IMG/VR virus record: IMGVR_UViG_3300032893_000147
Coordinates: 1 to 39,851 of that record
Length of the DNA stretch: 39,851 nucleotides
DNA from: a virus
Strand: one strand, 5' to 3'
Shown here: one piece after another, positions 1 through 39,851 of the stretch
Layout: each line of letters starts with the position of its first letter
Position numbering within the stretch: position 1 is the first letter of the stretch
The notes under the pieces: model-generated
Database searches by the model: none
Seen by the model: the letters and a program-made list of their open reading frames with translations, nothing else
Told to the model about the DNA's origin: nothing
Position numbers and translations under genes: made by a program

Positions 1-27
1 TGGTATGGCAACACGGCAATGTATCAT
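1..27 (-). CDS. 5' fragment of small hypothetical gene (cut by window edge)
   Basis: The first nine codons, with ATG at 27-25, of the 49-codon gene that is complete at 38662-38811. The fragment runs off the left edge and is identical to the other copy. It shows that the window opens inside a gene and that the contig closes on itself. Confidence 0.6.
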
Positions 28-40
28 TTTGTATACAACC

Positions 41-232
41 TCAATTGATTCCTGCGGTCATGCAGAACACCCGATGTAGCACCGAGTCAACCAGCACAAC
101 CCCGATGAGGTACTTTGCCCTACGATGCGCGCAGTCAAGCACGTTCTGCAGGTGACGTGTCATTTCACGTCCAGAGACCGAAAAGTCCCGCCACGGCCCG
201 ATTTCAGCGTCCTGGGGCAGTTCCTCAAGCAT
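41..232 (-). CDS. small hypothetical protein downstream of terS (left copy)
   Basis: A 63-codon gene starting with ATG eight bases inside the terS stop region. GGAGG lies six bases before that ATG, so it was chosen over longer upstream extensions in the same frame. The protein begins MLEELPQDAEIGPWRDF, has a basic middle and a short hydrophobic stretch (KYLIGVVLVDSVL). There is no recognisable domain. The right-hand copy at 38825-39016 differs at two residues. Overlap with terS implies translational coupling in the packaging operon. Function unknown. Confidence 0.75.
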   Translation of the reverse strand: MLEELPQDAEIGPWRDFSVSGREMTRHLQNVLDCAHRRAKYLIGVVLVDSVLHRVFCMTAGIN

Positions 233-920
233 CCTTGGCCTCCTCGCGCATCTTCCTCCACCGCTCCGCGGCACTCTCCGCCTCCCCACCCTGCCCCGGG
301 GCTCCCTTGAGCGTATTCGTGGGCACCCAGCCGCCGTAGGGCTCGAAAACGATGACTTCCCGCTCGCTGGTGGCCTGCTCCCCCCACTTGTCGGGATGGA
401 TGCGACCGGCAATCTGTAGAGTACGCTGGATCCTCATGTCACGGGACCGGACGCGCTCAAACGGCTTCAAGTCGGCCTCCTGGTCGAGACTCATGGTCAG
501 TTCGAGGGTTCTCTGAGCCTCGGAGTCAACCGCGAAGGCGTAGGCACGCTCGCAAGTCTCCTTGAACTCCGGACGCTCCCGGGCAGCCTGGAAAAGCGTC
601 TGACGGCTCGGAAGGACAACCGTTCTCCTTCCCGGGCGGTTCGTATTTGTCTGTTTTCTCTGTTTCTGGCCTTCTTCGATGATCTTGGAGAATGACCAAC
701 CCTGAGACTGCAGCTCGATTACCCTCTCCATCCAGGGTTCGAAGACTGTTTCCACCTCCCCCATGCGCCGGGATACATCGGCGACCTCCCGGGCCTCTTT
801 CTCGCGGTCGGGAAGGCCGGTCGTCACGTTCTTGTTGCGCTTGGTCAGCTTGGAGTCTTTGGAACCTTGTCCGTGAGCCTTCTTCTGCGGTCCCTGCGGG
901 GTTTTGGGAGTCTCAGCCAT
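225..920 (-). CDS. terS: terminase small subunit, short allele (231 aa)
   Basis: Recognises phage DNA and presents it to the large terminase subunit to start packaging. The protein has a Lys/Gln-rich N-terminus, a helical DNA-binding-like segment (residues about 60-120, with PSRQTLFQAARERPEF, typical of small terminases) and a C-terminal part with RIQRTLQIAGRIHPDKWGE. The start is ATG at 920 with GGAGG about ten bases upstream. Compared with the 263-aa copy at 39009-39800 it has the same first ~77 residues and the same C-terminal ~70, but a different, 32-residue-shorter centre. The family is inferred from motif style and genome position. The mosaic relation between the two copies is directly visible. 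Confidence 0.82.
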   Translation of the reverse strand: MAETPKTPQGPQKKAHGQGSKDSKLTKRNKNVTTGLPDREKEAREVADVSRRMGEVETVFEPWMERVIELQSQGWSFSKIIEEGQKQRKQTNTNRPGRRTVVLPSRQTLFQAARERPEFKETCERAYAFAVDSEAQRTLELTMSLDQEADLKPFERVRSRDMRIQRTLQIAGRIHPDKWGEQATSEREVIVFEPYGGWVPTNTLKGAPGQGGEAESAAERWRKMREEAKDA

Positions 921-1003
921 ACTAAGCTACCCTCCGGCAAGAAGTTACCACACTTTCGGGGTCTGTGCCACTACTACACAAGCGATAGGTATCTGCCTGT
1001 ACG

Positions 1004-1022
1004 ATTTCTCGATTATTTCTCG
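1004..1022. promoter_or_regulatory. direct repeat ATTTCTCG x2 upstream of the plus promoter
   Basis: ATTTCTCG occurs at 1004-1011 and again at 1015-1022, an 11-bp period (one helical turn), ending nine bases before the -35 box at 1032. The position and phasing suit a regulator binding site for the plus-strand cassette. No binding protein is known; this is an inference from geometry. Confidence 0.4.
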
Positions 1023-1031
1023 CCATAGCAC

Positions 1032-1059
1032 TTGACATATTCCGTAGATTTATTAGTAT
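1032..1059 (+). promoter_or_regulatory. sigma70-type promoter of the plus-strand cassette
   Basis: A consensus -35 TTGACA at 1032-1037, a 16-bp spacer, and TAGTAT (4/6) at 1054-1059. Transcription would begin near 1066, giving a short leader before the ATG at 1081. It is the only candidate promoter facing right in this part of the genome and is paired with a strong terminator at 1968-2006. Confidence 0.7.
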
Positions 1060-1080
1060 GGTGCCATGGAGGCAAGAGAG

Positions 1081-1272
1081 ATGAAGAGAGTAAAGCGATA
1101 CGTGATCCAGCGAATCAAGGACGGGAAGTACCAGGACGATTTCGGCAAGTACTGGAAAAACCTCGACAAGGCGTGGATCTGCCACACGCGCAGCGACGCC
1201 ATGGACTTCTGCGAGTTCGAGTATGACCGCGTGGTCATAGTCTACGTGACCATTTCCCTTGACAAGGAGTAG
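1081..1272 (+). CDS. small hypothetical protein, plus-strand cassette gene 1
   Basis: A 63-aa protein rich in Lys/Arg and aromatic residues (MKRVKRYVIQRIKDGKY at the start), with two Cys in the middle and a beta-like hydrophobic end (VVIVYVTISL). An earlier in-frame ATG at 1066 lies at the predicted transcription start. The ATG at 1081 has GGAGG eight bases upstream and is preferred. It is the first gene of a four-gene run on the opposite strand to the rest of the phage. No family recognised. Small early phage proteins in such isolated cassettes often act on host functions, but nothing in the sequence shows that here. Confidence 0.7.
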   Translation: MKRVKRYVIQRIKDGKYQDDFGKYWKNLDKAWICHTRSDAMDFCEFEYDRVVIVYVTISLDKE

Positions 1273-1275
1273 AAC

Positions 1276-1482
1276 ATGAAGCGCCACGAGATAGCGGCCA
1301 TCATTGGTGCCTACTCCCGCCAGGGGGTAAGCGCCCAGCAGGTTCCCGGCGGATTCATGGTCAGCGCCGGGGAATGGGAAGAAGGGATCATGCAGTACCG
1401 CACGATCAACGAAGCGCGCCGGGACACGGGTGTGGACTACACGAAGGCCCCGGTTCGCCGGGTTCACTACACGCTGGCGTAA
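1276..1482 (+). CDS. small hypothetical protein, plus-strand cassette gene 2
   Basis: A 68-aa protein starting with ATG three bases after the previous stop, with AAGGAG six bases upstream. It begins MKRHEIAAIIGAYSRQGVSA and contains a Gly/Glu-rich turn region followed by a basic C-terminus. No Cys cluster, membrane segment or recognised domain. Tight spacing places it in one transcript with its neighbours. Function unknown. Confidence 0.72.
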   Translation: MKRHEIAAIIGAYSRQGVSAQQVPGGFMVSAGEWEEGIMQYRTINEARRDTGVDYTKAPVRRVHYTLA

Positions 1483-1494
1483 AGGGGGAGAGTC

Positions 1495-1686
1495 ATGGCA
1501 AACGAACGTAAAATGGCGCTGCGAAGAATAGCAATCAAGAGACAACTTCGGCAGTGGGGCGTCCAGATTCCCTCTGAGATCATGTTTGACATCCACGCTC
1601 TTCGTGCGCTTCGCAATGGGCAGGACATCGTGAGAATCATCCCCCTTCCCCTTCCCGGTACTCACTACTTCGGGAAAAGGTGGTAG
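1495..1686 (+). CDS. small basic hypothetical protein, plus-strand cassette gene 3
   Basis: A 63-aa protein with a strongly basic N-terminal helix (KMALRRIAIKRQLRQW), then a segment suggesting a second helix (HALRALRNGQDI) and a proline-rich C-terminus ending in FGKRW. The start is ATG with a purine-rich GGGGGAGAG upstream. The basic helical make-up could suit nucleic-acid binding, but this is only a composition argument. No family recognised. Confidence 0.68.
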   Translation: MANERKMALRRIAIKRQLRQWGVQIPSEIMFDIHALRALRNGQDIVRIIPLPLPGTHYFGKRW

Positions 1687-1689
1687 ACC

Positions 1690-1950
1690 ATGAGCATGAT
1701 CGGAAGCGGCCTGAAGACATGGAAGGTGCGAAAGCACAATTTCTCTTACGACGCCTACCACGCCGAAACAAAGCCGACGCCCAAAGAGGACGCGGCAATC
1801 ATCCGCGCACGCAAACGCCGCCACGACATCGCCCATGCGGCCGGTCAGGACGCAGGAAACAGAAGCATGAAAGCGGCCGGACGCATCGCATGGAACTCGG
1901 ATGACTGGAATGTCGCTTGCGCCGAGGAAGCACGGTTGCTCGGACTCTGA
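1690..1950 (+). CDS. small hypothetical protein, plus-strand cassette gene 4
   Basis: An 86-aa protein starting with ATG three bases after the previous stop; a second ATG two codons on is an alternative. The centre is Lys/Arg/His-rich (IIRARKRRHDIAHAAG) and the C-terminus is more acidic with a Cys (NVACAEEARLLGL). It is the last gene of the cassette, and its stop lies 17 bases before the terminator stem. No recognised domain. Confidence 0.7.
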   Translation: MSMIGSGLKTWKVRKHNFSYDAYHAETKPTPKEDAAIIRARKRRHDIAHAAGQDAGNRSMKAAGRIAWNSDDWNVACAEEARLLGL

Positions 1951-1967
1951 CACACCGCGCAAATGGA

Positions 1968-2006
1968 GAGAGACCCGGGGGCGCTTTACCTCGGGTCTCT
2001 CTTTTT
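1968..2006 (+). terminator. rho-independent terminator of the plus-strand cassette
   Basis: A perfect 10-bp stem GAGAGACCCG (1968-1977) with CGGGTCTCTC (1992-2001), a 14-base loop, then TTTTT at 2002-2006. It lies 17 bases after the last plus-strand stop. The minus-strand side has no comparable U run, so it acts mainly rightward. Confidence 0.93.
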
Positions 2007-2193
2007 GTCCGGGGTACTTCAAAAGGCTACCGACACCGACGGGGTCAACGACCTCGCTTGCCCGTTGCGGGACTTCCCCGCACACCACGCCCCCGGAAGA
2101 TACGGCGCTCGACGTATGCGCGGGGTGTACCTCTTCACTCGCGTCTCGCGTAAAGCACCCCTTGGTACCATCGAGCACCATGTCAGCAGTGTA
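2007..2193. other. non-coding gap between converging transcripts
   Basis: About 190 bases between the plus-strand terminator and the end of the leftward early operon. The open frames here have no ribosome site and unnatural composition. Read on the minus strand there are several inverted repeats, including GGGGTG/CACCCC arms around CGCGAGACGCG (near 2120-2165) and a GCGGGGAAGTCCCGC hairpin (near 2075-2090). No U-tract terminator for the leftward operon was found. It could encode a structured RNA or simply be spacer. Confidence 0.4.
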
Positions 2194-2487
2194 TCACGCC
2201 GGAGCGTCGGGTGCAACAGTTTTCATGTCTTCCTGTTCCCACCTTCCGCACCCCTGGCCCGGCTTCGTGCTCGGCCAGACGGACAGGAAAACAGGCTGCG
2301 CCTGCTGAACAGCGGGGCGAGCTCCTGCATTCTGAATGATGCGCTTCTCCATCTCGCTCACCGGGGGCGGTGCGCTCATCACCACCATTACGGTCGGCGG
2401 CCCCCACCGGCATTGCCCCATCGACTCCGGGGTATCCTTCTCCGGCATCATCCAGAACCGACACGACGCACACAACTTTTCAGACAC
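2194..2487 (-). CDS. small Cys-rich (zinc-binding type) phage protein
   Basis: A 97-aa protein. The N-terminus has CASC at residues 6-9, followed by RFWMM, then GQCRWGPP and, near the C-terminus, GCGRWEQ. This C-x2-C...GQCR...P...C-G-x-W layout is shared by many small phage proteins thought to bind zinc. The start is GTG with AAGGAGG eight bases upstream, and its first G is the last base of the preceding gene's TAG stop, so translation is probably coupled. It is the last gene of the leftward early operon. The biochemical role is unknown. Confidence 0.75.
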   Translation of the reverse strand: MSEKLCASCRFWMMPEKDTPESMGQCRWGPPTVMVVMSAPPPVSEMEKRIIQNAGARPAVQQAQPVFLSVWPSTKPGQGCGRWEQEDMKTVAPDAPA

Positions 2488-2660
2488 TAGATACACCTCC
2501 TTATGTCCCTCAGAAACCGCAGCGCCCACAGGCGGTCCGCTATCCACGCGCACAGGACGCGAACGACCTGTACCAGCTTCGCCACGATGATCAGGGCGAC
2601 GATAACTCCGATCCCGATACCCAAGGTGATCCCCAAACGCTCCAGAGCGTACAGCAACAC
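2487..2660 (-). CDS. small single-span membrane protein
   Basis: A 57-aa protein. It begins one base after the RusA-like gene's TGA, with GTG preceded by GGAGG at six bases, and its TAG shares a base with the next GTG start. Residues about 10-32 are a clear membrane span (GITLGIGIGVIVALIIVAKL), followed by a short, basic, Trp-rich tail. No family recognised. Small membrane proteins in early operons may act in exclusion or host modification, but the sequence only shows a membrane anchor. Confidence 0.7.
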   Translation of the reverse strand: MLLYALERLGITLGIGIGVIVALIIVAKLVQVVRVLCAWIADRLWALRFLRDIRRCI

Positions 2661-2661
2661 G

Positions 2662-3021
2662 TCACACCTCCTCGATTTCGAAGTCTATGCGGGACTGCCC
2701 GCGCAGAGACCGGCCAACACGCTCCACGACCCAGCGGTCAATCTGGTTGTCGTCGTTAATGGCGCCCGAAAGCTGGATGGCATCTCCCGCGGCCTTGATT
2801 ATAGCAGACGTGTCCATGCGTGGGGGGAGATCAACGCGAAGCTTCACGGAAACCCTCGATGTACCGAATAACTCTCCGAGCTCGCGGTCTCGCGTGATCA
2901 CCATGGCCATCGTCTCCTTGAAATAGACGTACTCCTTGTTCGCAAAGAAGCGCCCTCCCTTGCCGTGGGAAAGGCGGTCGTTGTCCGACACCGCGGTACC
3001 GCTCCAGGTAGCGCGGATCAC
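2662..3021 (-). CDS. rusA: RusA-like Holliday junction resolvase
   Basis: A 119-aa protein of about the size of RusA (120 aa), a dimeric endonuclease that cuts four-way DNA junctions during phage recombination and DNA processing. The C-terminal half carries the family pattern: D70, then IIKAAGDAI with D80, then INDDNQI with D90/D91. The spacing fits the acidic metal-binding residues of RusA. It starts with GTG overlapping the upstream TGA (GTGA). With Erf and the RecB-like nuclease encoded upstream it would complete a recombination set. Similarity is limited to the motif region, so a divergent RusA is the best call. Confidence 0.75.
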   Translation of the reverse strand: MIRATWSGTAVSDNDRLSHGKGGRFFANKEYVYFKETMAMVITRDRELGELFGTSRVSVKLRVDLPPRMDTSAIIKAAGDAIQLSGAINDDNQIDRWVVERVGRSLRGQSRIDFEIEEV

Positions 3022-3338
3022 TGCTTGTCTCCCTGCAGGAAGTGTTCGGCAATCACCGTGAGGCTCTTGAAGGCGGGCATCATCGCGGCGTCACGGTCTT
3101 CGAGGTACTTGATGCGTACCGCCTGAGCTATGATGCGACGCTCCAGGCGTTCGCGTACCTCCTGGCCGATCACGTTGGGCATCCTCTCAACGTCGTGGGT
3201 CCAACGCTTGTTTGACTCGTGACGACCCCAGGCGAAAAACGCCCAGCACAGAACCGATACGAACAGAAGGATAATGAGAAACGCGCCGAATGCCGGGGCG
3301 TGGTACGAAAGGAACTGGAAAAGCTGGTCGAACATCAT
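3018..3338 (-). CDS. N-terminally anchored membrane protein with helical tail
   Basis: A 106-aa protein with a membrane span at about residues 15-38 (APAFGAFLIILLFVSVLCWA) followed by a charged helical region rich in Arg/Glu. It starts with ATG at 3338, just after the previous TAG (a second ATG follows directly), and ends overlapping the rusA GTG. The architecture, one span plus a coiled soluble tail, resembles small phage inner-membrane proteins, but no family was identified. Confidence 0.72.
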   Translation of the reverse strand: MMFDQLFQFLSYHAPAFGAFLIILLFVSVLCWAFFAWGRHESNKRWTHDVERMPNVIGQEVRERLERRIIAQAVRIKYLEDRDAAMMPAFKSLTVIAEHFLQGDKQ

Positions 3339-3340
3339 CC

Positions 3341-3508
3341 CTACTTCCCCCCTTGTGCCCGGCCCTCGGCCTGTCGGTACATGCGCTTGAAGTGCTGTAG
3401 TGGTCTGCGCTCGACAAGGCCGTAGTCATGTACTCCGTCGTAAACAAGGCGATACTCGCGGTTGTACCACTTCCGCCGAATCCACCACTTGCGCAACCAA
3501 TTGCTCAT
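3341..3508 (-). CDS. small basic aromatic-rich hypothetical protein
   Basis: A 55-aa protein beginning MSNWLRKWWIRRKWYNREY. It is very rich in Trp, Arg, Lys and Tyr, with predicted high pI. The ATG overlaps the upstream stop as ATGA, which decides the start over longer in-frame extensions. The Trp/Arg pattern might suit membrane-surface or nucleic-acid contact. No family recognised. Confidence 0.68.
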   Translation of the reverse strand: MSNWLRKWWIRRKWYNREYRLVYDGVHDYGLVERRPLQHFKRMYRQAEGRAQGGK

Positions 3509-4068
3509 GTCCCTGCGCTCCTGTCTTCCACGACGGGGCCGCACCACGCCATATCCCGGTCCGGTCTGGGGTGTTTGCGTACTCCATCCGGCATGACAAC
3601 CCCTCCATACCCGATTGACCACCAATCGCAGGTCTTGCATCTCCACCGCCTCGCTGCCTCGGGAGGGGAGGGGAACCATCGGTGCTCACTGGCAAAAGTT
3701 CCCGCCCCCAGAGCTTTCGCCGCATATTCCGCCTGATCTCGTGTTGCGTACCTGACAGCCTTTAGACTGTCTGAAGTCCAACCGGTTCCGGTCCACCAAG
3801 CTGGTCCTGAATCCGCAGTTTCGACAAGCCAGGCCGTCTCATCTTTGTGGCATGGGCAGTTGCATCTTTCACCTTCGACGTGGCTTCCCTCACAGTAATA
3901 TGGACACCCGATCTGACCGGCGGGGGCGGGCGTCTCGTCGGGGTAGCGGCGGAGGGCTTCGGCTTTCGCATGGTCAATTGCCGTGGCCCCTACCTTCGAC
4001 ACAAACGGAATGCCTTCTCTGGCCGCCATGTATCCCGCCATAAACGCATCACGCTCTTTCTGGCTCAT
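3505..4068 (-). CDS. hypothetical protein with two Cys clusters
   Basis: A 187-aa protein. It begins MSQKERDAFMAGYMAAREG, an opening seen in small phage proteins of unknown role. A Cys-rich patch CPYYCEGSHVEGERCNCPC (residues about 54-73) and WRCKTCDWWS nearer the C-terminus suggest one or two zinc sites. The ATG overlaps the methylase stop (ATGA) and sets the start; a much longer upstream extension of the same frame is a shadow of the methylase gene. Function unknown. Confidence 0.7.
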   Translation of the reverse strand: MSQKERDAFMAGYMAAREGIPFVSKVGATAIDHAKAEALRRYPDETPAPAGQIGCPYYCEGSHVEGERCNCPCHKDETAWLVETADSGPAWWTGTGWTSDSLKAVRYATRDQAEYAAKALGAGTFASEHRWFPSPPEAARRWRCKTCDWWSIGYGGVVMPDGVRKHPRPDRDMAWCGPVVEDRSAGT

Positions 4069-4640
4069 GGAAGTCCTCCCCACTGTTCCGCCATGGCGGC
4101 GGCGATTCCTGAAAAAGTTACCGACTTCAACGACCGACCGTTCGGATTTCGCTTGTCGCTCCAGAAGTCCAGCTTCTTGTATGGCGGACCGATCATCTTG
4201 GTGGGTACGAGCTTCGGGAGACCCTTCAGCCAAAGGCAAGTGTCCTTTCGGTAATCGTGACCGAACATGAATGGATGGACGATCTGGTCTGGCTTGCGGT
4301 ACCTGGTAGACATCACGCCGATGGGATTCTCGACGGCTATCCTCGGAATCGGAGCATTGATGAACGCCATGAAAAACTCGGTGGCCTTCTCGCGGTTCCC
4401 GCGCCAATCAAGATCGGACCGTCGATTCAACCAGTTGTTGCCGCCGACGCACAGATACTTGCACGGGGGGTGGGCAATCATGAGGTCCCATCCATCTCCG
4501 AGAACATTGAGCACGTCGCCCTGTATATGATGGCCCGGCGTGTCACTCGGGAGGATGTCGCAGGACCAGGCATCGTGTCCCCTCGCTGCGAAGGAATCGC
4601 GGACCCTCCCGCTGAACTCACAGGCAACGAGCACTTTCAT
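4065..4640 (-). CDS. orphan DNA methylase of the cytosine-C5 type
   Basis: A 191-aa protein with a compact SAM-dependent methylase core. The N-terminus VLVACEFSGRVRDSF with CDI (27-29) fits SAM binding. HPPC at 57-60 matches the catalytic Pro-Cys of cytosine-C5 methylases, and ENP at 104-106 matches their ENV motif. It is about half the length of a full C5 methylase and lacks an obvious target-recognition domain; such short relatives are common in phages. No restriction partner is nearby, so protection against host restriction is the simplest inferred role. ATG at 4640 has AAGGAG upstream, and both ends overlap neighbours as ATGA. Confidence 0.75.
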   Translation of the reverse strand: MKVLVACEFSGRVRDSFAARGHDAWSCDILPSDTPGHHIQGDVLNVLGDGWDLMIAHPPCKYLCVGGNNWLNRRSDLDWRGNREKATEFFMAFINAPIPRIAVENPIGVMSTRYRKPDQIVHPFMFGHDYRKDTCLWLKGLPKLVPTKMIGPPYKKLDFWSDKRNPNGRSLKSVTFSGIAAAMAEQWGGLP

Positions 4641-4777
4641 CCCTTCGTCTCCTTTGGCGGCTGGGCGTGCGAATCCAGAAACGCCGTGATCTTGTCCTGA
4701 CACGCCTTGCAGATGACCAGCGACGGAGGGGCAGGCGGAACCCCGCACCCATTTGCGCAGAGCTTCAACGGCTTCAC
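4637..4777 (-). CDS. 46-aa zinc-ribbon microprotein
   Basis: A GTG start overlapping the upstream TGA (GTGA), with AAGGAG seven bases before it. The protein has CANGC near the N-terminus and CKAC in the middle, four Cys spaced as in a small zinc ribbon, then a short helix (DKITAFLDSH). The stop overlaps the methylase ATG. It is translationally linked to the methylase gene. The partner and function are unknown. Confidence 0.7.
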   Translation of the reverse strand: MKPLKLCANGCGVPPAPPSLVICKACQDKITAFLDSHAQPPKETKG

Positions 4778-5211
4778 TTCGTCTCCTTTAGGGCGGCGTT
4801 GGCCTTGTCCAGCGATGCGCGATACTCCCTGCATCCCTTTGTATGTGACGCTGGCGTTCGGTCTCGCTCAGGTGGAATGCAGAAGCACGGCCGTCCGTCA
4901 TCGCTCATTGGGACGAAGTGATAGAGCTTGCTGTGAAGGTCTCGAAGTAGTTCCCTCAGCCCCGTCCCCTCGGCAGGCTCGGGCGGGGTGGACTTGGCCG
5001 TGTAGGGCGGTGTCCCATACTCAACAGCAGGATCGAGCGGGGTGGAGTGCGCTGATTCAATCTCTTTTGTGAGTCGCCAAGGATCGGGATCGGGCGGGTG
5101 GGCGGCGAGGACGGAACGTAGTTCATAAGCAAACACGCTATCGCCATCCATCGCGTCTTCCCAGAACTTCGCCAGCGCCTCCAGATCTTCGCGCAGTTCC
5201 TTGTCAGCCAT
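4774..5211 (-). CDS. hypothetical protein, early operon
   Basis: A 145-aa protein with an acidic helical N-terminus (MADKELREDLEALAKFWED), a proline-rich, probably disordered centre (residues about 40-85), and a C-terminal Cys/His-containing segment (RPCFCIPP, HTKGCREY) that could bind metal. ATG at 5211 overlaps the end of the upstream gene. No family recognised. Confidence 0.68.
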   Translation of the reverse strand: MADKELREDLEALAKFWEDAMDGDSVFAYELRSVLAAHPPDPDPWRLTKEIESAHSTPLDPAVEYGTPPYTAKSTPPEPAEGTGLRELLRDLHSKLYHFVPMSDDGRPCFCIPPERDRTPASHTKGCREYRASLDKANAALKETK

Positions 5212-5569
5212 GGATCACCTCCTCAATGCGGGCGAGCAGGGCGCGGGCCGTTCTGACGTCGCCAAGGAGAAGCAATGTAGCGTTGGACTGCCACAAAATA
5301 TGATAGTTCTTTCTGTGTGCGAAATGCTCTATATCGATATTCGCAAGACGTGAAAGAGCGTTCCGTGCCTCTCGCAGAAGCGCCTCGGCCGCTTTCGATT
5401 TTTCCCACCAATAGGTTTCCGCGATGGATGCCAGCCGAAGCTTTTCCTTCGCCTGGTCTCGCTCCTTCTCGCTGGCGGAGAGGTCGGCGAGCATCCGCAA
5501 TTCCATGTCATCGGGACGACTCACCTTGGCGAGCGAACGTATGTACTTCTCCCAATCACTTGCCGTCAT
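5204..5569 (-). CDS. helical hypothetical protein, early operon
   Basis: A 121-aa protein. It begins MTASDWEKYIRSLAKVSRPD and continues as long amphipathic helices with coiled-coil character (SASEKERDQAKEKLRLASI) and an Arg-rich C-terminus. The ATG at 5569 lies 14 bases inside the preceding gene and has a GAGAG purine run before it, so it was chosen over an extension further upstream. No recognised domain. Confidence 0.66.
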   Translation of the reverse strand: MTASDWEKYIRSLAKVSRPDDMELRMLADLSASEKERDQAKEKLRLASIAETYWWEKSKAAEALLREARNALSRLANIDIEHFAHRKNYHILWQSNATLLLLGDVRTARALLARIEEVIHG

Positions 5570-5777
5570 TCTTTCTCTCCTCGTCGAACAAAGCCGAAAG
5601 GATACGGTCGGCGTGTCCGTAGGCATCGTCAACCGGAATCTCTCCGTGGTATCCCCAATAGTTCATAAAGTAGATCGCCAGCTTCTCACGGCCCTCGGTG
5701 CGCAGACGGTCCTTAATTTCTTGGATGCCATCCTCATAGGCTTGTATCACAGCATGGGTATTGTCTGTTACAAGCAC
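5556..5777 (-). CDS. small acidic hypothetical protein
   Basis: A 73-aa protein starting with GTG that has AAGGAG six bases upstream. A helical region (VIQAYEDGIQEIKDRLRTEGREKL) is followed by YFMNYWGYHGEIPVDDAYGHADR. The start falls inside the last codons of the preceding tiny membrane-protein gene. No family recognised. Confidence 0.65.
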   Translation of the reverse strand: MLVTDNTHAVIQAYEDGIQEIKDRLRTEGREKLAIYFMNYWGYHGEIPVDDAYGHADRILSALFDEERKNDGK

Positions 5778-5914
5778 CTCTTTCTCCTTGGCCTTTTCCA
5801 CGGAAGAATGACGACGACGCGAAAAGTTCCCTCCCAGACGAACTGAAGACAGAGGATGCAGAACATCGCCGCAGCTCCGAAGCAGGCACCGATCCAAAAC
5901 GAAATCATCACCAT
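5768..5914 (-). CDS. 48-aa single-span membrane microprotein
   Basis: ATG at 5914 follows AAGGAGG at five bases. Residues 3-24 form a hydrophobic span with three Cys (ISFWIGACFGAAAMFCILC), followed by a strongly basic tail (PWKRPRRKR). The positive-inside rule puts the tail in the cytoplasm. The stop overlaps the next GTG start by ten bases. No homologous family recognised. Confidence 0.62.
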   Translation of the reverse strand: MVMISFWIGACFGAAAMFCILCLQFVWEGTFRVVVILPWKRPRRKRCL

Positions 5915-5947
5915 TTCATCCTCCTTGGCTGGGAAGGTCCCTTCACG

Positions 5948-6097
5948 CTACTTGGAAAATCGCCGGACCATCTTGATGATCTTCCTCGCTTCGGTTTCCC
6001 ACAGATCCTGGCAAGGGCAGTCATCCCATGGACGCGGCGAGTCGCTGTAGCCAAACAGATACTTGGCAACCTTCTTCTCAAGAGCCTTCTCCGTCAT
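5948..6097 (-). CDS. 49-aa hypothetical protein
   Basis: ATG at 6097 is preceded by AAGGAG at six bases. The protein starts MTEKALEKKVAKYLFGYSDS, has a C-P-C (DDCPCQDLW) in the middle and a basic helical end (EARKIIKMVRRFSK). Longer upstream in-frame extensions overlap the preceding gene and lack a ribosome site. Unknown function. Confidence 0.68.
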   Translation of the reverse strand: MTEKALEKKVAKYLFGYSDSPRPWDDCPCQDLWETEARKIIKMVRRFSK

Positions 6098-6119
6098 AGT
6101 CTTCTCCTTGCTGAGAACA

Positions 6120-6305
6120 TCACTTCCCGCTATTGCGCGCCGCAGAACACACCTCGCAATAATCCTTGCCATTGCGATATGTCCATCCTGCCTTTTTGGC
6201 ATGCTGTCTATGCTCCTTGGCGTCCCGATAGTGATCGTCAACGCCATAGGTTTCCCCGCAATCCTCTCCATCGCAAACAAGAAACCTTTCGATCATCATG
6301 CTCAT
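6120..6305 (-). CDS. 61-aa zinc-binding microprotein
   Basis: Cys pairs CDGEDC (residues about 11-16) and CEVC (50-53) flank a His/Lys-rich helix (DAKEHRQHAKKAGW), a layout typical of a small zinc ribbon. The start is ATG at 6305; a second ATG two codons later is possible. It lies in the middle of the leftward early operon. The target is unknown. Confidence 0.72.
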   Translation of the reverse strand: MSMMIERFLVCDGEDCGETYGVDDHYRDAKEHRQHAKKAGWTYRNGKDYCEVCSAARNSGK

Positions 6306-6320
6306 GCCTGTATTCTCCGG

Positions 6321-6686
6321 TCACGCTACCGGGTCATCGTCGGCGTAGTCGTCTTCATAGTCGTAGTCGTAGTTGAACTGCGCCTCCCAGTTCTCATCGT
6401 CGTGCTGCTTGAGCATGGCGACCTCGTTGATGGTCCGCTCGCCTTCGGGCTTCTTCTCGATCTCTGCTATCTGCCGCAGGAACCGTTCTCGTTCGTATTG
6501 TCCCTGCGCTCGGAGCTCGGCCATCTTCTTTGACTTCTTGTATTGGCGCACCGCTTCGTCGGCGAGGCGCTGCGCTTTCTTGCGGAGGTCATTCACCTCA
6601 TCGAGACTCAGGCTATTGTCGCTCGACAATGCGATCTCGAAATGGCTGTAGTCGTAGCTCAGCATGATCTTGACCGATGCGTTCAT
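6321..6686 (-). CDS. coiled-coil phage protein with acidic tail
   Basis: A 121-aa protein with an N-terminal beta-like segment (NASVKIMLSYDYSHFEIAL), a central helix predicted as coiled coil (residues about 30-95, rich in Lys/Glu/Arg) and a very acidic Tyr/Asp C-terminus (YDYDYEDDYADDD). This layout resembles small proteins encoded near recombinases in several phages, but I cannot name a family. ATG follows AGAGGAGAAAAGAGG. The acidic tail could bind a basic protein or mimic DNA; that is speculation. Confidence 0.7.
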   Translation of the reverse strand: MNASVKIMLSYDYSHFEIALSSDNSLSLDEVNDLRKKAQRLADEAVRQYKKSKKMAELRAQGQYERERFLRQIAEIEKKPEGERTINEVAMLKQHDDENWEAQFNYDYDYEDDYADDDPVA

Positions 6687-6729
6687 CCTCTTTTCTCCTC
6701 TCTCTTTCGACCTGTATCTCTCGTTACCA

Positions 6730-7170
6730 CTACACGGCGGATTTCATCGTTCGATCGAACATGACTATTGAACCCGCCACGGCCACGTTGAATGAATTGG
6801 TACGGATGCTCGGTAGTGAAAGATGCAAAGGACACTGAGCGAGATATTGAGCCGGGATTCCGTGATCTTCCGCCCCGAGCAAGTAGACGGCCCTCTCTGG
6901 ATGTACGAACGTCGAAATGTCTCTCCCGCCCATCTCAACCGCGACGATGGGACAACTGTATGGGATGTGCTCCTTGAAGTCGTCCCAATCCTTGAAGGTG
7001 AGAAGGGGAACGTGACGCCAGGTCTGGAGCGTGTCGCTTGCCTGTTTCGAGTAGCGGCACCCGATGGTGAAGATGAACTCGGCTCCGAGCTGGTAGGCTG
7101 ATCGCCAAAGCGTCCCGAGATTACTCGGCGTCTTGTTGTGGAAAATCCCGATTCCGAAGTATCCCCTCAC
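6730..7170 (-). CDS. SpoU/TrmH-family RNA 2'-O-ribose methyltransferase
   Basis: A 146-aa protein, the size of a minimal SPOUT enzyme, which methylates ribose 2'-OH of tRNA or rRNA using SAM in a trefoil-knot fold. All three family motifs are present: motif 1 with N17 and R23 (NLGTLWRSA), motif 2 with E101 and G104 (LLGAEDHGIP), motif 3 with S126 and N128 (SFNVAVAGS). The GTG at 7170 (AGGGG eight bases upstream) gives the family-typical opening MRGYFGIGIF. A GTG at 7212 with AGGA upstream is an alternative start. It sits between an HNH-like gene and small genes of the early operon. The RNA target cannot be read from the sequence. Confidence 0.85.
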   Translation of the reverse strand: MRGYFGIGIFHNKTPSNLGTLWRSAYQLGAEFIFTIGCRYSKQASDTLQTWRHVPLLTFKDWDDFKEHIPYSCPIVAVEMGGRDISTFVHPERAVYLLGAEDHGIPAQYLAQCPLHLSLPSIRTNSFNVAVAGSIVMFDRTMKSAV

Positions 7171-7215
7171 TTCATTGCCCCTTGCTGATATCCCTGCTTC
7201 ACGGCTTCTCACCGA

Positions 7216-7539
7216 CTACTTCCTGAACCGCCGGTCCTTGGACTTCTTCAAAGCCTTCTGGATCTCGTAGGCCAACTTCTCCGCCTCCAGGCTGTCGGGG
7301 TTCAGCTGCGCCCGCGAGTTGCACCGACCGGCGTGCGTGCCGCGGAAGTTCAGCGGATGGTTGATGACCTCCTGGCCCCACAGCTTCACGGTCCACTTTC
7401 GGTCAGGGATCCGGTGCGCGGCCTCCATGGCCGTGATGGACACAGGCTCCCCACAGGAAAAACACCGGCCGCTCTGCATGGAGAACAGGCGAAACTTTAA
7501 GGCCCGGATCTTCTCGGTGACAAGCTCTGACTTGCTCAT
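7216..7539 (-). CDS. HNH-like zinc protein
   Basis: A 107-aa protein. CFSCG (residues about 26-30) is followed by EAAHRIPD, NHPLN and CNS. This Cys pair, His, Asn-His and Cys-Asn order is that of HNH/treble-clef nucleases, where the AAH histidine is catalytic. It ends in a basic helix. ATG at 7539 overlaps the upstream stop. It could be an HNH nickase or a structural zinc protein; sequence alone cannot show activity. Its position next to the exonuclease and Erf genes suggests a DNA-processing role. Confidence 0.65.
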   Translation of the reverse strand: MSKSELVTEKIRALKFRLFSMQSGRCFSCGEPVSITAMEAAHRIPDRKWTVKLWGQEVINHPLNFRGTHAGRCNSRAQLNPDSLEAEKLAYEIQKALKKSKDRRFRK

Positions 7540-7973
7540 TCTTCCTTCCCTTCCACGAGCACGATTCCCTCCTCAGCCGCCACACGATGACACCACTCGA
7601 TCCCTGCGGCCTCGACGACCGTGCTCACCGTAGATTCACTCACCGGCCTGACCTTCACGGTCCTTCCGAACCTTCGCTCTTCCACGGGCCACTCGGGAAC
7701 GGAGTCCTTCATCACCAGTTTCATCTCCGCCAGGTCGTACCCAAAGTGCAGGGCAAGCTGCTGCAGGTGACCATGAAGGTGAGCGGACTGCGATCCTGGA
7801 CCAAACGTGCGCGGCTTGCTGGGCCTGTCCACCGAAACACGGATGAATCCGTTGTGCACCTTCACGCACCGATCACAGATCACCCTCACCGTATCACGGA
7901 AGGCGGGGGGGATAATGAGCAGGAGCTCACCGTCACTTGTCATCCCCTCCACCACGGCGTTCGGAATTGTCAC
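7536..7973 (-). CDS. conserved phage protein, possible recombination accessory (NinB-like)
   Basis: A 145-aa protein. The GTG overlaps the exonuclease TGA (GTGA), which fixes the start. A basic segment (SKPRTFGPGSQSAHLHGHL) carries a G-x-x-SQ-x-x-x-L-x-GH pattern that recurs in phage proteins encoded beside recombination genes. The C-terminal VEAAGIEWCHRVAAEEGIVL is helical. The resemblance to NinB-type proteins is a judgement from style and context, not a firm family match. Likely partners are the Erf and exonuclease products. Confidence 0.55.
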   Translation of the reverse strand: MTIPNAVVEGMTSDGELLLIIPPAFRDTVRVICDRCVKVHNGFIRVSVDRPSKPRTFGPGSQSAHLHGHLQQLALHFGYDLAEMKLVMKDSVPEWPVEERRFGRTVKVRPVSESTVSTVVEAAGIEWCHRVAAEEGIVLVEGKEE

Positions 7974-8632
7974 GCAGCGGCCTTTCTCAGAAGACCCGAC
8001 ACCTCGTACAGCTCGCGGCACGCTTTAAACCGACGCTCCTGCAGGTCGACGTTCTCCATCTCCTTCCACTCGAAACCCTCTGACGGATCACGGCCAAGAC
8101 GAAGTATCCCCGCCTTCTTCACGTCGTACCCGTTCTCGTGAGCGAGCATCCAGTACCCGGCGACCTGTGCGTACTGGTCTTCGTAGATGGCCTTGGAAGT
8201 CTTGATGTCGGCCAGCGTCAGCACACCGTCAAGGATAATGATTAGGTCCAGCTTCCCTCCGTAGCGCATGGTCTCACTCACCAGGTCCTTTTCCACGGCG
8301 ACGACCTCAATATCGTGCTGAGACCGCCACTCATGGTACTTCACCAAGGATGTCTCGGCGCGGTCCCTATCTATCGCGTCGAACTCCGCGACGTAGGGGA
8401 GGTATCTTTCCATTCCCTGTATGTCGCACTCGGCGAGGTAGTGGGCCAGAGTCCCGGCCTTGGCCAGCTCGTCAACATATGTGGCGGTGTTGATGTGACG
8501 AAGACCCATGATGTTGTTCCAGCGCTCAAGAGCCTCTTTCCTCATCACGCCGGTGATCGTGGTACAGGACGGGACTCGCGTCCCGTCTTTCAACTTGTAG
8601 ACCGACCTTTCGTTCTTCGGTGTGAAAATCAC
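7970..8632 (-). CDS. RecB/Cas4-like PD-(D/E)XK exonuclease
   Basis: A 220-aa protein with the nuclease signature in full: G-x-x-x-H with H64 (AGTLAHYL), E114, D129 (YGGKLDLI), D142-I-K144 (LADIKTSK) and the QxxxY-type Q156-x-x-x-Y160. Such enzymes resect double-strand ends to give single strands. The gene directly overlaps erf (GTGA), the usual exonuclease plus annealing-protein pairing of phage recombination. The GTG start has GGAGG six bases upstream. No iron-sulphur Cys cluster typical of true Cas4 is visible, so a plain phage exonuclease is favoured. Confidence 0.85.
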   Translation of the reverse strand: MIFTPKNERSVYKLKDGTRVPSCTTITGVMRKEALERWNNIMGLRHINTATYVDELAKAGTLAHYLAECDIQGMERYLPYVAEFDAIDRDRAETSLVKYHEWRSQHDIEVVAVEKDLVSETMRYGGKLDLIIILDGVLTLADIKTSKAIYEDQYAQVAGYWMLAHENGYDVKKAGILRLGRDPSEGFEWKEMENVDLQERRFKACRELYEVSGLLRKAAA

Positions 8633-9516
8633 GCGGCACCTCCGGCGGGAACACTGGTCATCCGCTTCACCGTGTCCAGCAGAGCCTTCAACGCATCGCA
8701 ATTCCCCTGGTCGAGATTGCTGTCTGCGGAGTCGCGGAACCGCTGCGCCACCTTTGGCGGGATCTTGTCCAGCAGTGGGAGAATGGCGTCGTACAGCTTC
8801 CGGCAGTCGGCGGGCGTTGACTCGGCTAGCCCCTCCTTGCTACCGTGGCCGACCTCGAACACCGTCTCCACCGGCTCGTCGCTGTACTCCTTGCGCCTGC
8901 TGTGCTTCTTCGCCGCTCCCGTTGCCTGAGCATCGTCGTCATCCTCGGCGGTCATTATCCCGAATGCGTTGTTGAAGGCGTACCGCTTGGCGTAGGTCAA
9001 CGCGCTTGCCACCTTCTGGGCCGCGTTCATGTAGGCGTCGTGGTCAATCGGGACCGCGAAGCGAGTCTGTTCCTCGTGGCCGTCCACGTGGTGAGCGATG
9101 CAGATTGCCGCCACTTCCTTGTCAGTCTGCTCGGTCTTGATGGTGTAGCTCAGGCCATTGGCCTCCAGGGGAACCTTCACCGTCTCCACGATGTCCTCAA
9201 GGGCTGCGAAGCTGTAGCGGTACTTCCCGTGCTTGTCGTACACGTCGTGCGTCTTGGAAACAGCGGGGCACACGCTCTGGAACCTCGACAGAGCCTTGAA
9301 AAACTGCTCCTTCGCCCACGCCGCTTTCTGCTTCTCCACCATCGCCAGAAGCCGCTCCATGGTCTCCACGGGCAGGCTTTTGTCGATTGCGCGGGCAACC
9401 AAGGTCTGAAAGTCGATCTTGGCGTCCGCGGTCTGCGGAACCTGAACAGGCAGGCCGGTCGTCTCCTTCTTCACCAGTGCGGTCCCCTTCCGCACAGCAG
9501 CCTTCTTGGTACTCAC
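8629..9516 (-). CDS. erf: ERF-family single-strand annealing recombinase
   Basis: A 295-aa protein. The core (residues about 65-200) has the family pattern: KYRYSFAALEDIVETVKVPL, then GLSYTI, HHVDGHEEQT, and AAQKVASALTYAKRYAFNNAFGI followed by the acidic EDDDDA. ERF proteins bind single-stranded DNA and anneal complementary strands, and can circularise or repair phage genomes. The N-terminus is Lys-rich and the C-terminus, after a basic linker, is a separate helical domain. The GTG start has GGAGG six bases upstream and overlaps the small zinc gene stop. It is translationally coupled to the exonuclease gene downstream. Confidence 0.9.
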   Translation of the reverse strand: MSTKKAAVRKGTALVKKETTGLPVQVPQTADAKIDFQTLVARAIDKSLPVETMERLLAMVEKQKAAWAKEQFFKALSRFQSVCPAVSKTHDVYDKHGKYRYSFAALEDIVETVKVPLEANGLSYTIKTEQTDKEVAAICIAHHVDGHEEQTRFAVPIDHDAYMNAAQKVASALTYAKRYAFNNAFGIMTAEDDDDAQATGAAKKHSRRKEYSDEPVETVFEVGHGSKEGLAESTPADCRKLYDAILPLLDKIPPKVAQRFRDSADSNLDQGNCDALKALLDTVKRMTSVPAGGAA

Positions 9517-9668
9517 TCCTTGCCTCCTTGATCCCCGTAGAATGCACGCTTTGCTTCACGGACCTGACGAGCGGCTGATTCCTTGCATCTCGCGCACAGT
9601 TGCTCGCGTCCGTAGTCCTGCTCCTCGTCCCATTTCGAGAACTCAAGACCGCAGACCTTGCACTTCAT
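9513..9668 (-). CDS. 51-aa zinc-ribbon microprotein
   Basis: ATG at 9668 follows GAGGAGG. Cys3-x2-Cys6 and Cys25-x2-Cys28 form a complete four-Cys ribbon, followed by a basic helix (ESAARQVREAKRAFYG). Start and stop overlap both neighbours (ATGA and GTGA). It resembles the zinc-finger half of DksA/TraR-type proteins only in the Cys spacing. It is directly coupled to erf. Confidence 0.72.
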   Translation of the reverse strand: MKCKVCGLEFSKWDEEQDYGREQLCARCKESAARQVREAKRAFYGDQGGKE

Positions 9669-9796
9669 CGCGCCCCCTCCTCTCGGTCCTCACGGTCCCG
9701 AATCCTCTCGTCAGCCCGCTCCTGCATACGGTCAAGCTGGCAGTAGATGCAGTCGCAGTCCGGCTCGTGTTCCTCGTCCTCCATTTGGTCACTCAC
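9665..9796 (-). CDS. 43-aa Cys/charged microprotein
   Basis: The GTG overlaps the upstream TGA (GTGA); an in-frame ATG four codons later is the alternative start. The peptide has CDCIYC (three Cys) in an acidic context and then a highly charged helix of Asp/Glu/Arg (MQERADERIRDREDREE). The stop overlaps the next ATG. Support comes from the start/stop chain rather than from homology. Confidence 0.6.
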   Translation of the reverse strand: MSDQMEDEEHEPDCDCIYCQLDRMQERADERIRDREDREEGAR

Positions 9797-10020
9797 CGGT
9801 GGATGTCCTCCCGGTAGTCGTGGCCCATCAGGTCGGGCTCGGGGGGCTCGGGGATTTCGTTCTCCACAACCACCTTCAATCCCGCCAGGATCTGCCGAGC
9901 GTTGTTCAGGTTGTGCTGGACGTTGCCGATGTGGTACACGCCGCTTTCAAGCTGGTCGTCCACCGTGGAAAGCAACCCCTCGGCGCGTTCCAGAGCCTTG
10001 ATGATGTCGGAGTGGTTCAC
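9793..10020 (-). CDS. helical hypothetical protein
   Basis: A 75-aa protein mainly composed of amphipathic helix (SDIIKALERAEGLLSTV, then VQHNLNNARQILAGL) with a Pro/Asp/His C-terminus. The GTG start overlaps the preceding TGA. It is the second gene of the recombination operon, just after the ribbon-helix-helix protein. No family recognised. Confidence 0.66.
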   Translation of the reverse strand: MNHSDIIKALERAEGLLSTVDDQLESGVYHIGNVQHNLNNARQILAGLKVVVENEIPEPPEPDLMGHDYREDIHR

Positions 10021-10196
10021 TTCACGATCCTTTCCAGAAGCGCGGTGTCACCGGCGCCCACCTTCGCCACCAGCCGACGAATCACCTCGGTCATGCTCAC
10101 CCGCTTCATCGCGCACGCGGCCTTGAATCCGCTGATGTCCGCGTTCAAGTTCAGGTTGATGACCTTCACCACGCCCTCTTTCATTTTCCCGCTCAC
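10017..10196 (-). CDS. ribbon-helix-helix DNA-binding protein (operon leader gene)
   Basis: A 59-aa protein. A beta strand (VVKVINLNLN) is followed by two helices (DISGFKAACAMKR and SMTEVIRRLVAKV), the MetJ/Arc/CopG fold. The GTG has an unusually strong ribosome site, AAAGGAGGTGA. An ATG at 10217 is possible but would lie at the transcription start. As the first gene behind the strong promoter at 10224-10251 it is a natural candidate for an autorepressor of the recombination operon (inference). Confidence 0.72.
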   Translation of the reverse strand: MSGKMKEGVVKVINLNLNADISGFKAACAMKRVSMTEVIRRLVAKVGAGDTALLERIVK

Positions 10197-10223
10197 CGTC
10201 TCACCTCCTTTGATCATACAGGA

Positions 10224-10251
10224 ATTATACCACGTCTACGAAATATTGCAA
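10224..10251 (-). promoter_or_regulatory. strong extended -10 promoter of the recombination operon
   Basis: Read on the minus strand: TTGCAA (10251-10246), 16-bp spacer, and TG-G-TATAAT with the consensus -10 at 10229-10224. The perfect TATAAT and the TG extension make it the best -10 in the window. The predicted start near 10217 is 20 bases before the GTG of the first gene. Confidence 0.88.
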
Positions 10252-10261
10252 GAACTATTTT

Positions 10262-10681
10262 TCACAATTCCACTTCCCTGTCGCCAGTGGCAGCATCCTT
10301 CCCCGACTTCTTTGCAGACCTCTTTTTCTGTGGTCGCTCAGTAGGACGAGGGAGAAAGGGACGGCAAGCATCGCAGAAGTCTCCTATGACAACCCTTCCA
10401 CACCCCGGCGCATATCCCGCCAGAAGGAAAAGTTTCTCGTTGTGCTTATAGACCTGGCCGTCGTGAAGCCAAAGGTTATCCTGATCCACCGGCTTGAAAA
10501 CAGGAACCTTCTCGCACCATTTCATCTTCGAAGGATCTCCCTCTATTCTGCAGGAGTGACAGAACACCCTTCCCTCTGTACGTTCAAACCGAGGGCTCTT
10601 GCAGTTTGGGCACAACTCTTTCCCTTCCAGATCAACGGGCTTCACCGGAAGAAGTTCGCCAGCACGATATACCGCGCTCAC
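10262..10681 (-). CDS. zinc-finger protein of the replication operon
   Basis: A 139-aa protein with CPNC (residues about 24-27) and CHSC (41-44) forming one ribbon, further Cys (WCEK, GCGR) and CDAC (103-106), then a Lys/Arg-rich, probably disordered tail (PQKKRSAKKSGK). The GTG overlaps the stop of the O-like initiator gene (GTGA), so it is co-translated with it. Position suggests a replication accessory. It does not resemble a known helicase loader. Confidence 0.68.
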   Translation of the reverse strand: MSAVYRAGELLPVKPVDLEGKELCPNCKSPRFERTEGRVFCHSCRIEGDPSKMKWCEKVPVFKPVDQDNLWLHDGQVYKHNEKLFLLAGYAPGCGRVVIGDFCDACRPFLPRPTERPQKKRSAKKSGKDAATGDREVEL

Positions 10682-11334
10682 TTTGCCCTCCTTGCAAAAG
10701 TTGTACTCCTCTCCTGGGACCTAGAAAGCCAAGAGGTTATGAATCGATTGAAGTCCTTTTTCTTCGGGTGTGCCGACAACCATGCTTTCATGTGAAAAAG
10801 TTCCTTCTTTACGTCCACTCCTTCGTAGCACTCCTCCCAAAACTCGATATCAGACTCCGTGAGCTTCCAGACTTTTTTCTCATAGTCGTAGACCGCTTTT
10901 CGAGGCTGGACCGGAGGATGCGAAGCATCGTCCGGGACAACCGGAGTACTCTCCGGTATCTCTTTGTCATTGGTACTTGTAAGAGTGTTCATTGTAGGGT
11001 CAACCCCGGTTGAGGGGGTCCCCTCAACGCCGGTAGAGGGGGGGGTCAACCCCGGTTGAGGGGGGTAGGGTATCTGGAGCTCGTAGGTGTTGGATGAACG
11101 ATCGGACTTCTGAACCTGTAGCCACCCTCTTTTCTCTAGCTCCCGGCACCAGTTCCTTATGGACTGTTCCGAACATCCCAAGGCTTTCGCCATCGTTGGC
11201 ACAGAAGGCCAGCACACATCGTCCTGTCCAGTGTAGGCAGCAAGAAGGGCGTAGAGAGCCTTGACCTCGATTTTCAGGGTAGGGTCACATAGAACCTTCT
11301 TAAAGACGATTCCATAGCCCTTCGGATACCTCAT
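10678..11334 (-). CDS. O-like replication initiator with winged-helix N-terminus
   Basis: A 218-aa protein. Residues about 5-95 form a winged-helix DNA-binding domain (SVPTMAKALGCSEQSIRNW is the helix-turn-helix, followed by LEKRGWLQV). A Pro/Ser/Thr-rich linker carries repeats of PSTGV, encoded by DNA iterons. The C-terminal region, with DVKKELFHMKAWLSAHP and RFITSWLSR, resembles the helicase-interaction part of phage replication proteins. Such proteins melt the origin and load the host helicase. The ATG at 11334 overlaps the upstream gene (ATGA). No helicase or polymerase gene is present, so host machinery must be recruited. Confidence 0.8.
   Translation of the reverse strand: MRYPKGYGIVFKKVLCDPTLKIEVKALYALLAAYTGQDDVCWPSVPTMAKALGCSEQSIRNWCRELEKRGWLQVQKSDRSSNTYELQIPYPPQPGLTPPSTGVEGTPSTGVDPTMNTLTSTNDKEIPESTPVVPDDASHPPVQPRKAVYDYEKKVWKLTESDIEFWEECYEGVDVKKELFHMKAWLSAHPKKKDFNRFITSWLSRSQERSTTFARRAK
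10997..11065. repeat. three 23-bp iterons inside the initiator gene (candidate origin)
   Basis: Three tandem 23-bp units start at 10997, 11020 and 11043. Units 1 and 3 are identical over 22 bases and contain GTCAACCCCGGTTGA with CAAC/GTTG arms. Unit 2 is a diverged relative. They lie in the low-complexity linker of the O-like gene, exactly the arrangement of the lambda origin within O. The origin function is inferred. Confidence 0.72.
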
Positions 11335-11516
11335 TCCTTGACCTCTGAGGCCCCGTGCAGTACTGCACCGCGTCTTTCTGCAGGGTTTCGGGCAATCATC
11401 TGGTAAACGGCATCCCGAACGAAATGGCCCATCTTGTGCCACCTCTTTTTCTGTGCCACGTAGTCGCAGACTTCCTTGTATTCTTCATCGGTCAGGGTGC
11501 ATCGGATCTCGGGCAT
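11331..11516 (-). CDS. ribbon-helix-helix-like small regulator (first gene of replication operon)
   Basis: A 61-aa protein: a strand (MPEIRCTLTDEEY) followed by helices EYKEVCDYVAQKK and MGHFVRDAVYQMIARNP, consistent with a ribbon-helix-helix fold. The ATG at 11516 has AGGAGG nine bases upstream. The stop overlaps the initiator ATG (ATGA). Directly upstream are a palindrome (11549-11574) and the leftward promoter. An autoregulatory role is inferred. Confidence 0.66.
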   Translation of the reverse strand: MPEIRCTLTDEEYKEVCDYVAQKKRWHKMGHFVRDAVYQMIARNPAERRGAVLHGASEVKE

Positions 11517-11548
11517 AAAAAAGAGCCTCCTGCCGGGTGGCGTGCCAA

Positions 11549-11574
11549 TTTGAGTCCTGGGAGTACAACTCAAA
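11549..11574. promoter_or_regulatory. operator-like inverted repeat TTTGAGT-N12-ACTCAAA
   Basis: A perfect 7-bp inverted repeat, TTTGAGT at 11549-11555 and ACTCAAA at 11568-11574, lies in the leader of the replication operon, 33 bases before the first ATG. A GC-rich palindrome (GCCGGGGCCGG on the minus strand) adjoins it. It may be an operator or an RNA hairpin. Confidence 0.45.
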
Positions 11575-11633
11575 CCGGCCCCGGCATGAGGCCCCTACTC
11601 CGCAGTTACGACGCCGCGCCAACGGCAAGAAGA

Positions 11634-11662
11634 AGGGTATCAGAAGAAACGTATCACGTCAA
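11634..11662 (-). promoter_or_regulatory. leftward promoter of the replication operon
   Basis: On the minus strand: TTGACG (11662-11657; 5/6), 17-bp spacer, then TG-A-TACCCT with the -10 at 11639-11634 (3/6 plus the TG extension). Its -35 lies in the left arm of the palindrome at 11658-11672. The next genes leftward are the ribbon-helix-helix protein and the initiator. Confidence 0.6.
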
Positions 11663-11672
11663 CCCCGTTGAC
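11658..11672. promoter_or_regulatory. palindrome GTCAAC-CCC-GTTGAC spanning both -35 boxes
   Basis: A perfect 6-bp inverted repeat with a CCC centre. The left arm overlaps the -35 of the leftward promoter and the right arm overlaps the -35 of the rightward one. The same sequence, with one extra G, is the core of iterons 1 and 3 at 10997-11065. A protein bound here would block both promoters. Confidence 0.7.
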
Positions 11673-11696
11673 ACCTGTGGATAACTTGTGTATAGA
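11668..11696 (+). promoter_or_regulatory. rightward sigma70 promoter in the control region
   Basis: Consensus TTGACA at 11668-11673, an ideal 17-bp spacer, and TATAGA (5/6) at 11691-11696. No credible plus-strand gene follows; the transcript would enter the late terminator region and run antisense to the lysis genes. A short regulatory or priming RNA is the likeliest product (inference). Confidence 0.72.
11676..11695. promoter_or_regulatory. DnaA boxes within the rightward promoter
   Basis: TGTGGATAA at 11676-11684 is the exact complement of the strong DnaA box TTATCCACA. TGTGTATAG at 11687-11695 matches the TTATNCACA consensus at 8 of 9 positions, in the same orientation with an 11-bp period. 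They lie in the spacer and -10 of the promoter. DnaA binding would affect transcription or assist origin opening. Confidence 0.65.
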
Positions 11697-11789
11697 TTGG
11701 ACATCCTGTAGCGCCCACCGAGGCGGGGCCAGGAGAGGGGCGGCGAATCCCGGGCAGGGAGATTGAGCCGCCCTTCGTCATTTCCGGGG
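11697..11789 (+). other. non-coding leader after the rightward promoter
   Basis: There is no start codon with a ribosome site here. GGGCGGC (11738-11744) can pair with GCCGCCC (11767-11773) over a 22-base loop, followed only by TT. The stretch could give a short structured RNA from the rightward promoter. Nothing else was recognised. Confidence 0.4.
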
Positions 11790-11833
11790 AAAAAGTGGCC
11801 GGTCGTTCAAAGGAGGCGAGGAACCGACCGGCC
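11790..11833 (-). terminator. terminator of the late/lysis transcript
   Basis: On the minus strand GGCCGGTCGGTTC (11833-11821) pairs with GAACGACCGGCC (11808-11797), with one bulged base and a 12-base loop. It is followed by AC and TTTTT (11794-11790). It lies about 60 bases after the last lysis gene and prevents late transcription from running into the control region. Confidence 0.82.
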
Positions 11834-11895
11834 GGAAAACGCCCACCGGCCCGGGTGAAGGCTGAACCCAATGCCAATGGACGTGGCGGCCGAAC

Positions 11896-12426
11896 TCACC
11901 AGACCTTGAGAGCCCGCCCGCCTTCGTATACTGCGACCACCCCAAGTCCCACCCCGAGGGTGATGCACCCGATTCGTAGCACACTGTTCTGTGCCTCCAG
12001 CGCCTTCGCGTCAACCTGGGCTTTTTGCAAGTCCTTTTTGATTTGGGTGGTAGAGTCGATAGAGAGCTTCAAATCCTGTTGCAATTGCGTCGACTTGCTT
12101 TCCAAGGTCGACTCCAGCGCTTGCGATATTGCCAAGGATGCCGTCAATGATGCGTTGTCCGCTTGCAATGTCCCGCTGCTGTTTTGCAATGACAGCATCG
12201 TCGCTTGCAAGGAGTCGATTTGACTTGTCAAGCTGTCCTGATAGGCTTTGAAGTTTGCCGGCAAGGTCGTGATTAGCGGCAACAGCGTCTGCCAGAGAGG
12301 TTCGGAGAGAGTCGGCGGAATCACTGGCGGATTTGAGGTCAGCGTTGAGCTTTGCCCCTGAACCGTGAGCGACCCACAGCACAATCCCACCGCACAGAAC
12401 AGCACCAGCAAGGAACGCCGCCGCAT
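11896..12426 (-). CDS. spanin-like protein with N-terminal signal and C-terminal membrane span
   Basis: A 176-aa protein. Residues 1-22 are a signal-like segment (RRRSLLVLFCAVGLCC) with adjacent Cys but no perfect lipobox. Next come a Pro-rich stretch (SNPPVIPPTLSEPLW), a long heptad-like helix (about 65-145), and a C-terminal span (ITLGVGLGVVAVY) with a short basic tail. This order resembles unimolecular spanins, which link outer and inner membranes to finish lysis. It overlaps the 12011-12445 gene over more than 400 bases in another frame. In 12061-12120 this frame has 15/20 G/C third positions by hand count, against 6/19 in the other. The ribosome site is weak. Confidence 0.66.
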   Translation of the reverse strand: MRRRSLLVLFCAVGLCCGSLTVQGQSSTLTSNPPVIPPTLSEPLWQTLLPLITTLPANFKAYQDSLTSQIDSLQATMLSLQNSSGTLQADNASLTASLAISQALESTLESKSTQLQQDLKLSIDSTTQIKKDLQKAQVDAKALEAQNSVLRIGCITLGVGLGVVAVYEGGRALKVW

Positions 12427-12445
12427 ACCCTATCCAGCCTTTCAT
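12011..12445 (-). CDS. i-spanin-like protein (inner-membrane anchored coiled coil)
   Basis: A 144-aa protein. A membrane span at residues about 5-27 (GYAAAFLAGAVLCGGIVLWV) is followed by a long alpha-helical periplasmic-type region with heptad repeats (LNADLKSASDSADSL, LAGKLQSLSGQLDKS). ATG at 12445 has GGAGG eight bases upstream and overlaps the preceding stop (ATGA), better than the GTG at 12454. The layout is that of lambda Rz. In the distal half, codon third positions are poor in G/C, suggesting that part is overprinted on the other frame. It could pair with the overlapping product as an Rz/Rz1-type complex. Confidence 0.64.
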   Translation of the reverse strand: MKGWIGYAAAFLAGAVLCGGIVLWVAHGSGAKLNADLKSASDSADSLRTSLADAVAANHDLAGKLQSLSGQLDKSNRLLASDDAVIAKQQRDIASGQRIIDGILGNIASAGVDLGKQVDAIATGFEALYRLYHPNQKGLAKSPG

Positions 12446-12534
12446 TTCATCCACCTCCCCATTACAAACCCGATGAGGTAGACCACCAGCATGATCAGAA
12501 GGGCCTCCCCTATGTCGATGGGAAGGCCGTTCAC
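12442..12534 (-). CDS. 30-aa single-span membrane microprotein in the lysis cassette
   Basis: The GTG overlaps the preceding TGA (GTGA) and the TGA overlaps the i-spanin ATG (ATGA), leaving no spare bases. After a short polar start, residues about 10-26 are a membrane span (ALLIMLVVYLIGFVMG) followed by RWMK. The size and position fit a tiny holin, antiholin or spanin accessory, but the role is unknown. Confidence 0.62.
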   Translation of the reverse strand: MNGLPIDIGEALLIMLVVYLIGFVMGRWMK

Positions 12535-12713
12535 TTCTTCATCCAGTCGAAGGTCGTCACGCCGATCAGGATGGCCCCGAGTCCTACCACGAGGGCCACA
12601 ACGTAGTCACTGTACGCGTGAGCCCACGCCGCCACCAGTCCGTCAAGGATCAGGAGGCACCCGAAGATCCTCCTGGACGAAGCGCTGCCATCGGGATTCT
12701 GGAAAAGGTCCAT
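12531..12713 (-). CDS. two-span holin-like membrane protein
   Basis: A 60-aa protein. Residues about 16-33 (IFGCLLILDGLVAAWAH) and 38-54 (VVALVVGLGAILIGVTTF) are two membrane spans with a short turn, and it ends in DWMKK. Small two-span proteins next to spanins are often class II holins, which open the inner membrane for lysis. It starts with an ATG sharing a base with the upstream TGA (TGATG). Holin identity is inferred from topology and position. Confidence 0.62.
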   Translation of the reverse strand: MDLFQNPDGSASSRRIFGCLLILDGLVAAWAHAYSDYVVALVVGLGAILIGVTTFDWMKK

Positions 12714-13102
12714 CAGGTTTTCGTGACTGCCGAGATGACTGCCAGGACCACCGCGGTGATTCCGCAGCCCAACGCCCCCAGCTTGTCACCGATGATGAGC
12801 TGCCGGATCCCGACCACTGCAGCTCCCACGGCAATCAGGCGCTTGTGGCTAAACTTTCCGTTGCGGGGATCATCGAGGAAGTCGAGGAAGTGAAGCAGGT
12901 ACTCCCACCACTTCATCGCGGTGGAAGCAATGGCCTTCGCGTCCTTGACCACGGCGGCCTCCGTAGGCCCGATGATACTCTCCAGGTCAGTTCCGATGGC
13001 CTTCGCCGCGGACCTCGCCTTCTCCAGAGCTCCACGTGTCACAGACTCAAACTCATCGTATATGGCCTTCTCGGCCTCGGTCAAACCCGCAAGTCCTGCC
13101 AT
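12713..13102 (-). CDS. membrane protein at the head of the lysis cassette
   Basis: A 129-aa protein with a long N-terminal helical, mostly soluble region (residues 1-75). This is followed by hydrophobic segments RLIAVGAAVVGIRQLII and ALGCGITAVVLAVISAV. ATG at 13102 has GGAGG seven bases upstream and was chosen over a much longer extension. A pore-forming or signal-arrest lysis protein is possible, but no enzymatic motif is seen. Confidence 0.62.
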   Translation of the reverse strand: MAGLAGLTEAEKAIYDEFESVTRGALEKARSAAKAIGTDLESIIGPTEAAVVKDAKAIASTAMKWWEYLLHFLDFLDDPRNGKFSHKRLIAVGAAVVGIRQLIIGDKLGALGCGITAVVLAVISAVTKT

Positions 13103-13113
13103 GCCTTCACCTC

Positions 13114-13398
13114 CTAGTAGACCTTCTTCGACTGCTTTCCGAAATAGTGCTCGATGGGAATGTCTTTGTCCGTTATTCGAGCCTGCTGCTTGAACGGCTG
13201 CTCTCGGGTGAGGTCGTTGTTCCCGTCGTTGACACTGGCAATCTTGTACCACTCTCGAAAATGGCGTTCACACAGGAAAATCCTTTTCCCGTTCGCCCAC
13301 GCAAAGTTCAGTCCTTCGCGCGAAGAACATTTCTGACAGAAGTCCTTCGATGATGGATTGAACCTCGCGTCCCCTGGAACCTGTAGTCTTACCAACAT
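13114..13398 (-). CDS. small Cys/His protein, possible zinc site
   Basis: A 94-aa protein with FCQKCSS (residues about 20-26) and FLCERHFREWY (41-51), giving C-x2-C plus C-x2-H, the spacing of a classical zinc finger or treble clef. The remainder is polar and basic. It begins just after the terminator at 13415-13440, so it probably needs read-through or its own weak promoter. No family recognised. Confidence 0.66.
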   Translation of the reverse strand: MLVRLQVPGDARFNPSSKDFCQKCSSREGLNFAWANGKRIFLCERHFREWYKIASVNDGNNDLTREQPFKQQARITDKDIPIEHYFGKQSKKVY

Positions 13399-13414
13399 GC
13401 CTTCATCCTAACAT

Positions 13415-13440
13415 AAAAAGGGGGAGTTTTCACTCCCCCT
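13415..13440 (-). terminator. strong rho-independent terminator with GAAA loop
   Basis: On the minus strand GGGGGAGT (13439-13432), loop GAAA, ACTCCCCC (13427-13420), then TTTTT (13419-13415). An eight-base-pair perfect stem with a stable GNRA loop and a U run. It follows the 13457-14125 structural gene and separates it from the lysis cassette. Confidence 0.92.
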
Positions 13441-13456
13441 CGTTTTCGTTCAGAGA

Positions 13457-14125
13457 CTAGGCGCGAGACACGTTGTACGCCAGGTCGATCGCGTACAAAG
13501 CCGTGGAGGTCGAAACCTGAGTGGTCAGCGACAGCGCGCTGTTCGGGCCGACGATGAGATCCCCGTCGTACTCGATGACGAGCTGCAGCTCCGCGATGAC
13601 CGCGGCGACCGTTCCCGTGTACATGGTCACGCCCACAGGAGCGTAGAACACGGGGGCCGCTGTGTAGGTGTTCACCGCAGGTGCCCACTTCATAATGGAA
13701 TCCGCCGCGCCCGGGCCGATGAGGCCGGACAGAGGGGCAACGTTGGTGAAGGTGGCGATAGGTCCACCAGTGGCGATGGCCGCACCCGCCGGGTTCGTGG
13801 CGCACCAGTACCATGCGCCGGGGGCGTCGGTACCGGAGACACGGGCCGCGACGAGCTTGACGAACTCAGCATTGTACGTTCCCGCCGAGTTCGGGTTCCA
13901 CAGCGTGGGGTGGTTGCCCGTGGTTGCCGATACGATCAGGGCGATACCAGCGGTCAGTGTGGTGGCGTGGTACACCGTGCCGCGCGAGGCGGCCTCGTAC
14001 CACTTGCCGTGCGACTCGGCGACGATCAAGGAACCGTCGCGCTGCGCCCGGAACTGCTGGCCGGACTGCACAACGCCGTCAGCGTAAAATGCCGGTCCTG
14101 CCGCGAAATCTGGCCTGAAACCCAT
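13457..14125 (-). CDS. beta-rich virion-type protein
   Basis: A 222-aa protein rich in Gly, Ala, Thr, Val and short beta-strand patterns, with few charges, which is typical of phage structural proteins. It opens MGFRPDFAAGPAFYADGVV. ATG at 14125 has AGGAGG eight bases upstream; a TTG two codons earlier is less likely. It lies after the putative adhesin and lysis-region genes and directly before a strong terminator, consistent with high expression. Decoration or fibre-associated protein is an inference; no family was recognised. Confidence 0.68.
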   Translation of the reverse strand: MGFRPDFAAGPAFYADGVVQSGQQFRAQRDGSLIVAESHGKWYEAASRGTVYHATTLTAGIALIVSATTGNHPTLWNPNSAGTYNAEFVKLVAARVSGTDAPGAWYWCATNPAGAAIATGGPIATFTNVAPLSGLIGPGAADSIMKWAPAVNTYTAAPVFYAPVGVTMYTGTVAAVIAELQLVIEYDGDLIVGPNSALSLTTQVSTSTALYAIDLAYNVSRA

Positions 14126-14140
14126 AGTCAAATCCTCCTA

Positions 14141-14203
14141 GCAGGTGACTTGTTTCCCCTAGGGGTTAACACCTGCAGATTGTGCAAGCCCCATGCGGGG
14201 CTT
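14141..14203 (-). other. leader RNA with nested inverted repeats
   Basis: Two structures lie between the 14202 and 14125 genes. GCAGGTG/CACCTGC (14141-14147, 14170-14176) encloses a 10-bp perfect palindrome CCCCTAGGGG (14156-14165). AAGCCCC-GCAT-GGGGCTT (14186-14203) overlaps the upstream stop codon. Neither is followed by a U tract. They may stabilise or process the mRNA of the downstream structural gene. Confidence 0.5.
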
Positions 14204-14690
14204 ACGAGAACGTGTAGCCGTTGTTCAGCGTATTGGCGTCAGGGATGTCCACCCCATACGCCTCGTGCATCATCAGCATGTTCGCCAGGAGCAACTGGTT
14301 GGTAGTCAGCGCCGTTGAGGCAGCCCCCGCCGGAAGACCGTCGATCTCCACGTTGACAAACCCTCCCGAGTTCGGGGTCTGTGCAAAGATAGTCTCACCT
14401 GCCGCAAGGGTCAGGGGAAAAGCCTGCTGGACAACCGAAGGTCCACCCGACATACCCGCAAGAGCGGGAACGCTCACCGTGAACTGGAGTCCACCGACTC
14501 CCACTGCTGCCCCGACGAAGTTCCTGTAGATGCTCACCGAAACCGGGATGGTCAGAGGGTTGGTGAACGCGAAGCCCACCACGTTCATCCCCGCCGATCC
14601 AGACGGTACTGTCAGAATGGGGTTCGTGGCCGGGTTGTCGGCCCCCGTCCCCCCCGTGTTCAGAATTGAAGTCCCTGGAAATACTGCCAT
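14202..14690 (-). CDS. beta-sandwich-like structural protein
   Basis: A 162-aa protein of low charge, rich in Gly/Thr/Val/Pro. Regular strand patterns (NVVGFAFTNPLTIPVSVSIY, GLQFTVSVPAL, FVNVEIDGLP) suggest a jelly-roll or Ig-like fold. The C-terminal part contains helix LLLANMLMMHEAYGVDIPD. ATG at 14690 has TAGGAG six bases upstream. It is probably a minor virion protein. No specific family recognised. Confidence 0.66.
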   Translation of the reverse strand: MAVFPGTSILNTGGTGADNPATNPILTVPSGSAGMNVVGFAFTNPLTIPVSVSIYRNFVGAAVGVGGLQFTVSVPALAGMSGGPSVVQQAFPLTLAAGETIFAQTPNSGGFVNVEIDGLPAGAASTALTTNQLLLANMLMMHEAYGVDIPDANTLNNGYTFS

Positions 14691-14789
14691 GTTTTACTCC
14701 TACGCCCGTAGGCGCGTCTGATTGCCTGTTAACGTCTCGGGGGATCTCACGGACCCCCCGGACGGCTTGCCTTTCGGCACAAGGAGAAG

Positions 14790-14960
14790 CTAGTACTTCT
14801 TGCCCTTGTGCTTGCGGCCCCGGCGTTCTGCCATGAGCTTCATACGGCACTCCTTTCTGCAAGGTGAGCGGCCATCAGCCACTCGCACGACTCTCCGTCG
14901 TGGCCCGTTGTGAATCGGCGGCAAGTCACCGTCGAGCCTCGAAACGTTCACGGTCATCAT
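14790..14960 (-). CDS. very small basic protein with strong internal start
   Basis: The open frame from ATG at 14960 gives 56 codons, with a Cys pair (PCRKEC) and a Lys/Arg-rich end. Only a poor ribosome site precedes that ATG. An in-frame ATG at 14843 has AAAGGAG six bases upstream and would make a 17-residue peptide, MKLMAERRGRKHKGKKY. Either or both may be made. A similar Lys/Gly-rich micro-gene lies after terL (35594-35656). Function unknown. Confidence 0.5.
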   Translation of the reverse strand: MMTVNVSRLDGDLPPIHNGPRRRVVRVADGRSPCRKECRMKLMAERRGRKHKGKKY

Positions 14961-14988
14961 TCTCAGACCCGCGAAACACCGTTGTCAA
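14959..14988 (-). promoter_or_regulatory. possible leftward promoter inside the late region
   Basis: On the minus strand TTGACA (14988-14983; consensus), 18-bp spacer, GAGAAT (14964-14959; 4/6). It would start transcription near 14952, upstream of the 17-codon start at 14843 and the two structural genes that follow. If active, the 56-codon start at 14960 would not be on this transcript. Confidence 0.45.
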
Positions 14989-14994
14989 CTGGTT

Positions 14995-15456
14995 TTACCC
15001 CGCCACTTTAACAATGACCTTCTCATCAAAGGTCCAGAACTTGCCCATGATGTCGGGTCGGTCCATGCTGTCCCAAACCACATTGTCCGCAACGCTGGTG
15101 AACGGCTTCCCGTTGCCCACGACGAAATGGAATCCGCCGATGTTGGACAGTGACCCTTTCAGGATTTCCTTCTCGTCGGGGTCACACTGGTAGTCGGCAC
15201 CCGCGATTCTAGAGAACTGCAGCGGGTATGGCTCCACGGTCTCGCTGGAATGAAGGGCACCGAGGAACCGGGCCCACGAAAGGATTGTCACGTCGGCGTC
15301 AAGGATGTTCTGCGCTTGGAGGCTTGCCACGATGTCGTTGACCATCTCCGGGGTGTACTCGTCGGGCATGAGGTACAGTCCGTCAAGGACCGCGCAGGCG
15401 TACTCCCGCTCTTTGAAAGTCAACCGAGGGTCTGTCTGCCACCACCCGGAAATCAT
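14995..15456 (-). CDS. possible papain/C39-like domain protein
   Basis: A 153-aa protein. The N-terminal half has a Cys at the start of a helix (REYACAVLDGLYL). The C-terminal half has GFHFVVGNGK followed by DNVVWDSMD, a His-strand-Asn/Asp order reminiscent of C39/NlpC-like cysteine peptidases and the DUF261 group. These matches are by eye and weak. ATG at 15456 overlaps the upstream stop (ATGA), and it lies next to a small membrane protein. As no lysozyme or amidase was recognised in the genome, a cell-wall-related role is worth testing. Confidence 0.4.
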   Translation of the reverse strand: MISGWWQTDPRLTFKEREYACAVLDGLYLMPDEYTPEMVNDIVASLQAQNILDADVTILSWARFLGALHSSETVEPYPLQFSRIAGADYQCDPDEKEILKGSLSNIGGFHFVVGNGKPFTSVADNVVWDSMDRPDIMGKFWTFDEKVIVKVAG

Positions 15457-15713
15457 CGTGAACCCTTCTGGCTCACAGCGCCTTTGCTCAACATGTCTTC
15501 AATCTCCTTTATCGAAGCGTCGGTTTCCCCGTTGCAAGTACCGGCCTTCTGACACCGCAGTATCGAAAGCATTGCCCGTATCATCACAGGAACGGCTATC
15601 TCCAGACGATCCAGCCTCTTTGGTGTGTGCCACACTCGCGCTATGGCGGCCGCAAAGAATGCCAACACTGCTGCGATTACAATTGCCCCTGCTCCATATA
15701 GTGCGTCTAGCAC
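15453..15713 (-). CDS. small N-terminally anchored membrane protein
   Basis: An 86-aa protein. Residues about 8-27 (AGAIVIAAVLAFFAAAIARVW) form one membrane span. A soluble, partly charged helical tail with two Cys follows. The GTG start has GGAGG six bases upstream. It sits between the propeller lipoprotein gene and the possible peptidase gene and overlaps the latter. It could be a class III holin-like protein or a membrane adapter; the evidence is topology only. Confidence 0.6.
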   Translation of the reverse strand: MLDALYGAGAIVIAAVLAFFAAAIARVWHTPKRLDRLEIAVPVMIRAMLSILRCQKAGTCNGETDASIKEIEDMLSKGAVSQKGSR

Positions 15714-15740
15714 ATCATCCTCCCCGATTTCCTGTGATAG

Positions 15741-17405
15741 CTACATTTCATAATCTATCGCCGATGTTATCTGAACATTCGAATTGGAAACGCTTGCGCA
15801 CCATTTGAATTGAAGGTTAGAATCAAGATGTATCTTCAATAGAGCCCAAGCAGAATTGCCCGCAGTCTGTGATGTGACAAAAATGTACTTATACAAATTG
15901 TTTCCAACGGTGATATTAGAAAGTGTGTACCCCGTAGCCGCTTCAACAGCCAAAGAGGGGAGAGTCCCGGCCTTATTCACATTCGCCATGCACCAAGCCG
16001 CTTTCGCCCCCACCGGAACTCCTGTCATGGTCACCGCGGCACTCCAAGTTCCACCCGTGTTTCCGCCGGCGATGTTTACAACAAGAGTCGTTGTACGGTT
16101 AGCGTCGCTTGTGACATGATCAGTGCCCAGACTGGGCTCTGCGGATACGGGCTGGACAAGGGAGTAGGCGGAGTTCCACCCGGCGGTGGCGATGGAACTT
16201 GCACCCCCAACCATCGTGATATTCACATCACTGCTGGCCATTGCGTAAATAGAGTTTGCCCCGAATGGGTTGACTATCAGGCTTCCCCACGTCTGACCGT
16301 TGTCATAGGAACGAGCTGTCTCAGCGGTGAATGTGGATACTTGGAATATCCCGAAATTGTACGAGATATTCGAAACTTGACTCCCCCCCGGTAGTGGATT
16401 GGAAATAAGTGCGCTCCACGTCAGACCCAGATCTATAGAATATGCTATTTTGCCACCGGCTCCTCCGGCGACAAGCGCACCATTTCCAAAAGAAAGACCA
16501 CTTATTGATGTTCCCCCGAAAGGATTCGATATTGCGGATCCCCAAGTCAGACCGAGGTCAGCGGATCGAGCTATCACCCCGGAATCACTCGTGGCCACAA
16601 AAACACCATTTGCAAAGGTCACGGTTCTGATCACAGAAACTCCAAAGGGATTTGTAATCAAGGAACCCCACGTCTTCCCGAGATCGGTAGAACGAGCAAT
16701 TTTGCCACCTGCCCCGACAGCGACAAATATCCCATTTCCATAAGCAACGGCGCGAATGTCTGTCCCGCCGAATGGGTTTGCCACTAGAGCATGAATGGTC
16801 ACACCGAGGTCTGTTGAATAAGACGTTTGTCCTAGTTCTGCTACTATGACAAAAACACCGCTACCAAAGGCCACGCCCCTGATACCGCTTACGCCGTTGA
16901 ATCCGTTCGCGATCAAGGCACTCCACGTAGCACCGTTGTCAGTAGATCGTGACAAACTTGCCGCCGCACCCCCAGCAAGAAAAACACCACTGCCATAGCC
17001 TATGCAGAAAATGTTATTCCCGGCGAAGTTGTTTGCTATCAGTGCCGTCCACAACTGGCCGAGCTGCTGATAGAGCGTACCTTTGACGTACATGTCTCCA
17101 GAAAAAGCCACGGAGTTGCCGGCAGCGTTTGCTATCTGTCCAGAAGCCGCCTGTGCGTTTATGTCCGCCTGCTGTTTGCCCTGGTTGAAAGAACCGAGCA
17201 CGCGGACATTTCCTCCGAAGATGTAGTTTCCGTTGAGAATCTTAGAAGCCGGGAGGTTAGGATTTGCCACGGCAACCTCCATCCGAGCAATCATACCCCC
17301 CGCACCCACGGCCACCAACACACCCGTACTCCGCGGGGCATCCGGCGCACCCGGTATCTGGCACCCGGAAAACACCACGATCAGAGAAAGTAGGATTGCC
17401 TTCAC
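15741..17405 (-). CDS. seven-bladed Asp-box propeller protein with lipoprotein signal (putative adhesin)
   Basis: A 554-aa protein. Residues 1-15 form a hydrophobic signal ending in a lipobox-like FSGC with Cys15. Residues about 110-400 hold seven ~42-residue repeats, each with a GxGxFVA-type strand, and most with an S-x-D-x-G-x-T-W Asp box, as in sialidase-type beta-propellers. A half-repeat (VLVAVGAGGMIAR) directly follows the signal. The C-terminal ~150 residues are beta-rich and look like a fibre tip. GTG at 17405 has AAGGAGG six bases upstream, so the signal is not a start-site artefact. The gene looks less GC-rich than its neighbours. It could be a receptor-binding protein or a surface lipoprotein. 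Confidence 0.72.
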   Translation of the reverse strand: MKAILLSLIVVFSGCQIPGAPDAPRSTGVLVAVGAGGMIARMEVAVANPNLPASKILNGNYIFGGNVRVLGSFNQGKQQADINAQAASGQIANAAGNSVAFSGDMYVKGTLYQQLGQLWTALIANNFAGNNIFCIGYGSGVFLAGGAAASLSRSTDNGATWSALIANGFNGVSGIRGVAFGSGVFVIVAELGQTSYSTDLGVTIHALVANPFGGTDIRAVAYGNGIFVAVGAGGKIARSTDLGKTWGSLITNPFGVSVIRTVTFANGVFVATSDSGVIARSADLGLTWGSAISNPFGGTSISGLSFGNGALVAGGAGGKIAYSIDLGLTWSALISNPLPGGSQVSNISYNFGIFQVSTFTAETARSYDNGQTWGSLIVNPFGANSIYAMASSDVNITMVGGASSIATAGWNSAYSLVQPVSAEPSLGTDHVTSDANRTTTLVVNIAGGNTGGTWSAAVTMTGVPVGAKAAWCMANVNKAGTLPSLAVEAATGYTLSNITVGNNLYKYIFVTSQTAGNSAWALLKIHLDSNLQFKWCASVSNSNVQITSAIDYEM

Positions 17406-17417
17406 GATTCGCCTCCT

Positions 17418-20400
17418 TCACTGGTTCACCTTTCGTATTGCTCCCACCACATCACCTACGCCATGCTTGTATGGGATCTTCGTTACCATTGGGACCGCAA
17501 AGGCCATGAAGGACTCAAACGCATCCCCCCATCCTTTGTCACGCGCCTTCTGTGACTTCCCCGTGATCCCAGCCTTCACGCCCTGAATCATCTTCACGAT
17601 GTCCGTCTCAAACTGACCGATGAGGCTGGTGTTCGTTGACGCGGGCTGCCCCTTGGAAGTGATGGCCTGCTCCACGGGGTAGACTGCGCTGGACACCCCG
17701 AAACCGAGGCCCACGGTGTTGCTGGCAAGTTCTGTGATTGCGTCCGCCAGGATTCCCTTCTGCTTCTTCTCCTTCTTTCCCGTTACAGCACTCTGGATAG
17801 CCGCGCCACCTTCACGGATCCCGGTCCTTATCGCCGCGATTGTCAGAGCTTCCCCGAGAACTCCTACCACGAGGTACTTGGCAAACCTTTTCCCACCACC
17901 CGGCGTCTTCATGTCCACCGCCCGGCGTATACCAAGCTGCAGCAGTGCGTTCTTCTCCGACATGAGTGTCCCCGAGAGCATCCCGAGAACTCCCTGCCTC
18001 TTGATGTTCGCCGCGTACATCTCACGGGGGTTGGCGTGTGTTCGCTTCACAACGTACTCGGCGTATTTGATTGCCGCCTCGTCCTTCTGCTGCTCTGTGA
18101 GGTTCGGTCCGTCACGGTCGGACAAATCCGCAGCGCGCTGCAGGTCCAGAGACGGAGCTCCTTCCTTCATCTCGCGGCGTGCCTGGATGATGGCACTCCA
18201 CATCTCTCCCTTTGCCGCTCCCGCAAATCCAACCTTGATCGGAAGCATGGAAGCCTTCTGTACCTTCGTGAACGCCCCGCCGAGTCCCTTCGTTGAACCC
18301 TTTGCCGCAAGAACGTCCTGAATCTCCTGCATCGAACCGCCCTCCCATATCTGGCGGTACAGCGTGGAGTTTTCCAGAAGGTACTCGTGAGTGGATTTCG
18401 GGTGCATGGCGACATACGCCTGACCCTTCGTCCAATCACCGGCAGGGACGTATCCCGCCAGAGACCGTTCCACAAGAACTCGGTTGATTGCCGCTGTGCT
18501 CACATTGAACCCGAGGACCGCTCCGATTCCACGGTTTCGGATGTTCAACGTGAACCGCTCGATGGCGTTCAGGGGTTTCTTGGTCCCTGCCACCGCCTTC
18601 AATCCATCGGTCATCTGCTTGTAGAACTCTTCGCCAAACTTCCCCTTCACGGCCGCGGCAAAGTCAGGATTGAAAAGAAGTCGGGATGCGTTTCGAACCG
18701 GCTCCCCCAACCCCGTGAACATAGCTGAGGAGTCCACAACGTCCATGATGTCGTTACCGGCGTTTCTCACCCAAACGGGTTTCGTTGAACCCACCCGCTC
18801 TATCGTGTGGCTTTTGTCAACACCGGCGTGAGCGAAGGAGGATTGATCACGCTGCCGTAGAATCTCCTCCTCAAAGGGCAAACCGAGCTCCGACATCACG
18901 CGATAGATGGGGTAGTACGGGTCCAGCAATTTCAGATCGTAGCCGTACATCTTCCTGAACGTGGCCCCCATGTCCACGCCAGTTCTCTTTCCAAGGTCAA
19001 GGACTTGCTGGAGGAATCCGCGGTCCGTCTCGTCCATTGTGGCAAGGATGGCATTCAGGGATGACTCGGGGAGGTGGTAGATTTTCCCCTGCTCTTTATC
19101 CCCCTGCAGAGCAAACCCGTTCTTCAACGATTCCCACCCACTCTCCGTGGATTTCAGTCCGGCCATTGCGATGACGTGACCGCGCTCCATTTCCCCGCTG
19201 AACCCTGGAACGTCGATCTTTCTGCGTTCGTTCAGGAAGTCGGCCATGTTCAGCTTCTTGTCTTCAAGCCACTTGAAAATGGGGTCTGAGTACTCGTACT
19301 TCTTCGCGTTGTACACGTCATCCCCGGCGTCAACCATCTTCGCTCCTACTCGGTACAGAAGCGAATCCTCCCCGCCACCGAGGTAGGACAGCATAGACTC
19401 ATATCCCATGTTCGAAGCCTTGTACCACCGCGCCAGGTTCTTCACGAACCTCTTCGTGTCTTCAACGGCCCCGCCTTTCGTGAGTTGCGAAAACTGCGCT
19501 TTCGCCTCCTCGGGAGTCAACTGCGGGTGTGCCTTCTGGAAACGTTCAAGGTCTTTGGTGATCTTCGCCGGCCCGATCTCCTCAATGGCCCGTTGCACGG
19601 CGTCCTGTGATTGGATCGCCAAGTCACGGTCGTGGATGATCCGTGAATCTCGGCCCGCCGTGTAATAGGCCATGATCGCGTCATGGACGGTCTTCAAGTC
19701 TTCCGCAGGTAGATCGCGCAGAGGATATTTGGAAAGTTCGTTAAATCGGGCGAGGTCACGGGCCGGGAACACCGTGGGAGCCGTACCGTCCTCTATCGCC
19801 TGACGGATTCCCTGGAGACGGTCCAGAGTCTTTGCCGTTGGCTTCACCGCCGTGAAGTTCTCCCTTATGGCCTCCAGAGGTTCCTTGAACTCGTTGGGGA
19901 TCTTGGAAGTGTCAAGGTCTCGGATGTTGCGAATCATCCGGTTTGTCTCTGTCCGTTGACGTATCTGGTCACGCAGGGACTTCACCGCGGCAACCTTCTC
20001 CGCTCTGGCCGATTCCAGTTGCTCCGCAAACTCCTCCCGTCCCGCCTTCACCTTGGCCTGCAGGTCTTCAATCTGCGTGTTCAACTTCTCAATCTCGGGT
20101 CGCTTCTCGATGTAGTCCGCCGTTCCCTCGGCGCTGCGCGTGGCCTCGTCCAGAGCCTTGCCCTGCTCCTCGGTCATTCGCGGGGTTTCCACCTTGGGCT
20201 TCTCTGCGGTGGGAACCTCGGGGGGGCGTTCAACGATGTCGCCTACTGTAGCCGTGGCCAGCTTCTCCTTGGTCGAGATCTCGATAGGATGGGGCTCCGG
20301 TGCTTGCTGGGGGGCCTCCGGTGAGACTTTCTGGGATTCCTCGACCTTGGACACGTCTTTCTGGATTTCCCTTCCTACAGGGCCTTCCATGTCCAATCCG

Positions 20401-21404
20401 CCAAGGGCAACCATTGGGGTACCAATCGCCGTCTGTACACCTGCCGAGATTCCCATCTGTTTCAGGATGTTCACGGCGCTTTCGTGAGGGACGTTCTGCT
20501 CATCCGTGAGGGTCTTTGCAAACTCGTTCGCCAAGAGGTTGGCCCCGGTGATCGCCCCCCCCATGGCACCCTGTTCAATCGAACCGAGAACGATGGCACC
20601 AGCCCTCCCGCTGAGCCCTATCTTCATGGCCGCTTTCAGCATGGTCTTCTCCAGGAATGACTCTCCCTGTCGAACACCAGGGATCTCCCCGATCTTCACA
20701 AAGTTCAGGGCGGTCATCATCGCGCCCATGCCAACAGATACCCCCCGAGCCACCCACGGGTTGACACCCTTCCCGTCTTTGTCCCTCCAGTCCATCATCG
20801 CGTCGTACTGAGCGGAGATCGTGGAGTCGAATTGCTGACGGAGGGGAAGGTATTCCCCCGCGGCCAATCCAGCCACGGCACCCAATGGACCGAGGGCGAC
20901 ACCTCCGATCTGTGCGCCCACCCCAGATCCGATTGCACCCGCAAGGCCAGTACCCACCTGCATCCCCATGTCCATCAGAGACGAGATGACTTGCTTGGGT
21001 AGTTCCTTAACTGTCTGTTCTGCCGGGTGAAGACTCTTTTTCAACTCCTCGATCTGCTTGTCGTTCGCGGTGCTTCCGAAGAATCGGGGCGTTGTCAGAG
21101 CGGCGATTTTCAAACGAGTAACTGCATCGTCAACCGTGTTCTTCAAACGATCCCTGAGCGCCGTGGGCTTCATCGGAGATCCGTACAACTGCTGAGAAAC
21201 GATGTCGGGGTGCTGCGCAGTGACCGCCGGGTGAATCACTGGGGAGAGAAGGTACGCTGCGGAGAGTGCTGCCTGTCCCTCCACAGGGCCCGAGGGGTGG
21301 TTCTGGATGAATGTCTTTCGCGCATCGTCAGGATTGGTCGGGGGGGGGGCGGGATTGAAATCCGGAGGGGGCGCAGAGTTGAAGTCTACTTGACCGTCTG
21401 CCAT
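17418..21404 (-). CDS. very large internal virion (ejection) protein, gp16-like position
   Basis: A 1328-aa protein, close in size to T7 gp16. Order: Pro-rich N-terminus, a helical part, a Gly/Ala-rich membrane-prone region (residues about 140-320, with repeated GxxxG), a Pro/Glu linker, a coiled coil (about 400-520), a long helical body, and a C-terminal hydrophobic segment (KYLVVGVLGEALTIAAI). Proteins of this kind sit inside the head and are ejected to form a channel across the cell envelope. No transglycosylase motif was recognised. It follows two other internal-protein genes and overlaps the first by 19 bases. Assignment rests on size, order and architecture. Confidence 0.75.
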   Translation of the reverse strand: MADGQVDFNSAPPPDFNPAPPPTNPDDARKTFIQNHPSGPVEGQAALSAAYLLSPVIHPAVTAQHPDIVSQQLYGSPMKPTALRDRLKNTVDDAVTRLKIAALTTPRFFGSTANDKQIEELKKSLHPAEQTVKELPKQVISSLMDMGMQVGTGLAGAIGSGVGAQIGGVALGPLGAVAGLAAGEYLPLRQQFDSTISAQYDAMMDWRDKDGKGVNPWVARGVSVGMGAMMTALNFVKIGEIPGVRQGESFLEKTMLKAAMKIGLSGRAGAIVLGSIEQGAMGGAITGANLLANEFAKTLTDEQNVPHESAVNILKQMGISAGVQTAIGTPMVALGGLDMEGPVGREIQKDVSKVEESQKVSPEAPQQAPEPHPIEISTKEKLATATVGDIVERPPEVPTAEKPKVETPRMTEEQGKALDEATRSAEGTADYIEKRPEIEKLNTQIEDLQAKVKAGREEFAEQLESARAEKVAAVKSLRDQIRQRTETNRMIRNIRDLDTSKIPNEFKEPLEAIRENFTAVKPTAKTLDRLQGIRQAIEDGTAPTVFPARDLARFNELSKYPLRDLPAEDLKTVHDAIMAYYTAGRDSRIIHDRDLAIQSQDAVQRAIEEIGPAKITKDLERFQKAHPQLTPEEAKAQFSQLTKGGAVEDTKRFVKNLARWYKASNMGYESMLSYLGGGEDSLLYRVGAKMVDAGDDVYNAKKYEYSDPIFKWLEDKKLNMADFLNERRKIDVPGFSGEMERGHVIAMAGLKSTESGWESLKNGFALQGDKEQGKIYHLPESSLNAILATMDETDRGFLQQVLDLGKRTGVDMGATFRKMYGYDLKLLDPYYPIYRVMSELGLPFEEEILRQRDQSSFAHAGVDKSHTIERVGSTKPVWVRNAGNDIMDVVDSSAMFTGLGEPVRNASRLLFNPDFAAAVKGKFGEEFYKQMTDGLKAVAGTKKPLNAIERFTLNIRNRGIGAVLGFNVSTAAINRVLVERSLAGYVPAGDWTKGQAYVAMHPKSTHEYLLENSTLYRQIWEGGSMQEIQDVLAAKGSTKGLGGAFTKVQKASMLPIKVGFAGAAKGEMWSAIIQARREMKEGAPSLDLQRAADLSDRDGPNLTEQQKDEAAIKYAEYVVKRTHANPREMYAANIKRQGVLGMLSGTLMSEKNALLQLGIRRAVDMKTPGGGKRFAKYLVVGVLGEALTIAAIRTGIREGGAAIQSAVTGKKEKKQKGILADAITELASNTVGLGFGVSSAVYPVEQAITSKGQPASTNTSLIGQFETDIVKMIQGVKAGITGKSQKARDKGWGDAFESFMAFAVPMVTKIPYKHGVGDVVGAIRKVNQ

Positions 21405-22888
21405 GCCCTACCATCCCACACCACCACGGCGCCCGATTTGGAAACCTGATACGTCTTTCCATCACCCCCCGTGTAGTATGTTGTCCCGTTCGTTGTCTGC
21501 ACACCGTTGATGGCAATTTTCTTGTCCGCGAACACCTGGGGAACAGTAACTGTCTTGGCAAGAGGTCGAATGTCCAGGGGCTTCCCAGCAGCGGCCGCGC
21601 TTACCGCCCCCGCTACCCTCTGCTGGTAGGGGTTCGTGGAGAACGAAGCCTGAGCGGCGTCTCTCACCACACCCTTGATGGCGTCACTGTGCAAGTCGTC
21701 GGCCTTCTTCTTCATCTCCTCCTCGGAGGCTTCCATGTTGTTCCCGACAAACGCCATGAAGTCCGCTTTCGCTGAATCCATCGCGGTCTTCACCTTCTGA
21801 TCCATCGTGGCGTCAGTCCTGAAGTCGTCGAGGAAGGGCTGTGCAAGGGCCTTCACCCTGGGGCTGGCAATCGAACGCACCTTCAACCACTGATTCTTGG
21901 TGATCTCGTGCCGAGAGAACGCAGCGTCCGCTTTCTTCAACGTGACACTCGGTTCGATCAGTGAGTTCGACGCGTCGATGCTCAACTCCTCGGCTGTGGG
22001 GTTGTCGGTCTCGGAAGCCTTGCGGTCCGAAAGCGTGGCCCGGTGTTCCTCCTCGACGTTCTTCGTCCAGTGCTCCCGCAGCTCGCCACTGGTCGGTCCT
22101 GCGAAACCCGCCGAGTCAACGTCCTTCTGTGTCAGAGTCCGGTCGCCCAGCTTCTTCGACAAATCCTCCACGGCCTTGTTGTTCGTGTCCTCGTACTTCT
22201 TTTTCTGGATGGCTTGTTTCTCGGTGTCGAGAGCCTTCACGTGTTCAAAGAGTTTCTGCCGAAGGTCGGCACTGACGTTGGGTAGGTTTGTCGGGTCCAT
22301 GATGAACGCCTGCGCCGCCTCGATACCTCCAGCGTCAAGGTTGGCCATCGCACCCTTCGTTAGGTCTTGAAGGTCGATCCTCCCCATGGCGGCGTCAAGC
22401 TGGTCCTTCTTCGTTCCCTGCTCGCGCTGGATGATGAACTGACTCGTTGGGTCGTCGAAAAGCTGCTGCAGTGTCTTGCGGTCCCCGTTCTTCACCGCGT
22501 TGTCCACACCCTGCTGGAACGTGCTCTCCGCTTTCTGGACGCGCCGCGTGTCGTACACCTTTTGCGTGTTGTCCAGAAAGTCCTGACGAGCACCCGCAAA
22601 CCACTCCTGAAACTTCTGAGCGTACTGCTGATTCTTCACCGACTTGGACGCGTTGTTGAAAAGCTCCGACGTGTTCTCATCCGCACGCTGAGGCAGCGTG
22701 TCGATGTCGGGGTCTGTGATTGCCTGGCTCTGGAACTTCCTCATCCCGTCCAGTACCTGGCTCTGCGCCTGGATGAACTGCGAGAATCCCGCCGCGTTGT
22801 CGATGGCCTGTTTCTTGTTGAGAAGCGAGGAAACTATCTCCTCGCCAGACTTCAGGACCGCTCCAAGGGTAGGGGTAAAGTCGCTCAT
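21386..22888 (-). CDS. internal virion protein, gp15-like position
   Basis: A 500-aa protein, almost entirely charged helix from residue 15 to about 430 (for example KEKQA-type Lys/Glu/Gln/Asp runs), ending in a small beta-rich tail (TYYTGGDGKTYQVSKSG). It follows the gp14-like gene with an ATGA overlap and precedes the 1328-aa protein. That order, small, medium, large, is the internal core order of T7-like phages. A role in the ejection complex is inferred from order and composition. Confidence 0.72.
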   Translation of the reverse strand: MSDFTPTLGAVLKSGEEIVSSLLNKKQAIDNAAGFSQFIQAQSQVLDGMRKFQSQAITDPDIDTLPQRADENTSELFNNASKSVKNQQYAQKFQEWFAGARQDFLDNTQKVYDTRRVQKAESTFQQGVDNAVKNGDRKTLQQLFDDPTSQFIIQREQGTKKDQLDAAMGRIDLQDLTKGAMANLDAGGIEAAQAFIMDPTNLPNVSADLRQKLFEHVKALDTEKQAIQKKKYEDTNNKAVEDLSKKLGDRTLTQKDVDSAGFAGPTSGELREHWTKNVEEEHRATLSDRKASETDNPTAEELSIDASNSLIEPSVTLKKADAAFSRHEITKNQWLKVRSIASPRVKALAQPFLDDFRTDATMDQKVKTAMDSAKADFMAFVGNNMEASEEEMKKKADDLHSDAIKGVVRDAAQASFSTNPYQQRVAGAVSAAAAGKPLDIRPLAKTVTVPQVFADKKIAINGVQTTNGTTYYTGGDGKTYQVSKSGAVVVWDGRAWQTVK

Positions 22889-23676
22889 CCGAACATCGCC
22901 AAGTCTTGAAGGTCCGACGTGCTGTTCTGCTCTGCCGCGTTCAGGCCCGCAGTGAACGGTGTCAATTCAGGCTGGAGAATATCAATTGCCGTGGTAGCGG
23001 CGAAGGTGAACGCCTGAAGCCATGCGTTGCTTATGTCCTGCGCGTTCTGCTGTTCTTGCTTTGTCGCCTCAAGAGCCGCCTTCCCGAGAGACACTGCCTG
23101 CTCCTGCTGCATCCCCGAAATAGCGGCCCCGCCCTGCTGAGTCTGATACTGAACTGCCTGAGCTCCACGTTCCTGCTGAGTCACGAGCTCCATCAGCGCA
23201 GAGCCCTTTCCGAGCTTCAATCCACGAGCCGCCGTGTTCGCGGTGATCTGTCCTTCGGCCGCCTGTTCCTTGGCCTTCAACCCCCCGATGGCCGTGGCCT
23301 GCTGTGCCTCAGTGGACTGGATCTCGGTCTTGTATTCCTCGGCAACAGAGTTTGCAATCTCCTGCTCATTCGGAGTCTGATTGAGCGTTATGTCACCGCT
23401 TGAACTCTGTGTTGCCGTTCCTTGAGTATCAGCCCCTTGCGTTCCATAGGTGGCGTTGTTCTGCTTCTGAGAAGGATTGTACGCCGCCTGCGCTGCCTGT
23501 GCCGCCGCCAGACTTGAGAATGTCTGACCGTTGAAATACCATTGCGTCGCACCGTGCTGGACACGCCCCTGCGTAACCGAGTTGTCGGTTATCTGAGGAT
23601 TCGCCCCACTGGCCGTGGGGGATACGGGAGGAGGAGAAGGGCCGATGTCCTGCTGAGGGGTTCCGCCTGCACTCAT
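22885..23676 (-). CDS. internal virion protein, gp14-like position
   Basis: A 263-aa protein, rich in Gln/Ala/Ser. The N-terminal third is polar and Pro/Gln-rich. The centre is a long helix (EEYKTEIQSTEAQQATAIGG). The C-terminus has a hydrophobic helix (WLQAFTFAATTAIDIL). The ATG at 23676 overlaps the GNAT-like stop (ATGA). Internal proteins of this type form part of the ejected channel. Assigned by position and composition. Confidence 0.7.
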   Translation of the reverse strand: MSAGGTPQQDIGPSPPPVSPTASGANPQITDNSVTQGRVQHGATQWYFNGQTFSSLAAAQAAQAAYNPSQKQNNATYGTQGADTQGTATQSSSGDITLNQTPNEQEIANSVAEEYKTEIQSTEAQQATAIGGLKAKEQAAEGQITANTAARGLKLGKGSALMELVTQQERGAQAVQYQTQQGGAAISGMQQEQAVSLGKAALEATKQEQQNAQDISNAWLQAFTFAATTAIDILQPELTPFTAGLNAAEQNSTSDLQDLAMFG

Positions 23677-24095
23677 CTCGTCACCGCCCAAAGGTTCGCA
23701 TCAGACCCGTCGCAATACATCTTTCGCATCACCCCTTCGAACTTCATCCCTGACCACTGCGCAAAGCGATTGCCTTCTTTCCAATCGAATCGAACGATCG
23801 ACTGAACCCTGCGCAACCCGTAGTCTCTCATCCACTCGTACATCTGCCTTTTCAAAAGAACAACCGCGTGAATGGGATAGTCTCGGGAGACCATCAGCCA
23901 CACTTCCCCCACCCCGTCCCACAGAATCCGAAGACCTCCACAGGCGACGATCTTCCCGTCTATGATCCCCGTGACGTTCGGCTTCCACTTCTCATAGTAC
24001 AGCCCCGCCCGCTCCTGCTCTGCATCGGGGATTTGCTCATAGATGCGAAGCGCATGGACGTCGCTGGCCTGAAACGGTCTTCGCTCTACCGTCAT
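23673..24095 (-). CDS. GNAT-fold protein, gp13-like internal protein
   Basis: A 140-aa protein with an acetyltransferase-like layout: a strand-loop start (MTVERRPFQASDVHAL), GIIDGKIVACGGLRIL, GEVWLMVS, then VVLLKRQMYEWMRDYGLRRV and FDWKEGNRFAQWSGMKFEGVM, matching the helix and C-terminal part of GNAT folds. The acetyl-CoA loop (Q/RxxGxG/A) is not obvious, so it may be non-catalytic. Similar GNAT-like proteins occupy this spot between tail tube B and the internal proteins in T7-like phages. The ATG overlaps the tail tube gene stop. Confidence 0.75.
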   Translation of the reverse strand: MTVERRPFQASDVHALRIYEQIPDAEQERAGLYYEKWKPNVTGIIDGKIVACGGLRILWDGVGEVWLMVSRDYPIHAVVLLKRQMYEWMRDYGLRRVQSIVRFDWKEGNRFAQWSGMKFEGVMRKMYCDGSDANLWAVTR

Positions 24096-26260
24096 TTGGT
24101 GACCTCGGCGACAAGGGCCGTGACCTCGCACGGCAACGGTGCTGCAGACTGTATGTCCAGGATGATCTCGCGGATGTTTGTTCCCGAAATGGGAACAGGT
24201 TCCACCTGACCCGTGTAGGGAGTCGGGTTTGATCCCTGAGAAGACACCACTTCGGGAACGGTGCTGAGAACACCCGTGGCAATCAACTGCGCATCGAATC
24301 CGACCTGAATGTCCAGCGTGTTGTACAGGAACAGACCCACGTGGTCGACGGTACCAATATCGGTGAGGCCGGGGCCGTATTTTCCATCCGGTGCAATCGG
24401 CATCGTCTTCACCGTTGGCGTGACCGGCAGAAGGCCCACAGTGACCTTGTTCGCTGTCACACCACCGGGGAGAGTGAGAACCCCGCCAACAGGAACGGCA
24501 GTCCCGAGGTACTTGCCATCTGCAACCACCGCCATCGTCACGCCGTTGAATGACGTGTCTACGGTAACCGTGGCGAAAGCAATAGCGTTTGACTTCTGCG
24601 TTGCCGCGTCCATGTAGCACGACAGGCGAACGTCCGTCCAATCGGGGGAGGACAACTGCTCGATGTAGTTGTACGCCCCTCGCGTAACGGCCAGAAAAAG
24701 CGTGTCACCCGATGGCCCGGTCTGAACGGCAATGCTTGTGATGACATCCCCTGCACGGGTCTTTAACTGCCACCACGAACGCACCCCACTTGAAGGGTCG
24801 TAATGAAGACACGCCAGCGTCCCGTCAGTCCTCTGGAAATAGGCAATCGTGTCGGGACTCTGCGCAAAGTCCCACTGCGTGATCGGATTTCCCGTGAACA
24901 GGTGCCCGCTGAAAAACGAAAGGTCGGTCGGCTGGTCGTAGGAGTTGGAAACCCCCTGCCAATTCATCTCGCGGACCTTGTACCCGCCGAGCTGGACAAA
25001 GACCACGCCGTTGATGAGGACCGCACCCTGGATTGCCGCGCTGCCCATACGCGAGACCTGGTTGTCAGAGATGGTGTTCGGAGAGATCCCCACCACCGTT
25101 CCCGTGTTCGAGGGAATGACAACCTCACCGTCTGCGGCCCCGATGATCAAATCGTGACTTCCGGTGATCCAGAGCAATTCGCTTTCCGTCTCTGTCAGAG
25201 TCGCATAGATACCGTCAGAGTCCACCACGGCATTCTGTGTCTGCTGCTGATTGTAGTACGACGGCGGGTTGGTCGTTGGGTTCCCCGAGGTGTCGGTTAT
25301 CATCGTCGGCTGAGGGTAAGTCGTGGCTTCGAAAAGGTTGACGTTCATGTTCGCCGATGCACCGGTCGGGTCCGCAGAGTCCCAAACCCCCACGATGGAC
25401 GACCACACCGTCTCAGGTTCGTTCGTAGTGTTCGCCCAGAATACTCGCTGATATGCTACCGCAACGCACCGGGGATAGTTCCCCGCGCTCTGGAAAGGAA
25501 TCGTTGCCTGTTGGATGAGGAAGGTGTCTCCCACACTGCCGTTGACCGCGTTCGCACTCATCGTAGCCGAAGCCGCGGCGATTGAAAGGGAAGCCGAGGC
25601 CGAAGGGTATACCTGCTGGATGTACGTCCCTGCAGCGATGTTTGCAGGTGTGGTCACGTCTGTGAGAACCCACAGCCCCGAAGTCAGAGCCGAGGGGAGA
25701 GGAAGGTTGGTTGCCGTCTGCCCAGCGACACCCGCGATGACGGTCATCGTTGGTGAACCCGCCACTATTGTTGCTGTGAACGTGAAGGATGTAGAGACAA
25801 AGTTGATGTTGGCCATGGCGAAGTTGTCACCCGTGCTCCATCTGATTCTCGCGGGGGGATGATTCTGGTGTGCGATGAAAAGGTCGGGGAACATCCAAGC
25901 AAACTGCAGTTGTGAAGTCTCTGCCGTTGTGTAGGTAGTAACGATGTCTTTCCCTGCGAGGTAGGACAGAGCCCCGTTGGTGAACTTCCAGAAACGAACA
26001 AGGTTGTTCGTGAACTCCACAACGTAGGACAGGTTGGCGTTGATCTTGATGGCCGTGATCTGCGCCACGGCATCCGGCCCACCAGTGTGTCCGCAGAAGA
26101 TCGTACCCGGCCTTTTCCTGAATCCCCCCTGAATCCGGGGCATGAAATTGACCATCTGCGATACACCTTTGTAGTACACCGGTGAGGTGGTTTTTCCAAA
26201 AAGGTACGGTGCAATCTCCCCCGCGCTGAAATCACTGATGACAGAGTTGATGCGTGGCAC
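24092..26260 (-). CDS. tail tubular protein B (nozzle)
   Basis: A 722-aa protein, beta-rich with propeller-like repeats, near the size of T7 gp12 (794 aa), which forms the nozzle of the short tail. It opens MPRINSVISDFSAGEIAPYL, and SDFSxGEIAP is typical of this family. It continues with YYKGVSQMVNFMPRIQGGFRKRPGT, also a hallmark. GTG at 26260 shares its G with the upstream TAG (TAGTG). The position after tail tubular protein A is canonical. Confidence 0.9.
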   Translation of the reverse strand: MPRINSVISDFSAGEIAPYLFGKTTSPVYYKGVSQMVNFMPRIQGGFRKRPGTIFCGHTGGPDAVAQITAIKINANLSYVVEFTNNLVRFWKFTNGALSYLAGKDIVTTYTTAETSQLQFAWMFPDLFIAHQNHPPARIRWSTGDNFAMANINFVSTSFTFTATIVAGSPTMTVIAGVAGQTATNLPLPSALTSGLWVLTDVTTPANIAAGTYIQQVYPSASASLSIAAASATMSANAVNGSVGDTFLIQQATIPFQSAGNYPRCVAVAYQRVFWANTTNEPETVWSSIVGVWDSADPTGASANMNVNLFEATTYPQPTMITDTSGNPTTNPPSYYNQQQTQNAVVDSDGIYATLTETESELLWITGSHDLIIGAADGEVVIPSNTGTVVGISPNTISDNQVSRMGSAAIQGAVLINGVVFVQLGGYKVREMNWQGVSNSYDQPTDLSFFSGHLFTGNPITQWDFAQSPDTIAYFQRTDGTLACLHYDPSSGVRSWWQLKTRAGDVITSIAVQTGPSGDTLFLAVTRGAYNYIEQLSSPDWTDVRLSCYMDAATQKSNAIAFATVTVDTSFNGVTMAVVADGKYLGTAVPVGGVLTLPGGVTANKVTVGLLPVTPTVKTMPIAPDGKYGPGLTDIGTVDHVGLFLYNTLDIQVGFDAQLIATGVLSTVPEVVSSQGSNPTPYTGQVEPVPISGTNIREIILDIQSAAPLPCEVTALVAEVTK

Positions 26261-27111
26261 TACCGTCCTCCGCGCCTATCCTCGATCCACCACGTTTGAC
26301 CCATCTCGTCGTTCGTTCCCTCCTCCTGATTGTTCCCTTGGGCGCGTGTCAGAACCATGTTGTACTCGGCCTGCAGGTCGGCGATGGTTCGCTTCGCCGA
26401 GGAAGTCCACAGCTTCATCGCCAATCGGCACGAAAGCATCTCGATGAAGTCCGGCGGATAGTTGGACGGTCCCGGGTCAACGATCATCAGGAAAATGGGG
26501 TTTCCGTTTCCAGGGTCCAAATTCGTATAGATGTACCCTGCCTCGTTGATGAACCCGAACTCCACGATGTTCTGGATCTTGAACGGCCAGACAAACGTGT
26601 AGTTGGGGAAGACCGCGTAGATGTCGATCCCCCGGAGGTTTGCTGGGACAACGTAGGCAAACCAATATCCGGTGAGGTTGTTCACCTGAAACACGAGAAC
26701 TCCCGAACCCGATCCCGTTGCGGCGTTGGACATCTGGATGTGTGTCCCGTCGATTATGCTTGCGATGGTCGTACCTGTGGGGATCCCGGGAGGGAATGAA
26801 ACCTGACCACCGCCCTGGATGAGAATCGTCGTCACCAGCCACCCGGCAATCATGCCCACCGTAGTCCCGACCTGCATGATGTTCGACCCCGCAGTCCACA
26901 CCGCATTGGTCGTCACCTGCGCCTGGACTACCTGAACACGCCTCTTGGCAAACTGCCATGCGTAGGACCGAAGCTCCTCCTGACGGGTCAACTCGTACAC
27001 CGCGGCCATGAGGTTCGCGTACTTCGTAGAGTTGGAAACGGTTGCCACTTCCTCGCCCAACTTGATGAGGGCGAGGTTCTGGATCTGTACGTCAGTGAGC
27101 GCCGGTATCAC
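26260..27111 (-). CDS. tail tubular protein A (adaptor/gatekeeper)
   Basis: A 283-aa protein. The N-terminal motif IQNLALIKLGEEVA with YELTRQEELRSYAWQFAKRR is the adaptor signature of T7 gp11-like proteins, which connect the portal to the nozzle. It is longer than T7 gp11 (196 aa) because of a beta-rich insertion (residues about 65-150) that looks Ig-like. The C-terminal part returns to the family pattern (YPPDFIEMLSCRLAMKLW). GTG at 27111 has AAGGAG seven bases upstream. Confidence 0.88.
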   Translation of the reverse strand: MIPALTDVQIQNLALIKLGEEVATVSNSTKYANLMAAVYELTRQEELRSYAWQFAKRRVQVVQAQVTTNAVWTAGSNIMQVGTTVGMIAGWLVTTILIQGGGQVSFPPGIPTGTTIASIIDGTHIQMSNAATGSGSGVLVFQVNNLTGYWFAYVVPANLRGIDIYAVFPNYTFVWPFKIQNIVEFGFINEAGYIYTNLDPGNGNPIFLMIVDPGPSNYPPDFIEMLSCRLAMKLWTSSAKRTIADLQAEYNMVLTRAQGNNQEEGTNDEMGQTWWIEDRRGGR

Positions 27112-27124
27112 TTCTCATCTCCTT

Positions 27125-27154
27125 GAAAATGGGGGCGAGGTTTCCCCCGCCCCC
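27125..27154 (-). terminator. hairpin terminator/attenuator between capsid and tail blocks
   Basis: On the minus strand GGGGGCGGGG (27154-27145), loop GAAA, CCTCGCCCCC (27140-27131): a ten-base-pair stem with one G-U, then ATTTTC. It lies between the last capsid-block gene and tail tubular protein A. The short U run suggests partial termination. Confidence 0.75.
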
Positions 27155-27162
27155 GTGTCCTG

Positions 27163-27324
27163 CTACGGATGCTTTCGGACCATGCCCCTCTTGTCACTGC
27201 CCTTGTTGGTGGGCTTGTTGCCTCCACCAACACCAGCGATGTGACGGTTTTCTCCGTACTGGTTCAGACGCCCGCCCTGAAGGCCACCCTTCGTCCGGGG
27301 GGCGTTCACTGCCGCTTTGTTCAT
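27163..27324 (-). CDS. 53-aa Gly/Asn/Lys-rich virion-region protein
   Basis: ATG at 27324 overlaps the preceding TGA (ATGA). The sequence is basic and Gly-rich, with NQYGENRHIAG in the middle, matching NQYGEDRIIAG in the next gene upstream; the two are paralogues. It ends just before a terminator. Function unknown; likely a minor virion or assembly protein by context. Confidence 0.68.
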   Translation of the reverse strand: MNKAAVNAPRTKGGLQGGRLNQYGENRHIAGVGGGNKPTNKGSDKRGMVRKHP

Positions 27325-27515
27325 TTCCTTTTCCCCTTCCCGGCGATTATCCTGTCCTCGCCGTACTGGTTCATGTCCCCCTTCATGGCGGTCCGGGGAA
27401 CATTGCTCGACTCGCGGGTCTTCATCGCCTCGCCCTTGACCTCAGTGGATCGGTACATGTCCGACACCACACGAGGCTTCTTGCCATCGTAGGCTTTGCC
27501 CACATAGAAACCCAT
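27321..27515 (-). CDS. 64-aa basic protein, paralogue of the 53-aa neighbour
   Basis: It begins MGFYVGKAYDGKKPRVVSDM and has NQYGEDRIIAGKGKRK at the end. ATG at 27515 has GGAGG five bases upstream. The shared NQYGE(D/N)RxIAG motif with the adjacent gene shows a tandem duplication or shared module. It lies between the cement protein and tail genes. Unknown role. Confidence 0.7.
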   Translation of the reverse strand: MGFYVGKAYDGKKPRVVSDMYRSTEVKGEAMKTRESSNVPRTAMKGDMNQYGEDRIIAGKGKRK

Positions 27516-27524
27516 GACGACCTC

Positions 27525-28007
27525 CTACAGGGTGTCCAGCCATGCGTCGATCATTCCCGTCACTGGAACAGCGTCCACCGTGTAGAGGAACCTGCTGAAC
27601 CTCTGGACCGGGGAATCACTGAAAGTGTCCGGCTGGTAGGGAATCTGCGCCAAGCCAAGAGCACCACCCGTATTGGGGATGTCGACCATGAGAAGATCGT
27701 TTCCCGCGAACAGCGCCGCAACGGGAATCGCCAGAAGCGTGATCCCCGTGTTCTCGAAAGTCCCGGGTGTGGCGTTGGGTCCAGTGGACCCTGCGGCCTG
27801 CGGTGCGTCCTGCCAGAAGATGTTCATGATGGTCATTCCCCCACCGGTGAAGGTCTGCCTGACCCTCACGTGCAGCTTGGGAGTCTTGACCGCCTGAGCG
27901 ATCTGGTGAGAAGGATCGAAGAAGTCGACGATGTTGGTGCTGACGTTTGACAGTGCCGTGATCGACTGACCGTCCGAGTAGATGTCTCCTGCGTCTCTGC
28001 GTGCCAT
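27525..28007 (-). CDS. Bbp16-like capsid cement protein
   Basis: A 160-aa protein of beta-strand character, with SDGQSITALSNVSTNIVDF near the N-terminus and LLMVDIPNTGG later. This is the pattern of the Bbp16 family, which stabilises the capsid shell and is encoded just after the major capsid gene. ATG at 28007 has GGAGG eight bases upstream and was preferred to a longer frame extension into the capsid gene. It is fifteen bases from the major capsid stop. Confidence 0.78.
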   Translation of the reverse strand: MARRDAGDIYSDGQSITALSNVSTNIVDFFDPSHQIAQAVKTPKLHVRVRQTFTGGGMTIMNIFWQDAPQAAGSTGPNATPGTFENTGITLLAIPVAALFAGNDLLMVDIPNTGGALGLAQIPYQPDTFSDSPVQRFSRFLYTVDAVPVTGMIDAWLDTL

Positions 28008-28021
28008 TTTCCTACCCTCCT

Positions 28022-29044
28022 TCAGGTGATGACCGGTTCGGTCGGCTGGAGACGATCCACGACGCGGAACGGTATGTCCATGAAGAACGCCGTTTTCTTC
28101 CCCCACGGTGCATCGTCGAAGTGGAAGGAGTTCGCGTTGTTCTTCGCCTGCTGCATCGCCTGTACCCACACCTGCCGGGTGCAGTACGCCACCACTCCGG
28201 TCATGTCGGTGTCGGGAAGGCCCGCTATCATGGAGACCATGATGTCCGACGACCACGGGTGCGTCAGGTCGATGTTTGCCATACGCTGCACGCACCGCCA
28301 GTCGGCCACGCACAGCCCGAACCCGATTGAGAAGAACGTCACCTCAGCGCGGAAAGGCCGGTTATTGGCATCGTAGACCAACTGAATCTCCGGCATGTCC
28401 TCCATGTTGATGAAGTCCTGCCCGTCCCGGGGGAAGGGGAAAAACACTCCGTCCTTGCCCCACTTGATGAGCCACAGCGAGGACTCACCGCCGCCGGTGT
28501 TTCCACCCGCAGAGAACACGTTCGCCGGCCAGTAGGGCAGCCCCTGAATCTGGTTGTACGTGATCCCCGCAATGGAGTTGAACCGGTTGTGAAGACCCGT
28601 GATCTCATCGGGAGACACCGCGGTCGTCTGCCCGATGGTCGTGTTTCCGTAGAACACCCTGTCGTGGAAGCTCTTTGAGAGTCCACGCAGGAAAAGCTCG
28701 GCCTGGATGCGCTTGAACTCCTCGGCGTTCTTCTGCTTGCGCAGAATGCGAACGTCGATCTTCAACGCGCTCTCCAGCTCCTGGATGACTTCCGTGACCG
28801 GTCGAAGCGTGTTCACTTCCCAGTTCACGCCCTGGTTGATGATCGCGTCGGTACCAATGGCTTCCGTCATGGTCTGCAGCAATCGGTAGGAGTTGTAATC
28901 GTTGGACTCCTCCCAATCCCCCTCTTCCATGAGAGGGGTACCCTGCGAGATCACATCGACGACGGCAAGCTGTTCGCCTGACGGTCCGATGTTCTTTACG
29001 GCTTCTGCCATTGTCACGACAGAGCCGAAACTGTTCGTTGTCAT
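28022..29044 (-). CDS. major capsid protein
   Basis: A 340-aa protein, the size of HK97-fold major capsid proteins of T7/BPP-1-like phages. It has an acidic-helical N-arm with SGEQLAVVDVISQGTPLME, a long central helix (ELESALKIDVRILRKQKNAEE), and a beta-rich domain with RVFYGNTTIGQ, ANIDLTHPWSSDIM and the final FFMDIPFRVVDRL. Its placement after a scaffold gene and before a cement gene is canonical. ATG at 29044 follows GAGGGGAT. Confidence 0.88.
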   Translation of the reverse strand: MTTNSFGSVVTMAEAVKNIGPSGEQLAVVDVISQGTPLMEEGDWEESNDYNSYRLLQTMTEAIGTDAIINQGVNWEVNTLRPVTEVIQELESALKIDVRILRKQKNAEEFKRIQAELFLRGLSKSFHDRVFYGNTTIGQTTAVSPDEITGLHNRFNSIAGITYNQIQGLPYWPANVFSAGGNTGGGESSLWLIKWGKDGVFFPFPRDGQDFINMEDMPEIQLVYDANNRPFRAEVTFFSIGFGLCVADWRCVQRMANIDLTHPWSSDIMVSMIAGLPDTDMTGVVAYCTRQVWVQAMQQAKNNANSFHFDDAPWGKKTAFFMDIPFRVVDRLQPTEPVIT

Positions 29045-29065
29045 ATCCCCTCACTCGGGGATGAA

Positions 29066-29929
29066 CTATCCAGCTTTCTTTCTACTCGGGTAGCGCTTCG
29101 AGGTGTCCTTGAAGAATCCGGGTTTCAGGTGCGCGTTCCCGTTTTTGTCCGTAACGGTCGGCTTCCCATCATCCTCGGTCTCCAGACCCTCACCCGGCTC
29201 CCGGGCGAGTCCAAGTCTCCTGTCCGATGACATCATGGAGACCTGCCGGTCCCACCAAAGGTGAAACGCGGGGTCACGGAGGATTCCAGACTGGTCAAGC
29301 CGCTGGGCGATGCTCGAAGGGATCATCACGGGGTTCTGCAGAGCCGCCATGTTGCGCGGCATCTTCGAACTGTACTGCTCCCCCCACTGAGTCCTCAGCA
29401 CCGTCCTTACCGCATCCAAGTCACGTGCCCTTGTTGCGTTGGCCTCTGCCGTCTTCTTCGCCATCTCCGCGCTGGACGCCTTGAACCTCTCGATCTGCGC
29501 GGCGTTGAACTTGGAGAACAGGTTCTGCGCCGTCTTCACGGGAAGTCCTTCTGCGTGTGCCCACTGCGCGAACGCATCTGCTAGTTGCTGGTCGTAGGTC
29601 ATCCCTTCCGGTAGTTCAGGTTTCGAGAAGGCGTAATCCTGAGGGGAGTTCGGAGGCTTCCGACCTTCCTCCGCTTCCTTGTACTTCTTGGAAATCTCGG
29701 CCAGTTGAGATCTTGTGGAGTCCAGTGTCTTTGCAAACTCGGGGAGAGATGCGGGAATCGTCTTCACGAAATCCGCGTCCTTCTCGGCTCGCTTCGACCA
29801 GTCTTCATAGATCTCCTTGCCAAGGTTGTCCTTGACGTACCCGGGAAGGGAGATTTTAGCCGAGCCCTGTGCTTCGGCACCGCCGCTTGCACCGGCTCCA
29901 TTTTTCGACAAATCCGTTGTGTCAGACAT
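29066..29929 (-). CDS. scaffolding protein
   Basis: A 287-aa protein, charged, helical and low in aromatic residues: disordered acidic/Gly N-terminus, central coiled coil (DSTRSQLAEISKKYKEAEEG, residues about 70-100), a helical centre and a basic C-terminal end (FFKDTSKRYPSRKKAG) that would bind the capsid inner face. It lies immediately before the major capsid gene. Scaffolds direct procapsid assembly and are then lost. Confidence 0.8.
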   Translation of the reverse strand: MSDTTDLSKNGAGASGGAEAQGSAKISLPGYVKDNLGKEIYEDWSKRAEKDADFVKTIPASLPEFAKTLDSTRSQLAEISKKYKEAEEGRKPPNSPQDYAFSKPELPEGMTYDQQLADAFAQWAHAEGLPVKTAQNLFSKFNAAQIERFKASSAEMAKKTAEANATRARDLDAVRTVLRTQWGEQYSSKMPRNMAALQNPVMIPSSIAQRLDQSGILRDPAFHLWWDRQVSMMSSDRRLGLAREPGEGLETEDDGKPTVTDKNGNAHLKPGFFKDTSKRYPSRKKAG

Positions 29930-30248
29930 CTTTCGCCTTTCTCCTTCGCGGCTTTGTCCGCCCTATGTATGACGCCCCGCTCATGGGTCCGTCAACTGGC
30001 CGGACATCGCCCATCAGTGTTTCCAACTGCTCGATGTACCTTTGGTCAATGTGGTTTGGAAGAGGGGCACCCATCAGCCAGATTACAAACGCCTCCGCTG
30101 AGTTGTGACACGCCACCTGCGCATCGTTGGCAAGCATCCCGTGCCAGAAGAAAAAGCGATTGAGAAAATGGGACACTGCCTCCCAATTCATGCTGAACAT
30201 ATCCAGCGTGTCCCGTCTCATTTTCTCATCATCGTCCAGGTTCGGCAA
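29922..30248 (-). CDS. hypothetical protein before the scaffold gene
   Basis: A 108-aa helical protein with an acidic N-terminus, an aromatic-rich middle (HFLNRFFFWHGML) and a basic tail (GRTKPRRRKAKD). It seems to start with TTG at 30248, preceded by AGGAG seven bases upstream. An in-frame ATG nine codons later is the alternative. It overlaps the genes on both sides by several bases. Unknown function in the capsid block. Confidence 0.66.
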   Translation of the reverse strand: MPNLDDDEKMRRDTLDMFSMNWEAVSHFLNRFFFWHGMLANDAQVACHNSAEAFVIWLMGAPLPNHIDQRYIEQLETLMGDVRPVDGPMSGASYIGRTKPRRRKAKDV

Positions 30249-30591
30249 CTTCGATCTCCTGTCCTGTCTTCCAGTCCACGCGCTTGACCAGCTTCTTGAA
30301 GTCCAGAGTGAACGTACCCGTGGGAAGGGAATTGTTCACGCGGACCTTCACCTTCACACTCCCAAACGTGAGCTCCGTGGGAAGGCGATTCCTCATCTCC
30401 GAAGGAGAGACCGCCTTGGGTTTCCCACGTTGCGTGATATGCCGGGGGTTGTGGTAGTTCTCCTCGATGCGCCGGTAGAGCTCGTCGGCGAGGTGATGCT
30501 GAGTCGCTGAGGACATGAACACCTCCGTGGGCACTCTCCCCTTCTCGCACCACCGCACCACCGATGACCGGATGCTCTCGTTGATGGCCAT
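30229..30591 (-). CDS. hypothetical protein, capsid block
   Basis: A 120-aa protein. It begins MAINESIRSSVVRWCEKGRV. The centre contains DELYRRIEENYHNP, and the C-terminal part is beta-rich (LTFGSVKVKVRVNNSLPTG). ATG shares a base with the upstream TAA (TAATG). No family recognised; context suggests a head-assembly role. Confidence 0.68.
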   Translation of the reverse strand: MAINESIRSSVVRWCEKGRVPTEVFMSSATQHHLADELYRRIEENYHNPRHITQRGKPKAVSPSEMRNRLPTELTFGSVKVKVRVNNSLPTGTFTLDFKKLVKRVDWKTGQEIEVAEPGR

Positions 30592-31187
30592 TACCTAGGC
30601 CTCCACCCGCCGATCATTCGCGGGATATAGTTTTGTATGTTACCTCTGAACTGAACAGGAGGAGATGATTTATTCAGAATGGCCGATCCAGGGGTGACAG
30701 AGAATGATCCGTAGACTGCGCTTAGAAACCTAGCCGCAGTGATAGTAGAAGGCTCTGCCATCATGGTGAAAAAAGCATAAGCGGCGCTCAATATCCTTCC
30801 GACAACAATGGTTCCTAACTCTCCGGTTAGAACAAAAACTCCATATGACGCCGTGACCGTTCGAGACACCTGTAGAGTGGAAGTCTCGCTCGTGATAACA
30901 AAGGCTCCATAGGCGGTGGTGATCTTTCGGGCTACGACAAGTCCTGCCGTCTCTCGGGTCAGGACGTAGGACGCCTGCGATGCGGTGACAAGGCGAGCGA
31001 CGACAAGGCCAGCGGTTTCCTGGGTGAGCGTGAAGGCGCCATACTGCGCCGTGAGGGTGTAGGCGGTAGGTCCTCCCCCGGGGTCCGGGATGATGCGAGG
31101 ATCGAACCAGCCCTCGTTCGTGGCGGTCTTATCGAACCAGTTGTTCGTGAGCGCGGTCTTGTCAAACCAGGAGAGATTGACCGCCAT
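30591..31187 (-). CDS. tandem-repeat beta protein of the virion region
   Basis: A 198-aa protein. Residues about 45-170 hold six repeats of 21-22 residues on the plan Y-G-x-F-x-L-T-x-E-x-x-x-L-x-V-x-R-x-x-T-A. The N-terminus has three copies of a WFDKTA-like unit (SWFDKTALTNNWFDKTATNE is part of this). The repeats suit a stacked beta structure such as a fibre shaft or head decoration. The gene looks less GC-rich than the neighbours towards its 3' end. It is followed by an overlapping TAATG start. Confidence 0.75.
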   Translation of the reverse strand: MAVNLSWFDKTALTNNWFDKTATNEGWFDPRIIPDPGGGPTAYTLTAQYGAFTLTQETAGLVVARLVTASQASYVLTRETAGLVVARKITTAYGAFVITSETSTLQVSRTVTASYGVFVLTGELGTIVVGRILSAAYAFFTMMAEPSTITAARFLSAVYGSFSVTPGSAILNKSSPPVQFRGNIQNYIPRMIGGWRPR

Positions 31188-31188
31188 C

Positions 31189-32052
31189 TCAGTTGCCCGT
31201 CATGATCGCCCGCACGCTCTGGATGGTCCACACTGCAGAGGATCCCGGTGTGCAGGAAAGACCTACGATGCTATTCGCCGTGGTGCAGTTGAATCCCGAT
31301 GATGTGCCTGTATAGACAGGGCTTGCAACGTTCACGAATCCTGTGGTGGTACCCGTAAGGTGTTGGACGGCAAGGGAACCGCGAAGGATGCAGGATGCAC
31401 CGATTGGTCCCCTGAAGTTAGCTATGATCAGGAAGTATCCCTGGTCGCTTGCCGCCGTCTGCGCTCCCATCGTCAGGGCAAGTACACTCGTATCAGCCGT
31501 GCTCCCGTTCGTACCGAACTTGATCGTGAAAACACCGGCCGCCGTTGACGCAGCGGTCTTCGATGCTATCACCTCCCACTCGACCGATGTTCCGACCTGA
31601 ATCGGACGGTTTGAGGGAATCGCGATGTTGCTTCCCGTGATGTAGGTCTCGCTCGTCGCGGGAGACTGGTCGGAAGTAGATGCATTGACTAGAGGTGTCA
31701 ACGTAGACGGGTACTTTGAAAATCCAGCGCCCTCCACATACTGCATCGCCTCACCAGGATTAAGGGTGGTTGTGAAAATGGTGTAGCTCGTGCCGTTGGC
31801 GTTGAAAATGAAACTCAGCGTATTCGCCGCACCACCATTATTCATCGCTACAAGAAGCTGAACGGTTCGATAAGTCGAAGCTCCGGGAGCCGCTACAACG
31901 TCCGTTGTTGCCGCGCTGGAAATTGCGGTATTCTGCTTGCCAGGGGTGATTGTTCCTGCATTGTTGTCCGCGAACGTCGCGTGGACCGCTACGGACGACG
32001 TGGAACTCGTGGTGATTTGGAACTTGTCAGTGGTCAGTGCGAGTATCAGCAT
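31189..32052 (-). CDS. beta-rich virion protein
   Basis: A 287-aa protein, rich in Thr/Ser/Ala/Gly with few charges, starting MLILALTTDKFQITTSSTSS. Alternating beta patterns run along the whole length (for example TLSFIFNANGTSYTIFTTTL). Two Cys near the C-terminus are in GFNCTTANSIVGLSCTPG. The composition is that of secreted or virion beta proteins. It lies between two other structural genes; no specific family was recognised. Confidence 0.72.
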   Translation of the reverse strand: MLILALTTDKFQITTSSTSSVAVHATFADNNAGTITPGKQNTAISSAATTDVVAAPGASTYRTVQLLVAMNNGGAANTLSFIFNANGTSYTIFTTTLNPGEAMQYVEGAGFSKYPSTLTPLVNASTSDQSPATSETYITGSNIAIPSNRPIQVGTSVEWEVIASKTAASTAAGVFTIKFGTNGSTADTSVLALTMGAQTAASDQGYFLIIANFRGPIGASCILRGSLAVQHLTGTTTGFVNVASPVYTGTSSGFNCTTANSIVGLSCTPGSSAVWTIQSVRAIMTGN

Positions 32053-32478
32053 TTATGCTATCTGCAGCACGCCGTTGGTGCCGTCGAGGGTGACCGTGAA
32101 GGTGTCACCGATCTGGAGGGTGATTTCTGCCGTGTAGTCGTACCAGCCGATAAGGTTGCCCGTGGTGAAGTCGTAGATCACCGCGTAGCGGAAGGGACCC
32201 ATGGGGGCGGTTGCGCATGTCCACGCGGTGGGGGACTGCACGATCCATTTCAGCGTGCCCGAGGTCTGCGTCCATGATGTTACCGTGCAGGTGTTACCAT
32301 CGGTGGTGTAGCCGTTGCCATTTGCGATCTGGGTTATGTTAGCCTTGACGGTGTTCGTTGCCACCGGGGCGGAGTCGGTGAGCATGATCTTGATCGTGTC
32401 CGCACCCGCTCCAAGGGACTCCGTTTTCAGGCCGAGGTTCTGGACGAAGATGTTGAACTTCTGCATCGTCGCTGTCAT
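32053..32478 (-). CDS. conserved phage structural protein (head-region beta protein)
   Basis: A 141-aa protein. The order MQKFNIFVQNLGLKTESLG, DTIKIMLTDSAPVATNTVKA, ANGNGYT, TSGTLKWIV, GPFRYAVIYDFTTGNLIGWYDY and FTVTLDGTNGVLQI is the layout of a family found near portal and capsid genes in many phages. It is probably a virion surface protein. ATG at 32478 overlaps the preceding TGA (ATGA). Confidence 0.78.
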   Translation of the reverse strand: MTATMQKFNIFVQNLGLKTESLGAGADTIKIMLTDSAPVATNTVKANITQIANGNGYTTDGNTCTVTSWTQTSGTLKWIVQSPTAWTCATAPMGPFRYAVIYDFTTGNLIGWYDYTAEITLQIGDTFTVTLDGTNGVLQIA

Positions 32479-32618
32479 TTTGCCGCCACCTGTACGATCA
32501 TCACACAGCCGTACTTCTCAAGGATTTCCGCAATTTCTCTCTCACATTTCTGAACCCTATCCTGCGGAGTAAGGGTTCTGTTGAGGTAGGCTGTCTTGGC
32601 TTTTAGTTCATAGTCCAC
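32475..32618 (-). CDS. 47-aa hypothetical protein after the portal
   Basis: GTG at 32618 lies ten bases inside the portal 3' end, with GGGAGG five bases upstream. The protein is helical and charged (TPQDRVQKCEREIAEILEKY). The stop overlaps the next ATG. Supported by ribosome site and overlap, not by homology. Confidence 0.66.
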   Translation of the reverse strand: MDYELKAKTAYLNRTLTPQDRVQKCEREIAEILEKYGCVMIVQVAAK

Positions 32619-34386
32619 TTGGACCTCCCATCTGCTGTGCCGTTGGGCTTCCCTGTTCGGGTGCCTGTGAACCCTCGCGAGCGGCCTTGGCCATGGCCAG
32701 CATGTGCTCCTCGTTCTGTTTCTGCTTGAGCATCTGCGCCTTCTGCTGGCGGATGAGGGCCAACTGTTTCTCGTCGAGCAAGAGCTTCTGCGGGGCGCTG
32801 TTGGACGTGACCATGAACTTCCGCCACTCGTCGGGGTTGAATCCCTCCATGATCGCCTGGAACAACTGCGGGGCTTCCTTGGTCACGTTCTCGATCTCCC
32901 CGAGTTGTGCAAGCATCGCGTTGAATCCCTGCTGGCCCAGGTATCGCTTCGCCGCGGTTGCCACCGGTCCCATCATCTCAAGATCAACGAGACTCCGTGA
33001 ATACTGCATGATAGACTGAGGTGGTCGGGGGAGCCTTCCCTGCTTGGCAAGTACGGCCATCGTCTTGTTCAGCTTGGGTATGAGAGTCTGCGAGCTTGAC
33101 CGCGTGATGATCGGGATCAGTCCAGAAGCCTTCTCACCCTGAACACCTGCAGCGGTGAAAGCCTTGGTGCTCGCCGGAAGGTCTGCCATCATCGTGAAAA
33201 GGTCCGCGCGGAACCGTGTCCCCAACTGTTTCCTCAGGTCGTTCACCTGCTCCACGCTCACCGCGAAGTTCGTAGGGAACTGGAACGCCTGTACCTTGTC
33301 CTGCGCGTTGTGAAGAACTGTCTGGCCGAGAGGGAAAAAGTTGACGTTTCCCTTGACACCTTCCGTAATGAGAAGCGGGGGCTCCACGGAAAGCTGCACG
33401 GCCTTCAAAAGTGACTTCGCGGCGTTGTTCTCCATGATGACCGAGTAGATGGAGTCCGTGGCCGGGCAGAAGCAATACAGCCCATTGCTCCCCTTCCTCC
33501 AGACCCACGTGTCCATCGGCATGTCAACGCCGTCGTCGTCGTACCCACTCTCCTTGAGTACGATCTTCTCCGTCTCCACAACCCACACGCTGGCCCACGC
33601 CTTATCCGTTGCCGCCACGCTTTTCACATCGCGCTCGGTCCTCTTGTAGATGGCGTGGATGCACATGAACTCCACGAACGGGTTCTCGTCGATCTTCTTC
33701 TTGAAAACCGTCGTCAGTTTCGCGTCGGGAAACTCTCCGAGGATCTGTCTTCCGGTAAGGGGAAACTTGTGGTGCCATCCAAGGGGCCGACCATGGACGT
33801 CAAACCACATGAAGATCTCTCGCGGATGAAAGGTCTGATAGTCGAGAACGGACTTCTCATAATTCCATTCCGGTCCCGCCATCGTTGCCACACCATGAGA
33901 GACCGCGTCCTGTACCGCCTCGTTGTATTCCTCAAAGAACGGGCTCCTGTTCATTTCGAACGTCGCGGCTTCCTTCGCCTCGTCCATCCACTTCATCGCG
34001 TCCTGGTTCTCGCGCAGTGGTCCGCGGAAACGGCTCATCCACCAGTCGATCAGGGGGCTTGCCGTCTGCGCCTGGAAGTTGTCGCTGAACTTCTGGATGG
34101 CATCCGCCGCGGCATCGTCGTAGATGTCCGTACCGCCCTCGTCATTGGGGGAGTCGCCTTTCTGATAGCCGATGTCGTAGTGACTGCGGCGCGAGGTGAC
34201 AAAGCGGTCCACGTCGTCCCACAAGTTGTCTTGGTAGTGCCGCGCCTTCTCCAGCCTTCTCTGCCTCTTGACTATCTCCTCCGCCAGTTTGAAGCCCGGT
34301 GTCATGTTCTCTGGCGAGCTCGTTCCCTTGGACACCGCGCCCGAACCCGAGGAGAGAAGTCTGGAAACCCCGATTGTCTGTTCCAT
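32608..34386 (-). CDS. portal (head-to-tail connector) protein
   Basis: A 592-aa protein, slightly longer than T7 gp8 (536 aa). It has the connector family opening: RQRRLEKARHYQDNLWDDV, FVTSRRSHYDIGYQKGD and, after IYDDAAADAIQKFSDNF, SPLIDWWMSRFRGPLRE. The C-terminus is Gln/Met-rich and probably disordered (QQKAQMLKQKQNEEHMLAMA). The dodecameric portal forms the DNA entry and exit channel. The gene lies four bases after the preceding TAG; the ribosome site is weak (TAGGCC), so coupling is likely. Confidence 0.9.
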   Translation of the reverse strand: MEQTIGVSRLLSSGSGAVSKGTSSPENMTPGFKLAEEIVKRQRRLEKARHYQDNLWDDVDRFVTSRRSHYDIGYQKGDSPNDEGGTDIYDDAAADAIQKFSDNFQAQTASPLIDWWMSRFRGPLRENQDAMKWMDEAKEAATFEMNRSPFFEEYNEAVQDAVSHGVATMAGPEWNYEKSVLDYQTFHPREIFMWFDVHGRPLGWHHKFPLTGRQILGEFPDAKLTTVFKKKIDENPFVEFMCIHAIYKRTERDVKSVAATDKAWASVWVVETEKIVLKESGYDDDGVDMPMDTWVWRKGSNGLYCFCPATDSIYSVIMENNAAKSLLKAVQLSVEPPLLITEGVKGNVNFFPLGQTVLHNAQDKVQAFQFPTNFAVSVEQVNDLRKQLGTRFRADLFTMMADLPASTKAFTAAGVQGEKASGLIPIITRSSSQTLIPKLNKTMAVLAKQGRLPRPPQSIMQYSRSLVDLEMMGPVATAAKRYLGQQGFNAMLAQLGEIENVTKEAPQLFQAIMEGFNPDEWRKFMVTSNSAPQKLLLDEKQLALIRQQKAQMLKQKQNEEHMLAMAKAAREGSQAPEQGSPTAQQMGGPSGL

Positions 34387-34389
34387 GGC

Positions 34390-34824
34390 CTACATGTTCA
34401 GTTCGATGTCCAAGTGCTTGCGCAGCTTCTTGTACTTGGGGTCATCGGCTTTCTTGGGGTCTGCCTTCACCAGGGCATCCAGCTTGTCCGATGCGTCCTG
34501 ATACCCGCCGCGCAGAAAGTCCTCGTTGGCATTCTCCAGAGTCGGGGCCGCGGCCTTCGCGTTGGCGACGTCCGTATCAGACAAGGCACCTGACTTCTTT
34601 CCCTTCGGTCCGCCCATCTTCTCAGACAGGCCGGGAATGACCCACCCGCCGCGACCTCCGTTGTCGTTCTCGTCCCAAACGGCCTGCGTTCCCGTGGCCT
34701 TTTCTCTCTGGACTACCCTATCGGGCTTTGGTGTGGGCTTTCGCTTTTTTGACTGCTGGTCGGTCTGCTGGTTTTCCCCGGCCGCCGTCGCCGTTCCCCC
34801 GAGAAGCTGCTGCAAGTCGCTCAC
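34390..34824 (-). CDS. hypothetical protein before the portal
   Basis: A 144-aa protein. It has a Gln/Lys-rich N-terminus (after MSDLQQLLGGTATAAGENQQ), a Gly-rich centre (GGRGGWVIPGLSEKMGG) and a helical C-terminus (NEDFLRGGYQDASDKLDAL). GTG at 34824 has GGAGG six bases upstream. Its first 107 bases overlap the end of the upstream gene in a different frame, long for a phage overlap. Unknown function. Confidence 0.7.
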   Translation of the reverse strand: MSDLQQLLGGTATAAGENQQTDQQSKKRKPTPKPDRVVQREKATGTQAVWDENDNGGRGGWVIPGLSEKMGGPKGKKSGALSDTDVANAKAAAPTLENANEDFLRGGYQDASDKLDALVKADPKKADDPKYKKLRKHLDIELNM

Positions 34825-35173
34825 GCTCTACCTCCGCAATCCGGTTGTACTCAACCCACTTCGTTTTCATGTCCAGAACGTCCCTGATCACCGACTCAAG
34901 GACTTCGCCGACCACGCGGGGCACCACCTGCGGCTTCTTCCTGCCGTCCACGATGTACTCCACGATCATCCCGCCCTCCGACGTGTCGGGGCGGAACTTC
35001 AAGTCCTCCAGGCGCAGCGTCACCTTCTCCCGGGGAACCCTCGTGATTTCCTCCTCGGTGCACTTCAAAAGCGCCGCGATGTCCCTGTCACTCCAGTTCT
35101 CCCGGCGCCCCTTGGCCACGGCGTCCTCGAAGGAAAGACCGAACCCGTAGTCCCCTGCGTCCCTGATGGCCAT
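34718..35173 (-). CDS. hypothetical protein with overlapping 3' end
   Basis: A 151-aa protein. It begins MAIRDAGDYGFGLSFEDAV and contains an HTH-like helix pair (NWSDRDIAALLKCTEEEITR) that may bind nucleic acid or protein. The C-terminus is very basic (RGNGDGGRGKPADRPAVKKA) and overlaps the following gene by 107 bases. ATG at 35173 is chosen just after the upstream stop. No family recognised. Confidence 0.68.
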   Translation of the reverse strand: MAIRDAGDYGFGLSFEDAVAKGRRENWSDRDIAALLKCTEEEITRVPREKVTLRLEDLKFRPDTSEGGMIVEYIVDGRKKPQVVPRVVGEVLESVIRDVLDMKTKWVEYNRIAEVERERLAAASRGNGDGGRGKPADRPAVKKAKAHTKAR

Positions 35174-35175
35174 CT

Positions 35176-35388
35176 TCACACCCCGCCTTTCTTTTTGGCA
35201 ACTGGTGCGGCCTGCATCGCTATGATTTCGTCCCGCAGGATCTTCATCACCTGCGCCATGACGCTGGTGCACTTCACGCTGTTCTTCTGAGACCGCTTGA
35301 TGAACGACGGGTCATTCCCGTCCCGAAGAACGATGAGACCGCCCGTCCCGTCAACGTCGGTCTGGATCATTATGTCTCGAGCGGTCAT
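35176..35388 (-). CDS. 70-aa hypothetical protein, packaging region
   Basis: ATG shares bases with the upstream TGA (TGATG). A short beta-like N-terminus (IMIQTDVDGTGGLIVLRDGN) is followed by a helix (CTSVMAQVMKILRDEIIAMQ) and a Lys/Gly end. No recognised family. It lies in the small-gene cluster between terL and portal. Confidence 0.68.
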   Translation of the reverse strand: MTARDIMIQTDVDGTGGLIVLRDGNDPSFIKRSQKNSVKCTSVMAQVMKILRDEIIAMQAAPVAKKKGGV

Positions 35389-35597
35389 CAGTAGTTCTCC
35401 CAATAGCGACCGAAAACGACATGCGGACGGTGAGTCTCCCACCATTCCCTGATCTTCCACCGCAATGTCTTTTCAAGTTCCCCCTGCTTCCTGAGCCTGT
35501 CGGCGTTCTCCTCAATCATCCTCAGAAGTTGAGCGTGAGACACTGGGGGATCTATTGTCATCTGAGCAGATTTCAGCATGACATCCTGTTCTGTCAC
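35388..35597 (-). CDS. 69-aa hypothetical protein, packaging region
   Basis: GTG overlaps the 20-codon gene's TGA (GTGA), with GGAAGGAA before it. An in-frame ATG six codons on is an alternative. The protein is helical and charged (LLRMIEENADRLRKQGELEK) with an aromatic C-terminus (REWWETHRPHVVFGRYWENY). No family recognised. Confidence 0.67.
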   Translation of the reverse strand: MTEQDVMLKSAQMTIDPPVSHAQLLRMIEENADRLRKQGELEKTLRWKIREWWETHRPHVVFGRYWENY

Positions 35598-35656
35598 TTC
35601 CTTCCCCCCTTGCACTTGCCCATCAGCTTCACCTTGCCACCACTCTTCGGTTTCAC
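35594..35656 (-). CDS. 20-aa Lys/Gly-rich microprotein after terL
   Basis: GTG overlaps the terL TGA (GTGA) and has AAGGAGG five bases upstream, one of the best ribosome sites in the block. The TGA overlaps the next GTG. The peptide is almost only Lys, Gly and a few hydrophobics (MKPKSGGKVKLMGK...), with one Cys and a pI well above 10. The exact start/stop chain argues that it is translated. A nucleic-acid or virion-interior role is possible. Confidence 0.62.
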   Translation of the reverse strand: MKPKSGGKVKLMGKCKGGRK

Positions 35657-37410
35657 CTTCTCCTCCTTGCGTCCCATCCCTGCGCCACCGCCCCGTGCGT
35701 CGGGGTGTACGCCGGCTCCACCGGCACCCCCGCGCTGTCCAACACGATCCGCCTGTTCCTCGGCCCCGATGAGTAGGCGGTCATCCTCTCGGGGTACTCC
35801 GCTATCAACTGCTCCTCCTCGGCGATCTCTGGCCTCGGCTGCCTCACCTTGGGGTACACCTCGGCAACGACGCTATACTGAAAAGCATCGTGCACGTGAC
35901 TGAAGTTGTTTTTCAGCGGGTTTTCCTTGTAGTCCTTCTCGCCCATGCGCGGGTTCTGCTCCCGGACGTATCCCGCGGTGAAACCGTTGCACAGCATGTA
36001 GCACTGCTGGTCGATCAAAAGCCCGTTGCGCCATAGGAGCAACTGGTCCACCGCAGAAATCCTCAAGTCAAGCTCATTCCTGCTGGGGGTCATCTCGATG
36101 CCGCAATACTCCATGACCATCTGCGCGTTGCTCGTAAACCCGCCGTTCTCACTGGAGTATCGCGCCCAGCTCGCGGGATCCGCGTAGTGTATCCCCTCGT
36201 AGCCCGGGTACTCCGATGCCAGGGACGACAGGACCCACTTGCCGAAATCCAGCGCCTGCATCCTGTCGTTGTAGAACTCCTTCAACACCTGGTACTGCAT
36301 GGGCGCTATCTTCTGTGTCACCACTGCCGCGGGGAAGTTGCCAGAGAAGTCCCACCCCACAAGCAGCGGAACGCCCTTCAATTCCCCCGTCCTGTTGTCC
36401 CTCTCCTTCCTCCACGTCAACGGGGCCTTGGCAATGTGAACGTGCTTGTCGAAGTTTCGATACACTGGTTTCCCCCTCGGCGTGTCTCCCGGCTCCCCTT
36501 CAACGAGAATGTTGACCATCTCCGGGGCCTCCGAGTAGTCGCGGCGCACGCTGTCGTAGTACTCGGGTCTCAGGTTCTCCTCATTCTCCCCCGCTTCCTG
36601 CCAGAACCCGACATGGTCCGGCGTTGGCGGGATGGACGGTATCGGCCCATTCGTCGGCAGCTTCTTCTCCAGGACCGAGCAATCGTACACACCCGTGCGC
36701 CAGTCTTTCTTCCCCGTGAGCTCGCCCGGTGCCCCGCACTTCGGGCAGTGGTCCACGAGCGAGAAAGTTTTCTGACACTCCCTGTTCGTGCACCTCCACT
36801 GCGGGGCGGGGTCCACAAGCACCTTCGGCCCCACCCAATCGTATGTCGTGTACATCGCGTGATTCGCGGGGAAGGGGTTTGCCGTCTCGATGAAATACCG
36901 CGGCACAAACCCGCACGGGCTGTCCTTCTGCTTGGGGTACCTGCCCAGCCTTCCCTTGACGACCTGCTTGGACAGAAGCGGCAACTGGTTTGCCTCGTCG
37001 ATCCACGCACCCGTGACGTTCTGGCTCCTGAACTTCCCTTCCTCCTCTGGCGTGTTGCACGAAAGGAACTTCAAGTGCACGATGAGCGGAGACGGACAAT
37101 TCGTGCTGCTCGGCCACTTCACCGTCAACAGCTTCCTCGACGGCTTCCATTCACCGTGAGAGAACCAGTCCATGGCCTCGGTGAAGTCGGAATCCATCAG
37201 AGCGTCGTATGTTTTCCGGATCACGAACCACCGAGTCTCACTGATCCCGTAGTTCATGTATATCCGACGAGGAAGGTTGAACCCCACCTCCCAGATGGCC
37301 GCCGTTGTCTTCCCGCTTCCGATCGGACCGACGATGCACCGTGACTGCGCATCGCAGCGATGGAACACGTCCAGGGTCGGGGAACAGGGAGCATACTTCT
37401 TGTAAATCAT
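35653..37410 (-). CDS. terL: terminase large subunit (packaging ATPase and nuclease)
   Basis: A 585-aa protein. The ATPase domain has Walker A GPIGSGKT (28-35) and Walker B AWIDEAN (135-141). An inserted four-Cys zinc ribbon (C207, C212, C222, C225) lies between the domains. The nuclease domain has D354 (VGWDFSG), D411 (HYADPAS) and a later HDAFQYS aspartate, as in RNase-H-like terminases. It cuts concatemers and pumps DNA into the head. ATG at 37410 overlaps the preceding stop (ATGA) and is better than an upstream extension. It has the usual order with terS upstream and portal downstream. Confidence 0.93.
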   Translation of the reverse strand: MIYKKYAPCSPTLDVFHRCDAQSRCIVGPIGSGKTTAAIWEVGFNLPRRIYMNYGISETRWFVIRKTYDALMDSDFTEAMDWFSHGEWKPSRKLLTVKWPSSTNCPSPLIVHLKFLSCNTPEEEGKFRSQNVTGAWIDEANQLPLLSKQVVKGRLGRYPKQKDSPCGFVPRYFIETANPFPANHAMYTTYDWVGPKVLVDPAPQWRCTNRECQKTFSLVDHCPKCGAPGELTGKKDWRTGVYDCSVLEKKLPTNGPIPSIPPTPDHVGFWQEAGENEENLRPEYYDSVRRDYSEAPEMVNILVEGEPGDTPRGKPVYRNFDKHVHIAKAPLTWRKERDNRTGELKGVPLLVGWDFSGNFPAAVVTQKIAPMQYQVLKEFYNDRMQALDFGKWVLSSLASEYPGYEGIHYADPASWARYSSENGGFTSNAQMVMEYCGIEMTPSRNELDLRISAVDQLLLWRNGLLIDQQCYMLCNGFTAGYVREQNPRMGEKDYKENPLKNNFSHVHDAFQYSVVAEVYPKVRQPRPEIAEEEQLIAEYPERMTAYSSGPRNRRIVLDSAGVPVEPAYTPTHGAVAQGWDARRRR

Positions 37411-37979
37411 TGCCTGACCAGCGCCGTAGCCTTCCACACGCGCGAGTACGTCACCGCCCTTGCATCGACCGGTATCATCTCGCTTACTTCTTCTTTCGTC
37501 TTCCCTTCGTAGACCCTCTCGACCCAGACTGATGAAGGGCTATCGCGACTGCCTGCTTGCGCGAACGAACCTTGTGACCCGAACCTGACCGAAGCGTCCC
37601 GCGCTTGAACTCCCCCATGACCGCGTGTACCTTGTTCTTGGGGCTGAGCTTCTTCCTCTTCTTCGCCCCTTCCCCTGGCCTGTCTGCGTGCTTGTAGGAC
37701 TTCTTCACCGTGGCCGGCGTCCGTTTCTTCTTCGATGACATTGTCTCCTCCCCTCAGCTTCAGGTCTGCCTCGACCTTACCGCCCTTCGCATAGACTCGC
37801 ATGGCGGGCAACGGCATCGCTCCCTGTGTGGCCTCCAGCGCTGCCTTGCTCAACTGCGCGGGGTCCATCGGGGGGTTGTACACGCTCTTTTCGACCGCAG
37901 AGCGCAAAGCGGCCGCTCGAGACTCGATCTCCGCCAGGTTTCGCTTACCACCCGCCCCGTCGTCAATTATTCGTGACAC
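37407..37979 (-). CDS. 190-aa frame containing a nested gene
   Basis: The N-terminal ~80 residues look like a real protein (MSRIIDDGAGGKRNLAEIES, then VYNPPMDPAQLSKAALEA). The frame then runs without a stop through the whole 37484-37741 gene in another frame (Glu/Arg/Gly-rich text there). It ends with a plausible segment (VERVYEGKTKEEVSEMIPVD) whose stop overlaps the terL ATG. GTG at 37979 has GGGAG seven bases upstream. Either the protein is 190 aa with true dual coding, or a frameshift separates two shorter genes. Confidence 0.55.
   Translation of the reverse strand: MSRIIDDGAGGKRNLAEIESRAAALRSAVEKSVYNPPMDPAQLSKAALEATQGAMPLPAMRVYAKGGKVEADLKLRGGDNVIEEETDAGHGEEVLQARRQARGRGEEEEEAQPQEQGTRGHGGVQARDASVRFGSQGSFAQAGSRDSPSSVWVERVYEGKTKEEVSEMIPVDARAVTYSRVWKATALVRQ
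37484..37741 (-). CDS. Lys-rich DUF6496-like small protein
   Basis: An 85-aa protein. The core KVHAVMGEFKRGTLRSGSG and KVRSRKQAVAIALHQSG match the pattern VMxEFKxGxLxSGS...V..RKQAIAIAL seen in a family of small basic phage proteins (DUF6496-like). ATG at 37741 has GGGGAGGAG immediately upstream. The termini are Lys/Arg-rich. It lies entirely inside a longer frame on the same strand. The family has no established function. Confidence 0.78.
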   Translation of the reverse strand: MSSKKKRTPATVKKSYKHADRPGEGAKKRKKLSPKNKVHAVMGEFKRGTLRSGSGHKVRSRKQAVAIALHQSGSRGSTKGRRKKK

Positions 37980-38223
37980 TCGCCACTCCCGCCGCGATCG
38001 TCGTGCTCAGCGTCTCCGTGCTCACGGCCGCGTTCTTCTGGAATGCCGCCACGAGCCCGTTGATCGACTCCGCGTCAAGGTTACCCTCCGCGTCGATCCT
38101 GTACGAGTCAAGCGCCTGCCACAGCGCCGAAACCGACTTCCTCATCTCCCACGCCAGCGCTTCCGCCTGCGTCTTGAACTGCGTGCCGTCAGCGGCTACC
38201 CAAAAGGTCTTCTGCTCGGCCAT
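37963..38223 (-). CDS. 86-aa hypothetical protein
   Basis: It begins MAEQKTFWVAADGTQFKTQA, continues with a helix (ALAWEMRKSVSALWQALDSY) and ends in an Ala/Thr-rich region. The ATG shares bases with the upstream TGA (TGATG). The stop overlaps the following GTG by 17 bases. No family function known. It is part of the small-gene run between terS and terL. Confidence 0.7.
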   Translation of the reverse strand: MAEQKTFWVAADGTQFKTQAEALAWEMRKSVSALWQALDSYRIDAEGNLDAESINGLVAAFQKNAAVSTETLSTTIAAGVASVTNN

Positions 38224-38306
38224 CACGCAGCCTCATCCAGCCGCAGACCAATCCTGACAAGGTACTCAGTCGTGGCAATGCGTCGGATGTCTTCCTGCTT
38301 GTCCAC
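38223..38306 (-). CDS. 27-aa possible microprotein
   Basis: GTG at 38306, with GGAAGG nine bases upstream, gives a 27-residue helical peptide (KQEDIRRIATTEYLVRIGL is part of it) whose TGA overlaps the next ATG. A GTG six codons further upstream is an alternative. It fills the only gap in this gene run and has protein-like composition, but length makes it uncertain. Confidence 0.42.
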   Translation of the reverse strand: MDKQEDIRRIATTEYLVRIGLRLDEAA

Positions 38307-38310
38307 GCGC

Positions 38311-38493
38311 TCATGCCTTCCCACCCGTCAATTTCACGTCATCGGTGTGACTCGGAAACAGGATATAATAGCACGTCCAACAGATCTGAAGCGCACTCTC
38401 CCACGGCTTGGCATCGCTGTGGCGCATGTGCCAAAATCCCTCCGTCGTCGTGGGCATCACCTTCCCGCAGCGGTCACAGACGAAGCGGACCAC
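38311..38493 (-). CDS. 60-aa zinc-ribbon microprotein
   Basis: CDRCGK at residues 6-11 and CWTCYY at 38-43 make a four-Cys ribbon, with His residues between (FWHMRHSD). It starts with GTG exactly after the upstream TAG. Similar Cys-pair proteins occur throughout this genome. Function unknown. Confidence 0.7.
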   Translation of the reverse strand: MVRFVCDRCGKVMPTTTEGFWHMRHSDAKPWESALQICWTCYYILFPSHTDDVKLTGGKA

Positions 38494-38658
38494 CTACCGA
38501 CCCTGCAGCCGTCCCGTGGGGGTGTACTGGTACGAAAGCACCCCCGGTGACTGGTACTGCGCCACCATCTCCCCGCAGTCACACACCGCGCCGGCCGCGG
38601 GAGCCGCCTGGGGCACCCCGTTCACGCTCACGTTGTGCTGATTGAACATGCACGCCAT
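38494..38658 (-). CDS. 54-aa Gln/Gly/Pro-rich protein
   Basis: ATG at 38658 has GGAGG eight bases upstream. The sequence opens MACMFNQHNVSVNGVPQAAP and later has CDCGEM, then a polar C-terminus with Tyr-Gln repeats (QYQSPGVLSYQYTPTG). The stop touches the next GTG. No family recognised. Confidence 0.66.
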   Translation of the reverse strand: MACMFNQHNVSVNGVPQAAPAAGAVCDCGEMVAQYQSPGVLSYQYTPTGRLQGR

Positions 38659-38661
38659 CTC

Positions 38662-38811
38662 TCACACCTCCGCTGCCTCAAGCAGCACTGATATTGTCCT
38701 GGACAAGCTCAACGGGTGCACCCCGTCGTAGCTGAGATACCGAAACCGATACCGCGCCGCCATCACCTCCCGATAGAGCCCCGCTGGTATGGCAACACGG
38801 CAATGTATCAT
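38662..38811 (-). CDS. 49-aa hypothetical protein (complete copy)
   Basis: ATG at 38811 lies just after the palindrome TTGTATACAA. GAGG about 11 bases upstream is a weak ribosome site, and an inner ATG after GGGAGGTG is an alternative. The peptide is Arg/Tyr-rich in the middle (RYRFRYLSYDG). Its 5' end is duplicated at 1-27. Unknown function. Confidence 0.58.
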   Translation of the reverse strand: MIHCRVAIPAGLYREVMAARYRFRYLSYDGVHPLSLSRTISVLLEAAEV

Positions 38812-38824
38812 TTTGTATACAACC

Positions 38825-39016
38825 TCAATTGATTCCTGCGGTCATGCAGAACACCCGATGTAGCACCGAGTCAACCAGCACAACCCCGATGAGGTACTTT
38901 GCCCTACGATGAGCGCAGTCAATCACGTTCTGCAGGTGACGTGTCATTTCACGTCCACAGACCGAAAAGTCCCGCCACGGCCCGATTTCAGCGTCCTGGG
39001 GCAGTTCCTCAAGCAT
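38825..39016 (-). CDS. small hypothetical protein downstream of terS (right copy)
   Basis: The counterpart of 41-232: 63 aa, with Cys replacing Ser in FSVCGRE and Ile replacing Val in NVIDCAH. Same ATG inside the terS 3' end, same ribosome site. The near-silent divergence shows that the reading frame is under selection, which supports it as a real gene. Confidence 0.76.
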   Translation of the reverse strand: MLEELPQDAEIGPWRDFSVCGREMTRHLQNVIDCAHRRAKYLIGVVLVDSVLHRVFCMTAGIN

Positions 39017-39800
39017 CCTTGGCCTCCTCGCGCATCTTCTTCCACCGCTCCGCGGCACTCTCCGCCTCCCCACCCTGCCCGGGGGCTCCCTTGAGCGTGT
39101 TCGTGGGCACCCAGCCGCCGTAGGGCTCGAAAACGATGACTTCCCGCTCGCTGGTGGCCTGCTCCCCCCACTTGTCGGGATGTATGCGCCCGGCAATCTG
39201 TAGGGTGCGCTGAATCCTCTTGTCTCTGGCGTTCACGAGATCCCTGGCCACGGGGATACGGACCTCTACCGACTTCACAAGCGCTAGAACCTTCTGCACG
39301 GGGTCAAGACCCTCCACGTCGGGAACCTGCTTGACCATCTCCAGAAGATCCTCGTGCTCCTTGTCCAGAGATACCGCCAGCTCAAGGCCGCGCTGAGTCT
39401 CTGCGTCTACAGCAAAGGCGTAAGCACGTTCGCACGTCTCCTTGAACTCCGGTCTCTCCCTCGCTGCAGCAAAAAGAGTCTTTCGGCTTGGAATGTCAAC
39501 GTATCGCCTTCCGGGATGGTCTTTCCCGGTCTCTTTTCGTTTCTTTTCCCCTTCCTCGATGATCTTTGCGAAGGACCAGCCTTGAGACTGCAGCTCGATG
39601 ACTCTCTCCATCCAGGGTTCGAAGACGGTTTCCACCTCCCCCATGCGACGGGACACATCGGCGACCTCCCGGGCCTCTTTCTCGCGGTCGGGAAGGCCGG
39701 TCGTCACATTTTTGTTGCGCTTTGTCAGCTTGGAATCCTTGGAACCTTGTCCGTGAGCCTTCTTCTGCGGTCCCTGCGGGGTTTTGGGAGTCTCAGCCAT
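39009..39800 (-). CDS. terS: terminase small subunit, long allele (263 aa)
   Basis: The same protein as 225-920 at both ends, but the centre differs. After the shared QSQGWSF it reads AKIIEEGEKKRKETGKDHP and PSRKTLFAAARERPEF. It then carries a 32-residue longer helical section (EDLLEMVKQVPDVEGLDPVQ and following) before rejoining at RIQRTLQIAGRIHPDKWGE. The N-terminal DNA-binding-type region is followed by this helical oligomerisation-like part. The extra length is in frame and helical, so the protein is likely functional. The small terminase forms rings that bind the packaging site. Confidence 0.83.
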   Translation of the reverse strand: MAETPKTPQGPQKKAHGQGSKDSKLTKRNKNVTTGLPDREKEAREVADVSRRMGEVETVFEPWMERVIELQSQGWSFAKIIEEGEKKRKETGKDHPGRRYVDIPSRKTLFAAARERPEFKETCERAYAFAVDAETQRGLELAVSLDKEHEDLLEMVKQVPDVEGLDPVQKVLALVKSVEVRIPVARDLVNARDKRIQRTLQIAGRIHPDKWGEQATSEREVIVFEPYGGWVPTNTLKGAPGQGGEAESAAERWKKMREEAKDA

Positions 39801-39851
39801 ACTAAGCTACCCTCCGGCAAGAAGTTACCACACTTTCGGGGTCTGTGCCAC

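Follow-up and report, generated by a model that had tools for sequence, protein, structure and literature searches.

Repeated palindromic sites within the O-like initiator gene of a phage record and a palindrome with the same arms at its putative early promoter

In phage lambda, it is cI and Cro, acting at OR-PR, and not O that control the O and P genes, and this operator is not known to include a DnaA box pair; the phage record described here differs in carrying such a pair beside a promoter palindrome. The lambda origin (ori-lambda) maps within O, where repeated palindromic sites are bound by initiator dimers (PMC5043065), and the present locus is alike in having repeated palindromic sites, with predicted binding, inside the initiator gene. 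Gp38 of SPP1 binds repeats in its own gene 38 (oriL) and, at another place in the genome, a second set (oriR) (PMC6316719), which again resembles the present arrangement of repeats inside the initiator's own gene and a further site elsewhere. However, the second set in SPP1 is an origin ~13 kb away with similar repeats, whereas here a single promoter palindrome of other spacing was found. In the F plasmid, RepE dimers bind an inverted repeat at the rep promoter, iterons are present as well, and DnaA binds close to the origin (PMC13028717). Iterons, an inverted repeat at the initiator promoter and DnaA boxes are likewise found here, but the F iterons are located outside the rep gene, whereas here they are in-gene, the two types of site differ in spacer, and autoregulation is putative.

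The window analysed was the whole 39,851-base IMG/VR phage record IMGVR_UViG_3300032893_000147 (positions 1 to 39,851), in which the minus strand carries every evident gene. Its structural genes, which encode a head-tail connector, a major head protein and a terminase, are similar to those of podovirus-like phages; no DNA similarity of the record to known phages was found, and an Rfam search of the record returned no match. The early region comprises an O-like initiator, an ERF annealing protein, for which a search for relatives found none, and a PD-(D/E)XK exonuclease. The features of this region are as follows.

10678-11334, minus strand: O-like replication initiator of 218 aa, with a winged HTH_36 N-domain, a disordered linker and a helical C-domain
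10960-10999: 40-bp stretch next to the iterons with a modest AT bias (60% AT, ~99th percentile within the record, no strong tract)
10997-11018, plus strand: perfect iteron copy GGGTCAACCCCGGTTGAGGGGG, encoding STGVD on the minus strand
11021-11042, plus strand: degenerate middle iteron CCCTCAACGCCGGTAGAGGGGG (77%), a decayed third copy between the perfect ones
11043-11064, plus strand: perfect iteron copy, an identical repeat in a different reading frame (QPGLT)
11331-11516, minus strand: candidate repressor of 61 aa, encoded by the first gene of the unit, with a sequence pattern like that of ribbon-helix-helix proteins
11634-11662, minus strand: putative early promoter (TTGACG at 11662-11657, 17-nt spacer, TGA-TACCCT), from sequence and from position in relatives G001 and G006
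11658-11672: palindrome GTCAACCCCGTTGAC, GTCAAC-CCC-GTTGAC (that is, GTCAACCCC-GTTGAC, of the form TCAAC-N3-GTTGA), 645 bp from the iterons
11668-11696, plus strand: rightward promoter-like sequence (TTGACA at 11668-11673, 17-nt spacer, TATAGA) with no gene downstream
11676-11684, minus strand: perfect DnaA box TTATCCACA, 3 bp beyond the palindrome
11687-11695, minus strand: second, tandem DnaA-like box CTATACACA with one mismatch
11794-11835, minus strand: hairpin followed by a T run (z = -2.46)

The initiator matched Pfam HTH_36 (E-value 2.8e-13) and several replication initiation and O-like families of PHROG (6.7e-16 to 3.5e-13). Its C-terminal helical domain is common to other initiators, with 37% identity to the initiator of a relative, G004, and single-protein searches of the viral and genome collections returned no close relatives. 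The single-sequence AlphaFold model was of low confidence (pLDDT 42) and too weak for a fold search. Within the gene, TCAACCCCGGTTGA (GTCAACCCCGGTTGA) is present in two exact copies (10999-11013 and 11045-11059). These are identical over 22 bp and are read in different frames, which argues that it is the DNA, and not the peptide, that is conserved. The iterons fall in the linker between the winged HTH_36 domain and the C-terminal helical domain, and the locus thus combines an HTH initiator of the O-like and replication initiation families with in-gene repeats of the interdomain linker, conserved at the DNA level, in the manner of lambda O. The initiator gene of G004 has palindromic iterons of its own (GTAGCGTTAC/GTAGCGCTAC/GTTACGCTCTGTAAC, L013:80-118) in the same place of the linker, on a contig without the promoter side. 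An O-like gene with in-gene iterons, as proposed in the first-pass annotation, is well supported by HTH_36, the O-like PHROGs, the out-of-frame iterons and the linker statistics given below. The repeats are convincing as origin iterons of the lambda/SPP1 type and very likely mark the replication origin, and the adjoining AT-rich stretch is a possible candidate for the unwinding element.

Viral sequences were scanned for TCAAC-N4-GTTGA occurring twice within 34 bp, this one palindrome class being covered, and 77 stretches (L071-L147) carried such a pair, when one or two would be expected by chance as estimated from the collection size. About 33 of the 77 pairs were inside initiator-like ORFs of 200-400 aa, where the site is usually read as ST-x-VE/D. 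Seven of the ten representatives scanned matched HTH_36, DUF1376 or Lin1244_N (one of them also Phg_2220_C), and three were without a Pfam match. TCAAC-N4-GTTGA pairs thus recur within predicted initiator-like genes of many unrelated phages. When loci were chosen by protein and not by DNA, 6 of 39 (the present record among them) had repeated palindromes in the linker, versus 7 of 693 control zones. As a rule, in-gene origins are identified individually in each phage, and one palindrome class shared by initiators with different N-terminal domains would serve as a simple locator for candidate origins in metagenomic phages. Matches of the pattern in genome contigs were mostly actinobacterial. Separately, six contigs (L076, L081, L118, L125, L140, L146) carry pairs of TCAACTATAGTTGA in a block of 52 bp that no ORF crosses, which may represent noncoding iterons or an operator array.

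The first-pass annotation had described one motif common to iterons 1 and 3 and to a palindrome about 650 bp away, and had proposed that a single protein, the initiator or the 61-aa protein, may bind both. Both sequences and coordinates were confirmed. When the entire record was searched with a tolerance of one substitution, insertion or deletion, the sole match besides the two iterons was at 11659-11671; many equally good matches elsewhere, which would count against the idea, were not present in the 39.85-kb record, and the idea stands unrefuted. An extra one-edit match arises in 3-7% of Markov-simulated genomes. The iteron block also has a 10-mer in common with position 18755 and an 11-mer with position 30470, both coding, and the sharing of a 10-mer alone is therefore unremarkable. 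Nor are palindromes with 6-bp arms enriched as a class, as the record contains 60 versus 58-93 in five simulations. TCAAC-N2..5-GTTGA is expected 0.075-0.375 times per whole record; for the gap of 379 bp at 11517-11895, the post hoc expectation is ~0.001-0.004. The unusual feature is that the same arms coincide with a location in this gap.

The palindrome had been described as covering both -35 boxes of a divergent promoter. The hexamers are present, but the -10 elements at both are weak (TATAGA; TACCCT with TGA ahead), and the promoter scan of the record listed neither pair at the palindrome. No credible plus-strand gene was found to the right of the palindrome, all evident genes being on the minus strand, so "divergent" is unsupported, and the rightward TTGACA-17-TATAGA is probably not functional. 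Synteny makes an early promoter on the minus strand plausible. The corresponding region is present in two relatives, G001 (L011) and G006 (L015), which at the equivalent position show TTGACA-17-TACAGT and TTGACA-17-TATAAT, respectively, as read by eye. Both of these early promoters directly follow a late-operon hairpin terminator, and their upstream sequence is unrelated: a different palindrome (AGAAAAATAATCGTATTTTTCT) is found upstream of the -35 in G006, and no TCAAC palindrome was found upstream of the G001 early promoter. No relative was found in which the initiator and the promoter region occur together. In the present record the hairpin at 11794-11835 likely terminates the late operon of structural and lysis genes, shortly before the early promoter. 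An overlapping ORF pair in different frames at 11896-12454 (minus strand), of 147 aa with an N-terminal hydrophobic segment and of 176 aa with a signal-like start, has an Rz/Rz1-like spanin arrangement, which is conserved in G006 (L015:11110-11710).

As in the RepE system, an inverted repeat coincides with the promoter, placed by sequence and synteny, that would drive the initiator operon; the arms of this repeat are the same as in the iterons, with a spacer of N3 versus N4. A DnaA box is likewise present in the control/origin region. The DnaA box pair, absent from the first-pass annotation, lies ~610 bp from the iterons, and a comparable pair is present in 1.7% of simulated genomes. The pattern of DnaA box and palindrome had six matches in viral contigs, corresponding to ~3 independent phages in unrelated contexts, and a conserved DnaA-palindrome module is therefore not claimed.

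Sequences, positions, reading frames and comparative statistics were observed directly, and protein binding, promoter activity and repression are inferred. To open the origin, the initiator would recognise the in-gene iterons as palindromes of the form TCAAC-N4-GTTGA. The promoter palindrome, which overlaps the -35 hexamer of the putative early promoter for the 61-aa protein and the initiator, would act in repressing this promoter or in linking it to host DnaA, as suggested by its overlap with the -35, its position after the terminator and the adjoining tandem DnaA boxes. With a little better than an even chance, the initiator serves an in-gene origin of the lambda/SPP1 type and the palindrome is a separate control site, the regulator of which would be the 61-aa protein, DnaA, or both. 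The likeness of the palindrome to the iterons would then be due mainly to the common arm TCAAC/GTTGA, which contains the -35 TTGAC. Against this reading stand the weak minus-strand -10 and the likeness at that location, which is above expectation (post hoc p ~0.001-0.004) and favours a functional link between both sites.

Such a link would exist if the O-like protein bound the iterons for replication and the palindrome for repression of its own operon, in the style of RepE, which we regard as the chief competing explanation but as rather unlikely. Ten bases (GTCAACCCCG) and the arms are common to both sites, the only one-edit match of the record lands in the control region, and the adjoining DnaA boxes recall plasmid origins. 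A loose parallel is seen in G001, where an 11-mer from the 33-bp repeats of an early gene recurs at 3351-3361, upstream of the promoter of that operon. This parallel is weakened by three other matches of at least 11 bases that recur elsewhere in the G001 genome, and two GTAACG sites upstream are too weak to use. The repeats themselves (L011:2724-3053, ~ten tandem copies of 33 bp) are located in the first early gene of G001 and encode ADYxAKLAxLY.

Against autoregulation by the initiator stands first the spacer. Across 25 TCAAC-class initiator loci the in-gene spacer was N4 in 56 of 57 sites, although the choice of these loci by their N4 pairs biases the count towards N4, and some of them are near relatives, so that the sites are not all independent; the third copies, as a fairer sample, were N4 but for one N3 site in L109. 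Secondly, no motif excess was found outside the initiator genes of these loci (2 sites versus 1.7 expected, both within other ORFs), and the iteron motif did not recur at the initiator promoter across the 25 loci, the sole site within 3 kb upstream being inside another ORF. A PWM survey of 40 initiator loci for the iteron outside the gene gave 19 matches at E ≤ 0.2 versus ~8 expected, but its order-2 null was judged too lenient for coding DNA, and the survey, which established no intergenic operator in the 40 loci, was counted neither for nor against. Furthermore, the upstream sequences of G001 and G006 differ, and further 10- and 11-mers of the iteron block recur in coding DNA. The claim that one protein acts on both iterons and palindrome, with the spacer off by 1 bp and no excess outside the 25 initiator genes, thus gained no independent support. 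If the initiator did also bind the palindrome, origin firing and early transcription would be under one switch, and plasmid-style initiator autoregulation would be present in a phage, using iteron arms with a one-base shorter spacer beside DnaA boxes.

Less probable still is a palindrome that does nothing by itself and is a chance inverted overlap of TTGAC-like -35 sequences in a promoter region. The arms consist for the most part of the -35 hexamer TTGAC, the number of palindromes with 6-bp arms is no higher than chance predicts, and the frequency of one-edit matches in simulated genomes is compatible with this; the symmetry, however, is perfect, the location is that of the early promoter, and two DnaA boxes adjoin.

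Short ribbon-helix-helix proteins commonly autoregulate, and the 61-aa protein is encoded by the first gene behind the palindrome, but that it should bind both sites, repressing its own operon and blocking the origin, is very improbable, as its ribbon-helix-helix identity is putative, the homologue search was empty, and such iterons occur in many kinds of phage and go with the initiator gene. The ribbon-helix-helix label given to it earlier agrees with the sequence pattern, but the protein had no family match in Pfam or PHROG, no phage homologue was found, and the single-sequence AlphaFold model (pLDDT 52), with two helices in compatible order, was too weak for a fold search. Altogether, the best reading of the locus is an origin of a mostly ordinary kind and, distinct from it, a control site at the promoter; a shared protein is possible, weakly supported and not favoured.

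A strong promoter-like sequence, TTGCAA-16-TATAAT with an extended -10, was found by the promoter scan at 10224-10251 (minus strand). It immediately precedes a ParG-like ribbon-helix-helix gene (10017-10217; Pfam ParG 5e-6), which is also present in G001, and appears from its sequence to be a candidate second early promoter, better than the one at the palindrome. The ends of the record (1-971 and 38785-39851) overlap imperfectly, with identities of 97.3% over 440 bp and 84.6% over 495 bp, which results in two versions of one gene (225-920 and 39009-39800). The overlap probably represents strain variants of a circular or terminally redundant genome that were joined during assembly.

Follow-up and report, generated by a model that had tools for sequence, protein, structure and literature searches.

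Background

Terminase genes that vary between coexisting phages have already been described, and the case presented here is a further example. In cryoconite phages the genes that vary most often include those for the large and small terminase (terL and terS); the role of this variability was stated to be unknown (PMC7468147). In such phages a stable core genome carries alternative homologous genes at fixed places, known as metaviromic islands, an arrangement that has been attributed to recombination (PMC7468147). Variation within a population can also interrupt de Bruijn assemblies: metaSPAdes and MEGAHIT are documented to leave end overlaps of maxK length where a contig breaks, and COBRA deals with contigs that lead into closely related sequences at both ends (PMC10914622). 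The terS gene of P22 contains the pac site (PMC9611059), and phage single-strand annealing proteins are described as promoting recombination of diverged sequences (PMC3945230, PMC5499656, PMC8093625).

The locus studied here lies at the ends of IMG/VR virus record IMGVR_UViG_3300032893_000147, the whole 39,851-bp stretch of which is called the window below. As in the metaviromic islands of cryoconite phages (PMC7468147), diverged variants of one gene are found inside near-identical flanks, at a fixed place in an otherwise common genome; unlike in those phages, a single contig carries both alleles, one at each end, where they could be seen with no mapping of reads, and the exchange is limited to the middle of terS. 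As in the breaks treated by COBRA (PMC10914622), there is a shared end of putative maxK length at a variable site, and both ends can meet related sequences. The present overlap differs from that case in being about 1 kb long, in containing a full divergent gene, and in that its far end shares 113 rather than 127 bp.

The two contig ends are homologous

A BLASTN comparison of head against tail showed that the window begins and ends with one and the same locus in the same orientation, in its first 971 bases (1-971) and its last 1,067 (38785-39851). Two same-strand segments were obtained, 1-440 against 38785-39224 (428/440 identical, 97.3%, E = 0) and 477-971 against 39357-39851 (419/495 identical, 84.6%, E = 1e-159). 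The gap between them marks an indel zone, at 39225-39356 in the tail (minus strand with respect to the gene) and 441-476 in the head, and the tail is longer by a net 96 bp (63 + 33), in frame. The two copies begin with an exactly shared 127 bp (1-127, equal to 38785-38911), directly followed by a mismatch, and finish with an exactly shared 113 bp (859-971, equal to 39739-39851) that comprises the start of terS and its upstream sequence. The only other self-match that BLASTN found in the window was weak, 80 bp long and located inside a gene with Asp-box repeats. Joining the ends gives a circle of 38,784 bp with allele A (positions 1-38784) or of 38,880 bp with allele B (972-39851), in agreement with the original prediction, made from the sequence alone, that the ends are the same locus and that the genome closes at about 38.78 or 38.88 kb. 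The record is classed as linear, i.e. no end repeat was detected, and inexact ends would account for a repeat having been missed.

Each end carries one intact terS reading frame on the minus strand. Allele A, the short form, encodes 231 aa (225-920), and allele B, the long form, 263 aa (39009-39800). Both belong to the Sf6-like small terminases (PF20901 / PHROG 1482) by a significant profile match over the core domain, allele A with 32.2 bits to PF20901 (cut-off 27) and E = 2.7e-7 to PHROG 1482, and allele B by PHROG 1482 (E = 2.1e-5), its PF20901 score of 24.4 bits lying under the curated cut-off of 27. The neighbourhood is that of a small terminase as well, with terL (35653-37437; PHROG 2, E = 1.9e-14, and PF03237) lying downstream of terS in the closed circle, and the gene for the portal, the head-tail connector (32608-34386; PF12236, E = 5e-61), all on the minus strand and in an order that is kept in relatives. 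Thus both proteins resemble the Sf6-type small terminase over the core and in having terL and portal genes nearby, and differ from its profile in having about 100 residues ahead of the matched region and, for allele B, 32 extra residues inside it. Both TerS proteins should form the small terminase ring, which starts packaging by binding phage DNA and recruiting TerL. No sequence match to TerS was found in the PDB or among named phage records, and the folding of the DNA upstream of terS was unremarkable (z = 0.62). An AlphaFold2 model of allele A, built with four sequences, was of too low a quality to be used for fold searching (mean pLDDT 43.7); the helices of this low-confidence model (residues 62-72, 77-91, 106-115, 117-145 and 153-174) are no more than suggestive of an HTH with a helical oligomerisation hairpin, and in it the length difference between A and B would sit between two long helices.

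Divergence is concentrated in the core of terS

The differences between the two alleles are far from evenly spread. In a two-breakpoint segment test, 84 of the 284 columns at 419-702 of the head (minus strand, the diverged core of allele A, which also has 96 bp fewer) differed from allele B (30%), as against 18 of 687 elsewhere (2.6%), and the likelihood gain was 70.5, compared with at most 8.4 in shuffled columns. At the protein level A and B are 100% identical in the N-terminal part and 95% in the C-terminal part, but 69% in the core, where B and the terS of a distinct relative (L004) are 68% identical, and A and L004 64%. A four-taxon site count in the core gave an uninformative 1:1:1. In view of the sharp clustering, and of a core as diverged between A and B as between B and L004, the differences read as a recombination mosaic, rather than as sequencing error or simple drift. 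The 96-bp indel in the original prediction is confirmed, whereas its third-position SNPs describe the divergence only in part: 62 of 106 differences in terS codons are at third positions, but 29 of the 79 changed codons are non-synonymous, and the changes are clustered as a mosaic. All substitution types were represented (CT 25, GT 23, CG 19, AG 13, AC 12 and AT 10).

Related contigs and other genes

A related terL was found in four other viral contigs, at 72-92% protein identity, and terS is single and upstream of terL in both relatives that span the site (G001 and G004). In G001, a 37.1-kb contig (L004/L008), terS encodes 260 aa and is long like B, and in G004 (L007) it encodes 229 aa and is short like A. 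The two blocks missing from allele A are also missing from the short form of L007, and those present in allele B are also present in the long form of L004. The grouping of A with the short and of B with the long form is based on this common indel pattern and on identities in the indel block. L005, which is the closest relative (terL 92%), stops at about window position 38,829, beside terS, and the L006 contig ends inside terS; contig breaks at terS thus recur, in too few contig ends for a firm statistic. An alignment-based TerS search gave no further relatives, and a terL scan of genomic contigs gave one weak partial match only, with no host or prophage.

Several other genes deserve mention. 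The major capsid protein (28022-29044, minus strand) is 92% identical to that of G001, in contrast with 72% for terL and 68% for the portal, which reflects either strong conservation or exchange of the capsid gene. A small protein (2194-2553, minus strand) is encoded upstream of terS in the window, and its weak homologue in G001 (28614-28871) lies between terS and terL, a placing that makes a rearrangement around terS possible. A 160-aa SpoU-family RNA methyltransferase (6730-7212, minus strand), well over the Pfam cut-off and with no PHROG match, is uncommon cargo for a 39-kb phage. The 554-aa protein with Asp-box (BNR) repeats (15741-17405, minus strand), probably a virion surface or tail protein, adjoins a 1328-aa protein (17418-21404, minus strand) that had no match in PHROG or Pfam.

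Coexisting strains as the probable source of the two alleles

The best explanation, which we consider very probable, is that the alleles stem from two coexisting strains, differing at terS, of a single phage with a circular map, both strains being, by implication, present in the sample. The assembler would have left a node just 3' of terS, passed through allele A and along the shared 38-kb backbone, re-entered the same node and continued into allele B, where it would have stopped, so that the map would have been opened at terS because the two co-occurring strains differ there. Two such strains and a single genome with a tandem duplication were compared as K-mer (de Bruijn) graph models, at a K of 127 that was inferred from the exact prefix, the record stating neither assembler nor K. 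With two circular strains the branch edge is predicted to begin exactly at base 1 of the window, as seen, and the 127 bp at 1-127 are likely the node of the assembly graph where the two alleles branch; the alleles rejoin at 859-971 / 39739-39851. At this far end the agreement is incomplete, since the allele B edge is predicted to extend 14 bases beyond the actual end, the exact suffix of 113 bp being 14 short of 127. A K-mer coverage gap in the rarer variant, or trimming of the end, has to be assumed for this shortfall, which lowers confidence in the exact graph history, but not in the allelic relation.

How much weight such end lengths can bear may be judged from 80 control contigs of IMG/VR related to the microvirus phiMH2K, which has a small circular genome. 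One would expect their exact end repeats to pile up at one K, but among the 80 contigs the lengths were spread from 20 to 144 bp with no dominant value, and a strict requirement for ends of maxK length is therefore not reliable in this collection. At least eight of the 80 (L025, L031, L044, L062, L078, L080, L092 and L093) had inexact end overlaps, of 245-677 bp and 92-99.6% identity, so it is common in the collection for a record that looks linear to close through inexact ends. As an aside, detection of exact end repeats would miss the circularity of these eight contigs. The proposal that two strains occur together and that the graph broke at the variable gene is thus supported by the bubble geometry at K = 127, by the single-copy terS of the spanning relatives and by the inexact overlaps of the controls. 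No independent contig combining this backbone with a single allele turned up in a search that may omit near-identical records, and an exact DNA pattern from allele A had no match in viral contigs.

One may also consider that a single genome carries two tandem terS genes, unit B (38785-39851) being followed by unit A (1-971), as a true duplication of which the copies diverged or one was acquired. Both reading frames are unbroken and apparently constrained, and the graph model of a duplication likewise places a branch at base 1. At K = 127, however, the contig should then run 126 bp beyond 39851 into the second shared node, which it does not; terS is single-copy in the relatives spanning the site; and identical ends around a 30% diverged middle would need extra events, whereas they are expected of a bubble. 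This second alternative in the original prediction accordingly fits less well than a mixture of strains, and we regard it as improbable. It is more improbable still that the assembler built a chimera, in which the tail allele was that of another phage species, attached to the backbone via a shared stretch. The allele cores are indeed as different as those of distinct relatives, but the flanks of allele B are identical to those of A (the first 127 and last 113 bp, and the N-terminal 77 columns of the protein alignment), and identity over the first 440 bp is 97%, where distinct relatives differ by 25-45% in protein. Finally, programmed variation in one phage, by a diversity-generating retroelement or an inversion switch, would also leave a gene segment in two versions between conserved flanks, but it was rejected as having a negligible chance, given substitutions of all types, an indel and many synonymous changes, the absence of long inverted repeats flanking the segment, and a scan of the larger ORFs that found neither a reverse transcriptase nor a site-specific recombinase.

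Recombination and packaging

The core of one allele was probably gained from a more distant relative, through homologous recombination in the conserved flanks. The phage encodes an Erf-like single-strand annealing protein (8629-9516, minus strand; PF04404, E = 1.8e-23, and PHROG 155, E = 1.9e-38) and also a RusA resolvase; since annealing proteins recombine diverged sequences, an exchange between co-infecting relatives, plausibly aided by the phage's own Erf protein, is the likely origin. The swapped core is the part covered by the Sf6 TerS profile match, and the swap would alter the DNA-binding and oligomerisation core of TerS, leaving the N-terminal stretch and the C-terminal end almost unchanged. 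One may go further and propose that the two forms of the TerS core, short and long, have persisted as an old polymorphism in several species of this phage group and are exchanged as a cassette; if pac is inside terS here, as it is in P22, recogniser and site would be swapped together, giving strains that package their own DNA by preference. We hold this to be unlikely.

Closure of the contig through two strains is most likely an ordinary assembly effect, and the circular map is consistent with headful (pac) packaging. The record, classed as linear, most likely represents a phage map that is circular and complete, and, should the two alleles belong to two strains, it would be wrong to count two terS genes in it. 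For the phage, the locus would show cleanly how recombination, probably between coexisting strains, can be limited to the core of a packaging gene.
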